A DNA stretch of 64,000 nucleotides from Spirochaetota bacterium (GTDB lineage: Bacteria; Spirochaetota; Brachyspiria; Brachyspirales; JACRPF01), in the NCBI GenBank assembly GCA_016214035.1, contig JACRPF010000009.1:62001-126000 (forward strand). The letters are read 5' to 3'. How positions within the stretch are numbered: the first letter of the stretch is position 1; every line of letters begins with the position of its first letter. Under the pieces are notes generated by a model, which was not told the DNA's origin, made no database searches, and saw nothing but the letters and a program-made list of their open reading frames with translations. A program made the position numbers and the translations under genes. Below are positions 1 through 64,000 of the stretch, in pieces.

Positions 1-516
1 CCGCACGAAAGCATATCTCCTGCGCGTAAGTTCCGTTCAGCGCAACCATATCGAATATCGCGGTGTATGACGGAATGCATACGATATCGAGACTGCCGAG
101 TGGAAAGGCTATCTCGAAAAACGGTTCGATGATCGGCACAACACCGAATGATGAGTCTCCGCCGGCGAATATGATATATGACGCATATATTCCGGCACCT
201 GCACCGATTCGCAGTTTTATCGGTGCGCTGAGAAACTCATACGCTATGCTGCCGGTGACAGGCGCCGCGAAGAGTATATTGCTCACCGGTATCGGCGATG
301 ACGGCCCGAAGAGACGCGCTTCCGCAGTACATCCGATACGGAACGGACCGTCACCCAGCGGCGCACGCCAGAGAAAACCGGCTCCGGGACCGCCGAAGGT
401 ATGTGCCGTGTCGCCGGACAGCGATGACAGACTGAGCGAAAATCCGGTTTCGCCGGACAGCGACAGCGTGACAATAACTGCCGCAAGGATGATTGAAAAC
501 AATGTGCCGAATTTCA
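1..516 (-). CDS. Exported beta-barrel-like protein, C-terminal part missing
   Basis: The reading frame runs from ATG at 516 off the left edge with no stop, so only the N-terminal 172 residues are visible. It starts MKFGTLFSIILAAVIV, a signal-peptide pattern, then shows glycine-rich alternating hydrophobic/polar stretches with motifs such as GGPGAGFLW and GAGAGIYASYI, as in small outer-membrane beta-barrel proteins. A GGAGG ribosome binding site lies close to the ATG. The next gene on the same strand ends 88 bp upstream. Placement in the outer membrane is inference; no specific family is recognised. Confidence 0.65.
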
Positions 517-604
517 TGCGACCTCCGGAAGATGCGTATAAATTTAACACCACTGGGTGCGACAATTGCACTGTCGCAGCAGTAGATCAGGGATTTATGA
601 TCAA

Positions 605-1984
605 TTATTTCGACGCATACCGCTGATGCGCGATCAGTGCAAGACCCTTCGAAATCGACGTGAACAGCTCAGCGCTTTTCATCCTGTCTCTGCCGAAACG
701 CCGTTCCAGTATCTGCTGCACCAACGGAATCTGCGTACTTCCGCCGACGGGGATGACCATGTCGATGTCGGCGGTGGTGAGTCCGGCGCGTTTGATTACC
801 TCGTCGATGAGTGACGCCACGTTTTCCGCATGGCCGGCGATGGCTGTCTCAAATTCTGTCCGGTGTATGGTGCTCGCGATTCCCGACGGGCCGAAGCTCA
901 CGGCCATCGGTGCCGCCGTTTTTGACGACAGCGCTATCTTCGTCTCTTCACAGGCGCGCATGAACGCGTAACCGTAATTACCCTTAACGAGATGATAGAG
1001 CGCAGCACCTGCGTTCGGGTTGTCGCATGTCTGGCGTATTTCCATGAAAAGCGTTTCGTAATGCGCCTGCGAGAGTTCCATGATGCCGTCGAGTGTGAGA
1101 AGTTTGTCGTAGATGACGGCGGGCATGTCGCGGAGCACGCCGCCGATGGACCGTGTATGCGCGCCCCTGCCGAGAAGCGGATGAAGGAGTTTCTGTATCT
1201 CGCGGTCGAAATCGTCACCGCCGAGGAGAAGCCCCGCGTTCGCGCGGACAACGGCTTCATGATGTTCGATGCCCACCACCGAACAGTCGAGCGTTCCGCC
1301 GCCGAAGTCGAAGACGAGTGCCGTACCGTCGGCAAGCGTCCGTGCCCGTTCCACCGAGGCGGCAACGGGTTCGAGCGCAAAACTCACCTCGCGGAATCCC
1401 GCTTCCTTTGCCGCGGTGGTTATCTGCATCTCATAGTGGCGTTTCATCGCCGGCTCCTGCTCAACGGGCACCGGCATGCCCACGACAATGGCATCGCAGC
1501 GTGAGCCGGTCTGTGCACGTACGGCGTCCATGATGGCCCGGAAGAACTGCTCCAGAAGACGGAAGAGCGGAAGATTGTCGTTGAACACCTGCATACGCCG
1601 TATCGTCGGATATCTGAGCGCGGTCTTGAGCGATTTGAAAAAACGTCCCTTGAGCGCAGTATCTTCAAGCGTGTGTATGGGTACCGAGACGGTGGTGGAA
1701 TCCTCTTTCATGCCGAGTTGCGCGGCCTTTGTCTCCGATAATACGACATTGATATCGATTGAACGGTCGAGGTCCCTGCGGACGAATTTCGACTGATGTC
1801 CGGTATGGTCGGAAAGGTAGGTGGCGATGGCATCCATGCCGACAAAATATTTTCCGCGTCTGCGCCGGTAGAGACATGTCGGAAAGAACGACTCGCCCTT
1901 GAACTGAATGTCGACGGCAGTGCCGTCCTTGACGATGGCCGCTGCGGAATTACTGGTGCCGAAATCGCAACCGATGCTGATCAT
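605..1984 (-). CDS. Hsp70-family protein, YegD-like
   Basis: The 459-residue protein opens with MISIGCDFGTSNSAAAIVKDG, the phosphate-1 loop of the actin/Hsp70 ATPase fold. It also has VFDFGGGTLDCSVVG (phosphate-2), GGDDFDREI and VIPVGGSTQIPLVQ (adenosine-binding). Its length matches E. coli YegD (about 450 residues) and is too short for a full DnaK substrate-binding domain, so it is probably a chaperone-like ATPase of unknown client. The start at 1984 was chosen because the FGTSN motif must be N-terminal, because GGGAG precedes that ATG, and because a TTGACT-N16-TATACT promoter lies 60-90 bp upstream. The open frame continues upstream to 2527, but only antisense to the AraC gene. Confidence 0.85.
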   Translation of the reverse strand: MISIGCDFGTSNSAAAIVKDGTAVDIQFKGESFFPTCLYRRRRGKYFVGMDAIATYLSDHTGHQSKFVRRDLDRSIDINVVLSETKAAQLGMKEDSTTVSVPIHTLEDTALKGRFFKSLKTALRYPTIRRMQVFNDNLPLFRLLEQFFRAIMDAVRAQTGSRCDAIVVGMPVPVEQEPAMKRHYEMQITTAAKEAGFREVSFALEPVAASVERARTLADGTALVFDFGGGTLDCSVVGIEHHEAVVRANAGLLLGGDDFDREIQKLLHPLLGRGAHTRSIGGVLRDMPAVIYDKLLTLDGIMELSQAHYETLFMEIRQTCDNPNAGAALYHLVKGNYGYAFMRACEETKIALSSKTAAPMAVSFGPSGIASTIHRTEFETAIAGHAENVASLIDEVIKRAGLTTADIDMVIPVGGSTQIPLVQQILERRFGRDRMKSAELFTSISKGLALIAHQRYASK

Positions 1985-2046
1985 ACGATATCTCCCGACG
2001 ATGGTAATGTGCAGATTTGTCGATGGCAGTTGAACAAGGGAGCGAC

Positions 2047-2074
2047 AGTATATATCTACGGGCGATAGAGTCAA
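2047..2074 (-). promoter_or_regulatory. Sigma70-like promoter of the YegD-like gene
   Basis: On the minus strand TTGACT (2074-2069), a 16-bp spacer and TATACT (2052-2047) are seen. The predicted transcript starts near 2040, giving a leader of about 56 nt. It is back to back with the AraC promoter at 2094-2122. Confidence 0.6.
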
Positions 2075-2093
2075 TTTCAAAAGATTCATCTGA

Positions 2094-2122
2094 TGGAAAA
2101 AATATCCGGCATCGGATATACT
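2094..2122 (+). promoter_or_regulatory. Sigma70-like promoter of AraC gene, leaderless arrangement
   Basis: TGGAAA (2094-2099), a 17-bp spacer and TATACT (2117-2122) are seen. The ATG at 2129 lies 6 nt after the -10 box, about where transcription should begin, so the mRNA would have little or no leader. No Shine-Dalgarno sequence precedes either possible ATG. Confidence 0.5.
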
Positions 2123-2128
2123 GACGGT

Positions 2129-2878
2129 ATGCAGCGCATCATAACGGTAAACCGCACGCATTCGCCCGGAAGGGAGAACCCGCGCCACGCGCATGATATG
2201 TGGGAGATCGTCCTCTATACCGGCGGCAGCGGCAGTGTAATGCTTCCGAATCGCGAACAGCCGCTCATCCCGGGCGACATCTACTGTTTCCCGCCGGGGA
2301 ACGCACATGGCGAACGATCCGAAAAGGGTTACGACAGCATGTGGATAATGTTCGACGGATTCGCCATCGCGTCGCAGACGGTGCTCACCGCGCACGATCC
2401 GGTGCACGCACCCTTCCGCATCCTCTGCGATCTGCTCTATCACGAATTCCGTCTGCACGCGGAAAGCGATGCGTGCAAGAATATTCTCTCGCTCATCATC
2501 GGTTATATCACGCGCTTCTCGTCGCATACCGAGGATGACGCGCGTGTTGAGGCTGTGAAATCAACGCTCATCGCGAACATCGGCAATCCGGATTTCAGAT
2601 TGCGCAAGGCGCTCGCGTCGTTCGGCTGCTCAACGTCGTTCATGCATGCGCATTTCAAAAAGGTGACGGGCGTTTCGCCGCTCCAGTATCTCATCGATCT
2701 GCGCATACGCGACAGCAAGGCGATGCTTTCGATACCGAAGCTTACGCTCCGGACCGTGGCGCGGCAGGTTGGTTTCCGCGATCCGTATCATTTCTCGCGG
2801 GCGTTCAAACAGAAGACCGGCATGTCGCCGGCGGATTTCCGTTCCGGGGCATCATCGCAGAGACGGAAAGCAACATGA
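2129..2878 (+). CDS. AraC-family transcriptional regulator
   Basis: The N-terminal part (HAHDMWEIVLYTGGSG, then PGDIYCFPPGNAHGE) is a cupin-type sugar-sensing domain. The C-terminal 100 residues carry the double helix-turn-helix, with TVARQVGFRDPYHFSRAFKQKTGMSP as the second HTH. The 249-residue length is normal for short AraC regulators. An in-frame ATG at 2093 would overlap the predicted -35 box, so 2129 is preferred. Its stop overlaps the start of the following epimerase-like gene by four bases (ATGA), so the two are probably translated together and the regulator likely senses that enzyme's sugar or pathway. The effector is unknown. Confidence 0.88.
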   Translation: MQRIITVNRTHSPGRENPRHAHDMWEIVLYTGGSGSVMLPNREQPLIPGDIYCFPPGNAHGERSEKGYDSMWIMFDGFAIASQTVLTAHDPVHAPFRILCDLLYHEFRLHAESDACKNILSLIIGYITRFSSHTEDDARVEAVKSTLIANIGNPDFRLRKALASFGCSTSFMHAHFKKVTGVSPLQYLIDLRIRDSKAMLSIPKLTLRTVARQVGFRDPYHFSRAFKQKTGMSPADFRSGASSQRRKAT

Positions 2879-3726
2879 ATTTTGGCGCACACTGTTACCT
2901 GTTTACCGATCGATGGTCGGACAAAGAATTGCCGCTGCTTGACCGCGCACGAGCACTCGGCCTTACGATGTTCGAAATTGCCGTCGGTGATGATGTGCAT
3001 TTCGATTATCGCAGAACGGCGGACCGCGCGAAAGCGCTCGGACTTGATCTCATCGTCAGTCCCGGAGGAGTATGGCCGTCAGCATGTGATCTGTCGTCGG
3101 ATAATGCGGATGAACGCAAACTCGGTCTTGCGTGGCATACAAGGCAGATCGATATTGCGGCGGAACTCGGCGCACAGGCATACGCGGGTGCGCTCTACGG
3201 TCATCCGGGTACGGTAAAACGCCGCCGTCCGCCGGATGAAGAATATCACCGAATAGCGGAGGGTCTTCACGCGCTTGCGGAGTACGCCCATCGTGCCGGT
3301 GTTGTACTCGCACTTGAACCGATGAGCCATTTCCGCACGCATCTGGTGAATACTCCCGAGCAGGTGATGCGTCTTATATCGCTTGCCGACCATGCGGGTA
3401 TTTTCGCGCTCCTTGACACCTATCACATGGTTACAGAAATACGGGATTTTGCAGCCGCGATACGCACGCTTGCGCCGAGACTGTATGCGCTCCATGCCTG
3501 TGAGAACGACCGCGGTGTTCCGGGCGGCGGATTGATCCCCTGGCAGACGATATTTCAGACCCTGCATGAAGTCGGCTTTGACGGTTATATAGGTCTCGAA
3601 GCATATAATTCATCGATCGGCGATTTCGCATATGAGCACGGCATGTTCCACGACGTCTGCCCCGACGGAGCGGCGTTCATAACGCAGGGTATGAAATATC
3701 TCCGATCAGTTCAGTTGCAAAAATAA
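2875..3726 (+). CDS. Sugar 3-epimerase / xylose-isomerase-like TIM barrel
   Basis: This 283-residue TIM-barrel protein matches the D-tagatose/D-psicose 3-epimerase type of the AP-endonuclease-2 superfamily. The metal-binding and catalytic stations are visible: LEPMSHFRTHLVNT (catalytic Glu), LLDTYHM (metal Asp), LHACENDRGVPGGG (metal His and the substrate-binding arginine loop) and LEAYN (second catalytic Glu). It probably epimerises a ketose at C3 or isomerises a related sugar. The substrate cannot be told from sequence alone. It is translationally coupled to the AraC gene upstream and followed by an acetyl esterase 45 bp later. Confidence 0.85.
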   Translation: MNFGAHCYLFTDRWSDKELPLLDRARALGLTMFEIAVGDDVHFDYRRTADRAKALGLDLIVSPGGVWPSACDLSSDNADERKLGLAWHTRQIDIAAELGAQAYAGALYGHPGTVKRRRPPDEEYHRIAEGLHALAEYAHRAGVVLALEPMSHFRTHLVNTPEQVMRLISLADHAGIFALLDTYHMVTEIRDFAAAIRTLAPRLYALHACENDRGVPGGGLIPWQTIFQTLHEVGFDGYIGLEAYNSSIGDFAYEHGMFHDVCPDGAAFITQGMKYLRSVQLQK

Positions 3727-3771
3727 CAACAAGGTTTAGTATACCCGCATCAAAAACCTCAAGGAGTCGTT

Positions 3772-4731
3772 ATGCCGCTGATAGACAAACCGCTTCCCGA
3801 ACTGTATAAGTATGAAGGACGCAATCCGAAGCCGAGCGATCACGCTGCATTCTGGGATAAAGCCCTCGCTTCCATGCATGCTATCGATCCGAAGATTGAA
3901 CTCATCCCGGCGGAATTCAAGGCGCCGAATGCCGATTGCTTCCATATGTATTTTACCGGCGACGGCGGCGCGCGCGTCTACGCGAAGCTTCTCAAACCGA
4001 AGAACCCCGCAAAAAAGCATCCGGCCGTTGTGGTGTTTCACGGATACAGCGGCAGTTCCGGCGACTGGAACGGCTATCTTTCATATGTCGGGCAGGGCTT
4101 TACCGTCGCCGCACTCGACTGCCGCGGACAGGGCGGACGGTCTGAGGATGTCGGCGGCATACACGGTACCACACAGAACGGGCATATCATCCGCGGTCTC
4201 AACGACAGCCCGGACAAGCTTCTCTTCAAATCGATCTACCTCGATACCGCACAGCTTGCGCGTATCGTCATGAATATGGATGACGTCGATGAAACGCGCG
4301 TGGGCGCATTCGGCGGATCGCAGGGCGGCGGACTCACGCTCGCCTGCGCGTCGCTTGAACCGCGCATCAAACGCGCCGCACCCACGTTCCCGTTTCTCTG
4401 CGACTACCGCCGCGTCTGGGAAATGGACCAGGCCGCGAACGCCTACGCCGAACTCAAGACCTTTTTCCGTAATTTCGATCCGCGCCATGAACGCGAGGAC
4501 GAGATATTCACCCGGCTCGGCTACATCGACGTGCAGTTTCTCACGCCGCGCATCAAGGGCGAGATACTCATGGGAACCGGTCTTATGGATAATGTGTGCC
4601 CGCCGTCGACACAGTTCGCCGCATACAATAAGATCACATCAAAGAAGAATGTGCTCATCTATCCGGACTTCGGCCATGAAGGGCTTCCAGGATTTCCTGA
4701 TCGCGTATTTGAATTCATGATGGGGCTGTAA
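3772..4731 (+). CDS. Acetyl xylan esterase / cephalosporin-C deacetylase family (CE7)
   Basis: This 319-residue alpha/beta hydrolase has the CE7 signatures: an RGQGG motif after the oxyanion strand, the nucleophile elbow GAFGGSQGGGL, the acid region GLMDNVCPPST and the catalytic histidine in FGHEGLPG. The length is typical of the family. CE7 enzymes remove acetyl groups from xylo-oligosaccharides and other small acetylated sugars. No signal peptide is seen, so it probably acts in the cytoplasm on imported oligosaccharides. AAGGAG sits 6 bp before the ATG. It ends the small AraC-epimerase-esterase operon and is followed by a terminator. Confidence 0.9.
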   Translation: MPLIDKPLPELYKYEGRNPKPSDHAAFWDKALASMHAIDPKIELIPAEFKAPNADCFHMYFTGDGGARVYAKLLKPKNPAKKHPAVVVFHGYSGSSGDWNGYLSYVGQGFTVAALDCRGQGGRSEDVGGIHGTTQNGHIIRGLNDSPDKLLFKSIYLDTAQLARIVMNMDDVDETRVGAFGGSQGGGLTLACASLEPRIKRAAPTFPFLCDYRRVWEMDQAANAYAELKTFFRNFDPRHEREDEIFTRLGYIDVQFLTPRIKGEILMGTGLMDNVCPPSTQFAAYNKITSKKNVLIYPDFGHEGLPGFPDRVFEFMMGL

Positions 4732-4762
4732 TCGAACGCGCTCTACTCGGTATAAAAAAGAA

Positions 4763-4802
4763 AACACCCGATCTCGGCATGTCCGGGACCGGGTGTTTTT
4801 TT
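4763..4802. terminator. Bidirectional intrinsic terminator
   Basis: The inverted repeat AACACCCG ... CGGGTGTT, with an inner CG-rich extension, is followed by a T run on the plus strand and preceded by an A run, so it works in both directions. It lies between the convergent esterase gene (ends 4731) and permease gene (ends 4814). Confidence 0.85.
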
Positions 4803-4813
4803 ATCGGTACGCG

Positions 4814-6877
4814 TTATTTAAACGTCGGCACCACGATCCCTTCAAGTATCACTTTTTGCGCGAGGATGAATACGATGAGCGTCGGTATTGATGTGATCAC
4901 GAGCGCCGCCATTATCATCGGGACGGACGCGTACTGCTGATACTCGTAGAGGAATACCATGAGCGTCCACATTTTCGGGTCCTGACAGGTGAGGAACGCG
5001 TGCATGAACGCGCCGTAGGCGTGCGTGAACGCGTTGAGCGCCGTCACCGCGAGTATGGGCCGCGAGAGCGGCATCGTCACGTTGAAGAAAAGCTGAAGCT
5101 CATTCGCGCCGTCGATGAGTCCGGCTTCGTAGAGTTCCGGCGGCACCGTGTCGAAAAATCCCTTTAATAAGAATATGCTGTAGCCATGCGCGAGGCCGGG
5201 CAGTATGAGCGCCCAGAAACTGTTCATGAGCGTCACGGAGATGTTCACATCATACTGCTTCGCGATATTGGGTATCAGGTATCCCGAGAGGAACACCGTC
5301 ACCGCGAGACCTATCGTCGCTGCAAGCCAGATGGGTATTTTTATTTTCAGACGCTGCAGATTATACACGAGCATGGCGAAGAAGAACACGCAGGCGGCCA
5401 CGGAGAGAATCTGCACCAGCGGGAACGATTTTACGGAGAGGAAATTCGGTATCATGAGCACTTCGCCGGGGAAGGCCATTGTCGCCATCATGAAGAGCAG
5501 GATGTAATGCGACTCCTTCAGCCGGAAACGCGACATCGCATACGCGGCCATGGGGTTCACCGTGAGCGCCGCCGCGATGGACAGGATGATGTAGATAATG
5601 GTCACCATGAGCGAATCACCGTGGAGCGCGATAAACGACAGCCCCTTAAAATAATTGTAGCCGCTGTATGCGCGCCGGATCTCGTTCTTGTGCTTGAGGA
5701 AATAATCATACTGCATCGCCGCGTAGGGTATTGTCACATTGCTGAACGACGCATATGAGGTGCCGTACGCCTTGTTGAGCGTGGCGATGGTGCCGTAACG
5801 GGCTGCAATATACGGCCGGTAACTGTCTTCAACGCGTACCGCGGACAGCGCCGTGCCCGGGCAGTAATTCGTCTTGGCGATGAAAACGCTCCAGGCGCCC
5901 ATCTTTCCGATGTCATACGGCAGCCGCGGACTGAGCGGATAATACGCGTCGCCGCGCGATTTGAGATACGTCCGCCACGACTTCTCCGCTTTTACGGTGT
6001 CGATGCGGATGAAACGCGCGGGAAATGAGCGGAGGAACTTTTCGCGTATCACCGGACCGAGTTTTCCGTCGATGATGTCCTCATGGCGGACCAGCGCGCG
6101 GTTCAGTTTGCCGTTTTTCATCCGCGCATTGGTGTATGAGGCCGGGATGGGTTCGGTGTTCTTGATGAGGAAACCGAACGGCGCGCTGTTGAAGAGCGCC
6201 ACGCGCTCGGGTATCTGTCCGGCGAGAAATTCGATGCCGTCACGGACGAATGCAGAGTTCGTATCCGGGTGACGGTGCGCGTCCTGTGAGAAAAAGCCGA
6301 TTTCACCGGTCTCGCGGTAGGTCTGATTATGCGCGACATTGATCGCCTGCAGATTATTCGTGTATTTTTTCAGAAGCCACGTGCGGTACCGCTCTGACAT
6401 GTTGTACGGAGAACTTGCGTTGCGCAGGAACGCGGGAAATTTGAATTCAACCGGGCACACATTGCTGATGAAGAATGTGAGGTCTGACGCCATACGGCTT
6501 CTCGCGTCCTCGGGGATTGACGTTACCGGCTCGAAGTCCTCGCGCTTCACGTTGAGCGGCGAGAACCAGCCGTCCTTGCCGAACGCCACCGCGATGTCGC
6601 CGAAATTCGCGCCGGTGCGGAAACCGCCCGCGCGGGAATAGGGACCGTCCGACGCGGCATCGAGGATATATTTTTTGAACAGGTGCACGTCATCGTACCA
6701 GTACCGCGGGATGAGGCGGTATTCCACCGCGTCATTGTTGTCCGCCGTGCCGATGGTCAGCATGAGCAGGAACGGGTACACCATCGTGAACGCACCGACG
6801 GTGAGTATGGCGTAGAGTGCTATCAACAGCAGTCGAACCGGTGTTGAACGTCTGCCGACAATGCTTATTAATGGCAT
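4814..6877 (-). CDS. Sugar ABC transporter permease, MalG type, with large extracytoplasmic insert
   Basis: The 687-residue protein is about 400 longer than a usual MalG-type permease (about 280). Residues 16-40 form TM1. Residues about 45-415 are hydrophilic and would face the periplasm. The remaining transmembrane helices follow from about 422, with the ATPase-contacting EAA loop at 584-604 (YEAGLIDGANELQLFFNVTMP). An extra pair of helices at about 484-533 also lies inside the permease core. The insert holds two stretches, near 163-187 and 353-383 (for example RYGTIATLNKAYGTSYASF), resembling the loop of GH42-type hydrolases, but no catalytic pair is evident. The gene starts 12 bp after the binding-protein/permease fusion with an AAAGGAG site, so the two form one operon. 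No ATPase gene is adjacent. Confidence 0.88.
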   Translation of the reverse strand: MPLISIVGRRSTPVRLLLIALYAILTVGAFTMVYPFLLMLTIGTADNNDAVEYRLIPRYWYDDVHLFKKYILDAASDGPYSRAGGFRTGANFGDIAVAFGKDGWFSPLNVKREDFEPVTSIPEDARSRMASDLTFFISNVCPVEFKFPAFLRNASSPYNMSERYRTWLLKKYTNNLQAINVAHNQTYRETGEIGFFSQDAHRHPDTNSAFVRDGIEFLAGQIPERVALFNSAPFGFLIKNTEPIPASYTNARMKNGKLNRALVRHEDIIDGKLGPVIREKFLRSFPARFIRIDTVKAEKSWRTYLKSRGDAYYPLSPRLPYDIGKMGAWSVFIAKTNYCPGTALSAVRVEDSYRPYIAARYGTIATLNKAYGTSYASFSNVTIPYAAMQYDYFLKHKNEIRRAYSGYNYFKGLSFIALHGDSLMVTIIYIILSIAAALTVNPMAAYAMSRFRLKESHYILLFMMATMAFPGEVLMIPNFLSVKSFPLVQILSVAACVFFFAMLVYNLQRLKIKIPIWLAATIGLAVTVFLSGYLIPNIAKQYDVNISVTLMNSFWALILPGLAHGYSIFLLKGFFDTVPPELYEAGLIDGANELQLFFNVTMPLSRPILAVTALNAFTHAYGAFMHAFLTCQDPKMWTLMVFLYEYQQYASVPMIMAALVITSIPTLIVFILAQKVILEGIVVPTFK

Positions 6878-6889
6878 ATCAGTGCTCCT

Positions 6890-9800
6890 TTATTTCCCGC
6901 CGCTGCTGCCGCCGCCGCTCGATTCCTTCTCGACGGAGACGCTGCGGAACTGGAGTTTGTTCATGATGCGAAGCTGGTTGAACGTGAAGCCGATGAGCAT
7001 GGCGCCGATAATCCAGGCCGCCGCCGTGGACACGCCGAACTCGAGGAACATGAACGCGTTAAACCAGATGTAGAGACCCACAGTCATCGTCTTGTCCTCC
7101 GGGCCGCCGCCGGTCATGACGAAGACGTTCTGCGAGGCGTGGAAAGCGCCGACAACCGCGCCCACGAAATTGATGAGTATAAGCGCCTTGAGATTCGGTA
7201 TCATGATGTGCACCACTTTCTTCCAGACGCCCGCGCCGTCGATGTCGGCCGCCTCGTACTGTGCGTCGGGAATGCCTTTGAGCGCCGCGAGGTAGATGAG
7301 ACATCCCGGGCCGGCATGCGCCCAGATTGAGGGGATGACCACCCAGAGCATCGCCATGTTCGGGTCCTGCAGGAATTTCTGTTCCTTGAAATCGAAGCCG
7401 CCGAGGAATACGCGCGTGAATGCGAAGAGTCCGTCCTTCATGAACTCGGGGACGATGGCGAGGAGTATGAGCGCCGAGACGATGCCGCCGATGGCTCCTG
7501 CGAAAAGTTTTTCACCGCGCTCGTTTTCTTTTTTCGACACCTGCATGAAGCAGACTATGGCGATGAGTACGAACGCCGCAAGCACGATGAACTTTACCGC
7601 TATCGCCGCGGGCACCGGCCAGGTGTTGAACCAGAGTATCATCTGATTGATGATGCCCTGTTTCGATGTGTCATACAGAAGCCCTTTCCACAGGAAGAGC
7701 GTTACGATTCCCGTTGTCACCGCGGGGAGATAATACACGGTGCGGTAAATAATCTTTCCCTTCGGTATTTCGGTAAGCATGATTGCAAGCACGATGGGTA
7801 CGAGGAATCCGATGCCGACCGAATAGCCGACATAGAGGAACGTCTGCAGGAAATAACGCCAGAAAGAACCCTGCGAGACCACCTCGATGAAATTCTTCAA
7901 TCCCACATAAGTAGATCCGCCGAGGAGCTTGTAATCCTGAAACGCCATAGCCGTGCCGCGGACAAGCGGATAATACGCCCAGACGGCGATGGTGAAGAGC
8001 GCAGGAATGAGGAAGAGATACGCATAAATGCGTCTGCGTCCGGGATGTCCGCCCACGCCGAAACCCTCATTATTCTTGAACTTCGCCTCGGCGCGCATGG
8101 CGAACTTTACGATGAAAAAACCCGCCACGACGATGCCGCTGAGCAGAATGACGAACAGCACCCAGCCGATCATCGAACGTTTTTTGATCTCTTCCTTCGG
8201 CATCTCGCCGAGCACCGTGGTGTTCACCCGCTCGACGATACCGCGCATCACGTTCGTGGGGTCCTGGGCATATTGTCCGGTGACCATGTCGATGGGGTCG
8301 TTGATCATGATATCGATGGGGATGCGGAGATCCTTTGTCATCACCTGCGTGAAGCCTTTGCAGCGCGGTTCACCCTTGCCGTAGCGGTCTATCCTGTCCC
8401 ACATGGCGAGGCGTTCTTCGGGGATGCGCGAGAGCACGTCGGCATATCCCGCCGATTTAAGAAGCGTGGGTCGCACGAGTTCAGCAAGACCCAGTTCGTA
8501 ATACACGCTCATACGTATGTGTTCCGCCTCGGGACCGGTAGAGAATTCGATATATTTCCACGCTGCGTCCTGTATCGCCTTTTTGCTGCGGCGTCCGGGT
8601 TTATCCTCTTCCGCTATTGCTGCGTTCACTCCGGCAAAATGTCCCATGATGAACACGGCGGTCTGTTCCTCTTTGGTTATCGGCGGGAGCAGCGTGTAGG
8701 TGTATTCGGTGGGGTCTTCATTGATGTTCCCCATGCCGCCTTCCTGCATCGTGATGATGCGTATGCCGATGAATTTCTGTTTTATCTCCGATGATAATCC
8801 CGCATCGACGACGCCTTTGTAGATGCGTTTCTGCACGGCCTTGTCGGTGAGGTCGAACGTATCGCCGGTGACGGGGTCAACCGCTTTCTTCGCGCGTATC
8901 ATCTCCGCCGTGATGTCGAACTCATGTCCCTTGTTGCGTATCCACGGCTGCTGCAGCAGTTTCCGGTAGAAGTTGAGTGCGCGTATCGCCTTGGGTCTGT
9001 CGGTGACGAGGCGCCACTTCGCGTCGTTGACCGTGTAATTGATCGGGAAACCGAGTGCGGTGAGTTTCTTCCGGTTCGCTTCCATCTCAGCGTGGTTTTC
9101 CGCCTCGTCGCTTACCTCTATGTTGAAGTCGCGGAAGTTCACCGGCGGATCGGGCACCTCAATAAGCTTGCCGTCCTTCTCGAAATGCGGGAGCACCACA
9201 TCGCCGCCCGCCGACCACACCCACTGCAGGAACTGCCAGCCGCTCGATGTGCGCCGGCTCAGGTCTATATAGAATCCGTAGGTGAACGGATCGTCTGGCT
9301 TGCCGCCCTCCTTGGTGGGGTCATAGGTCATCTTCCGGGCGAACTCATAGAGTTCATCCCAGTCTTTCGGCAATCGTCCGCCGAGGCCTGCGTTGGCGAA
9401 TGTGGGATTGTGACAGCCGAGCATCATATTATAGTAGAGCGTGGGCACCACGTAGATGTTGCTCGCATCCTGACAGAATTTCCAGAGCTTCGACGGAGCA
9501 TAGATGCCGCGGTACGGCTGATTGTATTCCTTCTGATACTGTTTAAGATAATCGTTGAGCGGTATGAGGAATTTCTGGTCGCGATAATCGGCGACATGCC
9601 GGGTGAGTAGCCAGAATACGTCCGGTGCCACGCCGCCGATGACGGCGAAAAAGTCCGTACCTTCGCTTCCCGGTGCTTCAACCGCAAGCGGGACCACCGC
9701 GCGCACCTTGTATTTCGGATATCGTTTAATGAACGCTTCAAATATCTTCCGCCGGGCTATCCATGTGGGATCGGAGGTGAACACGCTCGGTATGGATTTG

Positions 9801-9907
9801 AGCCTGAGTTCCACCTCGTCTTCTTTGATGGCGGATTCATCGACAGCGGCAGAGAGCATCGTTACGGTAACAAGCAGGGACAGGATTCGTATCAGGAATT
9901 GTTTCAT
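6890..9907 (-). CDS. Fused solute-binding protein and MalF-type permease of a sugar ABC importer
   Basis: This 1005-residue protein joins two normally separate importer parts. Residues 1-21 are a signal peptide. About 30-560 resemble an extracellular sugar-binding protein of the MalE class (KRYPKYKVRA, GGVAPDVFWL, GLGGRLPKDWDELYEFARKM). A helix at 579-601 anchors it. Residues about 625-985 are a MalF-type permease with the EAA loop at 882-906 (QYEAADIDGAGVWKKVVHIM). Extra hydrophobic helices at about 768-822 enlarge the permease. The C-terminus is a glycine/serine tail (SSGGGSSGGK). Fusing receptor to channel tethers one binding domain to each transporter. A GAGGTG site precedes the ATG. The sugar is unknown. 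Confidence 0.9.
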   Translation of the reverse strand: MKQFLIRILSLLVTVTMLSAAVDESAIKEDEVELRLKSIPSVFTSDPTWIARRKIFEAFIKRYPKYKVRAVVPLAVEAPGSEGTDFFAVIGGVAPDVFWLLTRHVADYRDQKFLIPLNDYLKQYQKEYNQPYRGIYAPSKLWKFCQDASNIYVVPTLYYNMMLGCHNPTFANAGLGGRLPKDWDELYEFARKMTYDPTKEGGKPDDPFTYGFYIDLSRRTSSGWQFLQWVWSAGGDVVLPHFEKDGKLIEVPDPPVNFRDFNIEVSDEAENHAEMEANRKKLTALGFPINYTVNDAKWRLVTDRPKAIRALNFYRKLLQQPWIRNKGHEFDITAEMIRAKKAVDPVTGDTFDLTDKAVQKRIYKGVVDAGLSSEIKQKFIGIRIITMQEGGMGNINEDPTEYTYTLLPPITKEEQTAVFIMGHFAGVNAAIAEEDKPGRRSKKAIQDAAWKYIEFSTGPEAEHIRMSVYYELGLAELVRPTLLKSAGYADVLSRIPEERLAMWDRIDRYGKGEPRCKGFTQVMTKDLRIPIDIMINDPIDMVTGQYAQDPTNVMRGIVERVNTTVLGEMPKEEIKKRSMIGWVLFVILLSGIVVAGFFIVKFAMRAEAKFKNNEGFGVGGHPGRRRIYAYLFLIPALFTIAVWAYYPLVRGTAMAFQDYKLLGGSTYVGLKNFIEVVSQGSFWRYFLQTFLYVGYSVGIGFLVPIVLAIMLTEIPKGKIIYRTVYYLPAVTTGIVTLFLWKGLLYDTSKQGIINQMILWFNTWPVPAAIAVKFIVLAAFVLIAIVCFMQVSKKENERGEKLFAGAIGGIVSALILLAIVPEFMKDGLFAFTRVFLGGFDFKEQKFLQDPNMAMLWVVIPSIWAHAGPGCLIYLAALKGIPDAQYEAADIDGAGVWKKVVHIMIPNLKALILINFVGAVVGAFHASQNVFVMTGGGPEDKTMTVGLYIWFNAFMFLEFGVSTAAAWIIGAMLIGFTFNQLRIMNKLQFRSVSVEKESSGGGSSGGK

Positions 9908-10073
9908 GGGAACACCTCAACGTGTTTCTTCTCTGGCGTGAATGTGCAACGTATCTTACTATAAGAGAAAGTCATTGTTTTGTCTTGGAATATTGCGACA
10001 CTAGGTTGGAGGAAAACGACATCTGTGGTGTACGGATTGATAATAGATTCGCCTCCGCTACTGGCTTTAGAGC

Positions 10074-10102
10074 ATTATTCTACATAAGCGGGGATTTGTC
10101 AA
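10074..10102 (-). promoter_or_regulatory. Promoter abutting repeat element 1, facing the ABC importer
   Basis: TTGACA (10102-10097), 17 bp and AATAAT (10079-10074) are seen on the minus strand. The -35 box is 12 bp from the end of the palindromic element and the start codon of the binding-protein fusion is about 160 nt downstream. The rest of the 9908-10073 leader shows no clear gene or further motif. Confidence 0.6.
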
Positions 10103-10113
10103 TCGGGGGTGCT

Positions 10114-10447
10114 GGGCGCGCGGGCCGGAGGCACGCGTTTTTAGCTCGGGGAAAACTGTATTTCCTTGCGCCACGCGCTCCTCGCTATGCGCCATCCTTG
10201 GCGCCGCTCGGTACGGCCTCCATGCCTTCACCTCAGCCGTCCCTCCATGGACGGATTCGTCGCATTCGCGGCATCGTGCCGCTAGCGATTCATTGAGGAC
10301 CAGCTAGAGATTCTATATATGTAAATATGGTGTTATTGAAGCGTGGCGCAAGGAAACACATTTTTCCCCTTCACCAATCACGCGTTGGTAAGATGAATGG
10401 TAAAGGGTAAATTCTGGTTGCTGACCTCTATCGCTCGAACGCCGTTG
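10114..10447 (+). repeat. Palindromic dispersed element, copy 1
   Basis: The element runs from a GC-rich end (GGGCGCGCGGGCCGGAGGC) to the conserved end TCGCTCGAACGCCGTTG. The inner arms at 10161-10176 and 10341-10356 are perfectly complementary over 16 bp (TTTCCTTGCGCCACGC) and the pairing continues outward with GGGGAAAA/TTTTTCCCC. A central hairpin GCGGCA-TCG-TGCCGC lies at 10268-10282. Relative to copies 2 and 3 it carries about 47 extra bases near 10182-10232. No protein-coding signal is credible. Confidence 0.8.
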
Positions 10448-10534
10448 AGTTGGAGGCGTTGGTGCTGGCCTGAGGTACGGTATCGCTAGTCGTTGGTACA
10501 TATCTATTTGTAAAGAAGCGCACAGCTGAAGGCA

Positions 10535-10800
10535 CAACGGCGTTTGAGCGTGAGGATAGCAATAACATAGGTATCTTTTACCATTATTTTTACCGCGCGA
10601 TTGGCGAAGGAGGAAATGTCTTTCGAGAAATCGGCAAATCTGTTTGAGCAACATAAGCTTGGTCGGAGAATTAGGCGTCTAATAGACAATAGTACCGAAT
10701 AGCTAAAGTATGCAATATGCGAGTTATTTGCCGATTTCGAGAAAGATATTTCCGCCGAGCAATAAAGCGCGACTACTCCCTCGCGACTCCGTCGCTCGCG
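10535..10800 (-). repeat. Palindromic dispersed element, copy 2, divergent, tail to tail with copy 1
   Basis: It begins with CAACGGCGTTTGAGCG, the conserved end in inverse orientation to copy 1. Its arms at 10612-10639 and 10726-10753 pair over 25 of 28 positions (ATTTGCCGATTTC..GAAAGA.ATTTCC), although their sequence differs from the arms of the other copies. The centre keeps GCAACA, CTTGG and GAATAGC from the copy at 22360 and has its own small nested hairpin (TTAG-GCGT-CTAA). The far end abuts the stop codon of the GGDEF-EAL gene at 10801. Between copies 1 and 2 (10448-10534) nothing else is recognised. Confidence 0.7.
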
Positions 10801-13242
10801 CTACCACTTCTCCGGCTTCGCGATATAATACCCCTGCGAATAATCGATGCCGATCTCGGTTATCTTGTCGAGCAGTTCTTTCGTTTCCACATATTCCGCC
10901 ACGGTCTTCATACCCATGACATGGCCGATGCTGTTGATCGATTCCACGATGGCCAGATACACCGGATCGTCGAACAGATATTTGATGAAATGCCCGTCAA
11001 TCTTGAGGTAATCCACCGGCAGGTTTTTCAGATAGTTGAACGATGAAAGCCCCGCGCCGAAATCGTCGAGCGCGAAACGGCAGCCCACGGTGCGCAGGTC
11101 GCGGATGAACTTAACCGCGGCGGTGACATTGCGTATGGCGGCGGTCTCGGTTATTTCGAAACACACCGCTTTGCCGTCGAGGTTGTTCTTCTCAAGCTCG
11201 GAGAAGATGAAGTCGGCGAACGTGGGATCGTTGAGCGAGAGCGCGGAGACGTTGATCGACATCATCGACTGGCTTATCGTCGCGGCAGGTTTTTCGCGGA
11301 ATGTGGAGAACGCGTTGGCGATGACCCAGCGGTCCACGGTGGGCATGATGTGGTAGCGTTCGAGCGCCGGTATGAACGAGAGCGGGAACACCATGCTCCC
11401 GTCGCGGTCTATCATCCTGAGGAGCACCTCGTATCGTTCCTCGCCGCTTCCCGACGTGGACGCGATGCGCTGGCGGTACAGTACGAAGCGGTTTTCCTCA
11501 ACCGTCTCGGTGATGCGGGCGATCCACTGCATCTCGGCGTGACGTATGGCGAACACCTTATCGTTGGCGCTGTAGACGTGGATGCGGTTGCCGCCGTTCT
11601 CTTTGGCGATGTAGCACGCCTCGTCGGCGATGGTGAAGATGGAGTCCACGCTCGCGCTGTCGCGGTCGATGGGGATGACGCCGATGCTCACGCGTATGAC
11701 GAACACATTGTGCTCGTGTTCGAAGCGCGTACGGTTGATCTCCTCGCGCAGACGGTTCGCCCGATCCGAGGCTGTGGCGATGTCGCAGTCCGCGAGCAGT
11801 ATGCAGAAGTCGTCGTCGCCGGTGCGACCGATGGCGCTCGCGTCGGGGAACTGCGCGTTGATGATGGACGTGACCGTGAGTATGAGCCGGTCACCGGCGG
11901 TATGTCCCGCGGTGTCATTGATGACTTTGAACATGTCGATGTCGAGGTAGCAGAGCGCGTGAGTTTTCCCTTCGTCGCGCGCGCTTTCGAGGAGCGATTC
12001 CATGCGATATTCCATCTCGCGCCGGTTGAGGAGTCCCGTGAACGTGTCGTGACTCGACTGATAGGTGAGTTCGCCGATCATCTTGCTCATGGTGCTGATA
12101 TCATGCAGCACGATGACGACGCCGGTTATCTCGCCGTATTCATTACGCATGGGCGTTGACGTATATTCGATGGTGTATTCGTGGCCGTGAGCGCTTACGA
12201 GTATGCCCGCCTTTGCCGGAAGTGCGCAGCCGCAGCTTAACACGTCGGACACCGGGTGACGCGCGAGCACTTCGCGCGATGCGGCATCAAGCACGTTGAC
12301 GATGGTCTCAAAATGTTTGCCGAGCGCCTCTTCCGCGGTGATGCTGATGAGCTTTTGCGCAGCGTCGTTGAACGACAGAATGACGCCGGCGGTGTCGGTA
12401 CTGATGACGCCGTCGCCGATGGATTTGAGCGTGACCAGGAGCCGTTCCTTTTCCAGGAAGAGCTGCTCTTCGTGTTTCTTGCGCGCAGTGATATCGCGGA
12501 GTATCGCCATGCCGCCGATGATGCTGTTGTGCGCGTCGAAGAGCGGGAAGTGCGAGCTTTCAAAACAGCCGATACGGCCCGTCTCCGGTATCACATAGGG
12601 CATTTCGGTTGAGGCGGTTGACCCGCCGGTGAGCGTTTTGCGGTAGGCGTTCCCCTCGCCGACATCGTCGAGAAACGGGAATACATCGAACGGCGATTTT
12701 CCGATGACTGCGGCGTTCTTCATGCCGAACATTTTCTCCATCGCGGGATTCCAGGTGGTATACCGGAGGTTCTTGTCGTAGGAAAGTATGCCGTCCTCGC
12801 TTGACGTTATGAGCGCGCGCAGGCGGTTCTCGCTTTCGCTCAAGGCCCGGCGCATCTCCTTTCGTTCGAGCGCATAGATTATCGTGCGTGACAGGAGCGG
12901 TCCGTTGACGTCGTCCTTGAGAAGATAGAATTCAGTGCCCATCTGCGCCGAGCTGTAACCGAGCGATTCATCCTCGAGTCCGGTGAGTACGATGGTGGGC
13001 ACGCGTTCGAGACACGTTTTGAACCGGTCGAGTGTTTCTTTGCCGTGCGCGTCCGGAAGCGTGAGGTCGAGGAGGATGACGTCTACTTCGTGCTGTTCCA
13101 CATAGGCGATGCCGTCGGCGAGCGTGGCAACGTTTTCAAGCGTGAAAAAAAAACTTTTAATGTCGGCGAGATATTCGCGTATCAGGTCCGCGTAGGACGG
13201 GTAGTCTTCGATAAGCAGTATACGTATAGCAGGATGGGTCAC
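10801..13242 (-). CDS. Response regulator with REC-PAS-PAS-GGDEF-EAL domains
   Basis: The 813-residue protein has a receiver domain at 1-125 with phospho-acceptor Asp59 (VDVILLDLTLPD), two PAS domains (about 135-255 and 265-385), a GGDEF domain (about 390-555) and an EAL domain (about 570-810). The GGDEF signature is degenerate (TGDDDF at 474-479). The EAL part keeps EVLLR at 605-609, FEITET and DDFGAGLSSF, so a c-di-GMP phosphodiesterase is more likely than a cyclase. It would act in the cytoplasm downstream of an unknown sensor kinase. The start is GTG with GGAG 7 bp upstream, behind a TTGACA-N17-TATCCT promoter. Confidence 0.92.
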   Translation of the reverse strand: MTHPAIRILLIEDYPSYADLIREYLADIKSFFFTLENVATLADGIAYVEQHEVDVILLDLTLPDAHGKETLDRFKTCLERVPTIVLTGLEDESLGYSSAQMGTEFYLLKDDVNGPLLSRTIIYALERKEMRRALSESENRLRALITSSEDGILSYDKNLRYTTWNPAMEKMFGMKNAAVIGKSPFDVFPFLDDVGEGNAYRKTLTGGSTASTEMPYVIPETGRIGCFESSHFPLFDAHNSIIGGMAILRDITARKKHEEQLFLEKERLLVTLKSIGDGVISTDTAGVILSFNDAAQKLISITAEEALGKHFETIVNVLDAASREVLARHPVSDVLSCGCALPAKAGILVSAHGHEYTIEYTSTPMRNEYGEITGVVIVLHDISTMSKMIGELTYQSSHDTFTGLLNRREMEYRMESLLESARDEGKTHALCYLDIDMFKVINDTAGHTAGDRLILTVTSIINAQFPDASAIGRTGDDDFCILLADCDIATASDRANRLREEINRTRFEHEHNVFVIRVSIGVIPIDRDSASVDSIFTIADEACYIAKENGGNRIHVYSANDKVFAIRHAEMQWIARITETVEENRFVLYRQRIASTSGSGEERYEVLLRMIDRDGSMVFPLSFIPALERYHIMPTVDRWVIANAFSTFREKPAATISQSMMSINVSALSLNDPTFADFIFSELEKNNLDGKAVCFEITETAAIRNVTAAVKFIRDLRTVGCRFALDDFGAGLSSFNYLKNLPVDYLKIDGHFIKYLFDDPVYLAIVESINSIGHVMGMKTVAEYVETKELLDKITEIGIDYSQGYYIAKPEKW

Positions 13243-13262
13243 GTGTGTTCTCCATTATTGTC

Positions 13263-13291
13263 AGGATAAACACAATGGAAGTATTTGTCAA
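13263..13291 (-). promoter_or_regulatory. Sigma70-like promoter of the GGDEF-EAL gene
   Basis: Minus-strand TTGACA (13291-13286), 17 bp and TATCCT (13268-13263) are seen, about 20 bp upstream of the GTG start at 13242. Confidence 0.6.
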
Positions 13292-13327
13292 GCTGAGGCC
13301 GGATTCCGCCGGTGATGGTGCCGTATG

Positions 13328-14809
13328 TCATCGTTCGTTCTTGCGGAGCGCTTTTTTATAACAGGCGATATAATGCGCCGACGCCCGCGCCCAGGAAAAA
13401 TCGGTTTTCATGCCGTTCATGACGATACGGTCCCATATCTTTTTGTCGGCGAATGCCCCGAGCGCGCGTTCGATGGCGGCGTAGAGCGCGTCGGATGAAT
13501 AATCGGCGAACACGAAACCCGTGCCGCCAGCGGGGTCGTCGCCCGCATCGCTGACAGTATCGGCGAGTCCGCCGGTCTTCCGGACCACCGGCACATTCCC
13601 GTAGCGCATGCTGTAGATCTGGTTCAAGCCGCAGGGCTCGAACAATGACGGCATGAGGAACATGTCGCTGCCCGCTTCCACCAGATGCGCGAGCGGTTCG
13701 TTGAACTCTATTTTTACGCCGATGGCGCCCGGCTTCATGCGCTGCCATGCGGTGAACGATGTTTCATATTTCATCTCACCCTGACCGAGCACGATGAGCA
13801 CGATGTTGCGCTGCAGCAGTCTTCCGATTATCGGGATGAGAAGGTCGAATCCCTTCTGCCAGGTGAGACGCCCCACGATGCCAACCACCGCGATATCGTC
13901 GCGGCAGGTGACGTTGAATATTTCGCAGAGGCGTTTGCGGGATTCAGCTTTCCCGCTCATGTCCTTGATGCTGTAGCGTGCGGGGAGATGACGGTCATGT
14001 TCCGGCGACCATGTCTCATACCGCGCGCCGTTGAGTATGCCGATGAGTTTTTTGCGGTGCGTACGGATGACGCCGCCGAGGCCGAAGCCGAATTCGTCGG
14101 TGAGTATTTCCCGGGCATACGTGGGACTCACGGTGACAACCGCGTCCGCGTTCACGATGCCGGCTTTCATGAAATTGAGCATGCCGTTGTGTTCAAGACC
14201 GCCCGCGGTGAGGAGCTCACGATCGGCGCCGAAGAGCGGGTAGTCGAGCGGCGCAAAGACGCCCTGATATGCGAGATTATGAATGGCGTAGATGTAGGCG
14301 ATGCGGTCGAACGGGCGCATGGAGGCGTAGACCTGCTTGATGAAAAAACTTACAAGCCCCGTGTGCCAGTCGCTGCAGTGCACGATATCCGGTGCGCTGT
14401 CATCGGCATCAAGGATTCGTATGAGTTCGATGACCGCTTTGGCGAAGAATACGAAACGCGCCGCGTTGTCGGGATAATCGCGCATGCCGTCGGTATAGAT
14501 GCCGGGTCTGTCGTAGTACTCGGGCGCGTCTACCGTGTATACCGGGATGCGCTCGTCGGAAGGATGGCGGCTTTCGTGTATCTGCGCTTCGTGATATGTT
14601 CCGGCGAGCATGACGCGTATCGTGTGTGAACGGATGACGGGTACCGCGTTCTCACGGAAGTATTCAGCCACTTTACGATAATGCGGCGTGACGATGCTTA
14701 CCGGAATATCGCGCTGGGCGAGTGCGAGCGGCAAAGCTTCGGACACATCGCCCAGGCCGCCGGTTTTCAGATAGGGTGCCACTTCGGCGCTGACATAGAG
14801 CACGTTCAT
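13328..14809 (-). CDS. glgA: Glycogen (starch) synthase, GT5
   Basis: This 493-residue protein starts MNVLYVSAEVAPYLKTGGLGDV, the N-terminal ADP-glucose-binding signature of bacterial glycogen synthase. It also has VVGIVGRLTWQKGFDL, LMPSLFEPCGLNQIYSMRYG and GGLADTV, typical of the GT-B C-terminal domain. It transfers glucose from ADP-glucose to the growing alpha-1,4-glucan in the cytoplasm. The start at 14809 overlaps the galT stop by four bases (ATGA), which supports it over an ATG 30 bp further upstream. It is the last gene of a receiver-galT-glgA operon. Confidence 0.95.
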   Translation of the reverse strand: MNVLYVSAEVAPYLKTGGLGDVSEALPLALAQRDIPVSIVTPHYRKVAEYFRENAVPVIRSHTIRVMLAGTYHEAQIHESRHPSDERIPVYTVDAPEYYDRPGIYTDGMRDYPDNAARFVFFAKAVIELIRILDADDSAPDIVHCSDWHTGLVSFFIKQVYASMRPFDRIAYIYAIHNLAYQGVFAPLDYPLFGADRELLTAGGLEHNGMLNFMKAGIVNADAVVTVSPTYAREILTDEFGFGLGGVIRTHRKKLIGILNGARYETWSPEHDRHLPARYSIKDMSGKAESRKRLCEIFNVTCRDDIAVVGIVGRLTWQKGFDLLIPIIGRLLQRNIVLIVLGQGEMKYETSFTAWQRMKPGAIGVKIEFNEPLAHLVEAGSDMFLMPSLFEPCGLNQIYSMRYGNVPVVRKTGGLADTVSDAGDDPAGGTGFVFADYSSDALYAAIERALGAFADKKIWDRIVMNGMKTDFSWARASAHYIACYKKALRKNER

Positions 14810-15798
14810 TGACGGACTTCTTTCAGCATCCGGGTGCATTCCTCGGGGGCGTGCGGATTGATGCAGAACCCGCTGCCGAGTTCGAATCCGGCGAGTATGC
14901 CGGTTTTCGGGGCTATCTCGATATGCCAGTGGAAATAGCGGTCGAACCCGGTGAGCGGAAAGCGGAACGGCGCGGTGTGCAGATACGCATTGAACGCAGC
15001 GTCTCCGATAACCGCCTTGTAGCGCTGAAAAATATCGTGGACGATCATGCCGAGATGATGCGCATCGTCCGCGGTGAGCGATTGGAATTCGGCGGTGTGC
15101 TGCCGGGGAAGTATCCAGATTTCATACGGCGACATGCTCGCGTAGGGCGATATCGCCACGAACCGCTCGTTCTCGGTGACGAGGCGCTCGTTGCGTTTCT
15201 TCTCCTCGTCCATGATGCGGCAGAATACACAGGTGCCGTTCGTGTCGTGGTAATCCTTGGCGCCGACGAGTTCTTCCCAGATGAGTTTGGGGACGATGGG
15301 CGTCGCGATGATCTGCGCGTGCGGATGAAGAAGCGTGGCGCCGGCGTCGGGCTTATAGTTCTTGAAATAGAGTCCGTAGCGCAGATGCTTTTTTTCAGCG
15401 AGCGCGGCAAAACGCTCCGCGGTGACCAGATAATTCCGCGCGAAATCGTCCGGTGTTGCCGTGTAATACGTGAAGTGATGGTCGCGGCTTTCGATGATTA
15501 TCTCGTGCTCGCCAACGCCGTCCATCGATTCGTAGAACGGGTCTTTCACGAAAGCCGGGTCGCGTTCGCTTTTCAGTACCGGATACTTGTTCGGTATGAC
15601 GCGGGATATCCATTCATTATTGTCGTTCAGATATTCTTTTATCGGTGCCGGTGTTTTGCTTTCGTTCTCCGGACAGAACGGGCAGAAAAAATCGCCGGCG
15701 GTGTGCGGCGTGACGGTGAACTCGCTCGGCCGCTTGAGCCGCTCGTTGGCGATGATGACCCAGTGTGATGTGACAATGTCTTTTCTCAGCTGCGGCAC
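14806..15798 (-). CDS. galT: Galactose-1-phosphate uridylyltransferase
   Basis: This 330-residue HIT-superfamily enzyme shows the FCPFCPENE zinc-binding stretch and the active-site HPHAQIIATP motif (His-Pro-His), with a second zinc site near CVFCRIMDEE. It exchanges UMP between UDP-glucose and galactose-1-phosphate in the Leloir pathway. The start is GTG, one base after the stop of the receiver-domain gene, so it depends on coupled translation. galE and galK are not in the window. Placement between a receiver protein and glgA links sugar-nucleotide supply with glycogen synthesis. Confidence 0.92.
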   Translation of the reverse strand: MPQLRKDIVTSHWVIIANERLKRPSEFTVTPHTAGDFFCPFCPENESKTPAPIKEYLNDNNEWISRVIPNKYPVLKSERDPAFVKDPFYESMDGVGEHEIIIESRDHHFTYYTATPDDFARNYLVTAERFAALAEKKHLRYGLYFKNYKPDAGATLLHPHAQIIATPIVPKLIWEELVGAKDYHDTNGTCVFCRIMDEEKKRNERLVTENERFVAISPYASMSPYEIWILPRQHTAEFQSLTADDAHHLGMIVHDIFQRYKAVIGDAAFNAYLHTAPFRFPLTGFDRYFHWHIEIAPKTGILAGFELGSGFCINPHAPEECTRMLKEVRQ

Positions 15799-15799
15799 A

Positions 15800-16156
15800 T
15801 TACTGACCTATGATCTTGTTTATTTTTTCTTTTATCTCCGACATGTCGGCCGATTTCAGCACATAGCTGTCGGCGCTCCAGACGGAGAACTCCTGCCGGT
15901 AGTTGTCGTACGCCGTGCAGATGATGATAGGGAGGTGTTTGTGTTTTTCGCGCACCTTGCCGAGGAATTCAATGCCGTCCATCTTCGGCATCTTGATGTC
16001 GAGTGTTATGAGGTCAATCTTCTGCCGGTCGAGAATCTTCAGCGCCTCATGTCCGTCATCCGTTGCGATGACACTGAACCCCGCTTCCTTGAATTCTTCT
16101 TCAAACAGCGTTCGTATGTTCTTTTCATCATCGATGACTAATATAGTCTTTTCCAT
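15800..16156 (-). CDS. Single-domain response regulator (CheY-like)
   Basis: All 118 residues form one receiver domain: acidic pair in LVIDDEKN, phospho-acceptor Asp in LITLDIKMPKMDG, Thr in IICTAY and Lys in YVLKSAD. There is no output domain, so it must act by protein-protein contact or as a phosphate relay. GGGAGG lies 5 bp before the ATG. It heads an operon with galT one base downstream and glgA after that. Its partner kinase is not in the window. Confidence 0.92.
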   Translation of the reverse strand: MEKTILVIDDEKNIRTLFEEEFKEAGFSVIATDDGHEALKILDRQKIDLITLDIKMPKMDGIEFLGKVREKHKHLPIIICTAYDNYRQEFSVWSADSYVLKSADMSEIKEKINKIIGQ

Positions 16157-16189
16157 ACTGCCTCCCGTTGCGGGATTCGAGATTAATAA

Positions 16190-16217
16190 AATATACTATA
16201 GCATGTGGAAAAGTCAA
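16190..16217 (-). promoter_or_regulatory. Sigma70-like promoter of the receiver-galT-glgA operon
   Basis: Minus-strand TTGACT (16217-16212), 16 bp and TATATT (16195-16190) are seen. The -35 box overlaps the last codons of uxaC, so the operon can be transcribed independently of uxaC. Confidence 0.55.
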
Positions 16218-17617
16218 AGCGCGATTCCGAAGTATTCCTTCGCATTATTGAATGAGATATTCTCGATCATGCGGCCGAGGAATTCCATGTCATCCGGGAG
16301 CTCGCCGTTCTCCACCTCGGTGCCGACGACGTTGCAGAGTATGCGGCGGAAATACTCATGCCGCGGATACGAGAGGAAACTCCGCGAGTCGGTGAGCATG
16401 CCGACGAAGCGCGAGAGGAGCCCGAGCTCGGAAAGTACATCGATCTGCTCCTCCATGCCTTTTTTTGTGTCGAGGAACCACCATGCGGCGCCGAACTGGA
16501 TTTTTCCGGGGACGGTGCCGTCCTGGAAATTGCCGAGCATACTGCCGAGCACCTTATTGTCCTTGCTGTTGAGATTGTAGAGTATCGTTTTCGGGAGCGT
16601 GTGGGCTGACGCAAGCGAGTCGAGGAAACGCGACAGGGGCTGCGCCACCGCCGCGTCGCCGATGGAATCGAAACCGGTGTCGGGGCCGAGCTGCTTGAAC
16701 ATCATTGTATTATTGTTGCGCATGGCGCCCATATGCAGCTGCATCACCCAGCCGAGGTCGTGGTTCATGTGGCCGAACGCGCGCATCATGCCGGTCTTGA
16801 ATTTTTCTATTTCGTCATGCGTGATATGGACGCCCGTGCGCGCCTTCGCGAATATGGATATCATCTCGTCATCATTGACCGGGAGGAACGGTACGCGTTC
16901 GATGCCGTGGTCCGAGACGCGGCAGCCGCATTCATGGAAATACGTGTGCCGTTTCTTTATCGCGTCGATGAATGTCTGGTAATCGTGTATGTTCGTGTTG
17001 GTCACCGCGGCGAGCTTGTCGGTCCATTCATTGAAGAGCTGCGGATTCTCAACCGCCATCGCCTTGTCGGGACGGAATGTGGGGAGCACTTTCACGGAGA
17101 ATTTATCGGCGGCGGCTTTTCTGTGGTGTTCGAGCGTGTCGATAGGATCGTCCGTGGTGCACACCGCTTTTACATTGCATTTTATCATAAGCGAGCGTGC
17201 GCTGAAATCCTTCCCGCTGATGGCCGTGTTGCAGGCGTCGTATATCTTTTTCGCGGTGACGGGCGAGAGCACGTCGTTGATGCCGAAGATGCGCTTGAGC
17301 TCGAGGTGCGTCCAGTGATACAGGGGATTGCGCATCGCATGCTGTATGGTGTCGGCCCAGCGTTCGAACTTTTCCCAGTCGCTCGCGTCGCCGGTGATGA
17401 ATTTCTCGGGAACGCCGTTCGACCGCATGGCGCGCCATTTGTAGTGATCGCCCCCGAGCCAGAGTTCCGTGATGCTCCGGTAGCGTTTATCGTCGGCAAC
17501 ATCTTTGGGGTTCAGGTGACAGTGAAAATCGAATATCGGCATCTGTGCCGCATGCTCGTGATACAGTCTGCGTGCGGGTTTTGATAACAGAAGAAAGTCG
17601 TCGTTCATGAATTGCAT
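16214..17617 (-). CDS. uxaC: Glucuronate (uronate) isomerase
   Basis: The 467-residue protein is the length of E. coli UxaC (470) and has its metal-binding start PIFDFHCHLNPKD, the CTTDDPID motif, and LHMGAMRNNN with DTGFDSIGD. It converts D-glucuronate to D-fructuronate or D-galacturonate to D-tagaturonate in the cytoplasm. The start at 17617 is preceded by GGAG at 7 bp. A longer frame to 17698 would cross the promoter. No other uronate-pathway gene is adjacent. Confidence 0.95.
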   Translation of the reverse strand: MQFMNDDFLLLSKPARRLYHEHAAQMPIFDFHCHLNPKDVADDKRYRSITELWLGGDHYKWRAMRSNGVPEKFITGDASDWEKFERWADTIQHAMRNPLYHWTHLELKRIFGINDVLSPVTAKKIYDACNTAISGKDFSARSLMIKCNVKAVCTTDDPIDTLEHHRKAAADKFSVKVLPTFRPDKAMAVENPQLFNEWTDKLAAVTNTNIHDYQTFIDAIKKRHTYFHECGCRVSDHGIERVPFLPVNDDEMISIFAKARTGVHITHDEIEKFKTGMMRAFGHMNHDLGWVMQLHMGAMRNNNTMMFKQLGPDTGFDSIGDAAVAQPLSRFLDSLASAHTLPKTILYNLNSKDNKVLGSMLGNFQDGTVPGKIQFGAAWWFLDTKKGMEEQIDVLSELGLLSRFVGMLTDSRSFLSYPRHEYFRRILCNVVGTEVENGELPDDMEFLGRMIENISFNNAKEYFGIAL

Positions 17618-17646
17618 GGTCTCGCTCCATATCGTTTTATAGAAAA

Positions 17647-17675
17647 AATATAACAGTATCCGCAAATAATAGCAA
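17647..17675 (-). promoter_or_regulatory. Sigma70-like promoter of uxaC
   Basis: Minus-strand TTGCTA (17675-17670), 17 bp and TATATT (17652-17647) are seen. It is divergent from the promoter at 17686. Confidence 0.5.
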
Positions 17676-17685
17676 TATTGGCCCC

Positions 17686-17714
17686 TTGACTTATACATGT
17701 TTCATTGTTATTTT
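17686..17714 (+). promoter_or_regulatory. Sigma70-like promoter of the 17742 gene
   Basis: TTGACT (17686-17691), 17 bp and TATTTT (17709-17714) are seen, followed by AGAGGA at 17725 and the start codon. Confidence 0.45.
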
Positions 17715-17741
17715 GTAGAAAATAAGAGGACAACGGTGCTT

Positions 17742-18764
17742 ATGAGCTATTTTAACCGGAGTGCAAAACGCAGGAGCATCATCAGCCTCCTCGAACAGAA
17801 ACGCGTTACACGTGCCGGCTTCAGGTTCCCGCTCGGCATCACCCCCGAAGAAAAATATCTGCCCGACGAGGGCTATACGCTCGAGATGGAACCGGCGTCA
17901 AGTGAAAGCCAGTTCGGCGACCGTTATTTCTACTGCGCGGGCGTGAGCGCGGAAAAAGTGCGGCCGATATTCGAATCGCTTCTCGGCGCCCTGCATAAGA
18001 ATGTCTGCGTCATCATCGAGCGCTGGTCCGAGGACGTCAATCGTGAAAAAGATGTTTTCATCAGCCAGGAACTTACGCTCGCACGGGTAAAACGCATATT
18101 CTCACATTACGACACGCTCTGGCTTGAATGCGGTTTTGTGAGTTTCGGCATCATCGATTATGATTCCGGGTTCGAAGCGGTCATCAACGACCACAAGATA
18201 ATTGAAGTGTTCACTCCCTACGATTATAATGAAGACGTCGAGGAGATATTCAAGCAGCACGGCATCCATAACGAACCCGAGATGACGTTCAGCAATAACT
18301 ACGACCACTGGCACTCGTCGCTTGCGGGGCTCGTTCATGAGGTGCTGAACGACGAAGATCGCGAGTACGAATTCGATTACTACGACATCATCAACGACCT
18401 CAAGGTGCCGCTCGGCCTTGAACTTGCCATGAACGAGGATAATGCGCTGAAGGTGAAGCCGCGCTGGTGGTATGTCGTCGTCAAGGGTGTTACGAAAAGC
18501 GGGCTTAAGGAATTCTTCCAGTCGTTCTACCTTGTCGCCGAAACGGAAGAGGAGATGGAGACCATCGTCGCCGATACACTTGAGCGCTATTCCGTGGGAA
18601 GCTACTATTTATATGATTTCTGCAACGTGAACCCCGGGTCCATCGATATCGACAAGCATTTCACCGCGCAGAGCGAATCCAAGTTCGAACAGGCATCCGG
18701 CGGCATCTGGGCGCTGAGCGATATCATGCTCGTGCCGCGCGTGAAAAAACGCCTGTCGTATTGA
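17742..18764 (+). CDS. Conserved-looking protein of unknown function
   Basis: This is a soluble, acidic 340-residue protein beginning MSYFNRSAKRRSIISLLEQK, with no signal peptide or membrane helix. Tyr, Asp and Glu are frequent (DEDREYEFDYYDIINDL, CNVNPGSIDIDKHF). No family is recognised. A GTG at 17736 is an alternative start with better spacing to AGAGGA (17725-17730). Codon use resembles the neighbours and the frame is long, so the gene is real. It stands alone behind its own promoter, divergent from uxaC. Confidence 0.75.
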   Translation: MSYFNRSAKRRSIISLLEQKRVTRAGFRFPLGITPEEKYLPDEGYTLEMEPASSESQFGDRYFYCAGVSAEKVRPIFESLLGALHKNVCVIIERWSEDVNREKDVFISQELTLARVKRIFSHYDTLWLECGFVSFGIIDYDSGFEAVINDHKIIEVFTPYDYNEDVEEIFKQHGIHNEPEMTFSNNYDHWHSSLAGLVHEVLNDEDREYEFDYYDIINDLKVPLGLELAMNEDNALKVKPRWWYVVVKGVTKSGLKEFFQSFYLVAETEEEMETIVADTLERYSVGSYYLYDFCNVNPGSIDIDKHFTAQSESKFEQASGGIWALSDIMLVPRVKKRLSY

Positions 18765-18805
18765 ACGTTTTCCCGCGTTTAGAAAAATCTGTTCAGAAAA
18801 ACACC

Positions 18806-18834
18806 TTGTTATTTTTACCAATCGACGCTATACT
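18806..18834 (+). promoter_or_regulatory. Sigma70-like promoter of the 18879 gene
   Basis: TTGTTA (18806-18811), 17 bp and TATACT (18829-18834) are seen, about 45 bp before the start codon. Confidence 0.5.
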
Positions 18835-18878
18835 TGTTTTCATTAGCAGCACATGTATATTATCGGAGTTTTTTCCAT

Positions 18879-19478
18879 ATGAAACGGTTATTTACCTCAT
18901 GTTTGTTGACGGCGCTCTTCTTTTCGGCTCAGTCGGTGACGGCCGCGGGGAATCTCGTTCATTTCGTGTTCATGCCGGCGGGCGGCGTATCAATCCCCGT
19001 GAAACCCGCCGATGATGTTCCCGCGAATGTCATAGCGCCTGCCGGAATGATGAACGTAAACGCCGACATATTGTTCTCAGAGCTGATGGGCATGCGTATC
19101 GGTGTCGCCTATGATTTTGATTCGATATCCTGGTCTGTCGCATCGGTTCAGAAGACCACCTATCTTCATCAGGCGGTCATCGGCGGATACTTTCTGATGA
19201 CGCCGGTGAAGGATTTTCAGGCAGGTATCGGGCTTGGAATGAAGCTCGGTGTTGCGCGTAATGTGGACATCGGCGGCGTTTTTACCACGGGCGATACCGC
19301 GAAGCAGAGTGTTTTATTCACCAAACTGTTCTGCGGCTATACCTTCTGGGTTGCCGACAATATCGGCATCATGCTCGAGGCGTACGGCGGTTACGGTTAT
19401 TCCTATTTTGATTTCAGCCAGCGCGCATATGCGGGCGGCGGCGCCGGTCTTGTCATAAAGGTCGGCGACAGGGATTGA
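18879..19478 (+). CDS. Small outer-membrane beta-barrel-like protein
   Basis: The 199-residue protein begins MKRLFTSCLLTALFFSAQSVTAAG, a clear signal peptide, followed by alternating hydrophobic strands and glycine-rich turns (GIGLGMKLGVARNVDIGG, GGAGLVIKVGDRD), as in eight-stranded barrels of the OmpA/OmpX size. GGAG lies 10 bp before the ATG. A longer frame to 18834 would start inside the predicted leader. It is probably an outer-membrane protein of unknown function. The HIT gene follows after 21 bp. Confidence 0.75.
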   Translation: MKRLFTSCLLTALFFSAQSVTAAGNLVHFVFMPAGGVSIPVKPADDVPANVIAPAGMMNVNADILFSELMGMRIGVAYDFDSISWSVASVQKTTYLHQAVIGGYFLMTPVKDFQAGIGLGMKLGVARNVDIGGVFTTGDTAKQSVLFTKLFCGYTFWVADNIGIMLEAYGGYGYSYFDFSQRAYAGGGAGLVIKVGDRD

Positions 19479-19499
19479 TTCTACGCGGACGGCATAATT

Positions 19500-19820
19500 A
19501 TGAGCGTACACAGCGACGAAAATTGCATCTTCTGTAAAATAGCATCGGGAAAAATACCGTCGAAAAAGATCGCCGAAAACGACGAGGTCATCGCCTTTCA
19601 TGACATAGCGCCGAAAGCGCCGGTGCATTTTCTTGTGCTGCCGAAAACACACGTCACCGACATCATGGCGATGGACGCAAAGCTCATGGGCGCCTGCCTT
19701 GCGATGATACAGTCCATCGCGGGCTTCCGTGTCATCAACAACTGCGGCGCGAACGCGGGGCAGACGGTGATGCATGCACATTTCCATGTGATCTCCGGTA
19801 AGATGCTGGGATTCGAGTAG
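19500..19820 (+). CDS. HIT-family nucleotide hydrolase (HINT type), short
   Basis: The 106-residue protein shows the HINT layout: CIFCKIASGKIPSKKI at the start, FHDIAPKAPVHFLVLPK in the middle and the histidine triad HAHFHVI at the end. It would hydrolyse nucleoside phosphoramidates or AMP-lysine-type substrates in the cytoplasm. It is about 10-12 residues shorter than usual between the central helix (MGACLAMIQSIAG) and FRVINNCG, where relatives have a longer helix-loop. TatD follows after 27 bp. Confidence 0.9.
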   Translation: MSVHSDENCIFCKIASGKIPSKKIAENDEVIAFHDIAPKAPVHFLVLPKTHVTDIMAMDAKLMGACLAMIQSIAGFRVINNCGANAGQTVMHAHFHVISGKMLGFE

Positions 19821-19847
19821 CGCGGCAATCCGCATCGATACACTATC

Positions 19848-20630
19848 ATGACCCATATAATCGACAGCCACGCACATCTGACGTATCTTTCGGATAATCC
19901 GGAAAAAATCCGTGACATTGCCGCGCGATTTCCCGAAGCACAACACCGCCGTATTCTCGACGCCGGCGTGAAACCGTCGGATATCGATGAACGGCTTACG
20001 CTGCTCTCGGGTGTTACGGGTGTAATACTCGCCGCGGGGATTCATCCGCACCACGCGCATGAAATGAACAACGGCGATATTACGGCATTCACCGAACATA
20101 TCCGGCGATTGAATACAGACGGCAGAAAAATATGCGCCATCGGCGAGATTGGTCTGGACTATTATTATGGAAAGGACACCGTCAGTGCGCAGCGAAACGT
20201 ATTTGCCGAGGCGCTCGATGCGGCATCATCGCTCGGACTTCCGGCGCTGGTGCATGCGCGCGACGCGTTCGACGATATCTTTAAACTCATCACCGCATCA
20301 AAGGTGCGTAACGGCATGCTGCATTGTTTCACCGGCGGTGTTGCCGAGGCGAAGCGGGCGCTTGATCTCGGTTTCATACTTTCGTTCGCGGGAAATGTGA
20401 CGTACAAGAAATCACCGCAGATACGCGAGGCCGCGGCATATGTGCCGGCTGACCGGTATACCGTTGAAACGGATTGTCCCTATCTCGCGCCGATGCCGCT
20501 GCGCGGGAAAGACAATGAGCCGGCGTTCGTCGTTCATACGGCTGCATGCATCGCACAGCTGCGCGGCACCGACACGGATACCGTTTTCCGTGAAGCGTAT
20601 GAGAACGCGGCTCGTGTGATCGGATATTAA
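19848..20630 (+). CDS. TatD-family metal-dependent hydrolase (DNase)
   Basis: The 260-residue amidohydrolase-fold protein has all TatD landmarks: IDSHAHL, GIHPHHA, GEIGLDYYYGKD, LVHARDA, MLHCFTGG and VETDCPYLAP. TatD proteins are Mg-dependent 3'-5' exonucleases implicated in DNA and RNA turnover. No Shine-Dalgarno sequence is obvious, so it may be translated by coupling from the HIT gene. Its stop overlaps the stop of the convergent PHP gene by four bases. Confidence 0.93.
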   Translation: MTHIIDSHAHLTYLSDNPEKIRDIAARFPEAQHRRILDAGVKPSDIDERLTLLSGVTGVILAAGIHPHHAHEMNNGDITAFTEHIRRLNTDGRKICAIGEIGLDYYYGKDTVSAQRNVFAEALDAASSLGLPALVHARDAFDDIFKLITASKVRNGMLHCFTGGVAEAKRALDLGFILSFAGNVTYKKSPQIREAAAYVPADRYTVETDCPYLAPMPLRGKDNEPAFVVHTAACIAQLRGTDTDTVFREAYENAARVIGY

Positions 20631-21385
20631 GCGTTACGGACGAACATCGACGGATCGATGATAGCCTTTTCCACACCGGCCATGGCGATGACGCGGTCAA
20701 CCCATGAGAGCATACCAACGCCGCAGACCGCATGCGCGTCCGAACCCTTGCTCAAACGGACGTTTTCCTCCGCGGCGATGCGTACGATATCCGCGTAGCG
20801 TTTGGTGAATGACGCGATATCCTCATCGGGAAACCACCACCACGATGAGTTCATGATCTCGAATATCATGCCGTTCGCGGCGAATGCACGCGCCACCGTT
20901 CGCACATCGGCGTCAGTGATGTCGGTCGATGCTATCCCCGACGGCGTGCGTCCAAGATTGAACGGATGCGCAACGATATCCACAAGCGGGTCCGCCGATA
21001 CATTCACATATGCCGTCACCGCGTTCTTTATCGCCATCTGTTTCGACGCAGGCGGATTTCTGAAAACACCTTCGGTCATTCCGCCGATATCGACGAGGAT
21101 GATGTCGAGCTTTTCCGTTTCCTGCTGCGGAACGGTGGTCGCACCGCTCGCATCGCGTATCTGCGCCTCGATGCCGGCGAATACGGTGACATGTGTCTTT
21201 ACCGCGCGGATGTCGTCGCGCATTTGTGTAATCCATTCCGCGGCTGAGGGATTGAAACAATGGTCGGTGATGGCAAGATACGAAAGTCCCGCGGCTTCGG
21301 CGCCACGGATATGGTCGACTACCGGATTCTTGCCGTCGGAGTAGGTCGTGTGCGTGTGAAGGTCATGTGGTTTCATGGTGTTCAT
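20627..21385 (-). CDS. PHP-domain phosphoesterase
   Basis: The 252-residue protein has the four PHP metal motifs: HDLHTHTTYSDGKNP, ITDHCF, IVAHPFNLGR and SKGSDAHAVCGVG. Stand-alone PHP proteins hydrolyse phosphoesters such as histidinol phosphate or nucleotides. The substrate here is unknown. A second in-frame ATG at 21376 has more favourable spacing from AGGAG and may be the true start. Confidence 0.88.
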   Translation of the reverse strand: MNTMKPHDLHTHTTYSDGKNPVVDHIRGAEAAGLSYLAITDHCFNPSAAEWITQMRDDIRAVKTHVTVFAGIEAQIRDASGATTVPQQETEKLDIILVDIGGMTEGVFRNPPASKQMAIKNAVTAYVNVSADPLVDIVAHPFNLGRTPSGIASTDITDADVRTVARAFAANGMIFEIMNSSWWWFPDEDIASFTKRYADIVRIAAEENVRLSKGSDAHAVCGVGMLSWVDRVIAMAGVEKAIIDPSMFVRNA

Positions 21386-21505
21386 ATCTCCTGCGATTCA
21401 AGGGTCGTTCCATCAGCTGCGATCAGCGTGTCCGCTCAAGATGCGCGCAGTACGACGCGGCTCGGTGCCGCTGCAGGTGCCGAGTAATCGGATTCGCATG
21501 AGATA

Positions 21506-21533
21506 ACTATATAAGGAAACGAGCTGCTGTCAA
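21506..21533 (-). promoter_or_regulatory. Sigma70-like promoter of the PHP gene
   Basis: Minus-strand TTGACA (21533-21528), 16 bp and TATAGT (21511-21506) are seen. The leader to the PHP start would be about 115 nt. Confidence 0.55.
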
Positions 21534-21575
21534 TCAGCGGTATGGCAGTCACTATCTGTCTTTACCGAACTATTA

Positions 21576-21860
21576 TGGAACACATCCTGATTGAACCGGG
21601 ACGTATCCCGGTCGGACAAGGATGCTTCTCATGGCTGCCGGAACATGAACCCTGAATGCCGGGATATATCCCGGAACATAGGGGACACGTGCCGGTTCGG
21701 CGGGTACAGTCTACCTTTGGAGCAGGACATATCCCTCATCGATGAGGACATGTTCCGGCTCACCGGGGAATGATACCGAAACGTCCGGAGGATGTCCCGA
21801 ACGGGCGGGGACATGTCCCGGATGACCGGGGACATGTTCCGGAGCAGTGGGGACGATGGT
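21576..21860. repeat. Degenerate 21-bp tandem array of palindromic GGGACATGTCCC-like units
   Basis: About 13-14 units repeat at a 21-bp step (cores near 21597, 21639, 21660, 21681, 21702, 21723, 21744, 21765, 21787, 21807, 21828 and 21849). Each centres on variants of GGGACATGTCCC, for example CCGGGATATATCCCGG and GGGGACATGTCCCGG. Because 21 bp is seven codons, both strands show interrupted heptapeptide-like frames (for example GDMSRMT/GDMFRSS), but no start with a ribosome site supports a protein. The flanks (21386-21505 and 21861-21988) hold nothing clear apart from the PHP promoter. Confidence 0.75.
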
Positions 21861-21988
21861 TTTTTAATATTCGGTTTATCCCGCGTTGCAACACCTTTTC
21901 GTATACGTAGTTACAGGTTCACGGAATCGCGCAGCGCGCATCGGCTGACGTCCCGTGATTACCTGCAAATAAAATGAGGAGGTGATGT

Positions 21989-22333
21989 ATGACACTCACC
22001 AAGACAACGATCATCGGGTTCTGCGAAGCCGTAGCCGACTTCATGCAGACGAACAGGAGCACGCTGATGGAGCGGAACGCGGATATCGACCGCATCATCA
22101 GTGAGCTGCGGAAAAAATCGGACGACGCTTTGGCGGAATGCAGCGGGCATGAGATACTCGCGGTAAAGCTCCGCGAAAGCACCGCCCGGACTGACGCTGC
22201 CGTAGCGGAGGCGTATAATGCCGCGTCCGCCGCCGTGGATATCACCGCGGGACTTGTGGGCAAGACCACCGAGCTCGGGCATCAGACCGCGCGGCTTCGG
22301 AGCAGGATAATCAGAAGACGTTCATCGGAGTAA
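21989..22333 (+). CDS. Small helical protein of unknown function
   Basis: The 114-residue, strongly helical protein (DIDRIISELRKKSDDALAEC, ARTDAAVAEAYNAASAAVDI) is rich in Ala and charged residues and has a basic tail (RLRSRIIRRRSSE). No signal peptide or membrane helix is seen. A very good site (AGGAGGTGAT) sits 3 bp before the ATG, which makes it a confident gene despite its size. It may form a coiled coil. No family is recognised. A palindromic element starts 27 bp after its stop. Confidence 0.75.
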   Translation: MTLTKTTIIGFCEAVADFMQTNRSTLMERNADIDRIISELRKKSDDALAECSGHEILAVKLRESTARTDAAVAEAYNAASAAVDITAGLVGKTTELGHQTARLRSRIIRRRSSE

Positions 22334-22359
22334 CCGGAGCGGTCGCCCGGCATCCTATA

Positions 22360-22640
22360 CAACGGCGTTCGAGCGACAGTGAACGATATTTAGAATTTAC
22401 ATCATCACCTTTCATCATTTACACGCGTTATGGCGAAGGGGAAAAATATGTTTCCTCGCGTCACGCTTCTGCAACAACACAGTCTTGGATTTAGTATCCA
22501 GTTTGTCATTATAGAATAGCAAGCGGCACGATGCCGCGGATGCGACGAATCCGTCCAAGGACGGACGGCGGAGGAGCGCGGGATGCGAGGAAATATATTT
22601 TTCTCCGAGCTGAAAACGCGCGCCTCCGGCCCGCGCCCCG
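22360..22640 (-). repeat. Palindromic dispersed element, copy 3
   Basis: It reads CAACGGCGTTCGAGCGA at the left and GCCTCCGGCCCGCGCCCC at the right, i.e. the reverse complement of copy 1. Arms at 22438-22467 and 22575-22606 pair with few mismatches around GAAAAATAT and TTTCCTCGC. The central hairpin GCGGCA-CGA-TGCCGC is at 22523-22537, and CCGTCC/GGACGG forms another stem beside it. It starts 27 bp after a stop codon and ends 4 bp before a -35 box. Confidence 0.8.
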
Positions 22641-22644
22641 GTGG

Positions 22645-22672
22645 TTGACAATTCCCGAAACTTTATTAAAAT
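22645..22672 (+). promoter_or_regulatory. Promoter abutting repeat copy 3, facing pflB
   Basis: TTGACA (22645-22650), 16 bp and TAAAAT (22667-22672) are seen. The pflB start codon is about 100 nt downstream of the predicted transcription start. Confidence 0.6.
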
Positions 22673-22776
22673 TAATCGAGTCACGCTGTACTGGCGAACA
22701 AGGTGGAACACCACCGGGGAACGTGACCGTCTGCGCCGCTCGCCTGGGCAAAATAAAACGACCGATGAGGTGCCCG

Positions 22777-25038
22777 ATGAGCGTTCTTCTTTCAGAACAG
22801 CCTTTTATAACATCCATAAAGACATTCCGCCGCGGACGTTGGGACAAGACCATCGACGTGAAGGAATTCATACAGCGCAACATCAATCCGTATGACGGCG
22901 ACGATTCATTCCTCGTCCCACCTACGGAGCGGACAAAAACGCTCTGGAAATACTGCAGCGAACTTATCGCGCAGGAAGTGGCGAAGGGCGGCGTACTCGA
23001 CGTGGATACGGAAACGATATCATCGGTGACATCGCACAAGCCTGGATATATCGACAAGGATAATGAAATAATCGTGGGGCTTCAGACCGACGCTCCGCTG
23101 CGCCGTTCGATAAAGCCGTTCGGCGGCATACGTATGGTGGAGCATGCGCTCGAGGATTACGGGTATTCGCTGTCGCCGCAGGTAAAAGCGGTTTTCGAAA
23201 AATACCGGAAGACGCACAACGACGCGGTGTTTCAGGGTTATACCGGCGAGATGAAGGTTGCCCGCAAGCACGGCTACATCACGGGGCTTCCCGATACCTA
23301 TGCTCGCGGGCGCATCATCGGCGATTACCGGCGCGTGGCGCTGTACGGCGTTGACTTTCTCATCGAACAGAAGAAGAACGATCTGCTCTTGCTCGAGGAC
23401 TATCCGTTCGAGGAGGAGATTGCGCGGCTCCGCGAGGAAGTGCACGATCAGATCGTCGCGCTCCATGATATCAAGACCATGGCGGCATCATACGGCTTCG
23501 ATATCTCCAATCACGCAACGACGGCGCGCGAAGCGGTGCAGTGGACGTATTTCGCTTTCCTCGCGGCGGTCAAGGAGCATGACGGCGCGGCGATGAGCAT
23601 GGGCAGCGTAAGCGCGTTCTTCGACATCTTCATCGAACGCGACATGAAGCGCGGCGTCCTTACCGAAGAGGAGGCGCAGGAGATCGTCGACGATTTCGTC
23701 ATCAAGCTCAGACTGGTTCGTCACCTGAGACCCAAATCATATAACGATATTTTCGCGGGCGACCCCACGTGGGTCACCGAGTCCATCGGCGGCATGCTCG
23801 ACGACGGGCGGCACAAGATTACGAAGACCGCATACCGCATGCTTCATACGCTCACCACGCTCGGGCCTTCACCCGAACCGAATCTCACCGTGCTCTGGTC
23901 GTTCCGGCTGCCGGATCATTTCAAGCGGTATGCCACGCGCGTGTCGGTGGAGACTTCGAGCATACAGTTCGAGAATGACGATCTCATGCGGCCGCTTGCC
24001 GGCGACGATTACGGTGTTGCCTGCTGCGTGTCGCTTCAGGCGATGGGTACGAGCATCCAGTATTTCGGTGCGCGCTGCAATATCGCAAAGGCGCTCCTCC
24101 TCGCACTCAATGCCGGGCGTGAGGAGTTCACCGGCGAGAAGATCGTGGACGGCATCGCGCCGCTGCCCGACGGCGTGCTCAACATCGACGACGTGAAAGA
24201 GCGTTTTTATAAAGTGATCAAGTGGATAGCGAAGCTCTATGCGGAGACGATGAACATCATCCACTATATGCACGACAAATACTACTATGAGCGTTCGCAG
24301 ATGGCGCTGCTCGATACCTTCGTGCACCGCACCATGGCGTTCGGCATCGCCGGTCTCTCGGTTGCAACCGATTCGCTTTCCGCGATACGCTACGCAAAGG
24401 TGACGCCGGTCCGCAACGCCGACGGCATCGCCGTTGACTACACCATCGAAGGTATCTATCCGCCCTACGGCAACGACGACGACAGGGCGGACGGCCGCGC
24501 GGTCGATATCGTGAAAGTGTTTCATGATGAGCTTGCGAAATATAAAATATACCGCAATGCAACGCCCACGCTTTCCATACTCACGATCACGAGCAATGTG
24601 ATGTACGGCAAAAAGACCGGCGCAACACCCGACGGACGGAAGAGCGGCGTGGCATTCGCCCCCGGCGCGAATCCCATGCACGGCCGCGATGTGAATGGCG
24701 CGCTCGCATCGCTCAACTCGGTGGCGAAGATACCGTACTCGCTCTGCCTCGACGGCGTGTCGAACACGTTCTCGGTCCTGCCCTCGGTGCTCGGCAGTTC
24801 CATGGACATGCGCACGGCGAACCTCACCGCCATGCTCGATGGTTATTTCATCAAGGGCGGTCATCACCTGAACGTGAACGTGCTCCTGCCCGAGGTGCTG
24901 AAAGACGCCATGGAACATCCGGAAAAATATCCGCAGCTCACCATACGCGTTTCGGGATACGCGGTGCATTTCATAAAACTTTCGCGCGAACAGCAGCTTG
25001 AAGTGCTGGCACGGACATTTCACGAATCATTATCATAA
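22777..25038 (+). CDS. pflB: Formate acetyltransferase (pyruvate formate-lyase)
   Basis: The 753-residue glycyl-radical enzyme is close in length to E. coli PflB (760). The thiyl pair Cys416-Cys417 is in [10 protein letters not shown] and the glycyl radical Gly727 in RVSGYAVHF. It converts pyruvate and CoA to acetyl-CoA and formate under anaerobiosis. The start at 22777 has GAGG at 6 bp and gives the usual PFL N-terminus; the frame extends upstream into the repeat element only by chance. The activating radical-SAM enzyme and a formate channel are not adjacent. A small hairpin (CGGG-ATATTT-CCCG) follows the stop. Confidence 0.96.
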
Positions 25039-25071
25039 CACGGGATATTTCCCGAACCACAAGGAGTCTGT

Positions 25072-25572
25072 ATGGCGACAATAACACTCGGCGGCAGCAC
25101 GATTCATACGATCGGTGAACTGCCGAAGATCGGTTCAAAGGCCAAGGCGTTCTCGCTCACCGCGGCGGATCTCGGGGACGTTACCCTCGCCGCATTCGAA
25201 GGCAAACGGAAGATTCTCAATATAGTTCCCAGTCTTGATACCGGTATCTGCGCAACATCCACCCGGAAGTTCAACGAACAGGGCGGTGCGCTCACCAACA
25301 CCGTGGTGCTCGTCATCTCCAATGATCTTCCCTTCGCGATGAAGCGTTTCTGCGAGACTGAAGGACTGAAAAATGTGGTTCCGCTTTCGGCGTTCAGAAG
25401 CACGTTCGGCAGGGATTACGGGGTCACCATCACCGACGGTCAGCTCAAAGGTCTTCTGTCGCGGTGTATCGTCGTGCTTGATGCGGACAATAAAGTGCTC
25501 TATACCCAGCAGGTTCCTGAGATCAAGCAGGAGCCGGATTATGCGGCGGCGCTGGCTGCGATAGTGAAGTAA
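25072..25572 (+). CDS. tpx: Thiol peroxidase
   Basis: The 166-residue atypical 2-Cys peroxiredoxin has the peroxidatic Cys60 in [16 protein letters not shown] and the resolving Cys94 in RFCETEGL, the same positions as in E. coli Tpx (61 and 95). It reduces hydrogen and organic peroxides with thioredoxin. CAAGGAG lies 6 bp before the ATG. It follows pflB by 33 bp, a sensible pairing because PFL is destroyed by oxidants. Confidence 0.95.
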
Positions 25573-25579
25573 CGGAAAA

Positions 25580-25608
25580 TTGACAAATGACGGGCCTCAG
25601 CGTATACT
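25580..25608 (+). promoter_or_regulatory. Near-consensus sigma70 promoter
   Basis: TTGACA (25580-25585), exactly 17 bp and TATACT (25603-25608) are seen, one base short of full consensus. It lies 7 bp after the tpx stop and drives the small gene at 25624. Confidence 0.8.
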
Positions 25609-25623
25609 GTTTCTGAGGGCTGC

Positions 25624-25899
25624 ATGGAAGTAAATAATTCGACACGAAAAGATACGCCTGCCTATATGACGGCATCGAAGCGTGAGAAGGAATTCACCAT
25701 CGTCGGCATCGAAAAGGAATATCTCCGGGAATTGAAGAATAAAGAATTCGAAACGGCCGACCGTCAGGCCAAGGCGCTTCGCGATTATCTGAACTCACTC
25801 GGATTCTCGACCTATTTCATCCGCTATGAGAACGGCAAAGGCCTGGTCACCGAGGATATGTCGAAGACCTCATACAATATTGTCGATATCAGCGCGTAA
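25624..25899 (+). CDS. Small protein of unknown function behind a strong promoter
   Basis: The 91-residue soluble protein has an N-terminal basic stretch, a helical centre (EYLRELKNKEFETADRQAKA) and a mixed end (YFIRYENGKGLV). GAGGG lies 5 bp before the ATG. No family is recognised. The near-consensus promoter suggests high expression. The last 11 bp overlap the end of the convergent helicase gene. Confidence 0.7.
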   Translation: MEVNNSTRKDTPAYMTASKREKEFTIVGIEKEYLRELKNKEFETADRQAKALRDYLNSLGFSTYFIRYENGKGLVTEDMSKTSYNIVDISA

Positions 25900-27589
25900 C
25901 ACAGCCGATTGTCAGCTGCCCCAGATCCTTCGCCTCAACTATCTCGTATGAATATCCCTGTTCGGTGAGGAATAACTGCCGCTTGTGCGCGAACTCCTCC
26001 TCTTTGGAATCCGTCGTGATGACGGAAAAGAAAAACGATTTATTCTCGCCGGGTTTCGGACGGAGCACGCGTCCCAGCCGCTGCGCCTCCTCCTGACGGG
26101 AACCGAATGTTCCTGATACCTGTATGAGCGCGTTCGCGTCCGGCAGGTCGATGGCGAAATTGGCCACCTTGCTCACGATGAGCGTCATTATTTTTCCCGA
26201 TTTGAAATCGGTATACAGCCTGTCGCGTTCGCTCTGCGGCGTTTTTCCCATGATGATCGGGAAGCCGAAGCGCCGTTCAATGGCTTCGAGCTGATCGATG
26301 TACTGCCCGATGATGAGCACGTGTTTTCCCGTGAGCATATCGAGCAGCCGTTCGATGATGTCGTTCTTCGCGGGGTTCTCACTCGAGATGCGGAATTTCC
26401 CCTTGTCGCTCGACATGACGTAGTCGCCGCGCATGGAGTCGTCGAGTTTCACGCGCACGTCGTAGCAGAGCGCCTCGGCGATGAACTGCTTGCTCTCAAG
26501 CTCGCGCCACGGCACGTCGAATTTTTTCGGACCGATGAGCCCGAACACGTCGGTCTCAAGACCGTCCTCGCGCACGAGGGTTGCCGTGAGTCCCAGCCGC
26601 CGTGTGCTCTGTATTTCGCTCGTAACCCGGATGATGGGGGCGGGGAGAAGGTGCACCTCGTCATAGATGATAAGACCCCATTTGTTGCTGAAGAACAGAT
26701 TGAAATGTTTGAACTCATCGTTCTTGCTTTTACGGTACGTGATAATTTTGTAGGTCGCTATCGTGATGGGTTTTATCGTCTTCGTCTCGCCGTTGTATTC
26801 ACCGATGTCCTCATCGCTGATGTTTGTCTTGTCGAGTATCTCGTTTTTCCACTGACGGCATGCGGTGATGCCGGTGGTGATGATGAGTGTCTGCGTTTTT
26901 ATCTTCGCCATCACCGCCATGCCCACGACGGTCTTTCCCGCGCCGCAGGGAAGCACGATGGTTCCGGCTCCTCCCGACGGGTCTCCGTTTGCGTAGAACG
27001 CAGCCACGCTGTCATTCTGATATCCGCGGAGCGCGAAGGGGAGCCCGCTCAGCGTGACATCGCGGAGCGCAAGTTCATACGGCGTGCCGTCGATGTAGCC
27101 TGCAAGGTCCTCCACGGGATATCCGAGCCGTATGAGCTCGAGCTTGATGTGTCCGCGGAATCCGCCGTCCACCGTGCACCGTTTCTCGTCGAGGGTCTCA
27201 CGGATGTATTTGCTGAACGTCTTCACGTTCATGATCTCGTCCATGATGAGCTTGTCGTCGGCGCTGAGGATGAGGTTGTCGCCCTCCCGGAGCAGTTTCA
27301 CCTTGCCGTAGCGGCTGATGCTGTTCCTGATCTGGAAGACGATATTCTGCGGAAGCTTGTATTTTGAATACGTTTTCAGGAAATCGATGATTTCATCGGC
27401 CTTGACGCCGAAGCTCGCGGCGTTCCAGAGCGAGATGTTGGTGATGCGGTAGGTGTAGATATGCTCGGGGCTTTTGATGAGCTCGGCAAACTTGAGGAGC
27501 GTATCGCGCATGGTGACGAACACCGGCGAGTCAACCTCAAGGAGCAGGGATCCGTCGGTCTGCAGTATCAGCGGTTTCTCGTTGCTCAT
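25889..27589 (-). CDS. XPB/ERCC3-type superfamily 2 DNA helicase
   Basis: The 566-residue protein carries Walker A LPCGAGKTVVGM, the DEVH box in LIIYDEVHLLPA, motif III GLTATLVREDG, and C-terminal helicase motifs VSKVANFAIDLPDANALIQVSG and GSRQEEAQRLGRVLRPK. These match bacterial XPB homologues, which unwind DNA 3'-5' and are linked to repair. An N-terminal domain of about 180 residues precedes the helicase core, as in that family. The neighbours give no functional hint. Confidence 0.92.
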   Translation of the reverse strand: MSNEKPLILQTDGSLLLEVDSPVFVTMRDTLLKFAELIKSPEHIYTYRITNISLWNAASFGVKADEIIDFLKTYSKYKLPQNIVFQIRNSISRYGKVKLLREGDNLILSADDKLIMDEIMNVKTFSKYIRETLDEKRCTVDGGFRGHIKLELIRLGYPVEDLAGYIDGTPYELALRDVTLSGLPFALRGYQNDSVAAFYANGDPSGGAGTIVLPCGAGKTVVGMAVMAKIKTQTLIITTGITACRQWKNEILDKTNISDEDIGEYNGETKTIKPITIATYKIITYRKSKNDEFKHFNLFFSNKWGLIIYDEVHLLPAPIIRVTSEIQSTRRLGLTATLVREDGLETDVFGLIGPKKFDVPWRELESKQFIAEALCYDVRVKLDDSMRGDYVMSSDKGKFRISSENPAKNDIIERLLDMLTGKHVLIIGQYIDQLEAIERRFGFPIIMGKTPQSERDRLYTDFKSGKIMTLIVSKVANFAIDLPDANALIQVSGTFGSRQEEAQRLGRVLRPKPGENKSFFFSVITTDSKEEEFAHKRQLFLTEQGYSYEIVEAKDLGQLTIGCVTR

Positions 27590-27613
27590 TCTTTTTCCTT
27601 TTTGATGTAAAAA

Positions 27614-28912
27614 CTATTTGGGCAGAAAACGCATCGTATCATCGAGCAGTTTTCCTATGTTCAGCTTCAGGAGCAGTACGTCATAGGTGAGGAAGGCCAG
27701 ATCGCGCTTGGCCTCACGGTAGCTTTTTTCGGACTGATAAAAATCGATGAGCGAACTCACGCCGAGGCGGTAGCTTTCCGCCATCATCTTCGTGTTCAAC
27801 TCCGCGCTTTTCAGGCGCTGGCGTGAGACGTTCAAAAGCGCGGTTTTATTGTTATGGAAGAGTACGCTCTCTTCAAGTTCTTTTTTCGTGTTCTTGGCGG
27901 CCAGTTCAATGTCCGTCTTCGCGCGCTGAATGGCGAGATCGGTCTGCTGCAGTTTTCCGAGCACTTCATTGCGTCCCCAGATCGGCAGATTGAAGCTCAC
28001 CCCGAGTGACAGGTCGAGACTATTGTTGCGCACCCATGCCTCGGCCGCGGTTGTGTAGGTGTGCCGCACGAGGTCAGCCGTGCCGGTGACCGAGATGAAG
28101 GGCGCGAACCGGCGAAGCGCCGTCTGCAGCCTGCGCGTCTCTTCAATAGAAAGGCTGTTGCTGGCGATGCTCACCGCGGCGAACACACGCTGTGCCGGAA
28201 TGAGCGTGTTGGATGCTGTTATCGGTGTCAGGGGCATTCCGGCGGGCACATCCTCGAGTATTGTTATCGTGTTCAACTCGAGCTTCTGCGCGAGTTTTGA
28301 CAGCGACGACTGCGCGTTGATGCGGCTTAATTCCGACGTGTATATATCGTTATCATACTCGGCAAGCGCGTTGATGAGGTCAAGCTCGCTCGCGTTGCCG
28401 CTCTGTTTTTTCGAGGCGACGAACTCATACTGCTTTTTTGAAAGCTGCTCGTTGGAAAGCGCAATTTCCAGCGAGATGCGGTCTTTCAGCGCGGTGACAT
28501 ATAACGCATAGGTGTCGTACAGTTCACTTTGATAGAACTGCAGGTATGCCGTTTTAAAATTCTCGTAGGTAAGCCGTTCCACAGCCTGATCGAAAAAGAT
28601 GTCCTGAGAAACGGTCAGCGTTGACGATACACCGCCGCTCACGGCCCAGTTGTAGTTCGTATCGTGATACATGCCGCCGCTCGCCACGAGATTCGGCGTG
28701 AAACGCAGGAGCTGATTGCCGATCTCAATTTCCCTGGACTGAAGTTCGAGGCGCTGTTTTTTCAGCGGGAGCGAGTTGCTCGCTATGATGCCGGGGATAT
28801 CCCTGAGGCTGATGCAGAAGAGTTCTGCCGCGGAGATGATGATGCAGAGTGTGATGATGCGTTTCATGGAGACCGCCTTGTGCTTGTATCGTAACGCCTT
28901 GGATGAGTTCAT
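27614..28912 (-). CDS. TolC-family outer-membrane efflux protein
   Basis: The protein of up to 432 residues has a signal peptide (MKRIITLCIIISAAELFCIS) and two long alpha-helical hairpin repeats (ARTDIELAAKNTKKELEESV type, SRQRLKSAELNTKMMAESYRLG) typical of the outer-membrane efflux protein family. It would form the trimeric channel through the outer membrane for an ABC or RND pump. The ATG at 28912 overlaps the ATPase stop as ATGA, favouring coupling; the ATG at 28867 gives a more standard signal peptide. Either may be used. Confidence 0.88.
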   Translation of the reverse strand: MNSSKALRYKHKAVSMKRIITLCIIISAAELFCISLRDIPGIIASNSLPLKKQRLELQSREIEIGNQLLRFTPNLVASGGMYHDTNYNWAVSGGVSSTLTVSQDIFFDQAVERLTYENFKTAYLQFYQSELYDTYALYVTALKDRISLEIALSNEQLSKKQYEFVASKKQSGNASELDLINALAEYDNDIYTSELSRINAQSSLSKLAQKLELNTITILEDVPAGMPLTPITASNTLIPAQRVFAAVSIASNSLSIEETRRLQTALRRFAPFISVTGTADLVRHTYTTAAEAWVRNNSLDLSLGVSFNLPIWGRNEVLGKLQQTDLAIQRAKTDIELAAKNTKKELEESVLFHNNKTALLNVSRQRLKSAELNTKMMAESYRLGVSSLIDFYQSEKSYREAKRDLAFLTYDVLLLKLNIGKLLDDTMRFLPK

Positions 28913-29610
28913 GCTATACGTTTCCGTTGTTTATGTCTGCCGTCGATCGACGCGATGCGTCCGTCGGCTATGGTGATGCGACGGTCCGCCATGGCCGCAA
29001 CCGCCGGGTCATGCGTGACCATGATGATGGTGTTCCCCGCGGCGATGAGATCCTTGAATATCACGAGAATCTCTTTGCCGGTTTTGCTGTCGAGATTTCC
29101 CGTGGGTTCGTCGGCAAGTATGAGTGACGGCTTATTCACGAGCGCCCGCGCGATGGCCACGCGCTGCTTCTGCCCGCCGGAAAGTTCGCTCGGCCGGTGT
29201 TTGATGCGTTCGGTCAGTCCCACCCTGCCGATGGCATCCATCACGAGCTCATGGCGTTCCTCGCGTGAAAGCCCTGAATAAATAAGCGGGAGCTCCACAT
29301 TATGGAACACGTTGTAGCGCGAGAGCAGATTGAAGTTCTGGAAGATGAATCCGAGTTTATTATTGCGTATGAACGCAAGCTCGCGCATCTGGAGTGAGCC
29401 GACATCGATGCCGTCAAGCATGTACGTGCCGCCGGTGGGCGTGTCGAGGCAGCCGATGATGTTCATGAGCGTCGATTTGCCGCTTCCCGACGGGCCGATG
29501 ATGGCGGTGAATGAATTGGGCTCAAGTGAAAAATGCACGTTGAAAAGCACTTTTACTTCCATCGCGTCGATGAAGTATGATTTTGAGATGTCGGCGCAGC
29601 GTATGAGCAT
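28909..29610 (-). CDS. ABC transporter ATP-binding protein, MacB/LolD type
   Basis: The 233-residue ATPase shows Walker A GPSGSGKST, signature LSGGQKQRVAIARAL, Walker B LILADEPTGNLD and H-loop MVTHD. The family works with MacB/FtsX-like permeases in lipoprotein release or efflux. Here only a TolC-type channel follows (ATGA overlap). Neither a membrane-fusion protein nor a permease is next to it; upstream is repeat copy 4 with its promoter. The permease must be elsewhere or has been lost. Confidence 0.93.
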   Translation of the reverse strand: MLIRCADISKSYFIDAMEVKVLFNVHFSLEPNSFTAIIGPSGSGKSTLMNIIGCLDTPTGGTYMLDGIDVGSLQMRELAFIRNNKLGFIFQNFNLLSRYNVFHNVELPLIYSGLSREERHELVMDAIGRVGLTERIKHRPSELSGGQKQRVAIARALVNKPSLILADEPTGNLDSKTGKEILVIFKDLIAAGNTIIMVTHDPAVAAMADRRITIADGRIASIDGRHKQRKRIA

Positions 29611-29708
29611 TATGATCTCACGTCCCGTTCGCTACAAGGTGCCGGCGCGTCATAAAAAGGTGCAAAAGGTGTTATTTTCATATCATATTCCTCGCCAGAG
29701 GAGCGATA

Positions 29709-29737
29709 ATAGTATTCGATAGAGTGAAAAAATGCAA
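29709..29737 (-). promoter_or_regulatory. Promoter abutting repeat copy 4, facing the ABC ATPase
   Basis: Minus-strand TTGCAT (29737-29732), 17 bp and TACTAT (29714-29709) are seen, 4 bp beyond the element end and about 95 nt before the ATPase start. Confidence 0.5.
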
Positions 29738-29740
29738 TCG

Positions 29741-30030
29741 GCCGGGGTGGCGCCGGAGGCGTGGTTTTTGCGCTTATCGCTCGGGGAGAAATATATTTCT
29801 TCGCACCGCGTTTGCGCCTCAGCCGTCCATCCGTGGACGGATTCGACGCATTCGCGGCATCCTGCCGCTCGTACATATTTAATGTCAATTATAGCTATTG
29901 TAATACGATGTAATATTGATAATGAACGCGGCGCTCAGAAATACATTTCTCCCCTCACTGATCGCGCTGTTGTTTTGGATGATGGTATGGTAATTCCATG
30001 TTGTTGACGTCAAACGCTCGAACGCCGTTG
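29741..30030 (+). repeat. Palindromic dispersed element, copy 4
   Basis: It has the same order as copy 1: GCCGGAGGC end, arm, CCGTCC-ATCCGT-GGACGG, central hairpin GCGGCA-TCC-TGCCGC (29854-29868), second arm and CGCTCGAACGCCGTTG. The arms at 29783-29812 and 29925-29954 match over 26 of 30 positions (GGGGAGAAAT in both, CGCGTT in both). They share changes that copy 1 lacks. The element begins 13 bp after the stop of the zinc-ribbon gene at 30043. Confidence 0.8.
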
Positions 30031-30042
30031 TGTTTTCAGGTA

Positions 30043-30453
30043 TTACCATCGTATCCGTACTTTGAATCTGGTCCGGCAGTGAGGACAGGTCACCGCAAGT
30101 GTTCCCTTTTTCAGCGGCAGACGAAGCGTCTTTCTGCATTGCGGGCAGGTGCGGAAGCGATGTGTCCTGAACTCCTTGATCCTGCGGATGGTCAGTGAAA
30201 AAGATGCGGCTATGGGGTTCCATAGTTTCAGAAATGTTTCGTTTTCAAGGCGACGTTTATAGGTGTTGCGGGAACTTATTCTGAATATCATCACCGTAAG
30301 TACTGCCAGCATTACAGCGCTGAGGATAGAGGAGCGGACCGCCATGTTGACGGTCATCAGAATAATACTGAGCACCAGCGAGGCATAGTACAGCTGGTCG
30401 ATGCCGTATCTGCCGTACATGAACCGCGATAATGTTTCTTTTATCTTTCCCAA
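30043..30453 (-). CDS. Membrane protein with C-terminal zinc ribbon
   Basis: The 136-residue protein has two hydrophobic helices (about 22-40 and 43-58) and a C-terminal CPQC-x17-CPHC zinc ribbon. The start is TTG with AGGAG at 8 bp. It is the last gene of a cassette with a J-domain protein and a DUF5685 protein. It probably sits in the inner membrane with a cytoplasmic zinc ribbon. Its function is unknown. Confidence 0.8.
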   Translation of the reverse strand: MGKIKETLSRFMYGRYGIDQLYYASLVLSIILMTVNMAVRSSILSAVMLAVLTVMIFRISSRNTYKRRLENETFLKLWNPIAASFSLTIRRIKEFRTHRFRTCPQCRKTLRLPLKKGTLAVTCPHCRTRFKVRIRW

Positions 30454-30468
30454 GGTGTTTGCTCCTTA

Positions 30469-31104
30469 TCAGCACGGCCGTCCGCAGAACATGCATAACA
30501 TATTTGAGAGACAGACACCGATGCAGATATTCCGGATATTGCCTATCGGCATGCCGTAACTGCGGCTTTCCTCCTGATACATGCGTCCGCCGCGCTGTAT
30601 CTGGTCCAACAGCTGCTGATATTCAACATTTTCCGGTTCCATCTGAACCGCCGTCTGTGCGTGATTCAGTGCGGTAATGGTGTTGCCGTATCCGGTATTG
30701 GCAACCGCGCTTAAAAAATACCACTCGGCTGTCTTGTCGGCAATGGATGACAGCACGTTGAGCGCGGCATCAAAATAACCTGCGCGCAGAAAATGCCTGA
30801 CCGGGTCGAATACGGAATAAGTACGTTGCTGCTGCTGTTGACCGTACCCGAACGGACCGAAGCCCCCGAATGGATCATATTCACCGGAAGCGTTCCCCTG
30901 GCCGTATTCGCTTTTGCCGCCACTGCCGCCGTTTTTTATCTGTCGGTATGCGGCGTTGATCTCGCTCATCATCTTCGATGCTTTTTCGTTGTCCTTGTTG
31001 AGGTCCGGATGATATTTCTTAGCCAGCCTGCGGTATGCTTTTGCTATTTCTTCGCCCGAAGCGGTTGGTGGAACGCCGAGTGTTTTATACGGGTCTGCGA
31101 TCAT
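30469..31104 (-). CDS. J-domain (DnaJ-like) protein with cysteine-rich tail
   Basis: Residues 1-60 are a J domain (DPYKTLGVPPTASGEEIAKAYRRLAKKYHPDLNKD, with the essential HPD), so it should stimulate an Hsp70. A Gly/Gln linker (GGFGPFGYGQQQQQ) follows, then a helical TPR-like region (FDAALNVLSSIADKTAEW) and a C-terminal run of cysteines (CIGVCLSNMLCMFCGRPC). It overlaps the upstream DUF5685 gene by ATGA. It is not classical DnaJ, lacking the zinc-finger repeats. Confidence 0.88.
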   Translation of the reverse strand: MIADPYKTLGVPPTASGEEIAKAYRRLAKKYHPDLNKDNEKASKMMSEINAAYRQIKNGGSGGKSEYGQGNASGEYDPFGGFGPFGYGQQQQQRTYSVFDPVRHFLRAGYFDAALNVLSSIADKTAEWYFLSAVANTGYGNTITALNHAQTAVQMEPENVEYQQLLDQIQRGGRMYQEESRSYGMPIGNIRNICIGVCLSNMLCMFCGRPC

Positions 31105-31916
31105 CGGTGGTGCGCCTCCGGTGTTTTTCGTGCCGCTTCATATCGCGTCCAGACGCCCGAGTACAGAATGTTCTCGATCAGCTGTTTATCCCGGGCAACC
31201 GGCAGGTGTTTATATTTTTCAGTGCAGTCACCCATGAGCAGATTGAGAACGGTCCCGCAATCATCTGATGATGCGACCAGCGGGTTGTAACGTTCTTTTT
31301 TGATGTCAGCTTTCAGGTCGATGCAGGCATCCATGATATAGATGAACTTGCCGAGAGCTGCCGCGAATGCGCGTATGCTTTCCGTGTAACCGTCTTTCCT
31401 GAAAATAAAGATCTCGCCCATCAGTCTTCCAAAGCAATTCGCGGGAATATCAGGGTTCAGCTCACCCGAGCGTTCTATTCCCGATAGCTCTTTCAGGCAC
31501 GCATGTATCACCGCGCATTTTTCCGGATACCGCGCGACGATCTTACTGTACTCGCGTTTGAACAGGCCAGCTTCCCACAGCGAAAGCAGGCGTTTGTCAT
31601 CGGTCCAGTCGTCAAGGAATTTATAATACGCAAGGAGCACATTCATGTCCGCGGCGTAATCGGTCATCTCATTCATCCAATACATGCGCGGTTTGAGCGG
31701 ATGCATGATGCAGCGTCCGGTTTTCTCTGCGGTTTCCGCTGCAGAGAGCGATGAAAGGAGCAGAACGAGAAACGCCATGTCGTAGGTGAGCGTGATGCGG
31801 CTCAAAGCGCCGTGACGGTTTCCCAATGCCCTGCAGAGACCGCAATAACACGCCAGATACCGCTGCTTTTCTCCGGCAGTCAGTTTGTTAACGTTGGCGA
31901 CCACATAACCGAACAT
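31101..31916 (-). CDS. DUF5685-type protein
   Basis: The 271-residue protein begins MFGYVVANVNKLTAGEKQRYLACYCGLCRALG, the hallmark start of the DUF5685 family with its CxxC, and continues with YKFLDDWTDDK and ACIDLKADIKKERYNPL. The mostly helical fold and Asp-rich motifs are faintly like isoprenoid-synthase helices, but no activity is known. It is the first gene of the three-gene cassette, with GGAGGAG before the ATG. The same trio of DUF5685, J-domain and zinc-ribbon genes occurs in other bacteria, to my knowledge mainly Clostridia. Confidence 0.82.
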   Translation of the reverse strand: MFGYVVANVNKLTAGEKQRYLACYCGLCRALGNRHGALSRITLTYDMAFLVLLLSSLSAAETAEKTGRCIMHPLKPRMYWMNEMTDYAADMNVLLAYYKFLDDWTDDKRLLSLWEAGLFKREYSKIVARYPEKCAVIHACLKELSGIERSGELNPDIPANCFGRLMGEIFIFRKDGYTESIRAFAAALGKFIYIMDACIDLKADIKKERYNPLVASSDDCGTVLNLLMGDCTEKYKHLPVARDKQLIENILYSGVWTRYEAARKTPEAHHR

Positions 31917-32068
31917 TCAGTGCTCCTCCGCAGTTGCGGATGTTTTTGCCGGCGCATACTATACCATACAAAAATAAAAATACATACTGAAACCGAACGG
32001 TGCATTTTACATTTTTCCGGCATGGCGGTTACTGTCGTATACGTCCATCACGCACGTCGCTGTTCGGC

Positions 32069-32097
32069 TTGCATAAATCAACCGGGTAACGTAGACT
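32069..32097 (+). promoter_or_regulatory. Sigma70-like promoter of the 32128 gene
   Basis: TTGCAT (32069-32074), 17 bp and TAGACT (32092-32097) are seen, 30 bp before the start codon. Confidence 0.45.
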
Positions 32098-32127
32098 GAG
32101 CCGACTTTTCAGGAGACGTATCCGCTC

Positions 32128-32784
32128 ATGCGCTTTGTAATTATCTGTCTGTGCGTTATCGGCAGTATGATTCCGCTTGCCGCGGAACTCGCGCCGGTAC
32201 TCAAAAAACATCCCGTGGATCTCAAGCGTATTGTCGCCGAGGCGGGTGATATGAAAAAACTCGGGTATTATCCCGTCGGCATCGACGCCGTCGAGAAAGG
32301 TCCCGAGCGCGGCGTGTATGTGCTCTATCGCGACGACAAATTCTTCGAATTCGAAGACTGGCAGATAGTTTCTTATCCGAGCGTGAAGACGCTTGAAGAG
32401 GTTATGATACGTGAATTCGCGCGCGGCTGGATAGGCATCGATTTCGCCAGCGCCGGGAACGCGGTGTTCGTGCTCTATATGAAAATGAGGTCCGAAGTCG
32501 ATACGTGGCTTCTGCAGTCAACAGCCATAGCCGAGGATGTCGAGAATTCCATCCGCGGTTATTACAAATCCGGTTATAGGACCTACGGCATTATGAACGT
32601 CGGGGATGATATCTATTTTACCATGATACGACTGGAGAAGGACCGCTATCAGCGCAATGAAACGCGGCAGTTCAACAGCATTCTTGAGGCCGAAACCGGC
32701 ATTGTCCCGCTCATGAAGGATTCGTGGGACGTGTGGGGCTTTTACATCGCCACGAACAGGGTCGTGTTCACCGTAATGAAATAG
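32128..32784 (+). CDS. Exported protein with about four internal repeats, unknown function
   Basis: The 218-residue protein has a signal peptide (MRFVIICLCVIGSMIPLAAE). The mature part repeats a roughly 45-60 residue beta motif: GYYPVGIDAV...YVLYRDD, GWIGIDFAS...FVLYMKM, GYRTYGIMNV...YFTMIRL and WGFYIAT...VFTVMK. Repeats of this kind occur in secreted beta-propeller-like proteins, but no family is firmly recognised. It is probably periplasmic or extracellular. It faces the RbsD/FucU gene tail to tail. Confidence 0.72.
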   Translation: MRFVIICLCVIGSMIPLAAELAPVLKKHPVDLKRIVAEAGDMKKLGYYPVGIDAVEKGPERGVYVLYRDDKFFEFEDWQIVSYPSVKTLEEVMIREFARGWIGIDFASAGNAVFVLYMKMRSEVDTWLLQSTAIAEDVENSIRGYYKSGYRTYGIMNVGDDIYFTMIRLEKDRYQRNETRQFNSILEAETGIVPLMKDSWDVWGFYIATNRVVFTVMK

Positions 32785-32793
32785 CGGCGCGTG

Positions 32794-33213
32794 TTATTTC
32801 TTCACAACACCGACAGTCAATAGCAGATTCGCAAAACGCCGGGTGTCACCGGTGGCGATGATGAGTGCCGTGTCGGTTGACTTCACATCGCCGTAAAACG
32901 CCCAGCGTTCTTTTTCCTCCCATTGAATATCCGCGGGCAGGAGCGTTCGGTATTCCGCATGCACCGCGCGGAACTGGTCTTCCGGCGGGGCGACGACCGC
33001 GGCGCTCTGAAAAACGGCAGCGGATACAAGCGCTTCGAGCACCTGTGTTACCGTCGGCACGCCCGGCATGAGATTGAGAAATACTTTTTTCGTGGTCGGC
33101 AGGCTCATCGTGGCGACCGGAAAATTTCCGTCGGCGATGAGCACGCGCGAAAAATGTCCGCATGACGCAAGCGTGCCGATGATCTCGGGATTGAGCAGTT
33201 TTGATGTAAGCAT
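32794..33213 (-). CDS. RbsD/FucU-family sugar mutarotase
   Basis: The 139-residue protein has the family motifs LASCGHFSRVLIADGNFP (general-base His and Asp) and WAFYGDVKSTDTALIIATGDTRRFANLLLTVGVV. RbsD and FucU interconvert pyranose/furanose or alpha/beta anomers of ribose or fucose so that kinases and isomerases can use them. It follows the GH20 gene by 17 bp with AAGGAG and shares its promoter, so it probably handles a sugar released by that enzyme or cluster. Confidence 0.9.
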   Translation of the reverse strand: MLTSKLLNPEIIGTLASCGHFSRVLIADGNFPVATMSLPTTKKVFLNLMPGVPTVTQVLEALVSAAVFQSAAVVAPPEDQFRAVHAEYRTLLPADIQWEEKERWAFYGDVKSTDTALIIATGDTRRFANLLLTVGVVKK

Positions 33214-33230
33214 GTGAGGCTCCTTCTTTA

Positions 33231-35696
33231 TTATAAGATGCTGTTTCGAAGCGAATCGACGGACTTTTTTTTCCGTGCAAAGGCGAACGCCGCGGTCGTC
33301 ACGGCTTCATCCGCAGCCATGATCTGGGAACAGGCGGCAGCATAATCACGCTGGAGAATGTCGAGGTCGATAGCGGCTTTGTCGAGTTCCGTACGAACTT
33401 TCGGCATATCGTTTTTTTTCATCGAGCTCTTCGTGTTTTTCCGTCCTGTCACACCCAGTACGATAAGGCGCGGTTTGTCAGTATCCTTTTGCGGCGATGA
33501 TAACCGTATCGAGACTATCTTTTTTTCCGGGTGGGGGTTCTGCCACCATGACAGAAAAGCGAATATCGGTGTGTCTTCGACCATACCCATCCATGCGCAA
33601 ATTCCTTTTCCAAGGATGGCGGGTTTTCCCCACCAGTCATCGGTGTTTACGCCGGAGATGAACGGCAACGCCGCGCTTGTGCCGTCATCGTATTCCGCCG
33701 TCATAACGGCAAGTGTAATGCCCGAGCCGGCGTAATGAGCGGTGGTCAGGAAAAAAACTGTGTCGAACGCAGCGTTCACGGGAATCGGTTTCGGCGTGCA
33801 GTCGATGCGGGGATCATTTCCGCAGACGGTGATTATCGATCTGCCGGCGCCGCGGCTGTCCGGAACGGTGAAATGAACTCCGCGTGCGACAATTGCACCG
33901 TGGTCAAATGTGAACGGGATCGCTCCGCGGGCCATGCAGTCCGCAGCGGAACTGTTGGCGGCAGGCGCGATGTCGATTGCGGTATCAGCACCATTACCGA
34001 TTGCGTTTTGTGCCAGTGCCGCATTGGTTTTCCATAGCGTCCCGTCGATTGCCATGAACCGTTCGGCAAGACACAGGAATGCATCGTATGCACTTCCGTC
34101 ACCGCCATGCCAGGCGGCGTCTGCGGAATGCGGCGGTACGGCGGGCCAGTGTAACTCATCGAAACCGGAAAAAAATCCGGGATGCCGCCGGTTCAGACTG
34201 TCATCGAAGCGAAGCAGACGATCAGCGCTGACGGCGCCGTTAGTTAGCGTACTGCCGGTGAAACGTTCCGCGAATCGTTCAAAGGCCTCATCACGTGAAT
34301 GCCACGCGAAGTCCGCACATGCTGCTATCCCCGGCCATGCCTCCTCGGCGGTGCCCGGCGCGCTCCAGAAGGTATTGATGATTCCCGTCCCGCCGTTCGC
34401 GGAGATGGTTTCGGCGTATGACATGCAGTTCAGGAAGCGTTCGCGGGGGCGCGGCATGGAGCAGGGAGAACCGCTCGCGCTTGCGGCAGTCGAACCCATT
34501 ACCGTGAATCCCTTATCGATGAAAAACCTGAACATAGGATAGCGCTGATATTCGCCCGGCGTATCGGTTTTCCAATAATCATCGAACAGCGCCATGCGTT
34601 CCGGGGAGCAGTCCCCCTCGGGATTGATATCTCCGAATCGGAATTTCCAGCGTTGTGCTTCAAGGCCGTAATAGCACCATGCGGTGAGCACCACATTGCG
34701 CGGGAATGCCGCCAGGTCTTCGGGATATTTCCAGAGCATATCATCCCACATCATCGGCGTTTTACCCTGAGCGATTATCCACCGCGATAATGCCGCGTAG
34801 TAACCGGTGAACAGTTTCGCAAGCGTTCCGTTCGCGGCATGTTCCGCGCATTTCGGGCAGAACGCTCCCATGCGGAAGACCTCGTCGCCGGTGATATGCG
34901 CGTAGCGGGAGTTTTTATGGATCGCCAGCACCTCGGTCCACAATTCCTTCATCAGCGCAAGCGACCCCGGATGCTGCGGGCACATCTCGTGTGTCTGATC
35001 GGGAAGTTCGCGGAGATGTGCGTATTCGTTGTGTACAAGGTACGGTTCAGCGTGGCCGAGAGAATCGAGCAGCGGTATCGTCTCGATGAAATGGTCTTCG
35101 GCAGTCTGTATGAGCCGATGGAGCTGTTCTTTGGTATACGCATTGCGGTGTGCTATTTTTGGATGCGATTCCCACGGGAAGCGGTTGTCATACTCGATCA
35201 CGACGGCGTTGTATTTCAGGTCGGCAAGCGTGCGGATGAGTCGTATGAACCGGTCGATCGACGGAGCGTCTCCATTGGCGAGCGCGATATGGAATGCCCG
35301 GAGTTTCACGTCCGGCCAGTCGATGATCTCCACCGATGGAATAGGCTTTCCTTTGGCAAGACGGACAATCTGTGTCAGTGTGGATACGCCGTTGTATGCG
35401 CCGTGTGACGTTGCCGCTTCGATGAGCACACCGTCAGTATCGATTTTCAGACGATATGCTTCCGGTCTCATAGTTTCCGGTATCGATACGGTACTGAAAG
35501 CCGCGTGTTCCTGAATAATCACCGATCGACGTTCTGCAGTGCCGAATACCGCGCGGCCGCCCATCTCATTGAGCCGTTGTTCAATACCGGCTGATGCGAA
35601 ACTGCAGCTCCAGGTGAATTGCTCAACAATATGGAATGCTGCTTGCTCGCGAGCAATGATCTTTTTGGGTCGGGGAAACAGATTTTCGAATATCAT
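33231..35696 (-). CDS. Glycoside hydrolase family 20, beta-N-acetylhexosaminidase-like, cytoplasmic
   Basis: The 821-residue protein has an N-terminal GH20b-type domain, then a (beta/alpha)8 barrel from about residue 125. The catalytic Asp-Glu pair is in YAHITGDEVFRMG, and GAYNGVSTLTQIVRL and LLDSLGHAEPYL also match GH20. A C-terminal accessory region of about 400 residues follows. No signal peptide is seen, so it would act on imported oligosaccharides. GGAGG lies 5 bp before the ATG and a TTGACA-N17-TATGCT promoter lies upstream. Activity on GlcNAc or GalNAc linkages is inferred from the family. Confidence 0.9.
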   Translation of the reverse strand: MIFENLFPRPKKIIAREQAAFHIVEQFTWSCSFASAGIEQRLNEMGGRAVFGTAERRSVIIQEHAAFSTVSIPETMRPEAYRLKIDTDGVLIEAATSHGAYNGVSTLTQIVRLAKGKPIPSVEIIDWPDVKLRAFHIALANGDAPSIDRFIRLIRTLADLKYNAVVIEYDNRFPWESHPKIAHRNAYTKEQLHRLIQTAEDHFIETIPLLDSLGHAEPYLVHNEYAHLRELPDQTHEMCPQHPGSLALMKELWTEVLAIHKNSRYAHITGDEVFRMGAFCPKCAEHAANGTLAKLFTGYYAALSRWIIAQGKTPMMWDDMLWKYPEDLAAFPRNVVLTAWCYYGLEAQRWKFRFGDINPEGDCSPERMALFDDYWKTDTPGEYQRYPMFRFFIDKGFTVMGSTAASASGSPCSMPRPRERFLNCMSYAETISANGGTGIINTFWSAPGTAEEAWPGIAACADFAWHSRDEAFERFAERFTGSTLTNGAVSADRLLRFDDSLNRRHPGFFSGFDELHWPAVPPHSADAAWHGGDGSAYDAFLCLAERFMAIDGTLWKTNAALAQNAIGNGADTAIDIAPAANSSAADCMARGAIPFTFDHGAIVARGVHFTVPDSRGAGRSIITVCGNDPRIDCTPKPIPVNAAFDTVFFLTTAHYAGSGITLAVMTAEYDDGTSAALPFISGVNTDDWWGKPAILGKGICAWMGMVEDTPIFAFLSWWQNPHPEKKIVSIRLSSPQKDTDKPRLIVLGVTGRKNTKSSMKKNDMPKVRTELDKAAIDLDILQRDYAAACSQIMAADEAVTTAAFAFARKKKSVDSLRNSIL

Positions 35697-35739
35697 TACG
35701 CCTCCGTTATCGGCGCGAATGACGCCGACGCCGGTTCAC

Positions 35740-35768
35740 AGCATAGCAGTTTCATGTGCTGTTGTCAA
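35740..35768 (-). promoter_or_regulatory. Sigma70-like promoter of GH20-rbsD/fucU
   Basis: Minus-strand TTGACA (35768-35763), 17 bp and TATGCT (35745-35740) are seen in the 87-bp gap after the UroD-like gene. Confidence 0.6.
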
Positions 35769-35783
35769 TGTTCTCGCGGGTCT

Positions 35784-36935
35784 TCACCGGAGATATGTGC
35801 CGTATTCATGCGCCGTGTCGAATACCGCGCAGATATCTTCGGGTGAAACCGTCGGCTGTATCGCATGCACCTGATTGAACACAAAACCGCCGCCGGGAGC
35901 GAATATTTTCAGACGTTCTTTGACATGTTCGACGACCTCGGCGGTCGGCTTTTTTCCGAGCACCATCTGCGTGTCGCATCCGCCGCCCCAGAATACGATC
36001 TTCTTTCCGTATTTCTGTTTCAGCACGGCGGGGTCCATTCCCCGGGCCGATGTCTGCACCGGATTGAGCAGATCGACACCCATGGCGACGATATCGTCCA
36101 TGAGCGGCATGATGGCGCCGCATGAGTGCAGATAAAGTTTCAACCCCGTATTCGCATGGAGCCAGTCGGCAAACCGCTTATAGTGCGGGGCTATCATCTC
36201 GCGGAACGTGTCGGGACTGATGAGCGGATTGTCCTGCGCACCGAAGTCGTCGGCGCAGATCACGCAGAAAAGATATTTTCCTATCGCGTCGTTCACCCGC
36301 GATACGCTTTTAATAAGTCCGTCGCAGCGTTTCGTGAGCGTCTCGTGCACTTTGTCCGGTTCGGTCATGAGCGACATGAGGAATTCCGGATTCGATGAAA
36401 AGAATGATCCGCCGAATTTTCCGGCAAGCGCGTACTCCGTTGACTTATAAAAAGTCTTCGTGTCATCCTCAAGATGCCTGAGTGCTTCGTCGGTGAGCGG
36501 CGTTCCGGTGCCGAACCAGTGCATACCGTCCTCGGAATCGAAATAGAGCGATGAGTCGGGCTTGCGGAATCGGTTGCCAGCGGCGTCGGAAAGCAGCCAC
36601 TCGTCGCCGTGCCGCGTGAGCGGGAGTTTTATCGGGAACTCTACGCTGCATGACGGAAAAAGCGGATAGCCGTGCCACTCCCGCGCGAATGATATGCTGG
36701 AGATCTGCACGACATCGATATGCAGTCGTTTACGGATTTCCTCTTCGACGACGGCAAGTTCCTGCATCACGTCGTTTGATCGCACCGTGCCGTGCGGAAG
36801 ACTGAGGTGTTTCTTGAGCGCATCGTAGGCGAGTACGTGTATGCCGGACGCGCCGGTGGTTCCGCCGAGATCAATGGGTACGCGGTCCGCTTCCTCGAAG
36901 TTGATTGCTTTCAAAACACGTTCACGGCTTGTCAT
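35784..36935 (-). CDS. UroD-family protein, methyltransferase-like
   Basis: The 383-residue protein is a uroporphyrinogen-decarboxylase-fold TIM barrel (TSRERVLKAINFEEADRVPIDLG start, DDFGAQDNPLISPDTFREMI). It carries the His-x-Cys of zinc methyltransferases such as MtaA/CmuA (LYLHSCGAI, His270/Cys272) and a later Cys in WGGGCDTQ. Haem-type UroD lacks these. Such proteins are common in carbohydrate clusters of Lentisphaerota- and spirochaete-like genomes, with unknown reactions. It overlaps the upstream SDR gene by ATGA. Confidence 0.85.
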   Translation of the reverse strand: MTSRERVLKAINFEEADRVPIDLGGTTGASGIHVLAYDALKKHLSLPHGTVRSNDVMQELAVVEEEIRKRLHIDVVQISSISFAREWHGYPLFPSCSVEFPIKLPLTRHGDEWLLSDAAGNRFRKPDSSLYFDSEDGMHWFGTGTPLTDEALRHLEDDTKTFYKSTEYALAGKFGGSFFSSNPEFLMSLMTEPDKVHETLTKRCDGLIKSVSRVNDAIGKYLFCVICADDFGAQDNPLISPDTFREMIAPHYKRFADWLHANTGLKLYLHSCGAIMPLMDDIVAMGVDLLNPVQTSARGMDPAVLKQKYGKKIVFWGGGCDTQMVLGKKPTAEVVEHVKERLKIFAPGGGFVFNQVHAIQPTVSPEDICAVFDTAHEYGTYLR

Positions 36936-37693
36936 GCGCTGTACACGCCTCCGTTGATGTCTATCGTCGCGCCGGTGATGAAGCCGTCGTATTCCGATGC
37001 GAGGAACGCCACCGTCCGCGCTACATCCTCGGGTGTACCCGCGCGTCCCACCGGTATGCCGGCAATCGTCGCGTCGGCGCTTTCTTTGGTGGTATGCGTG
37101 TTGTGAAAATGCGTGCCGAGGATAAGCCCGGGAGCGACCGCATTCACGCGTACACCTTTGGGCGCAAGCTCGTTGGAGAGCGCGCGGGTGAATGTAAGTA
37201 CGGCGCCTTTTGCCGTCGAGTAGATGAGCGATCCCGGATGCCCTCCTTTTCGCCCTGCAAGCGATGCGAGATTGATGATGCTGGCACCATTCGCCTTGAT
37301 GAGATGCGGCGACGCCTCGCGCGTCACATACACCATAGAATTGACGTTGATGTCCATAATCTTCGCGATGTATGCCGCGTCGATATCGGCGATGGTTTTT
37401 CGGCCCACAAGGTCGCCGGTGTTATTCACGAGTATGTCGATGCCGTTGAGGAATGCGGCGACTTCGCCAACAAGACGCTTTGCCTCGGATTCTTTTGTGA
37501 GGTCCGCCTGAAAACCCTTCGCACGTACGCCGAATGATTTTGACGCGGCGGTAAGCTTCTCGGCGCCGTCCTTGCTCGAGAAATAATGTATCGCTACATC
37601 GGCGCCCTGACGCATAAGCTCTTCCACAATGGAATAGCCGATGCCCTGTCCTCCGCCGGTGATGAACGCGCGTTTGCCTTTCAGTGAACCCAT
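36932..37693 (-). CDS. Short-chain dehydrogenase/reductase
   Basis: This 253-residue classical SDR has the cofactor motif TGGGQGIG, NNTG, catalytic Ser in INLASLAG and YSTAK (YxxxK), and a C-terminal GATIDINGG. It oxidises or reduces a hydroxyl group with NAD(P). An acidic residue after beta2 is not obvious (HYFSSKDG), so NADP is possible. It sits between two UroD-like genes with 12 bp and ATGA spacing, clearly one operon. Confidence 0.92.
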   Translation of the reverse strand: MGSLKGKRAFITGGGQGIGYSIVEELMRQGADVAIHYFSSKDGAEKLTAASKSFGVRAKGFQADLTKESEAKRLVGEVAAFLNGIDILVNNTGDLVGRKTIADIDAAYIAKIMDINVNSMVYVTREASPHLIKANGASIINLASLAGRKGGHPGSLIYSTAKGAVLTFTRALSNELAPKGVRVNAVAPGLILGTHFHNTHTTKESADATIAGIPVGRAGTPEDVARTVAFLASEYDGFITGATIDINGGVYSA

Positions 37694-37705
37694 GGAAATG
37701 CTCCT

Positions 37706-38668
37706 TTAATCAACATACTCTTTTATGAATAAAATGTTTTCTTCCGGCGTCTCATACGGTATCGCTCCGGTGCCGAGCAGTAAGCCGTTATGCCGCTGTG
37801 CGAGTTCGAGTATCTCATCGATCTCACGTTTGATGTCGTCCTTCGTTCCGTACGAATATGTCTGCGTTTTCATGTTCACGCGGACCTTAACGCCCGGGAA
37901 CGGTTTTATCGCGGCAAGAAATTCTTCACGATTGGTTTCCGCCGGACATATCACGAAGTTCGTGCCGGTGGCAACCATGTGCGGAACGATGGGCGCGGTG
38001 TTGCCGCCGATGATGCAGGGAACGGAATTCCCGAGTATCGATGCAACGCCCCGCATGATTTCTTTAAGCACGGGGAGTTCTATGTCACGGAACTGATCGG
38101 GTGACAAAAGCGGCGGTGCCGCCCCCGACTCGAAGAACGCAACGGATAATCCGTTGTCTTTGATGTATTGCGTAAATGCGATCTGTCCGGGAATGAGCCG
38201 TGCAAGGAACTCGCGAGTCGCGTCCGGTTCCATCGCCGCCGCTATCATGAGCGTTTCCATGCCGAGAAGGCTCTGCGCCAGCGAGAACGGTCCGCTCACC
38301 GGAACTCGTACATCGGCTTCGGGAAACCGCGCCTTGAAATCGCGGGCGACGTTTACCACGAGCGCAAGACGTCCATCTTTTACCGGATTGAACGGTGTGA
38401 GCGCCCGTGTCTCATCGATTGACGCGAACAGCGACGCGTGAATCGCCGGAATCGTGTTGTCCTTACAAGGCTCGATGACACATCCATACGCTTCGGCTTC
38501 GGTATTGTAAATGTCTATGCCGATGACCACGGGCGAATGCCGGTACAATTCGTACGCCCTGCTGTGCGCCTCAAGCATGAGCGCTCCGCTGCGTGACACG
38601 TCCCACGGCGAGCGGCCGATGACTTTTGCCGCATGCTCGTAGATCGAGAGTGAAAGCGGAATTTTCAT
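37706..38668 (-). CDS. UroD-family protein, second copy in the cluster
   Basis: The 320-residue UroD-fold protein (SPWDVSRSGALMLEAHSRAYELYRHSP, FESGAAPPLLSPDQFRDIELP, CIIGGNTAPI) belongs to a different branch from the neighbour at 35784: the HxC methyltransferase motif is replaced by GGNTAP. Other lone Cys residues are present (CVIEPC, VICPAET). The start lies two bases after the MDR stop with no ribosome site, so translation should be coupled. Its function is unknown. Confidence 0.82.
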   Translation of the reverse strand: MKIPLSLSIYEHAAKVIGRSPWDVSRSGALMLEAHSRAYELYRHSPVVIGIDIYNTEAEAYGCVIEPCKDNTIPAIHASLFASIDETRALTPFNPVKDGRLALVVNVARDFKARFPEADVRVPVSGPFSLAQSLLGMETLMIAAAMEPDATREFLARLIPGQIAFTQYIKDNGLSVAFFESGAAPPLLSPDQFRDIELPVLKEIMRGVASILGNSVPCIIGGNTAPIVPHMVATGTNFVICPAETNREEFLAAIKPFPGVKVRVNMKTQTYSYGTKDDIKREIDEILELAQRHNGLLLGTGAIPYETPEENILFIKEYVD

Positions 38669-38670
38669 GA

Positions 38671-39729
38671 TTACGGTTTAAAGATGACGCCGAGCATTTT
38701 TTCAGGCGTCTGCATCGCTTTACCGGTCTCTTCTTCAACGCGGTCAAGCGGTATGCGGTGCGTGGTGAGCGCGTCGACGTTCACTTTGCCCTCACCGATA
38801 AGCCGCATGCAGAGCGCGAGGTTCGTTTTCGTCGTCCAGCGCATCGCCACCAATGGATAATCCTCGCCGTGTTCCCAGATAGGGTCGTGATACCCGAAAC
38901 CGGTGCGCGAACAGCGGCGTATGTCGATGTTGTTCATCCCGCCAATCATGCCGTCGTAGGCGAACGTGGGCCAGCCGACGATCATGATGCGTCCCATCGA
39001 GTGGCCGTCCGGCGAAAGCTTCATGCAGTCGACGAGCCGGTTCACCGTTTCATCGCACGGCCCCGCGTTGGCGAGCACCGCCGCGTCAAGTCCGCTGCCG
39101 TTCGTAAACTTTTTCGTCGCTTCAATAACGCCTGCGTCCGACATGGCCGTTTCGATGCCGAATTTCTTCGCGGTGTCGAGACAGAACGGATTGATGTCCC
39201 AGCCGATAGGATAATTCCCGGCAAGCTGATAGAGCCGCGCCGTGAGCGTACCGACGATGCCGAGGCCCACGATGCATACATACTCGCCGAATTCCGGCTG
39301 TCCGCGCCGAACCACATGCATTGCGGTGGCAAGGAGCATCGCGTATGCGCCCTGGTCGAACGATACATTATCGGGAAGCGGTATGCAGAGATTATGCGGC
39401 ATCACCGCATAGTCGGTGTGCTGCGCAAATCCCCAGCCGATGCAGGCAACGCGGTCGCCCTTTTTATATTCCGTCACACCTTCACCGATTTCTTCTATAA
39501 TACCGGCGTTCGAATAACCGAACGGTGACGGTTTTTCGTTCGGATCGGGGTTATTGCGTTTCTTACTGAATGCCACCCAGCCCTTGAGCTCCGTGCCCGG
39601 GCTCACGAGAGATGACTGCACTTTTACGAGCACGGTGCCTTTTTTAAGCTGCGGCATGTCCTGTTCGATGAGCCGTATGATGCCGTCGCCGCCGCGTGTC
39701 GCTACTTTTCGTTTGGATGGGATGTTCAT
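38671..39729 (-). CDS. Medium-chain dehydrogenase (MDR), zinc-less type
   Basis: The 352-residue GroES-like/Rossmann dehydrogenase has SSLVSPGTELKGW at the position of the usual catalytic zinc ligand, GDRVACIGWGFAQHTDYAV and the nucleotide motif VGLGIVGTLTARL. The SPGTE form without cysteine ligands is typical of a branch near BchC and other sugar or inositol dehydrogenases. It probably oxidises a sugar or sugar alcohol with NAD. AGGAG lies upstream. An 85-bp gap with a perfect hairpin separates it from the isomerase gene. Confidence 0.87.
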   Translation of the reverse strand: MNIPSKRKVATRGGDGIIRLIEQDMPQLKKGTVLVKVQSSLVSPGTELKGWVAFSKKRNNPDPNEKPSPFGYSNAGIIEEIGEGVTEYKKGDRVACIGWGFAQHTDYAVMPHNLCIPLPDNVSFDQGAYAMLLATAMHVVRRGQPEFGEYVCIVGLGIVGTLTARLYQLAGNYPIGWDINPFCLDTAKKFGIETAMSDAGVIEATKKFTNGSGLDAAVLANAGPCDETVNRLVDCMKLSPDGHSMGRIMIVGWPTFAYDGMIGGMNNIDIRRCSRTGFGYHDPIWEHGEDYPLVAMRWTTKTNLALCMRLIGEGKVNVDALTTHRIPLDRVEEETGKAMQTPEKMLGVIFKP

Positions 39730-39752
39730 TGGTTTATTCTCCTTGTGTTGTT

Positions 39753-39806
39753 AGAGACAGCGGGGTACGGTTCCCGAGCGCTGTCGAGCGATGCCCCGCT
39801 GTCTCT
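39753..39806. other. Perfect 13-bp inverted repeat in an operon gap
   Basis: AGAGACAGCGGGG (39753-39765) and CCCCGCTGTCTCT (39794-39806) are exact complements around a 28-nt loop that itself repeats GCGCTGTCGAGCG-like bases. There is no T run, so it is more likely an RNA processing or stability hairpin between the isomerase and MDR genes than a terminator. Confidence 0.75.
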
Positions 39807-39814
39807 ATGTGTAT

Positions 39815-40687
39815 CTATTTCGCTCCGGTACTCTTCCAATCCGTCGATGTTTTCTGCGCTCCGGTTCCGTCTTCCGCCATGAGTTTTTTAATGTACGCGA
39901 GGTCTTTCTTCACGAGCGCCGCAGCCGCATCGTTCATGAGCTGACCCGGACCCGACGGGTCGGAATACTCGGCGGGCAGACATATCGTTCCCGTGTACCC
40001 GCGCGTGCGAAGCGCGTTGATCATCGTGCGCCACGAATAACCGGCATGCTGAGCGGTGGTCCAGAGTATCTTCCACTTAGCCTCGTCCTCGTCCGGGCCG
40101 TTGACACGCCAGTGACTTGCCGACTTGAAATTCATCATTCCCAGATGCGGCCAGACGATATCGAGCGCCATGGTCTCGGGTTCACCGTCCACCGCGCAAT
40201 GGGCCGGATCGAGCACGGCGCATACCTGTTTCGGGTCGTAGTTCTCTATCAGATGCATGAGCCCGATGGCGCTGCCCACCATGTAATCGCAGTGGTTCTG
40301 TACCCCGATAGCCACCTTGTTTTTTGCAAGTGACGGCAGCAGCTTATCGAATCCGTCGCGCACCTTTTTCTCGGTCGCATAATAACCTATTTTCATGTCG
40401 ATGCCCACGCAGATGCGGATGATGGGAACACCAGCTTCACCGCAGGCGGCAATCGTTTTTTCATCGGTATCGCCGGCAATGCTTCCGATGATAAGTCCGC
40501 GGTCTTTGAAAACTTTCACCGCATTCGGCAGATCCTTCGCTATCGCATCGGGCGTCACCTGATATCCGGCACGTACCGCGAGCTCCACGCCGTCAAAACC
40601 GGTCTCCTTCACAAAGTCGGCGAGATGCTCGATGCTCATGTCTTTTGCCGTCCACGGTTTCGTGAATACGGTAAGCTTGTTCTTCAT
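39815..40687 (-). CDS. Sugar phosphate isomerase/epimerase-like TIM barrel
   Basis: The 290-residue protein of the xylose-isomerase-like/AP-endonuclease-2 superfamily shows GFDGVELAV, KNKVAIGVQNHCD, VCAVLDPAHC and LPAEYSDPSG as candidate metal-ligand stations. It lacks the ENDRG loop of the 3-epimerase at 2875, so its substrate is probably different. AAGGAGACG precedes the ATG. It lies between the MFS transporter and the MDR gene in the minus-strand sugar cluster. Confidence 0.83.
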   Translation of the reverse strand: MKNKLTVFTKPWTAKDMSIEHLADFVKETGFDGVELAVRAGYQVTPDAIAKDLPNAVKVFKDRGLIIGSIAGDTDEKTIAACGEAGVPIIRICVGIDMKIGYYATEKKVRDGFDKLLPSLAKNKVAIGVQNHCDYMVGSAIGLMHLIENYDPKQVCAVLDPAHCAVDGEPETMALDIVWPHLGMMNFKSASHWRVNGPDEDEAKWKILWTTAQHAGYSWRTMINALRTRGYTGTICLPAEYSDPSGPGQLMNDAAAALVKKDLAYIKKLMAEDGTGAQKTSTDWKSTGAK

Positions 40688-40770
40688 ACAGGGCGTCTCC
40701 TTATCGATTCGTGCTTATATAATAATCAGGATCCGCTATCCGTCTTTGTCAAAAATGAAGAAAAATTTGC

Positions 40771-42159
40771 CTATCGCGGAGCGGCGTTCCGGCCCGATGT
40801 TCTCAGGAGCGTTCCGGCCGCGCAGACAACCGTGAAAATGATGATGAGGATCCGCATGGCGGCGAGGAATTGCGGATGATATACAGGTGTCACGCGTACA
40901 CCGTGGAGAAACAGCGCGAAGACTATCATCACGATACCCATGCTGAATATCTGACCGATGAGGCGCATCGTGCCCACGATGCTTGACGCAACGCCGTACG
41001 ACCGTGCTGCTACCGCATGCATGGCCGCCGTGGTGTTCGGCGACGAGAAAAAGGCGAACCCGAGCCCGAGTATCGCGAGTGCGGTGATGATGAGCCAGAA
41101 CGGCGTATCGGTGCCGGTGAACACGAGTATGAAAAGACCGAGCGCGGTAAGCCCCATGCCGAATGCGGCGATGCCGTCGGGCGGCCGCTTGTCGGAAAGT
41201 CGTCCTGCGAACGGCGAAAATACCGTCTGTATGACAGGCTGCACCAGGAGCATAAGTCCCGCCTGTCCCGGGGTGAATCCTTTTATGTACTGCAGATAGA
41301 GACTGACGAGAAATCCGACGGCAAACGTTGCGCTGTAGTTGATGAGCGCTCCGCTTACGGCGAACGAGAACGGCCGGTTGCCGATGAAGAGTTTCAGATC
41401 GATAACCGGTTCTTTCACGCGTGTCGTGTACAGGATAAACGCGGTTATACCGGCAATGCTGACGGCGATGATGGCCCACGCTGTCGGATGCGGCAGCCGT
41501 GAAAAGCCGACAATAAGGAGAAGGAGCGATACTGCATAGAGGAGCGAACCTGGTATGTCGAAGCGTTCACCGCGGGCCTGCGCCCATTCGCCTTTGAGCT
41601 TCAAAAAAACTACAGCCGCTGCGACGAGTCCGAGCGCCGCATTCACAATGAAGATGCTCTGCCAGCCGATATACTGCGTCATGAGTCCGCCGAACAGCGG
41701 TCCGAGCGACGCGCCGAGATACACTGATGCGACATTCAAACCGAGCGCCCTGCCGCGCTCCTCGGGCGGGAACACCGATACGAGTATGGTCATCCCGGTT
41801 CCGAATATCATCGCCCCGGATATGCCCTGGATGAAGCGCATTGCGATGAACAGTGTCCCCGTGGGAGCGTACGCGGTGACTACGGACAGCACCGCATATG
41901 AGATGATGCCGATGATGTATATTTTCTTCCGCCCCACGATGTCAGACAGTCTGCCGAACGGTACGAGGAACATCCCCGCCGCGAGGAGATACGCGGTGAG
42001 CACCCAGTTGAGCGAGAGCGCGTCAAGATGAAATTGCCGCCCGATGGTGGGCAGCGCCACCGTGAGCGATGAGCCCATAAATGGTGTGAGGAATGAGCTG
42101 ACCAGCGCTGCGGTAAGTGCAGCAGATTTCTGCGTATCGGGATGCATAGTAGTTATCAT
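40771..42159 (-). CDS. MFS transporter, DHA2-like (14 helices)
   Basis: The 462-residue membrane protein has about 14 hydrophobic helices and the MFS motif A region GRLSDIVGRKK, motif C-like GASLGPLFGGLMT and a second-half GRLSDKRPPDG. The family exports drugs or small molecules by proton antiport; in a sugar cluster, uptake or efflux of a catabolite is also possible. The start at 42159 is chosen because TTGAAT-N16-TATTAT places the transcription start right there. An ATG at 42168 overlaps the -10 box. Confidence 0.88.
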   Translation of the reverse strand: MITTMHPDTQKSAALTAALVSSFLTPFMGSSLTVALPTIGRQFHLDALSLNWVLTAYLLAAGMFLVPFGRLSDIVGRKKIYIIGIISYAVLSVVTAYAPTGTLFIAMRFIQGISGAMIFGTGMTILVSVFPPEERGRALGLNVASVYLGASLGPLFGGLMTQYIGWQSIFIVNAALGLVAAAVVFLKLKGEWAQARGERFDIPGSLLYAVSLLLLIVGFSRLPHPTAWAIIAVSIAGITAFILYTTRVKEPVIDLKLFIGNRPFSFAVSGALINYSATFAVGFLVSLYLQYIKGFTPGQAGLMLLVQPVIQTVFSPFAGRLSDKRPPDGIAAFGMGLTALGLFILVFTGTDTPFWLIITALAILGLGFAFFSSPNTTAAMHAVAARSYGVASSIVGTMRLIGQIFSMGIVMIVFALFLHGVRVTPVYHPQFLAAMRILIIIFTVVCAAGTLLRTSGRNAAPR

Positions 42160-42166
42160 ATATTCC

Positions 42167-42194
42167 ATAATATCTCAGGTCATACAATATTCAA
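42167..42194 (-). promoter_or_regulatory. Sigma70-like promoter of the MFS gene, leaderless arrangement
   Basis: Minus-strand TTGAAT (42194-42189), 16 bp and TATTAT (42172-42167) are seen. The in-frame ATG at 42159 begins 7 bp after the -10 box. No Shine-Dalgarno sequence is visible. Confidence 0.5.
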
Positions 42195-42215
42195 GCAATT
42201 ACCCTGTTTGATAGT

Positions 42216-42239
42216 TGTTATAAATTCTGTTATAAATTC
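42216..42239 (+). repeat. Two adjacent 12-bp direct repeats at a -35 box
   Basis: TGTTATAAATTC occurs twice in a row and directly touches the -35 box at 42240. The position fits an activator or repressor binding site. The factor is unknown. Confidence 0.7.
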
Positions 42240-42268
42240 TTGACAAAAGGATAAAACGGCACTATTAT
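42240..42268 (+). promoter_or_regulatory. Near-consensus promoter with long leader
   Basis: TTGACA (42240-42245), 17 bp and TATTAT (42263-42268) are seen. The next gene starts at 42550, leaving an AT-rich leader of about 275 nt with no convincing gene. A 61-codon frame at 42331 starts with GTG without a ribosome site. The leader may fold or hold an sRNA; no riboswitch is recognised. Confidence 0.65.
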
Positions 42269-42549
42269 ATATAAAGTACTTTGGTGGTTCTTTCATTATA
42301 TGAACGTGTAGCAATTCGGGGTGTGCCGCTGTGTATTATCACGTTTTAAAAAAGCCTAATGGTATAACGTTTACAAACAGCGCACTATACGTGTGTCATG
42401 GTGTAAAAAAAGACATCGTTACTGTAATGGCAGGTTTTATCATGTTGTTGAAGTCCTGTAATTGCATGCGATTGTTCACCTTTTTCTTTCACGTTGGCTA
42501 TTATATTCGGTTATAGTTCTCATATAAAAATATATAGTGAAGGTGCGGT

Positions 42550-43677
42550 ATGAAAAAAAACGTACTGATTCTTCTTGTGACTGTATGTGCAATGTCGTTT
42601 TCTCTGCATGCCGGCCAGAAGCCCAATAAAACGCGTGTCGGTATCATCGATTTTACGACGAAAGGCGGCGTTGCAGCCTCCGACGCCGAAACGATAGGCG
42701 AAATATTCAGAAGCAAACTGGTTACCCGGGACGTGTTTGACGTGTTGGAACGCAATTCGATGAACAGTATCCTCAAAGAGCAGGAACTGCAGAATACCGG
42801 CTGTACGGAATCCTCCTGCGCTGTGCAGATAGGTAAGATCCTCAATATGGAGTACATGATCTACGGTCAGATAATGCAGGCGGCGGGAAGTTTCTATCTG
42901 ACCATCAAGATGATCCATATCGAATCGTCAAAAGCCATTATCAGCATCGACGAAAAATATAGCGGTGTCGATAACGTCATCGAGGATATGAGCTCGATAA
43001 TAAAAAAACTCACGGAGAACAGCAAGGTGCGAAAACGTGCCGAGAACATCACCGACGGCAACGGTATGCTGAAAATATCGTGCACGCCCCCGGGAGCGCA
43101 GGTTGTCGTGAACGGCCGCAAAGCGGGACAGGTGCCCATACTCATTGAGGCGAAAGCGGGTGTCTATGATATATCCATATCGTCAGACGGCTATATGTCC
43201 AAGAAATTCAAATTTACCGTTGAAGAAGGTCTGATAAACGAGATCAGCGAGACCCTGACGGCGGGTCTCGGCCTCGAGGAGGCGGAACGCAAACGCAATG
43301 ACTACTTCTGGGGCTTTGTGCGGAACAGCAGCATCACCGCATTGTGTGCCGGCGCGGCTGTGGGCTCGGTGCTCGTGGGGAATTTTTACAATGATCAGGG
43401 CGGTACGGTGTATAAGCAGTACGTCACATCGTATGCGAGCAGCGATTCCACGCAGCTGGGCGATCTGTTTCAGCAGCACTTCGATACCGCGGACACCTTT
43501 TTCTTCGCCGCGGAAAGCCTTACGGTTGCCGGCGCGGTCTTCGTGGTCTTTTCTGTCATTGACTATCTGCAGTGGAACTACTACACGGAAGCAGCGAACA
43601 AGATATCGCCGTTTACGTTCAATGTGAAGCCGATACCGTACGGCGGTACGGCGGTTTCTGTCTCCATGAAATTTTAG
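42550..43677 (+). CDS. CsgG-like exported protein with PEGA domain
   Basis: The 375-residue protein has a signal peptide, a CsgG-like/FlgO-like domain at about 28-160 (VGIIDFTTKGGVAASDA, DVLERNSMNSILKEQELQNTGC, IGKILNMEYMIYGQI), a PEGA domain at about 178-240 (CTPPGAQVVVNGRKAGQVPI) and a C-terminal part with two hydrophobic segments. The N-terminal domain is shared with the protein at 55127. It may help build an envelope or secretion structure. It heads an operon with two PKD-repeat proteins, suggesting a role in their export or anchoring. Confidence 0.82.
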   Translation: MKKNVLILLVTVCAMSFSLHAGQKPNKTRVGIIDFTTKGGVAASDAETIGEIFRSKLVTRDVFDVLERNSMNSILKEQELQNTGCTESSCAVQIGKILNMEYMIYGQIMQAAGSFYLTIKMIHIESSKAIISIDEKYSGVDNVIEDMSSIIKKLTENSKVRKRAENITDGNGMLKISCTPPGAQVVVNGRKAGQVPILIEAKAGVYDISISSDGYMSKKFKFTVEEGLINEISETLTAGLGLEEAERKRNDYFWGFVRNSSITALCAGAAVGSVLVGNFYNDQGGTVYKQYVTSYASSDSTQLGDLFQQHFDTADTFFFAAESLTVAGAVFVVFSVIDYLQWNYYTEAANKISPFTFNVKPIPYGGTAVSVSMKF

Positions 43678-43699
43678 GGAATTTGAAAGGGATATTGAG

Positions 43700-45616
43700 A
43701 TGAAGAAGGTATCACTGCTTGTTCTATTTGTCTGTGCAGTTCCGCTGATATTCGGTTCGCTTTTTTTCAACCGCAACAAGAAAACGCTGCCGGAATTCAA
43801 TCGGAATAATCCTACGGATACCAAGGCTGCGAATTATCAGAAGTATGAATCGGTAGACGCGGACGGTGACGGCTTTCCGGACTTCAAAGTGCTGCTGTCA
43901 CTGCCGTCACACACGAATGTTGTGATAGAGATAACCGGCGTACATGCGGGCATCGTGAGCAATATGGCATACACCATAAGCGGCGATCTCGAGACGGCAT
44001 CATTTGTTCCGTTTCAGAACATGTTCTCGGTGCCGAATGACCTGATCGATGTACAGACGTTCAAGCTGAAGCTGAAATTCAAGAACGGCAAGACCGCACC
44101 GGTTGTTATTAAGACGTTTACGGCGACGAACCAATATCCGATTGCGTCGTTCTATATCTTGAATGTCAACTGGACGAACAAGATGTTTATAGCGACCAAT
44201 ACCCGCGATCCCGACGATTCGGAATTATATTATGCGTGGGATGTTAACGGTGATGGAGTTATCGATTTTGACTTCAATACCAACACAACCCTGACGCATA
44301 TCTTTACTGCATTCGGGACGAGTAACGTGACGTTGTTCGTCAAAGATAACCATAATTATACGAACAGCGTCATGAGAGTATGCACCAATACGAATATAGC
44401 GCCTGTGGCCTCATTCACGATATCGAATGTGAACACGACGAACAAGATATTCAACGCATCGGCGAGTTATGATCCCGACGGCTCAATAGTGGGGTATGCA
44501 TGGGATTTTGACGGTAACGGCAGTATCGATACGGGTTTCTCGCTTGCGTACAGGATAATCACGAACGATTACACGACCTTCGGCACAAACGGCGTTGTGC
44601 TGTATGTGTCCGATCTGTTCTCCACGAATTGCGTTACCAATCCCTGCTATCATACGAATAATGCACCCACGGCGTTATTTACGGTAACCCCTTCAAGCGG
44701 AAGCACGAATACGGTGTTTGTATTTAATGCAAGCGCAAGTACCGACCCCGAAGGGAATATTGCTTCATATCAGTGGGATTTCAACGGAGACGGGACCTAT
44801 GAGGTTGATGTTGCCAGCAATACGTATGCGACCAATTTTACCAACGCAACCAACACATATCAGATTGTCCTGAAAGTGGTTGATGCCGAAGAACTTTTCA
44901 GCTTAAAGACTAACAGTGTAGTGGTGAGCGGCGTGGATCCGGGGCTTCTGCTTCATAACAAACTTGATGACGGGACATCAGTGTCGAACAGTGTTGTCGG
45001 TCCCAACGGCGTTATTTCAGGATCTGTTGCGTTTGAAAGTGCAAAGTACGGTAATGGTGTTGTGAGGAAAAGCACCACCGGTCATATAAAGTTTCCCGAC
45101 AGCATACTGACCGCGGTCATGGACCGGGGGGCATATGAATTATGGATAGTACCAAAAGTCACGCAGACTGTGCCGTACAGCTACGGTGAGATTGGTTTCC
45201 TGAATGGAACGTACGGGTGGGTAAATGACATCATTTTTTCATGGGCCGATTCTGCCGGAAACGGCGGGTTGACAGCGTACTTCTGCTACAAGGGGCCAGG
45301 TGATACATCGCAATCATTATGTGTAACAGAAACCGCGCAGTTTATTGCAACCATCGGGCAGGCATATCACGTTGCTTTGGTATGGGATCGTGCGGGAATT
45401 GCCGGCAGTTCAGATGCCGTAAGAATTCTCAGGGACGGTGTTGTCGTTGCATCGACGACGTCGACGTGGGCATCTGTTGGCCGCTCATTTCCCGGCACGA
45501 ATATCAGTGTCGGCGGATGGGGGCCTGACTCGGCGAATTATGATAAGATCAAGATTGACAATGTTAAATTCTACAATTATGCAAAGACCAACTTTTCAGA
45601 CAGGTTCACGGAGTAA
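43700..45616 (+). CDS. Secreted PKD-repeat protein with LamG-like C-terminus, paralogue A
   Basis: The 638-residue protein has a signal sequence (LLVLFVCAVPLIFGSLFF), a conserved N-terminal module with an Asp-rich turn (VDADGDGFPDF), three PKD-like repeats (NQYPIASFYI, NIAPVASFTI and NNAPTALFTV starts; WDFDGNGSID and WDFNGDGTYE cores) and a concanavalin/LamG-like C-terminal domain ending VKFYNYAKTNFSDRFTE. Asn and Thr are very frequent. PKD and LamG domains mediate adhesion or carbohydrate binding at the cell surface. The next gene is its paralogue 5 bp downstream. Confidence 0.85.
   Translation: MKKVSLLVLFVCAVPLIFGSLFFNRNKKTLPEFNRNNPTDTKAANYQKYESVDADGDGFPDFKVLLSLPSHTNVVIEITGVHAGIVSNMAYTISGDLETASFVPFQNMFSVPNDLIDVQTFKLKLKFKNGKTAPVVIKTFTATNQYPIASFYILNVNWTNKMFIATNTRDPDDSELYYAWDVNGDGVIDFDFNTNTTLTHIFTAFGTSNVTLFVKDNHNYTNSVMRVCTNTNIAPVASFTISNVNTTNKIFNASASYDPDGSIVGYAWDFDGNGSIDTGFSLAYRIITNDYTTFGTNGVVLYVSDLFSTNCVTNPCYHTNNAPTALFTVTPSSGSTNTVFVFNASASTDPEGNIASYQWDFNGDGTYEVDVASNTYATNFTNATNTYQIVLKVVDAEELFSLKTNSVVVSGVDPGLLLHNKLDDGTSVSNSVVGPNGVISGSVAFESAKYGNGVVRKSTTGHIKFPDSILTAVMDRGAYELWIVPKVTQTVPYSYGEIGFLNGTYGWVNDIIFSWADSAGNGGLTAYFCYKGPGDTSQSLCVTETAQFIATIGQAYHVALVWDRAGIAGSSDAVRILRDGVVVASTTSTWASVGRSFPGTNISVGGWGPDSANYDKIKIDNVKFYNYAKTNFSDRFTE
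43739..43872 (+). repeat. Duplicated DNA segment, copy in paralogue A
   Basis: About 130 bp encoding the FFNRNKKTLPEFNRNN and VDADGDGFPDF region are almost identical to 45661-45794, with only a handful of mismatches, showing recent duplication or gene conversion. Confidence 0.85.
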
Positions 45617-45621
45617 AGCCA

Positions 45622-47790
45622 ATGAAAAAAACATTGCTGGTAATTCTTTTCACGGGTGTTGTGCCGCTGATATTCGGTTCGCTTTTTTTCAACCGTAACA
45701 AGAAAACGCTGCCGGAATTCAATCGGAACAATCCTACGGATACCAAGGCCGTGAATTATCAGAAGTATGAATCGGTAGACGCGGACGGCGACGGGTTTCC
45801 CGATTTTACGGTGCAGTTATCGCTGCCTTCGCGCACAAATGTGAAGGTGGAAATTGCCGGCGTCCATTCCGGCATTGTCAGCAATATGGCGTATACTATC
45901 AGCGGTGATCTGGATGTCGCCGCGTTCGTTCCATTCCAGAACACCTTTTATGTGTATAACGACCAGATAGAAAGTCTCACGTTCAAGTTGAAGTTGAAAT
46001 TCAAGAACGGAAAGGTCGCTCCCGCCGTACTGAAGCCTTTCGTCGCGACAAATCAATATCCGGTTGCATCGTTTTTCATCTCGAATATCGATTGGACAAA
46101 CAAGGTGTTTGTTGCTACGAATTCGATAGACCCCGACGATACTGAATTGTATTATGCGTGGGATTTTGACGGCGGCGGCATTGATACCGGTTTCAGCACG
46201 ATTGCATCGGCGTCGAATACGTATCCTTCATTCGGATCAAATTATGTAGTATTGTATGTGAGGGATAAATTCGGATATTCGAACGCAGTTTCGAATATGT
46301 GCATCCGTACGAACAATCCTCCCGTGGCATTGTTTACAATATCGAACGTCAACTGGACGAACAAGATATTCGATGCATCTACAAGTTATGACCCGGACAA
46401 CGGCGCGACGCTGACGTATGCGTGGGATACCAATGCGGACGGCACCGCAGACACGTCCTTTATTGCCGGCAATAAGGTTTTTCCGTTTTATTTCACCACA
46501 CTCGGATCGAATGATATTGTTCTGTTCGTATCAGACGGAATAGCTACGAACAGGTCAACGAACGCGTGTCTGCGCACAAATGCTGCTCCGGCGGCATTGT
46601 TCACGATATCGAATGTGAACACGACGAACAAGGTGTTCAATGCGTCGCTGAGCTCTGATTCCGACGGTTCCATCACCGGCTACGCATGGGATTACGACGG
46701 AGTCGCCGGCATCGACACGCCTTTCACGCTCGCGAACAGGATATTCACGAATTTTTATCAGTCGTTCGGCCAGAATACCGTTACGCTGTACGTAAAAGAC
46801 CAGTTCGAGACGAATACTTCAAGTCAGGTGTGCATTTATACGAACACGGGGCCGACGGCATCGTTCACCGTAACACCGTCGAGCGGAAGTACGAACACAG
46901 TGTTCGCGTTCAATGCGAGCGGCAGCATTGACTTAGAAGAAAATATCATGTCGAATCAGTGGGATTTCAACGGAGACGGTACATATGAAGTATCCGTGTC
47001 CAGTAACACGTATGGCACAAATTTCACCAATGCCAATACATACCAGATCATCCTGAAAGTTATAGACGCGGGCGGATTGTTCAGTCTGAAGACGAATACT
47101 GTAGTGGTTTCTGCGATTGACACGAGTCTGATACTATGGAATAAACTGGATAGCTCATCATCGTTTTCAAACAGCGAGGTTGGTTCCAACGGATGGTTTA
47201 TCGGGAATTCTTCATACTATTCGTTTGCTGCCGGCAAGTTTAATAACGGTTTGCAGATGACCGGATATTTTGATTGTGCAAACAAGGCTGTTTTTCCCGG
47301 CTCGGTGGTGAGTAACAAAAAGCAGTGCATTGAATTCTGGTATAAAAAGACAGGGGCATGGCAGTCAGGTGCCGGTGCGGATCTTTTCTGTCAGGGGGTA
47401 CCCGGTTCGCCGAATCAAAATATTGAAGGATGCATATCTACGGGATATTCCGGCAACTACGAGCTGAGATTCGGCTACGCCGGGACGCATCTGTATTCAA
47501 GCTTTTATAATAGCAATTTCATCAGTAATCAGAACTATCATCTTGCCTTCGTCTGGGATGAGGACGGCATAGGCGGCGGTTCAAATAAAATACGCATTTA
47601 TGTTGATGGCGTGCTCGTTGGTGCAACAAATTACGGGGTTGCACGCAATGTCGAATTGTCTCAGCCGTTCGTTGTTGGCGATATTCATGCCACCAGCGGA
47701 TGGCCCGAGTGGTGTGCACAGGGTGTTATAGATAATCTTAAAATATGGAATTACGCAAAGACGAACTTTTCCGACAGGTTCTCGGAATAG
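45622..47790 (+). CDS. Secreted PKD-repeat protein with LamG-like C-terminus, paralogue B
   Basis: The 722-residue paralogue has the same plan but four PKD-like repeats (NQYPVASFFI, NNPPVALFTI, NAAPAALFTI and NTGPTASFTV starts) and a LamG-like end closing with LKIWNYAKTNFSDRFSE. The N-terminal 45 mature residues are nearly identical to paralogue A, while the LamG part has diverged. GGAG lies 8 bp before the ATG. It is probably a surface or extracellular binding protein. The closing motif is shared by both and may be a sorting or structural signal. Confidence 0.85.
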   Translation: MKKTLLVILFTGVVPLIFGSLFFNRNKKTLPEFNRNNPTDTKAVNYQKYESVDADGDGFPDFTVQLSLPSRTNVKVEIAGVHSGIVSNMAYTISGDLDVAAFVPFQNTFYVYNDQIESLTFKLKLKFKNGKVAPAVLKPFVATNQYPVASFFISNIDWTNKVFVATNSIDPDDTELYYAWDFDGGGIDTGFSTIASASNTYPSFGSNYVVLYVRDKFGYSNAVSNMCIRTNNPPVALFTISNVNWTNKIFDASTSYDPDNGATLTYAWDTNADGTADTSFIAGNKVFPFYFTTLGSNDIVLFVSDGIATNRSTNACLRTNAAPAALFTISNVNTTNKVFNASLSSDSDGSITGYAWDYDGVAGIDTPFTLANRIFTNFYQSFGQNTVTLYVKDQFETNTSSQVCIYTNTGPTASFTVTPSSGSTNTVFAFNASGSIDLEENIMSNQWDFNGDGTYEVSVSSNTYGTNFTNANTYQIILKVIDAGGLFSLKTNTVVVSAIDTSLILWNKLDSSSSFSNSEVGSNGWFIGNSSYYSFAAGKFNNGLQMTGYFDCANKAVFPGSVVSNKKQCIEFWYKKTGAWQSGAGADLFCQGVPGSPNQNIEGCISTGYSGNYELRFGYAGTHLYSSFYNSNFISNQNYHLAFVWDEDGIGGGSNKIRIYVDGVLVGATNYGVARNVELSQPFVVGDIHATSGWPEWCAQGVIDNLKIWNYAKTNFSDRFSE
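45661..45794 (+). repeat. Duplicated DNA segment, copy in paralogue B
   Basis: Partner of 43739-43872; the near-identity extends from the signal-peptide end into the Asp-rich turn. Confidence 0.85.
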
Positions 47791-47804
47791 GGAGTAAGAC
47801 GAAA

Positions 47805-48704
47805 CTACTCAGTTCCGGTATGCGCGTTCCGGCGTGATGACGCCCGATAGTTACGCGGACTGGTTTTCATGAACCGTCTGAAACACCGTGCGAAGTAATT
47901 GCTGTCCGAAAAACCGCTGTCGTATGCGATATCCGTGATGGTGCGGTCTGTCTCGGCAAGATCCGCGGCCGCCGCGTGCACCCGGAGACGCATGCAATAA
48001 TCCGTCGGGTTCATCCCGTAATGTCTGAGAAAGAGCCGGCGTACATGGCGCGTCGAAACGCCCGCGGCGTCCGTGAGGTCCTCGGTTGAGAATGCCGAAC
48101 GGAAATGCTCCTCAATGAAACTTGCCGCTCTCGCAGCCGCATGAACGCCTGACGCGTCACCGCCCCGTGCCGTATACGCGCGTGAAAGATATGCCGTCAA
48201 TTCAAAAAAAAGACCCGTCACCACGGCCTCATATCCGCTGGCACGGGTAACATATTCCTGTTCCATGCGTGCGAGCTGCCGCTCGGTCCAAAGACGTCCG
48301 GCGGCAGTGAGATGCACCACCGGCATTACGGAGCGCGATCGCGGCCCGATGAGGAAGAGCGCCTGATACCCCGGCAGCGTCCTGAGCGATGAAGCAACCG
48401 GAGCGAGCAGCGCCGGATCGTATTCAACGTTCCACAGTGACAGCGCCCGGGGCGATATGAAACCGTGCGACCGGTCGCCGGTGAATACATAGACGTCGCC
48501 TGCTTTGATGAACTGATCGCTCCCGTCAACGCGATGCGTGGCCGTGCCGCCGGTGATGATGACTATCTCATGAAAGGCGTGGGTGTGCTCCGTAAAATCG
48601 GCGTTGAGTTTTGCCCGCTGGATGATGAAGCGGAACTGCTTTGTCATCTGTTCGGCGGTGAAGACGAAGCGTTTATTTTTGAGGCGCGTCGGTGTAAATG
48701 CCAT
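47805..48704 (-). CDS. AraC-family transcriptional regulator
   Basis: The 299-residue regulator has an N-terminal cupin (EHTHAFHEIVIITGGTATHRV, KAGDVYVFTGDRSHGF) and a C-terminal AraC double HTH (LTDAAGVSTRHVRRLFLRHYG and ITDIAYDSGFSDSNYFARCFRRFMKTSPRNYR). It is divergent from the UroD-like gene at 48794, its likely target. A TTGACA 17 bp from CACTAT lies so close that the start codon is about at the transcription start. No ribosome site is visible. Confidence 0.9.
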   Translation of the reverse strand: MAFTPTRLKNKRFVFTAEQMTKQFRFIIQRAKLNADFTEHTHAFHEIVIITGGTATHRVDGSDQFIKAGDVYVFTGDRSHGFISPRALSLWNVEYDPALLAPVASSLRTLPGYQALFLIGPRSRSVMPVVHLTAAGRLWTERQLARMEQEYVTRASGYEAVVTGLFFELTAYLSRAYTARGGDASGVHAAARAASFIEEHFRSAFSTEDLTDAAGVSTRHVRRLFLRHYGMNPTDYCMRLRVHAAAADLAETDRTITDIAYDSGFSDSNYFARCFRRFMKTSPRNYRASSRRNAHTGTE

Positions 48705-48710
48705 GTCCGT

Positions 48711-48739
48711 ATAGTGCTATATTATGTCCGAAATGTCAA
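48711..48739 (-). promoter_or_regulatory. Promoter of the 47805 AraC gene, leaderless arrangement
   Basis: Minus-strand TTGACA (48739-48734), 17 bp and a weak CACTAT (48716-48711) are seen. The ATG at 48704 begins 6 bp after it. TATACG at 48713-48708 is an alternative -10 with 20-bp spacing. Confidence 0.4.
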
Positions 48740-48793
48740 GGAACGGTACGCCCGCGGTGCGTAGTATATGCGTGTATGATAATGGAGCAGGCC

Positions 48794-49888
48794 ATGGACA
48801 AGCGTAGTGAAAACAACAAAGCGTTTCTCACGAACATCTACCGCAAAGGTCCGTTCACACGGCACGGATTCTATGCGAAGCCGGCAGAATACGGCATTGC
48901 AGAACTTCCGGACGGTGATTATACGCTGTCCGATAAACCCGTGACGGAGTGGGTGCCGTATTTCGCCGAGAATTACCGGCGCGAGATTGAGATGCTGGAG
49001 TCGGCCGGCGGCGATATTGTCCCGCAGGCGCGCGCGAGCACCGCAACGCATATCTATGCGGCGGCGTTCGGGGCAAAAGTGCATGCATACCGGGGGATGA
49101 ATACGAATCCCGCGGCCATGCCGTTCATCACGAACGGTGAGGAGGCTGACAGGCTCGAAGAACCTGATATCTGGAAATCGCCCACGCTCTACCGTATATT
49201 CGAGATGAACCGGGCGCTCCAGCGGGAACTGGGTCATGATGTGCCGCTTGGTCCGCCGGATCTGCAGAGCGGATTCGATATCATGTCGCAGATCTGGGAT
49301 AAGACTGACCTGTTCTGCTCAATGGTACTGCCGGATAAAAAGGAGGCGGTGCACCGGCTCAACGAAAAATGCGCGCGACTGTTGAAAAAGGTGATTGCCG
49401 AGCTCAGGAAGGAATTCCCGACAATGCAGGTGTGTCATTGTCCGGGCGCGTGGACGCCGCCGGAGATGGGGCCGTGGCTTTCGAATGACGAGTGCGGCGA
49501 ATTCGGCCCCGACCTTTTCGAGGAATACTGCATGCCGGAACTTGTCGATCTGTCAACTGCGTTCGGCGGACTCGGCATGCATTGCTGCGCCAAGGCAGAG
49601 CATCAGTTCGAGAACTTCATGAAGATACCGAATTTCTACGGATTCAACCGCGTGGCGAGCAAGAATACGCGCGGCTATAAGGCGATGCTGGAGTATTTCA
49701 AGGATGCATCAGCTCCGGTGCTGGTGTTCGGATGGCTTGATGACGAGACCACCGAGTGGTTCATCGCCAACGCCCCCGAAGGCGTGCGCTGCATATTCAC
49801 GCAGCTCGGCGCATCATCGGAAAATGCGAAACGCTGGCTTGACCGGATGACGGCCGTGAGCGCTACTCGAGTGTCTTCACGCGCCTAA
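48794..49888 (+). CDS. UroD-family protein
   Basis: The 364-residue protein has a UroD-type barrel with DVPLGPPDLQSGFDIMSQIW, CHCPGAWTPPEMGPWLSNDECGEFGPDLFEEY and GMHCCAKAEHQ, where the HCC motif takes the place of the HxC metal site. Its function is unknown, but it is related to the cluster proteins at 35784 and 37706. The start at 48794 has GGAG at 6 bp; ATGs at 48776 and 48782 lack a site. It is divergent from an AraC regulator. Its end overlaps the convergent nucleotidase gene by 26 bp. Confidence 0.82.
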   Translation: MDKRSENNKAFLTNIYRKGPFTRHGFYAKPAEYGIAELPDGDYTLSDKPVTEWVPYFAENYRREIEMLESAGGDIVPQARASTATHIYAAAFGAKVHAYRGMNTNPAAMPFITNGEEADRLEEPDIWKSPTLYRIFEMNRALQRELGHDVPLGPPDLQSGFDIMSQIWDKTDLFCSMVLPDKKEAVHRLNEKCARLLKKVIAELRKEFPTMQVCHCPGAWTPPEMGPWLSNDECGEFGPDLFEEYCMPELVDLSTAFGGLGMHCCAKAEHQFENFMKIPNFYGFNRVASKNTRGYKAMLEYFKDASAPVLVFGWLDDETTEWFIANAPEGVRCIFTQLGASSENAKRWLDRMTAVSATRVSSRA

Positions 49889-51224
49889 CATGGTCAGCAA
49901 TAAGCGTTTCCATGCGCCGCGCTTCAGTGCGGTACGGCACACGCTGTATGTCTTTTATCCGCGAGAAAGCGAACTCCGTCATAGTGACCGTATAAAGCAC
50001 CGCATCATCTATCGACTGCGGAATGGATGCGAACATATCCCCCCGGGATGCCGCTGCGCGTAATTGCTTTCCGCTCAGCGAGAGCACGATAACACCGCTG
50101 CGCCAGGGATGCATACGGACGATGCCGGTGAATGTCACCGGTCCCGGAGCTAGACCACCGGTTATCGAGCCGCGGTCGATTATCGCCGCATCGGCTTTCA
50201 TTTCACTCATGATAGCCGACGCTGCAAGCACGCCCGCCGGGCTTTCACCTTTCGGATTGTGCGGAAACGCTTTCACCGCGGTTGCGAGCGTTTCAGTGCT
50301 CATGGTGCGGTAGGTCAATAGCAGCTCGAGGGTTGCGGGGTCTTCCGGAATATGTTCATCAACGGGTATCAGCGTTCCCGTCGCGGTGACCTTCGGGGGG
50401 ACGGACGCATTACCGGCAGTATCGACGACGATATCCACGCGCCCGAGATAGGCGTAATGTTCGCCCGCTTGTGCGATGAGTACCGTATTCGATGATGCCG
50501 GGATTCCCGACATGGTATATGCAGGGGATATCACCGTATGCGAGTGCCCGCCGATGATAACATTGATCGCGGCATTCGATGCGAGACGCCGGTCTTCATC
50601 GAAACCGATGTGCGTGAGCGCTACGATGAGGTCGTTCGCCGCGAGCTCGGGGCAGAGCGTTTGCGCGCAATCCACCGCGTTCTGCATGGCGAGTCCCTTT
50701 GAGCCGGGATTTTCAAGGCGTATGAAACATAATCCCAGGAGCGCCGTTCTGATGCCGCCGATATTCGTTATGATGTACGGCGGAAACAAACGCGCTCCGT
50801 TCGATATGAAGGTGATATTCGCACCGAGAAACGGTGTTTTCGCGAGGCGTGAAAAACGAAGCAGATCGTCTGCGCCGCCGTAGAAGTCACCGTTGCCGGG
50901 GATATACGCGTCGCATCCGAGCGCATCCAGGACTGCGAGATTGGCAGCGCCGCCGGAAACGACGGTCATCGCGTCACCCCGGGAGAGCGTGTCGCCGGTG
51001 TGAAAGAACAGCACCGGCGCGTCGTTGGAGGCGCGTATCGCTTTCACGAGTGTGGCAATACGCGCCGCGCCACCGATGTTGGTTCCGTTATACACGAACG
51101 GGTCAAGGTGTCCGTGCGTATCGTTGATATGGAGTATCGTTATTTTCCGCGGCAACGCATGAACGGTAGAAACAGACGCGAACACGCAGAGGATGATGGC
51201 TGCAATAACTGATTTCCGGCGCAT
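49863..51224 (-). CDS. 5'-nucleotidase/UshA-family metallophosphoesterase, atypical active site
   Basis: The 453-residue protein has a signal peptide (MRRKSVIAAIILCVFASVSTVHA), a calcineurin-like metallophosphatase domain (ILHINDTHGHLDP, FFHTGDTLSRG, GGHSHTV) and the C-terminal 5'-nucleotidase domain (RGSITGGLAPGPVTF, VLSLSGKQLRAAA). The normally invariant GNHE/GNHD motif reads PGNGDFYGG, so the catalytic histidine is glycine. It would be periplasmic. Activity may be lost or changed. AAGGTG precedes the ATG; a GTG at 51230 is an alternative start. Confidence 0.87.
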   Translation of the reverse strand: MRRKSVIAAIILCVFASVSTVHALPRKITILHINDTHGHLDPFVYNGTNIGGAARIATLVKAIRASNDAPVLFFHTGDTLSRGDAMTVVSGGAANLAVLDALGCDAYIPGNGDFYGGADDLLRFSRLAKTPFLGANITFISNGARLFPPYIITNIGGIRTALLGLCFIRLENPGSKGLAMQNAVDCAQTLCPELAANDLIVALTHIGFDEDRRLASNAAINVIIGGHSHTVISPAYTMSGIPASSNTVLIAQAGEHYAYLGRVDIVVDTAGNASVPPKVTATGTLIPVDEHIPEDPATLELLLTYRTMSTETLATAVKAFPHNPKGESPAGVLAASAIMSEMKADAAIIDRGSITGGLAPGPVTFTGIVRMHPWRSGVIVLSLSGKQLRAAASRGDMFASIPQSIDDAVLYTVTMTEFAFSRIKDIQRVPYRTEARRMETLIADHVRRVKTLE

Positions 51225-51253
51225 ACACACACCTTATATAAAAATATGCCGGT

Positions 51254-51282
51254 ACTATATATCAAAGATGCACTTGATGCAA
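51254..51282 (-). promoter_or_regulatory. Sigma70-like promoter of the nucleotidase-like gene
   Basis: Minus-strand TTGCAT (51282-51277), 17 bp and TATAGT (51259-51254) are seen, about 30 bp before the start codon. Confidence 0.55.
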
Positions 51283-51376
51283 TCACACTGCGGTGAATTC
51301 GCGGACGCGTACCCGAAAAAGATCATCGCGTTCCGTGTGGTCAACGTTTCATCGGATTCGGTCAGCCGGACGGCTG

Positions 51377-54043
51377 TTACTCGATGATTGTCATTCCGGC
51401 AAGCACGAGACCCATGTTCTTCGAAGCAGTTAGGGTTATCGATCGCACCATGCCGCCGCCCACGGCCATATCGTACTGCCAGAGTTCATGTTTTCCGCCG
51501 GGGGAGAACACCGGCTGCGCAACAGAATAGATCTCGTCACGCGAATATTTTGAAAGCAGTTTGCCGTTTTCCACATCGCCGGGCATGAGGAGCTTCATAA
51601 CGATATTTCCGATCTCGCGCCTGACGACAATGGGTTGTTTGATGGGAGCATCACCATCCACGGTGATAGTTCCTATTTCCTTCATGGCGACATCGGTCTG
51701 CAGGCTGGTGTAAAGGAACGATATCGCCTTCGCGTGTCTGCCCACCGGTATCGTGACCGGTTTCACCTCAGTGACGGTTATCCCCGCCGCGCCGCCGCTT
51801 CCGGCGAGATGAAACGGCATGCCGTATTCGGTGGTAAAGGCGCCTGCGGTAAAGCCTTCCGGTTCGGCGAACGACGAATCGGCGGCCGCTGAAAGATCAA
51901 CCGGCAGTGCGGTCTCGCCGCCGGCGGGAAAATATCGTGCAGGATACATGCCCGCGATGACACGCTCAAAAGCGCGTACGGCGAACGACGGTGTGCAGTA
52001 ATCGACGGCCGGTGCGTCGGCGTTCCAGAATGATACGCCCGCCTGCACGTAGGGCCACATCTTTTTCGCGTATTGGAACATCGACTTCGCATTGCCGCTG
52101 TACCCCGTCCAGGTGGTGTGCAGCATGCCGTATACGTTTTTCTTTTTTCCGTAGCGCGAGAAATTGATGATGTTATTGATGTCCTCTTCGCCGGTGGCGC
52201 CGACCACGCGGAATCCGAGTTTCTGGAACTGGTCCACTTCGGAGAACTCAGCCGCGGGGCGGTAATCCCAGACGGTTATCACCGCGCTCTTATCCATTTT
52301 TTTAGCCACGTTGATGAGCGAATCGCGCTCGGCGGGATGTGAACGTCCGTTGAGATAATCCTGCCAGAGCATGAGCGAAAGCGATTTCTTCTTTGCGTAC
52401 GCTTCATAGAACTGCATATCCTTCCAGAGGAGATCGGCAAGTGGGGTATTCATGTTCTCCGGTCGGTTCGGATATTTCCCGCGGTTGAGCACCTCGTCAT
52501 GTCCGATGTGGAGGAATGACGGCGATGGGAATATCGTCCGCATGTCGGCGAATAACTCGTTGATGATCTGATACGTTTTTGGATTGGAGACATTATACGC
52601 GTACGGTGTTCCGGTATCCTCGGCGATATCAATGTTCGCCCTGTTTTTGAACAGATATTCACTGTGTCCATAGGTCTGAAACAGCGGGTCCACTTCTATA
52701 TAATGTTCGTTGGCGATGCCGATGAGCGCCTTCATGTCGCCGGTCGTCATGCCCCATGATTGATGTATCTCCGGATGGCTCGGCCATTTCGCATATTCGC
52801 ATTCGAAGAGGATGCGGTTTATCTTGAGCGGACCGAATACGTTCCTGATGAACAGCGAATGGAGCTTGAGCGAACTGTCGTCAGCGAGCAGATGTATCGC
52901 GCGGTAGGGGAAATCAGCCCAGTCCTTCACTGAACCGAGGCGGAGCGCGCCGGATATGTCGGCAAGCTGCACGAAGGTTGCGAGCGCATAGTAAACGCTT
53001 GCCGGCGTGCTAGCGCCGATGACGACGCCGGATTTTGATGCCGTGATCTCGTGATAATCATATGATGTTGCATTCGGGGCGGTGATCTTTTTTACGGTGA
53101 TGAAACCGGCTGCATCAGGTTTCGCGGTGCGCGGTATGCCTGCGGTTGTGAAGAGTTCCGTCAGGAGTGAAGCATATCGATCGGCGGTCTTCGTGTTTTC
53201 CATTGTGATGCCGACTGAGGCGGGCAGCATCACCGTTCCTCCGGCAAATGACGCGCTTTTGGGCTTCGGAAATATATCGCCGCTTACCGCGCGTTTTTGT
53301 ACTGTCGTCGTCGCCGGGCGCAGTGTCATCGTTCCTCCCGCGGGTGTCACCGCCGGGAGCGCGATGAAGCTTTTGAAATCACCCGACGTGGTGAGCGTCA
53401 TCTCATGATGGAAACGTTCGCCCTTTGCGATTGACGGTGCCGTTGTCACCGGGAATATGAATATCTCGCGTCCTTTGTACGGCTTCGCGCGCCGGTCGAC
53501 CATTCTGAAGCCGGGGCCTTTCACCGCCTCGATGATTATCGTTCCAATCCTGCTTTTTATCACAAGCTGTTTTGATTCCGCCGTTATTTCGGACAGTGAG
53601 GATGTTACGTTGATGGCCGTGCCGCCCTCGTTCTCCACACGCGCGCCTTCCATGAATATCGATGGTATGGCGAGCGGTATGTATTCGAGCATGGCATCGC
53701 GTTCTTCCTTAAGCGTGCCGTCGATGACGATGCGTATGGACCGGGGCGACACCGATTCAAAACGGAATTCATCCACAAAGAAGTCGGAAGGATGATCGGG
53801 GTCGGATGTGATGAGAAGCGATGTCGCGGTCCGCGATGTCTTTACGGGGAATTTTGCGAGCCAGAAATACTGCGTCTTCCAGCTTTTTTCCACGCAGACA
53901 AACGATGTCCCCATGCTGAACTTGTTGTCCTTGAAGGTGACTGTCGGTCCGTCGTTGCGGTTTGCCATCTCGAACTTCCAGTCGCCCTGCGCGGAAAGTG
54001 ATGCGGCGAGAAACAGTGCGGTGATCGTGATGCGTTTCAACAT
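51377..54043 (-). CDS. Secreted glycoside hydrolase family 20 protein
   Basis: The 888-residue protein has a signal peptide (MLKRITITALFLAASLSAQG), an N-terminal beta-rich region of about 260 residues, a GH20b domain, and a GH20 barrel with the catalytic pair in SFLHIGHDEVLNRG and substrate-site Trp residues (HTTWTGY, ITVWDYRP). A C-terminal beta domain follows. It probably removes terminal N-acetylhexosamine outside the cytoplasm, complementing the cytoplasmic GH20 at 33231. GAGGAG precedes the ATG, and a small hairpin (ATCCCG-GTGTT-CGGGAT, 54065-54081) lies in the leader. Confidence 0.9.
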   Translation of the reverse strand: MLKRITITALFLAASLSAQGDWKFEMANRNDGPTVTFKDNKFSMGTSFVCVEKSWKTQYFWLAKFPVKTSRTATSLLITSDPDHPSDFFVDEFRFESVSPRSIRIVIDGTLKEERDAMLEYIPLAIPSIFMEGARVENEGGTAINVTSSLSEITAESKQLVIKSRIGTIIIEAVKGPGFRMVDRRAKPYKGREIFIFPVTTAPSIAKGERFHHEMTLTTSGDFKSFIALPAVTPAGGTMTLRPATTTVQKRAVSGDIFPKPKSASFAGGTVMLPASVGITMENTKTADRYASLLTELFTTAGIPRTAKPDAAGFITVKKITAPNATSYDYHEITASKSGVVIGASTPASVYYALATFVQLADISGALRLGSVKDWADFPYRAIHLLADDSSLKLHSLFIRNVFGPLKINRILFECEYAKWPSHPEIHQSWGMTTGDMKALIGIANEHYIEVDPLFQTYGHSEYLFKNRANIDIAEDTGTPYAYNVSNPKTYQIINELFADMRTIFPSPSFLHIGHDEVLNRGKYPNRPENMNTPLADLLWKDMQFYEAYAKKKSLSLMLWQDYLNGRSHPAERDSLINVAKKMDKSAVITVWDYRPAAEFSEVDQFQKLGFRVVGATGEEDINNIINFSRYGKKKNVYGMLHTTWTGYSGNAKSMFQYAKKMWPYVQAGVSFWNADAPAVDYCTPSFAVRAFERVIAGMYPARYFPAGGETALPVDLSAAADSSFAEPEGFTAGAFTTEYGMPFHLAGSGGAAGITVTEVKPVTIPVGRHAKAISFLYTSLQTDVAMKEIGTITVDGDAPIKQPIVVRREIGNIVMKLLMPGDVENGKLLSKYSRDEIYSVAQPVFSPGGKHELWQYDMAVGGGMVRSITLTASKNMGLVLAGMTIIE

Positions 54044-54156
54044 GATGGACTCCTCGTGTTCCGAATCCCGGTGTTCGGGATGCGCGGGTATGATTCTAGT
54101 ATATGCTTATTCATTGAAAACAGGTGTGGACGCCAGTCCCATTGTGCTGCACTATT

Positions 54157-55017
54157 TCAGCTGTGTGATGCCGCTGAATCCCGGTATTGCTGCGGTGTTC
54201 TGCCGACGAGGCGTTTGAAGATGCGGTGAAAATAGGCGCTGTCAGTGAAGCCCACATCGGACGCAATATGTCGTACCGGCAGCGTGCTTTCCGTGAGCAG
54301 CTGTTTTGCTTTTGCGATGCGGATTTCCGTAAGATATGCCGCGGGATTGGTGCCCGTTTCTTTTTTGAACGCGCGGTAAAAGTGGCTTCTGCTCAATCCG
54401 GTGGTCTGGTGCACAATGCGAAGCGCCTCGGCGCTTGTGTAGTGCGCCTGCAGATGATCGAGCGCCGCGCCGCACGATGTTGCAGCCGCCGGCATCTGCG
54501 TGAGTCCGCATTCCTCGGCGATGACGGCAAGGAGCGAGCGCAGATGCGCGCGTATGAACGATGTATCGCTGCAGTTGTACGAATGAATGAGCTGCGCCCA
54601 TGAACAGACGACACGTTCCAATGCGCCGCCGGTAATCCTGAGCGGCGCAGTATTTTTTGATCCGGTAAAGAACGGTGCGGTGAGCGCGAAGGCCTTGAAT
54701 AGACTCTGTGAGGACGCGAGCGACATGCTATCATCAATCGTCTGCGGCAGACACGCCAGAACGAGTTTTTCCATCGTGCGTGAACGGATGTGTTCCTCGT
54801 GCTTTTCAAGATGGTTCAGGAACAGGAGTGTGCCCGGTGTTATCAGATACGGCGTATCGCCGATGATGCCGTCGCCGCTTCCGTCAAGGACGAGCGTGAT
54901 TTCAAGGAATGCGTGGAAATGCGCGGGCACGGTATACGCGCCGGAGCGTTTTACACGATACGGATATATACAGGGTGCGGAGGTCTCGCGAAAACGATAC
55001 ACAGAACCGCTCTCTTC
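54157..55017 (-). CDS. AraC-family transcriptional regulator
   Basis: The 286-residue regulator has a cupin-type N-terminus (HFHAFLEITLVLDGSG, ITPGTLLFLNHLEKHE) and the AraC double HTH (IVHQTTGLSRSHFYRAFKKETGTNPAAYL, VGFTDSAYFHRIFKRLVGRTPQQYR). It sits between the secreted GH20 gene and the CsgG-like gene, all on one strand. Start choice is uncertain: GGGAG lies 12 bp before 55017, while an ATG at 55104 has no site. Open frame further upstream overlaps the CsgG-like gene and is discounted. Confidence 0.85.
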   Translation of the reverse strand, partial: EESGSVYRFRETSAPCIYPYRVKRSGAYTVPAHFHAFLEITLVLDGSGDGIIGDTPYLITPGTLLFLNHLEKHEEHIRSRTMEKLVLACLPQTIDDSMSLASSQSLFKAFALTAPFFTGSKNTAPLRITGGALERVVCSWAQLIHSYNCSDTSFIRAHLRSLLAVIAEECGLTQMPAAATSCGAALDHLQAHYTSAEALRIVHQTTGLSRSHFYRAFKKETGTNPAAYLTEIRIAKAKQLLTESTLPVRHIASDVGFTDSAYFHRIFKRLVGRTPQQYRDSAASHS

Positions 55018-55126
55018 CATGATACGTGTCCACTCCCGTCTGCTCTCCGTCTGAGACGGTACGCGGCACCATGCGGGTAGTATGCGGCGGATGCTGCTGC
55101 GCATGGGTTTCAGCTTTACGGTTCGG

Positions 55127-56527
55127 TTAAAACACGAATCCGGCGGAGGCATCCGCTTTCTGGCTCCACCGACCGCCGGCGTTTTCCGACGTGGTGATGG
55201 TGAAGCGCGACATGATGTAAAAACCGAATGTCCTGTCGAACTTCCATTCGATGCTTGCCATTGCCCCGCCGCCGTAGTTGAACGTTGATGAACCGAAATT
55301 GAACGGCGACATGGTGAGCGGCATATCGAACGTGATACAGCCGTCCGCATTCACGATGAAGATGAGACGTCCGGTTTTGATGGAGAAACCGGTAAACGGT
55401 GAAAGGAATGCCGACGCCTCGAGGTTCCCGGAGGTAAAACCCGGTGTGACGAACGCCGCGTCTATCTTTACGCCGAGCGTGGCGGTAAGGTCGAATGGAT
55501 CGTCCCCGCCGAGTATGCCGTAGAGATGCAGATTGTAATAGTTCTTGAACGAATTGAGCCGGCTTCCGTTGAGGAAATAGCCGTAGCCGCCGCCGATATG
55601 TAATCCGCTCGACTGTATATACGAGACGAAGCGCCGCTCTGCTTCGCGCGCTTTACGGTCCGCCTCCTGCTGACGGCGTGTTTCAACCGCGCGCCGTTCC
55701 ATCGCCTCGCGGTCCTCGCGGGAACGCTGTTCCTGGCGGAGCCGGTCGCCGCGGAAGTTCTTGTCTTCCTCAGCCCTCCGATCGGCGATGCGCCGCGCCA
55801 TGTCGGAGAAGCGGCCTTCGCGCGGGCGGGCGAGCATGAGGTCGTCGATGAGCATTTGCGCCTCGAAGTAGCGCTTGCTGTCGAACGATTTTTCGCAGGC
55901 GCGGTATTTCTCGTCGCAGTATGCGTCGAGCACGCGTGTGTGCCATTCGCGCGCTTTTACATCGTCCGGGGTATCGCGGATAACGCGTTCGATCGCAAGA
56001 CGCGCAAGTTCGTAGTCCTTGTCGCCGTAGAATAGTTCCACGTCCTTGAGCGACACCGTCTGTTTCCGGTAAAAGAGATATTTTTTCGCGATGCGTGCGG
56101 CAAGTTTGCGTATATCGATGCCGTACGAATTGTCGTTCATGTCCATGGTCTCGGCGATGAGCGTTTCGCTCGATTCAACGCTTACCAGGCGCAGTGATAT
56201 GGTCACGCGCTCGTCGGCCTTTGCCACCGTGCCGATGATCATTTTGTTGGCGGAGAGCATACGTCCTATCTCCACCTGACAGTCCTTGTCGGTACAGCCG
56301 GTCATCTGCAGTTCCTGTTCCTTGAATATCTTGTCAACCTGCGTGCGTTCGATGACCGTGAACGCCTTCTCTTCAACGAATGCGTTCCTGATAAGATCGC
56401 TCAGTTGTACCGCTTCAGCGGCGCTGATGCGCGACCCGGGAACGAGGTCCATCACCGCGACATTGTCCTTCATCTGTCCGAACACGGCAGCCGCCGCAAT
56501 GAATGTTATGTATATTATCTTCTTCAT
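55127..56527 (-). CDS. CsgG-like protein with coiled coil and beta-barrel-like C-terminus
   Basis: The 466-residue protein has a signal peptide, a CsgG-like domain at about 22-150 (VAVMDLVPGSRISAAEA, VIERTQVDKIFKEQELQMTGC, IGRMLSANKMIIGTV), a helical TPR-like region, a highly charged coiled coil at about 260-305 (RQEQRSREDREAMERRAVET) and a C-terminal beta-rich region ending in Phe (ASAGFVF), as in outer-membrane barrels. It is the last gene of an operon with an ankyrin lipoprotein and a barrel protein. It probably forms an envelope complex with them. Confidence 0.82.
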   Translation of the reverse strand: MKKIIYITFIAAAAVFGQMKDNVAVMDLVPGSRISAAEAVQLSDLIRNAFVEEKAFTVIERTQVDKIFKEQELQMTGCTDKDCQVEIGRMLSANKMIIGTVAKADERVTISLRLVSVESSETLIAETMDMNDNSYGIDIRKLAARIAKKYLFYRKQTVSLKDVELFYGDKDYELARLAIERVIRDTPDDVKAREWHTRVLDAYCDEKYRACEKSFDSKRYFEAQMLIDDLMLARPREGRFSDMARRIADRRAEEDKNFRGDRLRQEQRSREDREAMERRAVETRRQQEADRKAREAERRFVSYIQSSGLHIGGGYGYFLNGSRLNSFKNYYNLHLYGILGGDDPFDLTATLGVKIDAAFVTPGFTSGNLEASAFLSPFTGFSIKTGRLIFIVNADGCITFDMPLTMSPFNFGSSTFNYGGGAMASIEWKFDRTFGFYIMSRFTITTSENAGGRWSQKADASAGFVF

Positions 56528-56542
56528 GGTATTCCTCCGGCC

Positions 56543-59500
56543 TTATCGATTGCGCAGCGGTGCAAGCAGCATGTCCGCCGTCCGGTTGCGATACCGGTTG
56601 TAGGTGGTGAATACTTCGAGGATATCGGGTTTGCCGATGCGGCCGCTTGAGAGCGACTCGTCAAGCTCGCGTCTGAGCGTCTGTTCGAGCGGCTGTACCG
56701 CCTTGAGGAAGAGGTCGTACGATATCTCGCCGCTTTTCGTCTTGGCAAGGACGTCGCTCCCCTTGTCCACAAGGAGCGCAACGAATTCCGTCTGCCGTTT
56801 CGCAGCCTCGCTCACGGTCGGTACATTCGTCGCCACGGAGGCCGACGCCGCATACATAAGCGCGGTCATATTGTTCTCATCGCGGAGCGTTGTGTCGGCT
56901 CCCAAAAGCAGGAGGAAGCGGGCGTCTGCGAGCGACAGTGTTTTTGCGGCGGTGAAAAGCCGCGCCGGCGCTTCGTTGGTGGCGTTATAGAGGCGCACCA
57001 GATCGGCGTGATGGATATCATACGCGATATCCACCGGCGTGCGCTGTTTGTCGTCATGCGCCGTAAGGCTCGCTTTTTTCTCAAGAAGTTTCGTGGCGAT
57101 GGGTACGTCGCCGTTTTTACTCGCGATGATTATCGGAGCGCCGCTGTCGGCGTTCGGGTCGGCACCCGCCTGAAGGAGAAGCGACACGAGTGCGAGATTG
57201 CGCGCGGTGCATGCGGTGATGAGCGGGCGTCCCGCACGTACGTTCACGTCGGCTCCTTTTTTGACGAGGAGCGCCGCCACCGATTCGCTGTTCTGTTCGC
57301 AGGCGGTGATGAGCGGAGCGCCGTTCTCAACGTTCGGGTTCGCGCCGTAGGCGAGGAAAAGTTCCACCGCGTCGGCGTTGCCTTTTGAGGCGAGTGTGAC
57401 CAGCAGTTTGCCGTCGCGTACGTCGACACGCGCCTTGTTCGTGACGAGGAGCGATATAAACGCCGTCGCATTGTTCGAGCAGACGATGGCGAGCGGTTCG
57501 CCGTTGAGTATGTTCACGTCCGCCCCGCGTTTGATGAGAAGCGTGGCGAGCTGTGTGTTGCCCTCGCGGCATGCGGCGAGCATGAGTTCACCGCCGCTTA
57601 CGTTGACGTTGGCGCCTTTCTCGATGAGCATGACCACGATGGCCATATTGCGTTTCGTGAATGCGTTGATGAGCGGGGCACCGGCGCGTATATTTACGTC
57701 GGCGTTGTTGGCGAGTGCGAGCTTTACCGCGTCCACATTGCCCGCGGCACACGCCGAAACGAGCAGTTCGCCCTCGTTCGCGTTGACGTTCGCGCCGCGT
57801 TCCAGGAGGAGTTTGACGAGCGGTATGTTGCCGCCGCGCCATGCCACCAGAAGCGGTTTGCCGTCGTCGATGTTCACGTTCGCCTTGAGCGCTAATAGTT
57901 CGCTTACCGTCTCGATGGATTTTGCATCGCAGGCGACTACGAGCGGCGTCGTGGTGATGTCGTTCACATTGGCGCCTTTCGTTACCGCGAGGCGTGCCAG
58001 CATGGGATTGTTGTACCGGCAGGATGCAAGAAGGATATCCAGCGGTGTGATGGAGTATGCTGCGCCGCGTTCGATGAGCATGCGCGCAATCTTGAGCTGC
58101 TGGGCCTTGATGGCCTTTTCAACCAACTGCGCCTCTTCGGGTATGACCAGCGATTTGGTCGCCACCAGGAGTTTAACGATATCGGCATTGCCTTTCGAAC
58201 ACGCGGTGATGAGCGCCCGCGACATCTGCGCGTTGGGGTCGGTGCCGCGGTCGAGCATGAGCTTCGCCAGGTCCGCATCGCCGCTGTCGACGGCGGTGAG
58301 GAATATCTGTTCGTCGGCCATCGATGATGACGCCCCGCGGTCGAGGAGGAGCTTTACCACTTTCGTCTGACGTGCGCGGTATGCGGCGGTGAGCGCTTCG
58401 CCGCTTCTGATATTGATATTCGCTTTGTTGTCAAGCAGATACTTTACCACCGCTTCCTGTCCGTTGCTCGCCGCGGTGACGAGCGGTTCTCCGTTCAGGG
58501 CGTTCACGCCCGCGCCGCGCGATACCATGAGCTGCACGATATCGAGTTTGCCGCTCCGGCAGGCGTCGATGTAGAAGAATCCGTCGTTCATCATCGGGTT
58601 CATGTTGCCGCGGTCGAGCAGTATGCCGAAGAGCGTGGCGTCATTGCCGCGGTAGGCGAGATTGATGATGGCGTCGTCGGCGATGCGCGGATTTCCGCCG
58701 TTGGCGAAGAAGAATTTCAGAAGGTCATAGTTCTTTTTTTTCGCCGCATCGAAAAGTATGGCGCCGTTTTTGGCGTTCACGTTCGCGCCGCCGGTCACAT
58801 ACAGCTTCGCAAGTTCCGTCTGTCCCGCGTCCATAGCGATGGTAAAGGCGCTGTCGCCTGCCTGGTTCTCGCGGTTCACATATTTCGCGTCGCCGGTCTT
58901 TCCCCAGATGAATTTTGCCGTCGCATTATCCTTCAGGCCCGATGCGATCATGAGCGCCGTGTTTCCTCTGCCGTCGGCCGCATCGCGGAGATTGGCGTTT
59001 GCGGAGAGCGCGAAGGTTATCATGTCGGTGTCGCCGCGTCTGACGGCCTCGAGATATACGCGGTCAGCGTCGAACTGACGCGCGGTATATTTTTTGCGGA
59101 GCATCGTCTTTGCGCCGTTGAACAGTCCCCGTTCAAGCAGTTCTTCGAGTATCGTCTGCGCATTGGCCCGGTCGATGCGGGCGTTGTTTGCCACGAGCAC
59201 TTCCACGGCGGTATACGCGCGCGCCGCATAGGCGACATCAAGTGCCGTTTTTTTGTTATTGTCCTCGGCGTTCAGGTCCGCGCCTTTCTCTACGAGTATG
59301 GCGGTGACGTTCGCCCGGTCGTTTTTGGCGGCAAGATGAAGCGGTGTCTCACCCGCGGCGTTCGTCTTCGTAACCGCGTCGTGTCCGCCGTTCCTGATAA
59401 TGGCCTGTACCGCGCTCGAGTCGCCGCGCGCGGCGGCGTCGTGTATCGACGGGAGAAAAAGTCCGGACAGGTCGATGTTGCCGACATAAGTGGCCATGCT

Positions 59501-59587
59501 GCTGCGGCTCGTATTGAAATGCTTGTAGAAGGCGCAACCGCTCAGAAGAAATACGGAAATTGCGAGTGTGAGTACAGTGCGTTTCAT
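56543..59587 (-). CDS. Giant ankyrin-repeat lipoprotein
   Basis: The 1014-residue protein starts MKRTVLTLAISVFLLSGCAF, a signal peptide with lipobox LSGC, so it is lipid-anchored. Nearly all of the rest is ankyrin repeats of 31-33 residues (GETPLHLAAKNDRANVTAIL, VEKGADLNAEDNNKKTALDV and so on), close to thirty units. Ankyrin arrays bind proteins; a periplasmic or surface array of this size is unusual. It lies 17 bp after the barrel gene and 15 bp before the CsgG-like gene, with good ribosome sites, in one operon. Confidence 0.92.
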   Translation of the reverse strand: MKRTVLTLAISVFLLSGCAFYKHFNTSRSSMATYVGNIDLSGLFLPSIHDAAARGDSSAVQAIIRNGGHDAVTKTNAAGETPLHLAAKNDRANVTAILVEKGADLNAEDNNKKTALDVAYAARAYTAVEVLVANNARIDRANAQTILEELLERGLFNGAKTMLRKKYTARQFDADRVYLEAVRRGDTDMITFALSANANLRDAADGRGNTALMIASGLKDNATAKFIWGKTGDAKYVNRENQAGDSAFTIAMDAGQTELAKLYVTGGANVNAKNGAILFDAAKKKNYDLLKFFFANGGNPRIADDAIINLAYRGNDATLFGILLDRGNMNPMMNDGFFYIDACRSGKLDIVQLMVSRGAGVNALNGEPLVTAASNGQEAVVKYLLDNKANINIRSGEALTAAYRARQTKVVKLLLDRGASSSMADEQIFLTAVDSGDADLAKLMLDRGTDPNAQMSRALITACSKGNADIVKLLVATKSLVIPEEAQLVEKAIKAQQLKIARMLIERGAAYSITPLDILLASCRYNNPMLARLAVTKGANVNDITTTPLVVACDAKSIETVSELLALKANVNIDDGKPLLVAWRGGNIPLVKLLLERGANVNANEGELLVSACAAGNVDAVKLALANNADVNIRAGAPLINAFTKRNMAIVVMLIEKGANVNVSGGELMLAACREGNTQLATLLIKRGADVNILNGEPLAIVCSNNATAFISLLVTNKARVDVRDGKLLVTLASKGNADAVELFLAYGANPNVENGAPLITACEQNSESVAALLVKKGADVNVRAGRPLITACTARNLALVSLLLQAGADPNADSGAPIIIASKNGDVPIATKLLEKKASLTAHDDKQRTPVDIAYDIHHADLVRLYNATNEAPARLFTAAKTLSLADARFLLLLGADTTLRDENNMTALMYAASASVATNVPTVSEAAKRQTEFVALLVDKGSDVLAKTKSGEISYDLFLKAVQPLEQTLRRELDESLSSGRIGKPDILEVFTTYNRYRNRTADMLLAPLRNR

Positions 59588-59604
59588 TGATGACCTCTTG
59601 CGGT

Positions 59605-60246
59605 TTATAGGAACAGCATGCCGGATACGCGCAGCGACCAGTCGAACGGTGAGTGAAGACCCATTATGGCTGCGAACATCGGGGAAAGCGAGAACTCATA
59701 ACAGAGTTTGATGCCCCAGTCCCGCGCCATGAGCCATTCGGTGCCGAGGACAAGCGAGTGTATGTTCGGGTGTATCACGTTCGTCACGCCGGGTGTCACC
59801 GCGCCGCCCATGAGCTGTCCCAGGAGGAGCAGCGGCTCAAGCCGGTATTCCGCGTACACGCTCAACGGGAGATAGGGAGCATCAATGCCCGCGCCCACGC
59901 CGATGGCGGCTTCGATGATGGGGGTGGCGATGAATTTGCCGATATCGTTCTGCGGGTAGAAGAGCGGAATGCGTGTGGATATTTCAGCGAAGAAGTTATC
60001 CTCGAGGTGCACCGCATAACCCACGCCAACCGTCGTGCCGACGGATGAGTTGGTGATGCCGTTCGAACCGACGGCGGATGATGATGAGCTGTTCGTGTAA
60101 TAATATGATGTGTTCGTATCGTTGGTAACGCTCCACCAATCTCCGACGGAGTGGAATCCAAAATCAACATAAAAGCCGTCGGGCATGGCCCAGAGACAGA
60201 CGGCTGCACTCGCGCATATGGCGATGCGCACAAGCCGGTTCAACAT
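59605..60246 (-). CDS. Outer-membrane beta-barrel-like protein
   Basis: The 213-residue protein has a signal peptide (MLNRLVRIAICASAAVCLWA) and alternating amphipathic strands with Tyr/Ser/Gly-rich loops (TNTSYYYTNSSSSSAVGS), ending SLRVSGMLFL, a barrel-like C-terminus. GGAGG lies 7 bp before the ATG at 60246. It is the first gene of the barrel-ankyrin-CsgG operon behind a TTGCAA-N17-TATAAT promoter. A longer frame to 60324 would cross that promoter. Confidence 0.78.
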   Translation of the reverse strand: MLNRLVRIAICASAAVCLWAMPDGFYVDFGFHSVGDWWSVTNDTNTSYYYTNSSSSSAVGSNGITNSSVGTTVGVGYAVHLEDNFFAEISTRIPLFYPQNDIGKFIATPIIEAAIGVGAGIDAPYLPLSVYAEYRLEPLLLLGQLMGGAVTPGVTNVIHPNIHSLVLGTEWLMARDWGIKLCYEFSLSPMFAAIMGLHSPFDWSLRVSGMLFL

Positions 60247-60276
60247 ACAGTACCTCCGCGCGTTGAGAGTTCCGGC

Positions 60277-60305
60277 ATTATACCGCAACGGCGTTCTATT
60301 TGCAA
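60277..60305 (-). promoter_or_regulatory. Strong sigma70-like promoter of the barrel-ankyrin-CsgG operon
   Basis: Minus-strand TTGCAA (60305-60300), 17 bp and a perfect TATAAT (60282-60277) are seen, about 30 bp upstream of the start codon. Confidence 0.7.
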
Positions 60306-60415
60306 GAAAAAAATAGTTCGTCAATTCTGATAGTGCACCGCATGCCTGTAAATATTCGGACAGTAATTGTATTTCGTTCAGTAATTACATGCTGCCGGAT
60401 TCGTACAATTTCATA

Positions 60416-60443
60416 TCGACAAAATAGTTCTTTCTGATATACT
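60416..60443 (+). promoter_or_regulatory. Sigma70-like promoter of the 60469 lipoprotein gene
   Basis: TCGACA (60416-60421), 16 bp and TATACT (60438-60443) are seen, followed by AAGGAG and the ATG at 60469. Confidence 0.6.
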
Positions 60444-60468
60444 ATTTCCTGAAAATAAGGAGAGTCAT

Positions 60469-61350
60469 ATGCGGCATTTCTTGTGTTTGGTTTTCATTTT
60501 TCTCGTATTCATCAGTTGCGGCACATTGGACAAAGCTAAATTGAATGATGTCAGTATCCGGAAAAAAGTCGATCCCTTGAGCTTGGATATCGGATATGAT
60601 GTCTATTTATTAAGAATTGATCTGAATAGGGCAACCCATGCTGAATCCAGAACCACCTGTAATCAGAACGGCTGTACTACATCCACGGTACAGGTGCCCA
60701 ATTCGTATCATTATATCACCGTGGACTTCGGCAACGGGATTATCATGGACTATAACGGCAATCTCTGCTTGGACCTTGCCAGGTATTATCGTTTCAGCAA
60801 CAGTAAGGACTTCAGTATTCTTGAAAAGAATGAAGGTCTCTTTGGAACTGAAATAGCTTATGATAAGGCAGCCGCAAACTTTAAAATGGAAACCCGTGCA
60901 TTCCTGGGCGCTAAATCAGAATTTGACTTGTCATCAAATCCGATCAAAAGCAAGGAAGGCAGTTATATTGCCCTGTCAAACAATTCAGTCGGTTTTGGTC
61001 CTGGATTTCTTGGTTTAGGCAAGGTTACCATAAATAAACCGGATCAAAAAACTGTTGTCATGCCGCAATTCTGGCAGGAATCCAAATTCATGCAGATCAG
61101 CGATAGTCTGATCACTCTGAACGACCAGATGAAGATCAGCAATGCCGTAGATCATATCGAATTCACATATTCGGGAATATTCGGAATCAAAACCAGTTAT
61201 TCATTTATCAAAACCGCGACAGGATTTTACTTTTACAATATGGATAATTATTCCGGCATTGAAATGGAACGTAACGGCAATAAGATTATTGTCTCAGTAA
61301 ATGGAAGCAAAGTTAGAACATATACCATTAACACTGTTTCATCGAATTAA
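60469..61350 (+). CDS. Lipoprotein of unknown function
   Basis: The 293-residue protein starts MRHFLCLVFIFLVFISCGTL, a signal peptide with lipobox-like FISC. The rest is beta-rich and Asn/Ser/Lys-rich, with CNQNGCTT near residue 65, possibly a disulphide. No family is recognised. Its codon use is visibly more AT-rich than its neighbours (many AAA, AAT and TTT codons), which may indicate later acquisition. It stands alone behind a good promoter. Confidence 0.75.
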   Translation: MRHFLCLVFIFLVFISCGTLDKAKLNDVSIRKKVDPLSLDIGYDVYLLRIDLNRATHAESRTTCNQNGCTTSTVQVPNSYHYITVDFGNGIIMDYNGNLCLDLARYYRFSNSKDFSILEKNEGLFGTEIAYDKAAANFKMETRAFLGAKSEFDLSSNPIKSKEGSYIALSNNSVGFGPGFLGLGKVTINKPDQKTVVMPQFWQESKFMQISDSLITLNDQMKISNAVDHIEFTYSGIFGIKTSYSFIKTATGFYFYNMDNYSGIEMERNGNKIIVSVNGSKVRTYTINTVSSN

Positions 61351-61489
61351 ATTAAATACGAACTGCCGTTGGCGGCAGTCCTGCCAGGCATCGGATTTTT
61401 CTGAGACAGCTGCCGATAACGGCGTATGTGCGTGAATCATTAGGAAATACGTATCGTGCAGCTTGTGCAGAAGGTGTTTGTGTTTCTGC

Positions 61490-62392
61490 TCATCTGCGGT
61501 TTGCATCCCGGTATGCGCGCGGTGTGGAGCCGGTCGTTTTTCTGAAATATGAGGAGAAATGCTGCTGCGATGAGAACCCGCAGGCGAGTGCGGTATACGC
61601 GAGGTCATCGCCGCTCTGAATCATCCGCATTGCAGCCTCAATACGAAGCGACATGACAAATGCGTGCGGTGAGAGGCCGGTGTGTTCGCGGATGATGCCG
61701 TCGAGCGCCTTCCGGGAAACACCGAACACGCGCGCGACATCGGCGATCGGCCACGGCTTTTCGATGGCTGCCGAGATACGCGCCGCCCCGGATGTAAAAT
61801 CGTGTTCAGATAGTGATGGGTCTTTTTTTCTGTTTTCGTGTGCCGCAGTCATGTGACGGGCGGTGAGCAGCAGGAGGTCGGTCATCAGATAGTTGAATCT
61901 GCTCACATATCCGGCGCGCTGTTCAGATAATTCGGCGTATGCTTCTTCCATTATATGCGCGATAAACTCCGCGTGATGCAGGACCGGCGTTCCGGCGTGC
62001 AGTAATGCGGTGCCTATTGCCGCACGGTCAGCGGCTGCAAGTGCCGCCCAGGAACCGAGCATCAACGGAGTGTTTTTTGAGAACGATTTCGGGCGTACCT
62101 GTACCCAGCTGTATGTGCCCGCATCGCGTATCGCATTCACGCCGCCGTGTTTCTGCCAGGGCAGTGTTACAAATGCATCGCCGCTTTTCACGGTATACGT
62201 CCTGCCGTCAACTTCCCAGCGGTATCGTCCTTTCCATATGTAGTGAATTTCAATTGCCGGATGCGAATGCGGCGGAAGCCCGCGTTCTGCCTGCGTGAAC
62301 GATCTGCAGCAGAAATCCATGATATAGGGGAACGGTTTGAGCGCTTCGTGCTGCCAGTGCTGAAGCCAGTAGCGGTGTTTCGGACGCATCAT
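61490..62392 (-). CDS. AraC-family transcriptional regulator
   Basis: The 300-residue regulator has an N-terminal cupin (LPPHSHPAIEIHYIWKGRYRW, VKSGDAFVTLPWQKHGG) and a C-terminal AraC HTH (IADVARVFGVSRKALDGIIREHTG and LAYTALACGFSSQQHFSSYFRKTTGSTPRAYR). It is divergent from the GH5 gene, its likely target. Two adjacent ATG codons (62392 and 62389) follow a GGGGAAA stretch; either may be the start. Confidence 0.9.
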   Translation of the reverse strand: MMRPKHRYWLQHWQHEALKPFPYIMDFCCRSFTQAERGLPPHSHPAIEIHYIWKGRYRWEVDGRTYTVKSGDAFVTLPWQKHGGVNAIRDAGTYSWVQVRPKSFSKNTPLMLGSWAALAAADRAAIGTALLHAGTPVLHHAEFIAHIMEEAYAELSEQRAGYVSRFNYLMTDLLLLTARHMTAAHENRKKDPSLSEHDFTSGAARISAAIEKPWPIADVARVFGVSRKALDGIIREHTGLSPHAFVMSLRIEAAMRMIQSGDDLAYTALACGFSSQQHFSSYFRKTTGSTPRAYRDANRR

Positions 62393-62459
62393 TTTATATG
62401 GTTTCCCCGGGGCGAATCGTGAACGACAGATATACGGGATGATAGTATATTTACCACTG

Positions 62460-62489
62460 ATGTCAATATCCGCATGAATATGCTATACT
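62460..62489 (+). promoter_or_regulatory. Sigma70-like promoter of the GH5 gene
   Basis: ATGTCA (62460-62465), 18 bp and TATACT (62484-62489) are seen, 20 bp before the start codon. A minus-strand TTGACA overlaps the same bases, so the AraC gene may start here too. Confidence 0.5.
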
Positions 62490-62509
62490 GTCGCCAAGGA
62501 GTATCTGCC

Positions 62510-63592
62510 ATGAAACAAAAACGAACCTTTCTTCATGCACTAATAGCCGTTCTGCTTGCATCAACCGGCATGCTGTTCTGCGATTCGTGGGGCACGAATA
62601 TGCACCGCGGTGCGAACACCGGGCTCTGGCTTTCCGCCGGAGACCTCACGGTGCTCCGTTCCTGGGGTGCCGATCATGTGCGCGCGCAGCTTCTGAAGGC
62701 GAATGTGCCGCTCACGCCGGCGTCGGACGAGAAGGAAGCTACGTTCACGGATAAAGGCTGGGCGGGTCTTGAGAAGTTCCTCGCCGCCGCACGCGAAGCA
62801 AAACTGAAAGTGGTCATCGATCTGCATCAGTATGAATCATTCTTTCCCGGCGAATGGGATACGAACGCGATGAACGCATTGAACGATCCCAAACGTGTGG
62901 GCAAGCTCTGCGCGATTTGGAAGACGATAGCGGCTCGCTATAAGGACGACCGTGACCTCATCATCGGGTATGACATCATGAACGAACCGCATCCGCCCTA
63001 TACGCCGGAAGGATATGATGCCTGGAACACGATTGCCGCGAAGGTGGTCGAAGCGATACGTTCGGTCGATACGCATCATACCGTCATCATCGAATGCGGG
63101 AGCTACGGCAATCCCGGCGCGATGAGCAGTCTCAAGCCGGTGAAGGATGCGAATACGGTGTACAGTTTTCACATGTATTCACCGCACGAGTTCGCCGAGC
63201 AGGGTACGCGTCCGCAGTGGCCCAAAGGTCAGCCGTATCCGGGCATGGTCGGCATCGGCTGGGACATGAAGACGCCCACGATGATCGATAAGAACTATAT
63301 GATAGCGCAGTATAAACCGGTGCGCGACTTTCAGCTGGCGCACAACGCCCGCATCTGGGTGGGCGAATTCAACGCGATCCGCAGCGCACCCGACGGCAGC
63401 GCATACCGGTATCTCGCCGACTGTCTTGAACTGTATGAGGCCTACGGCTGGTCATGGGCGTATCATGCGTTCCGCGAGTCGTCGGCGTGGGATCTTGAAC
63501 TGAGCGACACGGATATCGCCGATAAAAAGCGGCATGCGTCGACACAGCGGCTTGATCTCATGAAACAGTATCTGCGGAAGAATGTGAAGTAA
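62510..63592 (+). CDS. Secreted glycoside hydrolase family 5 (cellulase-like)
   Basis: The 360-residue protein has a signal peptide (LHALIAVLLASTGMLFC) and a GH5 barrel: HMRGANTG-like start (NMHRGANTGLWL), VVIDLHQYE, acid/base Glu in YDIMNEPHPP, SFHMYSPHEF and nucleophile Glu in WVGEFNAIR. GH5 enzymes cleave beta-1,4-glucans, mannans or related glycans. AAGGAG lies 8 bp before the ATG at 62510; an ATG at 62474 precedes the promoter -10 box. It probably acts in the periplasm or outside the cell under the divergent AraC regulator. Confidence 0.92.
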   Translation: MKQKRTFLHALIAVLLASTGMLFCDSWGTNMHRGANTGLWLSAGDLTVLRSWGADHVRAQLLKANVPLTPASDEKEATFTDKGWAGLEKFLAAAREAKLKVVIDLHQYESFFPGEWDTNAMNALNDPKRVGKLCAIWKTIAARYKDDRDLIIGYDIMNEPHPPYTPEGYDAWNTIAAKVVEAIRSVDTHHTVIIECGSYGNPGAMSSLKPVKDANTVYSFHMYSPHEFAEQGTRPQWPKGQPYPGMVGIGWDMKTPTMIDKNYMIAQYKPVRDFQLAHNARIWVGEFNAIRSAPDGSAYRYLADCLELYEAYGWSWAYHAFRESSAWDLELSDTDIADKKRHASTQRLDLMKQYLRKNVK

Positions 63593-63645
63593 ACCGCCGC
63601 TTCCCGTACCGTGCCGCCGATGTTCACTGACGGGCATGCTGCAGC

Positions 63646-64000
63646 TCAGCAGTACGACCCCACTTCTTTGAACACCGACACGATGCGGCTGAAATCCTGA
63701 AAGCTCACCGCCGACGGCACCGAGTGGTCCGAGGCGAAGATATAGCCGCCGCTTTTCATGAGCGCGGGCACGCGTTCGCGTATGAGCTTTTCAACGGTAT
63801 CCGTTTCATGCCACACCTCGGCGTTGATGCCGCCGTGCAGCACCAGTCTGCCGCCGAAATCGCGCTTGACGGCGAACGGGTCCATGCCCGCCTTCACTTC
63901 GATGGGGTTGAGTCCGTCAAGCCCCATGCCGGTGAGTTCCGGCACGAACGGGCGTATGTCGCCGCAGGAGTGAAGCCGCGCTTTCACACCCTTCGCATGC
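63646..64000 (-). CDS. UroD-family protein, N-terminus beyond the window
   Basis: The C-terminal 117 residues of a UroD-fold protein are visible; the frame runs off the right edge. ARLHSCGDIRPFVPEL is the HxC zinc-methyltransferase-like motif, followed by GLNPIEVKAGMDPFAVKRDFG and LHGGINAEVW. It is similar in plan to the protein at 35784, with the later WGGGC cysteine replaced (LHGGIN). It is the fourth UroD-like gene in the window. Confidence 0.82.
   Translation of the reverse strand, partial: HAKGVKARLHSCGDIRPFVPELTGMGLDGLNPIEVKAGMDPFAVKRDFGGRLVLHGGINAEVWHETDTVEKLIRERVPALMKSGGYIFASDHSVPSAVSFQDFSRIVSVFKEVGSYC

Follow-up and report, generated by a model that had tools for sequence, protein, structure and literature searches.

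A sugar permease with a large extracytoplasmic domain that carries hydrolase-like motifs raises the question of what such a domain does on one half of an ABC importer, and in particular whether it acts on the sugar, on the receptor or on neither. The gene lies in the window (the whole stretch of DNA that was analysed, 64,000 nucleotides), where an earlier note, made from the sequence alone, had placed a MalG-type permease at positions 4814–6877 and gave no strand. The open reading frame is present on the minus strand, as are all features of the two transporter genes given below, and encodes 687 residues. PF00528 matches residues 461–677 (E 4e-9, 36.8 bits against a cutoff of 26.4 in Pfam), and NCBIfam models of the MalG/UgpE type also match. 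The AlphaFold2 model of the whole protein, made with an 80-sequence alignment, has a pLDDT of 88.2 and a pTM of 0.83; its top Foldseek match is E. coli MalG (4ki0_G, E 1.8e-5), and only permeases appear among the matches listed. TM1 spans residues 12–42 (6752–6844), by hydropathy and as an AlphaFold2 helix. The permease core, residues 409–687 (4817–5653), starts at an NY motif before TM2, and N408 is invariant across the 80 aligned relatives. Residues 583–596 (YEAGLIDGANELQL, 5090–5131) stand out by conservation, with E584, D589, G590 and E593 invariant or nearly so in the same relatives, and we take them to be the EAA-type loop that couples the permease to its ATPase. PF00528, the fold and the conservation of this loop identify the protein as a MalG-type ABC permease of the CUT1 family.

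The insert of about 370 residues that had been reported after TM1 measures ~366–370 residues, since the next hydrophobic helix begins at about 412–420. It occupies residues 46–411 (5645–6742) between TM1 and TM2, and its length in the 80 aligned proteins ranges from 298 to 415 residues, with a median of 365. The earlier note had suggested a structure prediction and a structural search for this region, and asked whether it might be unstructured or a known permease domain such as the MalF P2 loop. Modelled alone with AlphaFold2, the insert comes out as folded rather than disordered (pLDDT 90.9, pTM 0.90) and is predicted to be a helical array, a succession of strand, helix A, helix B, loop and helix C elements with short strands at residues 146–148, 226–228, 290–292 and 344–346. 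Foldseek finds no whole-domain match for the model in the PDB (best E 1.1) and no binding-protein fold, and one unit of the array resembles a piece of GH14 and GH42 enzymes. The insert has no match in the BFVD viral structure library, and a scan of viral contigs with the 687-residue protein gave no relative. Two identities were rejected at this stage. The insert is not a MalF P2 loop, as neither its profile nor its model matches any MalF chain in the PDB, and it is not an SBP_bac domain, as it is nearly all helical and has no match to solute-binding proteins, the solute-binding domain being on the partner protein.

Both motif stretches quoted in the earlier note are present, at residues 164–187 (YRTWLLKKYTNNLQAINVAHNQTY) and 353–375 (YRPYIAARYGTIATLNKAYGTSY), and they represent two of the roughly five repeats in an array that only a comparison of relatives reveals. 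The repeat unit is ~70–75 residues long and consists of a short strand, helix A, helix B with a loop of the form LN..yGT.y.sf..I..P, and helix C; the consensus core reads LYRKFLEKKYGDIEALNRAYGTDYASFDEVPLPEE. Across the 80 aligned proteins, units begin near residues 66, 145, 220, 285 and 355. The unit profile, trained solely on relatives outside the window's family (the window and loci L034, L036 and L037 were left out), counts five units in 41 of 76 relatives and four in 19. With this profile the window's two stretches reach 23.7 and 52.2 bits, whereas the best of 2000 shuffled inserts reaches 6.3 bits, so that the resemblance to a loop of GH42 enzymes claimed for them is above chance. The window's insert contains two clear units and one degenerate unit. 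The first quoted stretch belongs to a clear unit at the second array position (motif residues ~158–189, 6311–6406), and the second to a clear unit at the fifth position (residues 343–387, 5717–5851), the higher-scoring of the two. The degenerate unit, at the fourth position (helix residues 294–308, 5954–5998), scores only 1.8 bits, and its AlphaFold2 strand at 290–292 and helix at 294–308 are in register with the relatives' unit at ~285. At the remaining positions the sequence is degenerate and the predicted structure is retained. As the aligned sequences show, the GH42-like motif is a repeat unit of an array of about five.

The unit has counterparts inside glycoside hydrolase barrels. The Pfam GH42 model matches residues 348–388 with E 5e-4, at 19.9 bits for the whole protein against a cutoff of 21 and at 22.4 bits for the insert alone; the match covers only profile positions 149–194 of 376. 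Among related inserts, 62 of 79 match PF02449 at E ≤ 0.01, the best at 2.4e-21, and annotation pipelines may on this account mislabel such permeases as beta-galactosidases. The insert-family profile matches 1kwg (E 2.2e-6) and 3voc (E 5.9e-6) at the window's fifth unit, followed by an agarase and a GH167 enzyme. In structure, Foldseek superposes the GH14 beta-amylase 1ven on one unit over 59 columns at 1.9 Å (probability 0.99) and the GH42 beta-galactosidase 4oif over 43 columns at 1.7 Å. The sequence profile and the structure search, independent of each other, both point to a unit of a GH barrel.

The enzymes encoded in the same genome show which part of the barrel is shared. A search of that genome with the unit profile returned two permeases and ~35 further matches in other open reading frames. 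The six of these that we inspected are all of the GH42/GH35 type and hold one unit each, and in every one an N-E pair directly precedes the unit, where the acid/base of such enzymes is expected. An NE pair lies upstream of 15 of 313 permease units, incidentally in the cases inspected, and of none of the window's own units, in line with the earlier remark that catalytic residues are not evident. We further take the GH42 nucleophile region to fall outside the part matched by the insert. No complete (β/α)8 barrel is present in the AlphaFold2 model, and no GH structure matches more than one unit. The unit thus corresponds to the segment right behind the barrel's acid/base strand, and neither the barrel nor the catalytic residue comes with it. 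The identification of the insert as a GH42 beta-galactosidase was rejected on these grounds, with about 45 of 376 profile positions matched, no barrel and no acid/base Glu. For the same reasons the suggestion of a sugar-processing module fails; what stands of the proposed GH-like module is a folded domain on the outer side of the membrane that resembles a piece of GH42, and what falls is the hydrolase. A glycoside hydrolase in degenerate or cryptic form, trimming the sugar as it comes in, would account for the frequent PF02449 matches, but with so small a part of the profile matched, no GH match beyond one unit and an acid/base motif that is missing from the window's units, we regard it as very improbable.

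A sugar-binding role would be served by the same homology. The insert, which we call the arm, could be a second carbohydrate-binding surface on which the repeats keep oligosaccharides or glycan chains close to the receptor; by sequence and by structure, its units are homologues of a part of carbohydrate-active enzymes, and the transporter family is located among glycosidase genes. Against this, in the enzymes the shared unit is a neighbour of the active site and contains neither catalytic residue, and the arm matches no family of carbohydrate-binding modules. Moreover, the conserved positions of the unit (the L of fL, the N of LN, GT and P) look structural. We consider a carbohydrate-binding surface unlikely. 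As to origin, capture of a GH-barrel unit by a sugar permease, followed by an approximately five-fold tandem amplification into a new repeat fold, would be the simplest account of the homology, although the reverse direction, from permease arm unit to enzyme barrel, is possible.

The gene next to malG offers a different clue. Directly upstream, across a gap of 12 nt, lies a 1005-residue fusion of a solute-binding protein with a MalF-type permease, SBP-MalF (6890–9907), with PF01547 at residues 54–234, PF00528 at 818–972 and NCBIfam matches of the MalF/UgpA type. The solute-binding domain takes up residues ~25–560 (8228–9835; PF01547/PF13416, with TM segments at 3–23 and 576–606) and is of the SBP_bac_1 type. 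The permease part spans residues ~576–1000 (6908–8182), as delimited by PF00528, the NCBIfam MalF/UgpA match and TM segments, and shows no match to a P2-like domain in Pfam. The locus is a two-gene importer of the CUT1 (maltose) type with the receptor covalently fused to MalF.

The pairing with a receptor-fused partner, as the earlier note had it, is close to strict. In 17 genomes that were searched with the two proteins, 38 of 39 insert-bearing MalG genes have an SBP-MalF gene directly upstream on the same strand; these genomes were picked for having the insert, a choice that in part builds in the result for the MalG-to-MalF direction. Conversely, an insert-bearing MalG gene lies directly downstream of 38 of 39 SBP-MalF genes in the same genomes. 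Both exceptions sit at contig ends. The intergenic gap is mostly 2–60 nt across relatives, and at one locus, in a Candidatus Hydrogenedentota MAG (L129:3253–7818), solute-binding domain, MalF, arm and MalG form a single open reading frame of 1522 residues. That one frame amounts to an entire importer minus the ATPase. The two permease halves also share a smaller feature. The MalG core has an extra hydrophobic helical hairpin at residues 482–548 (5234–5434; hydropathy and AlphaFold2 helices at 487–509 and 516–541) that is found in 21 of 67 relatives, and the MalF of the window's pair has one as well (residues ~786–853, ~7349–7552); in each protein it lies between two TM helices of the core. Among 67 pairs the hairpin occurs in both proteins in 13, in MalG only in 8, in MalF only in 15 and in neither in 31; the idea of a paired feature was dropped, as co-occurrence is not strict.

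Divergence was compared domain by domain across 51 non-redundant loci. The arm and the solute-binding domain average 24% and 31% identity, the MalG and MalF cores 62% and 53%. With both permease cores controlled for, distances of the arm correlate with those of the solute-binding domain with a partial r of 0.60 (falling to 0.56 when cubic terms are added and to 0.54 when only distant pairs are kept), and label permutation gives p ~0.001–0.002. The arm correlates with its own MalG core with a partial r of only 0.18, or 0.16 with cubic terms. Part of the correlation between arm and receptor may come from a shared rate, composition or envelope environment of fast-evolving extracytoplasmic domains, and it is supporting evidence short of proof.

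Because of the strict pairing and the divergence that tracks the receptor, we judge receptor docking to be the most likely role, and give about an even chance to the arm being a scaffold that docks the tethered receptor over the pore. The MalG arm would contact the receptor fused to MalF and position it above the translocation pore, and would keep it oriented, or restrict its reach, between loading and delivery. It may thereby fill the role that the unrelated MalF P2 loop has towards free MalE in E. coli. The pairing also fits a role independent of the receptor, such as anchoring in the cell envelope. An arm that acts as a spacer, or as an anchor to peptidoglycan, an S-layer or an outer-membrane partner, would agree with the common use of extended repeat arrays as spacers and with the occurrence of the family mostly in PVC-type phyla and Armatimonadota, which have distinctive envelopes. 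However, divergence of the arm follows the solute-binding domain and not lineage-wide components, the number of repeats is fairly constant, and the arm matches no peptidoglycan-binding family, all of which make this role distinctly unlikely in our estimation.

The distribution of the family bears on whether the arm has a function of its own. When GTDB genomes were scanned with the insert plus its flanks, relatives turned up at 416 loci; the best 80 of these were aligned, and nearly all are full-length across the insert. They come from Armatimonadota, Planctomycetota, Lentisphaerota/Victivallales, Kiritimatiellota, Verrucomicrobiota, Firestonebacteria, Hydrogenedentota and others. The family is found mainly in Armatimonadota and PVC-type phyla, with ~12 copies in one Phycisphaeraceae genome. 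In the window's own phylum it occurs in 2 of 393 genomes, both within the window's family. The window's genome holds a second full-length copy that is 63% identical (L034), and a sister genome (G001) holds one copy at 63% identity (L036) and a divergent one (L037) that the GH42 Pfam model matches three times. A quick tree, whose long branches fall short of proving transfer, places the window's clade with sequences from Phycisphaeraceae and Fimbriimonadaceae, and L037 among sequences from Lentisphaerota, Verrucomicrobiota and Kiritimatiellota, which makes separate acquisitions of the two likely. Both genomes also encode an open reading frame of ~790 residues that fuses complete MalF- and MalG-type permeases (L035:6138–8519 and L038; contigs G000:C13 and G001:C88).

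Arm and receptor fusion might then be the baggage of one successful operon, with the arm having little function of its own: the patchy taxonomy and the separate placement of the sister genome's two copies suggest that the operon was transferred as a unit. Yet the arm stays folded and near-constant in length at a mean identity of ~24%, which implies selection, and we hold this explanation to be improbable. Taken as a whole, the proposal that a GH42/GH14-type unit from behind the acid/base strand was captured, amplified about five-fold and now forms the receptor-docking arm of widespread tethered-receptor ABC importers is tentative, and we lean somewhat against its being correct in every part.

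The genomic neighbourhood is consistent with sugar import. Relatives have glycosidase genes of families GH95, GH20, GH2, GH38 and GH28 as neighbours, and one locus (L125) has a MalK-type ATPase gene downstream. No ATPase gene was identified adjoining the window's pair; CUT1 systems commonly share ATPases. Convergent to the transporter, on the plus strand at 2093–4731, lies a cluster encoding an AraC-type regulator, a D-psicose-3-epimerase-like isomerase and a CE7-type acetyl xylan esterase (AXE1), which ends 82 nt from the malG stop codon. It is a possible clue to the substrate, and transport of acetylated xylo-oligosaccharides is only a guess. Farther on, at 605–2527 (minus strand), the window encodes a 640-residue protein whose Hsp70/YegD-like actin-fold part begins at about residue 185, after ~180 N-terminal residues with no Pfam match. 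At L034 and L036, a protein of ~235 residues with a Laminin_G_3/concanavalin-like lectin domain is encoded directly upstream of SBP-MalF (L034:11078–11782, L036:10814–11527); this gene was not seen in the window.

If the proposal is right, these loci represent a large and apparently unnamed class of CUT1 importers, with 416 loci in a single scan and up to 12 copies per genome. One half of the channel in this class carries the receptor on a tether, and the other has an arm built in that tracks the receptor. The phyla that carry the family are known for degradation of complex polysaccharides. The arm would also be a clear example of part of an enzyme barrel being put to new use, as a tandem repeat in proteins that are not enzymes, which bears on the origins of repeat folds. 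The likeness to GH42, GH35 and GH14 enzymes is confined to one unit (~45–65 residues) that matches an arm unit in sequence and fold. In the enzymes it is single and sits in a barrel beside the acid/base Glu, whereas the arm strings about five together, with neither a barrel nor a catalytic Glu.

Among transporters, the closest well-studied system is E. coli MalFGK2-MalE, with which the window's system shares a MalF/MalG pair, a maltose-type receptor, a MalG-like core and a large extracytoplasmic domain on one half. The two differ in that MalE is free and the window's receptor is fused to MalF, and in that the large domain is inserted between TM3 and TM4 of MalF (P2) in E. coli and between TM1 and TM2 of MalG here. 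According to the title of Daus et al. (2009, cited in PMC3328499), MalF P2 interacts with MalE throughout the catalytic cycle. Large MalG inserts also have a precedent. Thermotogales MalG1 and MalG2 have a hydrophilic region of ~500 residues of unknown function between TM1 and TM2, which according to Noll et al. (2008, PMC2246101) occurs in no other MalG; it resembles the arm in its large size and in its described position. The Thermotogales operons encode a free MalE, an enteric-type MalF and a longer insert, in contrast to the SBP-MalF fusion and shorter insert of the window. Seven other loci of the window's phylum (L041, L042, L045, L046, L047, L049 and L050) encode MalG-type proteins with inserts of ~150–330 residues at the same site, in which we found no repeat unit and, among those scanned, no Pfam domain. 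The MalF partners at L046, L049 and L050 are 842–894 residues long; they have a TM_PBP2_N domain, and ahead of the permease domain lie several hundred residues that match nothing in Pfam. The TM1–TM2 site of MalG looks like a hotspot for unrelated inserts. Our literature search, mostly of papers outside subscription journals, found no description of an SBP-MalF fusion or of an inserted MalG in PVC phyla or Armatimonadota, nor any of the repeat arm or of the pairing. What is known, then, is the CUT1 kind of importer and, since 2008, the existence of large TM1–TM2 inserts in MalG of Thermotogales; what appears new, against the papers searched, is the repeat arm and its pairing with a receptor-fused MalF.

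What the first reader, a model, noticed from the sequence alone, without database searches (positions are those of the whole stretch)
10535..10800. Divergent copy whose arms were rewritten but still pair
This copy lies tail to tail with copy 1. Its arms (10612-10639 and 10726-10753) pair at 25 of 28 positions, yet contain ATTTGCCGATTTC, absent from other copies. Its centre has a different small hairpin, while GCAACA, CTTGG and GAATAGC remain. It is the best single test that structure, not sequence, is conserved. The pair of copies could also form one large cruciform.
Basis: seen in the sequence. Interest (0 to 1): 0.6.

Follow-up and report, generated by a model that had tools for sequence, protein, structure and literature searches.

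The report
Dispersed giant-hairpin repeat with covarying arms
This is one of about sixty copies of a repeated DNA element scattered between genes of a spirochaete genome, whose two arms keep changing letters yet stay complementary, which suggests that its folded shape rather than its sequence is what matters.

Summary
The hairpin is real (25 Watson-Crick pairs, one G-T and one tandem G.A joint in 28 positions; fold z -6.7). It is not an oddity of the window: covariance models find 28 copies of its kind (type A) and 31 of the other kind (type B, the window's three other copies) in the same genome. In 18 aligned type-A copies, 24 of 32 arm pairs show double compensatory changes (covariation 0.434; shuffles 0.164; slid structures at most 0.171), at least 57 events on a loop-only tree. 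Corrections: the arm word is common in other type-A copies; two of three 'retained' words are chance; the pair faces 5' end to 5' end. Copies lie between unrelated host genes, mostly just behind stop codons, without orientation preference, and differ in presence from a relative at two sites. The same tip (CTGTTTGAGC, about 70 nt, GCGAGTT) on unrelated paired arms occurs in Bacteroidota, Lutispora and another spirochaete; no Rfam family matches. Best reading: a REP/MITE-like non-autonomous mobile element recognised as a folded single strand; the mobilising enzyme was not found.

The parts
10535..10550 (+). 5' module 'HEAD' (CAACGGCGTTYGAGCG), start of the element in this copy
   Evidence: read in 26 element copies; 105-110 nt before the type-A tip, 177-182 before the type-B core
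10551..10593 (+). linker with ACCATTATTTTTACC, ending at the outer stem
   Evidence: a similar ACCACCATTCATT-like stretch recurs before the outer stem
10594..10599 (+). outer stem 5' side (CGCGCG)
10608..10639 (+). 5' arm, 32 nt
   Evidence: in-register pairing and covariation
10625..10626 (+). tandem G.A joint, 5' side (GA in TTTCGAGAAA)
   Evidence: non-WC at these two pairs in 13 of 18 copies
10640..10649 (+). tip motif 5' side CTGTTTGAGC
   Evidence: near-invariant, also in other phyla
10650..10718 (+). apical loop, variable sequence
   Evidence: RNAalifold finds no conserved pairing inside it except GC/GC at its base
10719..10725 (+). tip motif 3' side GCGAGTT
10726..10757 (+). 3' arm, 32 nt (opposite G.A joint at 10739-10740)
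10758..10771 (+). outer joint (AGCAATAAA) and outer stem 3' side GCGCG; 3' end of the element
   Evidence: similarity between copies ends about here
22433..22610 (+). type-B copy, hairpin core; HEAD at 22360-22375
29779..29958 (-). type-B copy, hairpin core; HEAD at 30015-30030 minus

Best explanation
The copy belongs to a dispersed, non-autonomous, REP/MITE-like palindromic element of about 240 bp (5' module, linker, giant hairpin). Shown: many copies, two main exchangeable hairpin interiors (A, B) and a rarer third (C) on one outer frame, covarying arms, a fixed 3' end, placement mostly behind stop codons, presence or absence between relatives. Inferred: the element moved in trans, and the moving machinery (most plausibly an HUH/Y1-type single-strand transposase or another factor acting on one exposed strand) reads the folded plus strand, that is the tandem G.A joints and the CTGTTTGAGC/GCGAGTT tip, while the arm sequence is free as long as it pairs. 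Probably not moved by reverse transcription in this genome.
For: R1 finds 28 type-A places on the better strand at E<=1.3e-15 and R2 31 type-B places at E<=7.1e-21 in the own genome. Covariation: 92.0% of cells paired against 77.5% shuffled, 24 of 32 pairs with double changes, 0 of 500 shuffles reach the score, slid structures far lower; at least 57 WC-to-WC events over 23 of 32 pairs on a loop-only tree. One functional strand: G-T 62 against A-C 19 (p 9e-7; 27 A and 29 B copies) and G.A 78 against C.T 6. Neighbours that got a name are unrelated ordinary genes such as ftsK, chorismate synthase, hexokinase, NAPRTase and an EAL protein. Placement: convergent 21, co-directional 14 sense and 13 antisense, divergent 6 of 54; of 34 with an opposing downstream gene, 30 have its stop within 54 nt of the hairpin. 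Site comparison: the convergent lptB/TPR junction carries an element in G001 (429 nt between the genes) and about 10 nt without one in the own genome; the ftsK 3' end carries one in the own genome and none in G001. Three Y1_Tnp genes exist in the own genome; no RVT_1 match in 3 genomes.
Against: No transposase was found linked to the element: near the three Y1_Tnp genes the only R1 hit is a plain hairpin in L130. No orientation bias against GC skew (27 of 54 positive), which an HUH element that targets the lagging strand should show, though skew here is weak. No target-site duplication was established. Only two sites were compared with one relative, the direction of change is unknown, and at the ftsK site gene order differs. 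Copies other than tandem ones are diverged, so there is no sign of current activity.
Confidence: 0.55

Rival explanations
1. A structured RNA family: the plus strand is transcribed and the folded RNA (tandem G.A joints, tip motif) works in trans or as a 3'-UTR element, and spread is secondary.
For: Strand-asymmetric G-T and G.A tolerance and strong covariation; conserved tip across phyla; position behind stop codons.
Against: In co-directional gene pairs orientation is random (14 against 13), so no consistent sense transcription; no plus-strand promoter-like site just before this element; no Rfam match; neighbours unrelated.
Confidence: 0.2
2. Covariation is mutational, not selective: template switching between arms of an imperfect palindrome during replication keeps the arms complementary (quasipalindrome correction).
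For: About 40% of double-changed cells are transversion-type pair changes (31 of 77, my count from the table) and mismatch intermediates are few; the mechanism is in print (PMC8794818 and PMC7202029, search listing with start of abstract only).
Against: The tandem G.A joint, which such correction would erase, persists in 13 of 18 copies, and mismatches are strongly asymmetric, G.A 78 against C.T 6. Five stem pairs never vary. It explains neither dispersal nor the shared tip.
Confidence: 0.12
3. A transcription end or insulator hairpin kept by the host behind genes.
For: 21 of 54 copies lie between convergent genes and the hairpin abuts stop codons.
Against: No T-run follows the hairpin; the only terminator-like site at the element is a 5-pair one on the minus strand at its edge. 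Most copies are not between convergent genes, and the compared genome does without it at each of two sites.
Confidence: 0.1

Closest known systems
REP / BIME / REPIN elements mobilised by RAYT (TnpA-REP, HUH Y1)
   Same: Dispersed palindromes, often paired in opposite orientation, mostly behind coding regions, read as folded single strands with mismatched joints (PMC3733652 and PMC6006769, passages read)
   Different: Those are about 20-65 nt with a GTAG or CGTC foot; here the hairpin alone is about 180 nt with variable arms, and no linked transposase was found
Atypical secondary structures flanking Bacteroidota TnpA-Y1 subclass 2.6 genes (PMC6006769, passages read)
   Same: Structured repeats of Bacteroidota with copies elsewhere in the genome
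   Different: Their sequence is only in a figure that is not held, so identity with the present tip could not be checked
Bacterial MITEs such as ERIC/RU-1 (recalled; PMC2229807 and PMC2759123 search listing only)
   Same: Non-autonomous, 100-300 bp, hairpin-forming, intergenic
   Different: MITE ends are fixed sequences of a parent transposon (recalled); here arms differ between copies and covary, and no parent was found
TwoAYGGAY candidate RNA (PMC2864571, one table row seen)
   Same: Type-B interiors carry a hairpin with an ANGGA loop
   Different: No Rfam family matches type-A or type-B copies; the finding's copy has no such hairpins

Membership tests
GTAG-type REP element | short 20-65 nt hairpin | tested here: not met
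   Hairpin spans about 180 nt
GTAG-type REP element | linked RAYT gene flanked by the same repeat | tested here: not met
   Three Y1_Tnp genes in the own genome without the element beside them
REP-like element (how it works) | dispersed, intergenic, mostly behind coding regions, some paired copies | tested here: met
MITE | terminal repeats shared with an autonomous transposon | tested here: inconclusive
   Among 26 HEAD copies read none encloses a gene; transposase families other than Y1_Tnp were not searched
MITE | target-site duplication | tested here: inconclusive
   3' end is sharp but 5' ends come in several lengths, so none could be assigned
Known Rfam RNA family | match to a covariance model | tested here: not met
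   no match above a gathering score at the element
Retroelement (retron, group II intron derivative) | reverse transcriptase in the genome | tested here: not met
   0 of 3 genomes with RVT_1; the control search rings in 3 of 14 named genomes
Integron attC site | conserved core boxes and integrase | not tested
   considered from memory only

The most novel reading that the evidence does not exclude
A cross-phylum class of mobile elements recognised by folded shape alone: tandem G.A joints and a CTGTTTGAGC/GCGAGTT tip set on arms whose sequence is free, with exchangeable tip modules (A, B, C) and a loop of nearly constant length, spread through Spirochaetota, Bacteroidota, Bacillota, a candidate phylum and some phages.
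Probability: 0.35. Interest if true: 0.72.

Novelty: new variant of a known kind. Interest (0 to 1): 0.52.

Why it matters
Dispersed palindromes are usually defined by sequence, so a family whose arms are free to change while shape, joints and tip persist would escape normal repeat searches. It offers dozens of natural compensatory variants inside one genome, enough to test directly whether a mobile element, or its host factor, is recognised by folded shape. It may also connect unnamed long hairpins of Bacteroidota, Spirochaetota and phages into one class.

Tried and rejected
Rfam at gathering and relaxed thresholds: nothing at the element. Y1 transposase next to a copy: not found. Reverse transcriptase: none. 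Phage and plasmid collections by blastn: no match for three queries. String searches of the literature for the tip gave only listings of unrelated papers. Word searches gave REP/MITE and template-switch papers, none listed as describing this tip; any claim of absence from print rests only on these searches. tRNA/tmRNA origin of the 5' module: ARAGORN found none in four loci. R1 over 392 phylum genomes scored only 7 candidates a genome, so its 2 positives are a lower bound; over 100 genomes it gave 3, one of which (G062) is only a plain hairpin. GC-skew orientation: no bias. Considered from memory and dropped without a test: integron attC sites, IscB/TnpB guide RNAs, bridge RNAs.

Full report
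What was checked. The window copy at 10535-10800 contains a hairpin with 32-nt arms (10608-10639, 10726-10757). In register, 27 positions are Watson-Crick and one is G-T; two adjacent positions form a GA/GA joint. It folds far better than shuffled sequence as RNA (z -6.68) and as DNA (z -5.53).

It is one of many. BLAST of the copy gave 72 matches at E<=10 in the same genome (G000, 5.2 Mb, 22 contigs). A covariance model of 18 type-A copies (R1) places 28 type-A copies on their better strand, and a model of the three other window copies (R2) places 31 type-B copies. Two further copies are of a third kind, C. All share a frame: 5' module CAACGGCGTTCGAGCG (when not missing), a linker, an outer stem CGCGCG..GAAGG / CCCGAGC..CGCGCG, and different interiors. 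Type A ends in CTGTTTGAGC...GCGAGTT, with variants CTGTGCGAGC and TGTTCGAAC; type B in a GC-rich loop with two small hairpins. Spacing of the 5' module is fixed: 105-110 nt to the type-A tip, 177-182 nt to the type-B core.

Covariation. On 18 type-A copies, 92.0% of 576 cells pair (shuffled 77.5), 24 of 32 pairs have double changes, and the score 0.434 compares with 0.164 in shuffles and 0.048-0.171 in slid structures. Self pairing exceeds pairing between arms of different copies (28.9 against 24.3 of 32; 19 copies). On a tree of the loop alone at least 57 WC-to-WC changes are needed over 23 pairs, 15 pairs at least twice, so the signal is not one inherited change. The G.A joint is present in 13 of 18 copies.

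One strand matters. Over 27 type-A and 29 type-B copies the tolerated mismatches on the plus strand are G-T 62 against A-C 19 and G.A 78 against C.T 6. This favours a folded single plus strand, RNA or DNA, and does not tell which.

R2 missed the copy with default filters but aligned it from model position 1 to 185 at 31.1 bits with filters off; the opposite strand scored 16.7. Types A and B are thus related in the outer stem; the inner stem and loop look like exchanged modules rather than slowly rewritten arms.

Where copies lie. With crude ORF calls for 54 of 55 elements, 21 sit between convergent genes, 14 and 13 in sense and antisense between co-directional genes, and 6 between divergent genes. 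Of 34 with an opposing downstream gene, 30 have its stop within 54 nt of the hairpin; in two of the four exceptions another element lies between, in two an ORF call overlaps the element. Similarity between copies stops sharply after the 3' CGCGCG, while the 5' end comes in several forms: without the 5' module, at CAACGG, about 60 nt further up, or with a further upstream hairpin repeat. Of 20 neighbouring proteins scanned (18 next to copies in the own genome, two from Lutispora), the named ones are ordinary and unrelated to each other; many got no name.

Comparison with a relative. G001, the other genome of the family that was searched, has one R1 match, a hairpin with a related tip (CTGTGCGAGC) on quite different arms between a TPR-like gene and lptB (gene names by my reading of the proteins). 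The orthologous convergent pair in the own genome (lptB 82% identical) is separated by about 10 nt. Conversely the copy behind ftsK in the own genome has no counterpart behind ftsK in G001, where the next gene differs. The direction of change cannot be told from two genomes.

Wider spread. The pattern CTGTTTGAGCA N52-82 ATGCGAGTT hits 39 stretches in genome contigs. Of these, 23 carry a stem of at least 9 pairs at the tip by my script; the other 16 include chance hits and also three (L093, L122, L113) that look related by eye or by R1. Positives include Saprospiraceae, Formosa, Lutibacter, Lutispora and the spirochaete RS_9_51. Spacing between the two tip motifs is 74-83 nt although the pattern allowed about 65-95. 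Among 13 loci searched with R1, Lutispora, Formosa, Lutibacter and a Moraniibacteriota contig give full-length matches. A short-loop form occurs in 12 IMG/VR stretches, in three of them between genes that look like the P2 gpM and gpL genes (my recognition from the translations, not a database result). The phylum of the window's genome is inferred from G051, listed as same phylum and identical in contig lengths to 'Spirochaetes bacterium RS_9_51'.

Interpretation. Dispersal, modular interiors, placement behind genes and presence or absence between relatives fit a REP/MITE-like non-autonomous mobile element. Its conserved parts are structural, so whatever handles it probably reads the folded strand. 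HUH Y1 enzymes are the known kind that does this; three Y1_Tnp genes exist here and reverse transcriptases were not found. But no Y1 gene is linked to the element and no replication-strand bias was seen, so the enzyme is an inference. Template switching between arms may contribute to the compensatory changes but would erase the G.A joint. An RNA function remains open.

Noticed in passing
window 22675-22756 (+): ZMP/ZTP riboswitch (RF01750, 49.7 bits), which begins about 65 nt after the type-B copy at 22433-22610.
   Followed up: no
window 10144-10374, 22433-22610, 29779-29958 and other type-B copies: Type-B interiors carry a hairpin with an ANGGAN loop (CCGTCCANGGANGGACGG), which resembles CsrA-type binding loops (resemblance recalled, not tested); a similar hairpin segment also matches places elsewhere in the genome.
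   Followed up: partly
L024, L047, L040, L044 upstream of the 5' module: A further repeat with its own hairpin (such as AGCTCCTTTCCCCGCTGTGCAGGGAAAGGAG) precedes the 5' module in about nine copies, so longer composite forms exist.
   Followed up: partly
L117 3340-4250 and L123 3000-4200 (Lutispora BIN23): Two divergent very long hairpins side by side at two loci, with compensatory differences between the loci even in the outermost arms (by eye).
   Followed up: partly
L138, L140, L142, L144: Short-loop hairpins are followed by a hairpin whose loop (ATCAAG or TTCAAG) is complementary to a stretch just before it (CTTGAT or CTTGAA): a possible pseudoknot (by eye).
   Followed up: no
L128, L130, L132: Three Y1_Tnp genes in the own genome; around the one in L128 a different palindrome (CAAGGGGCTAAAGCCCCTTG) looks like a REP.
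   Followed up: no
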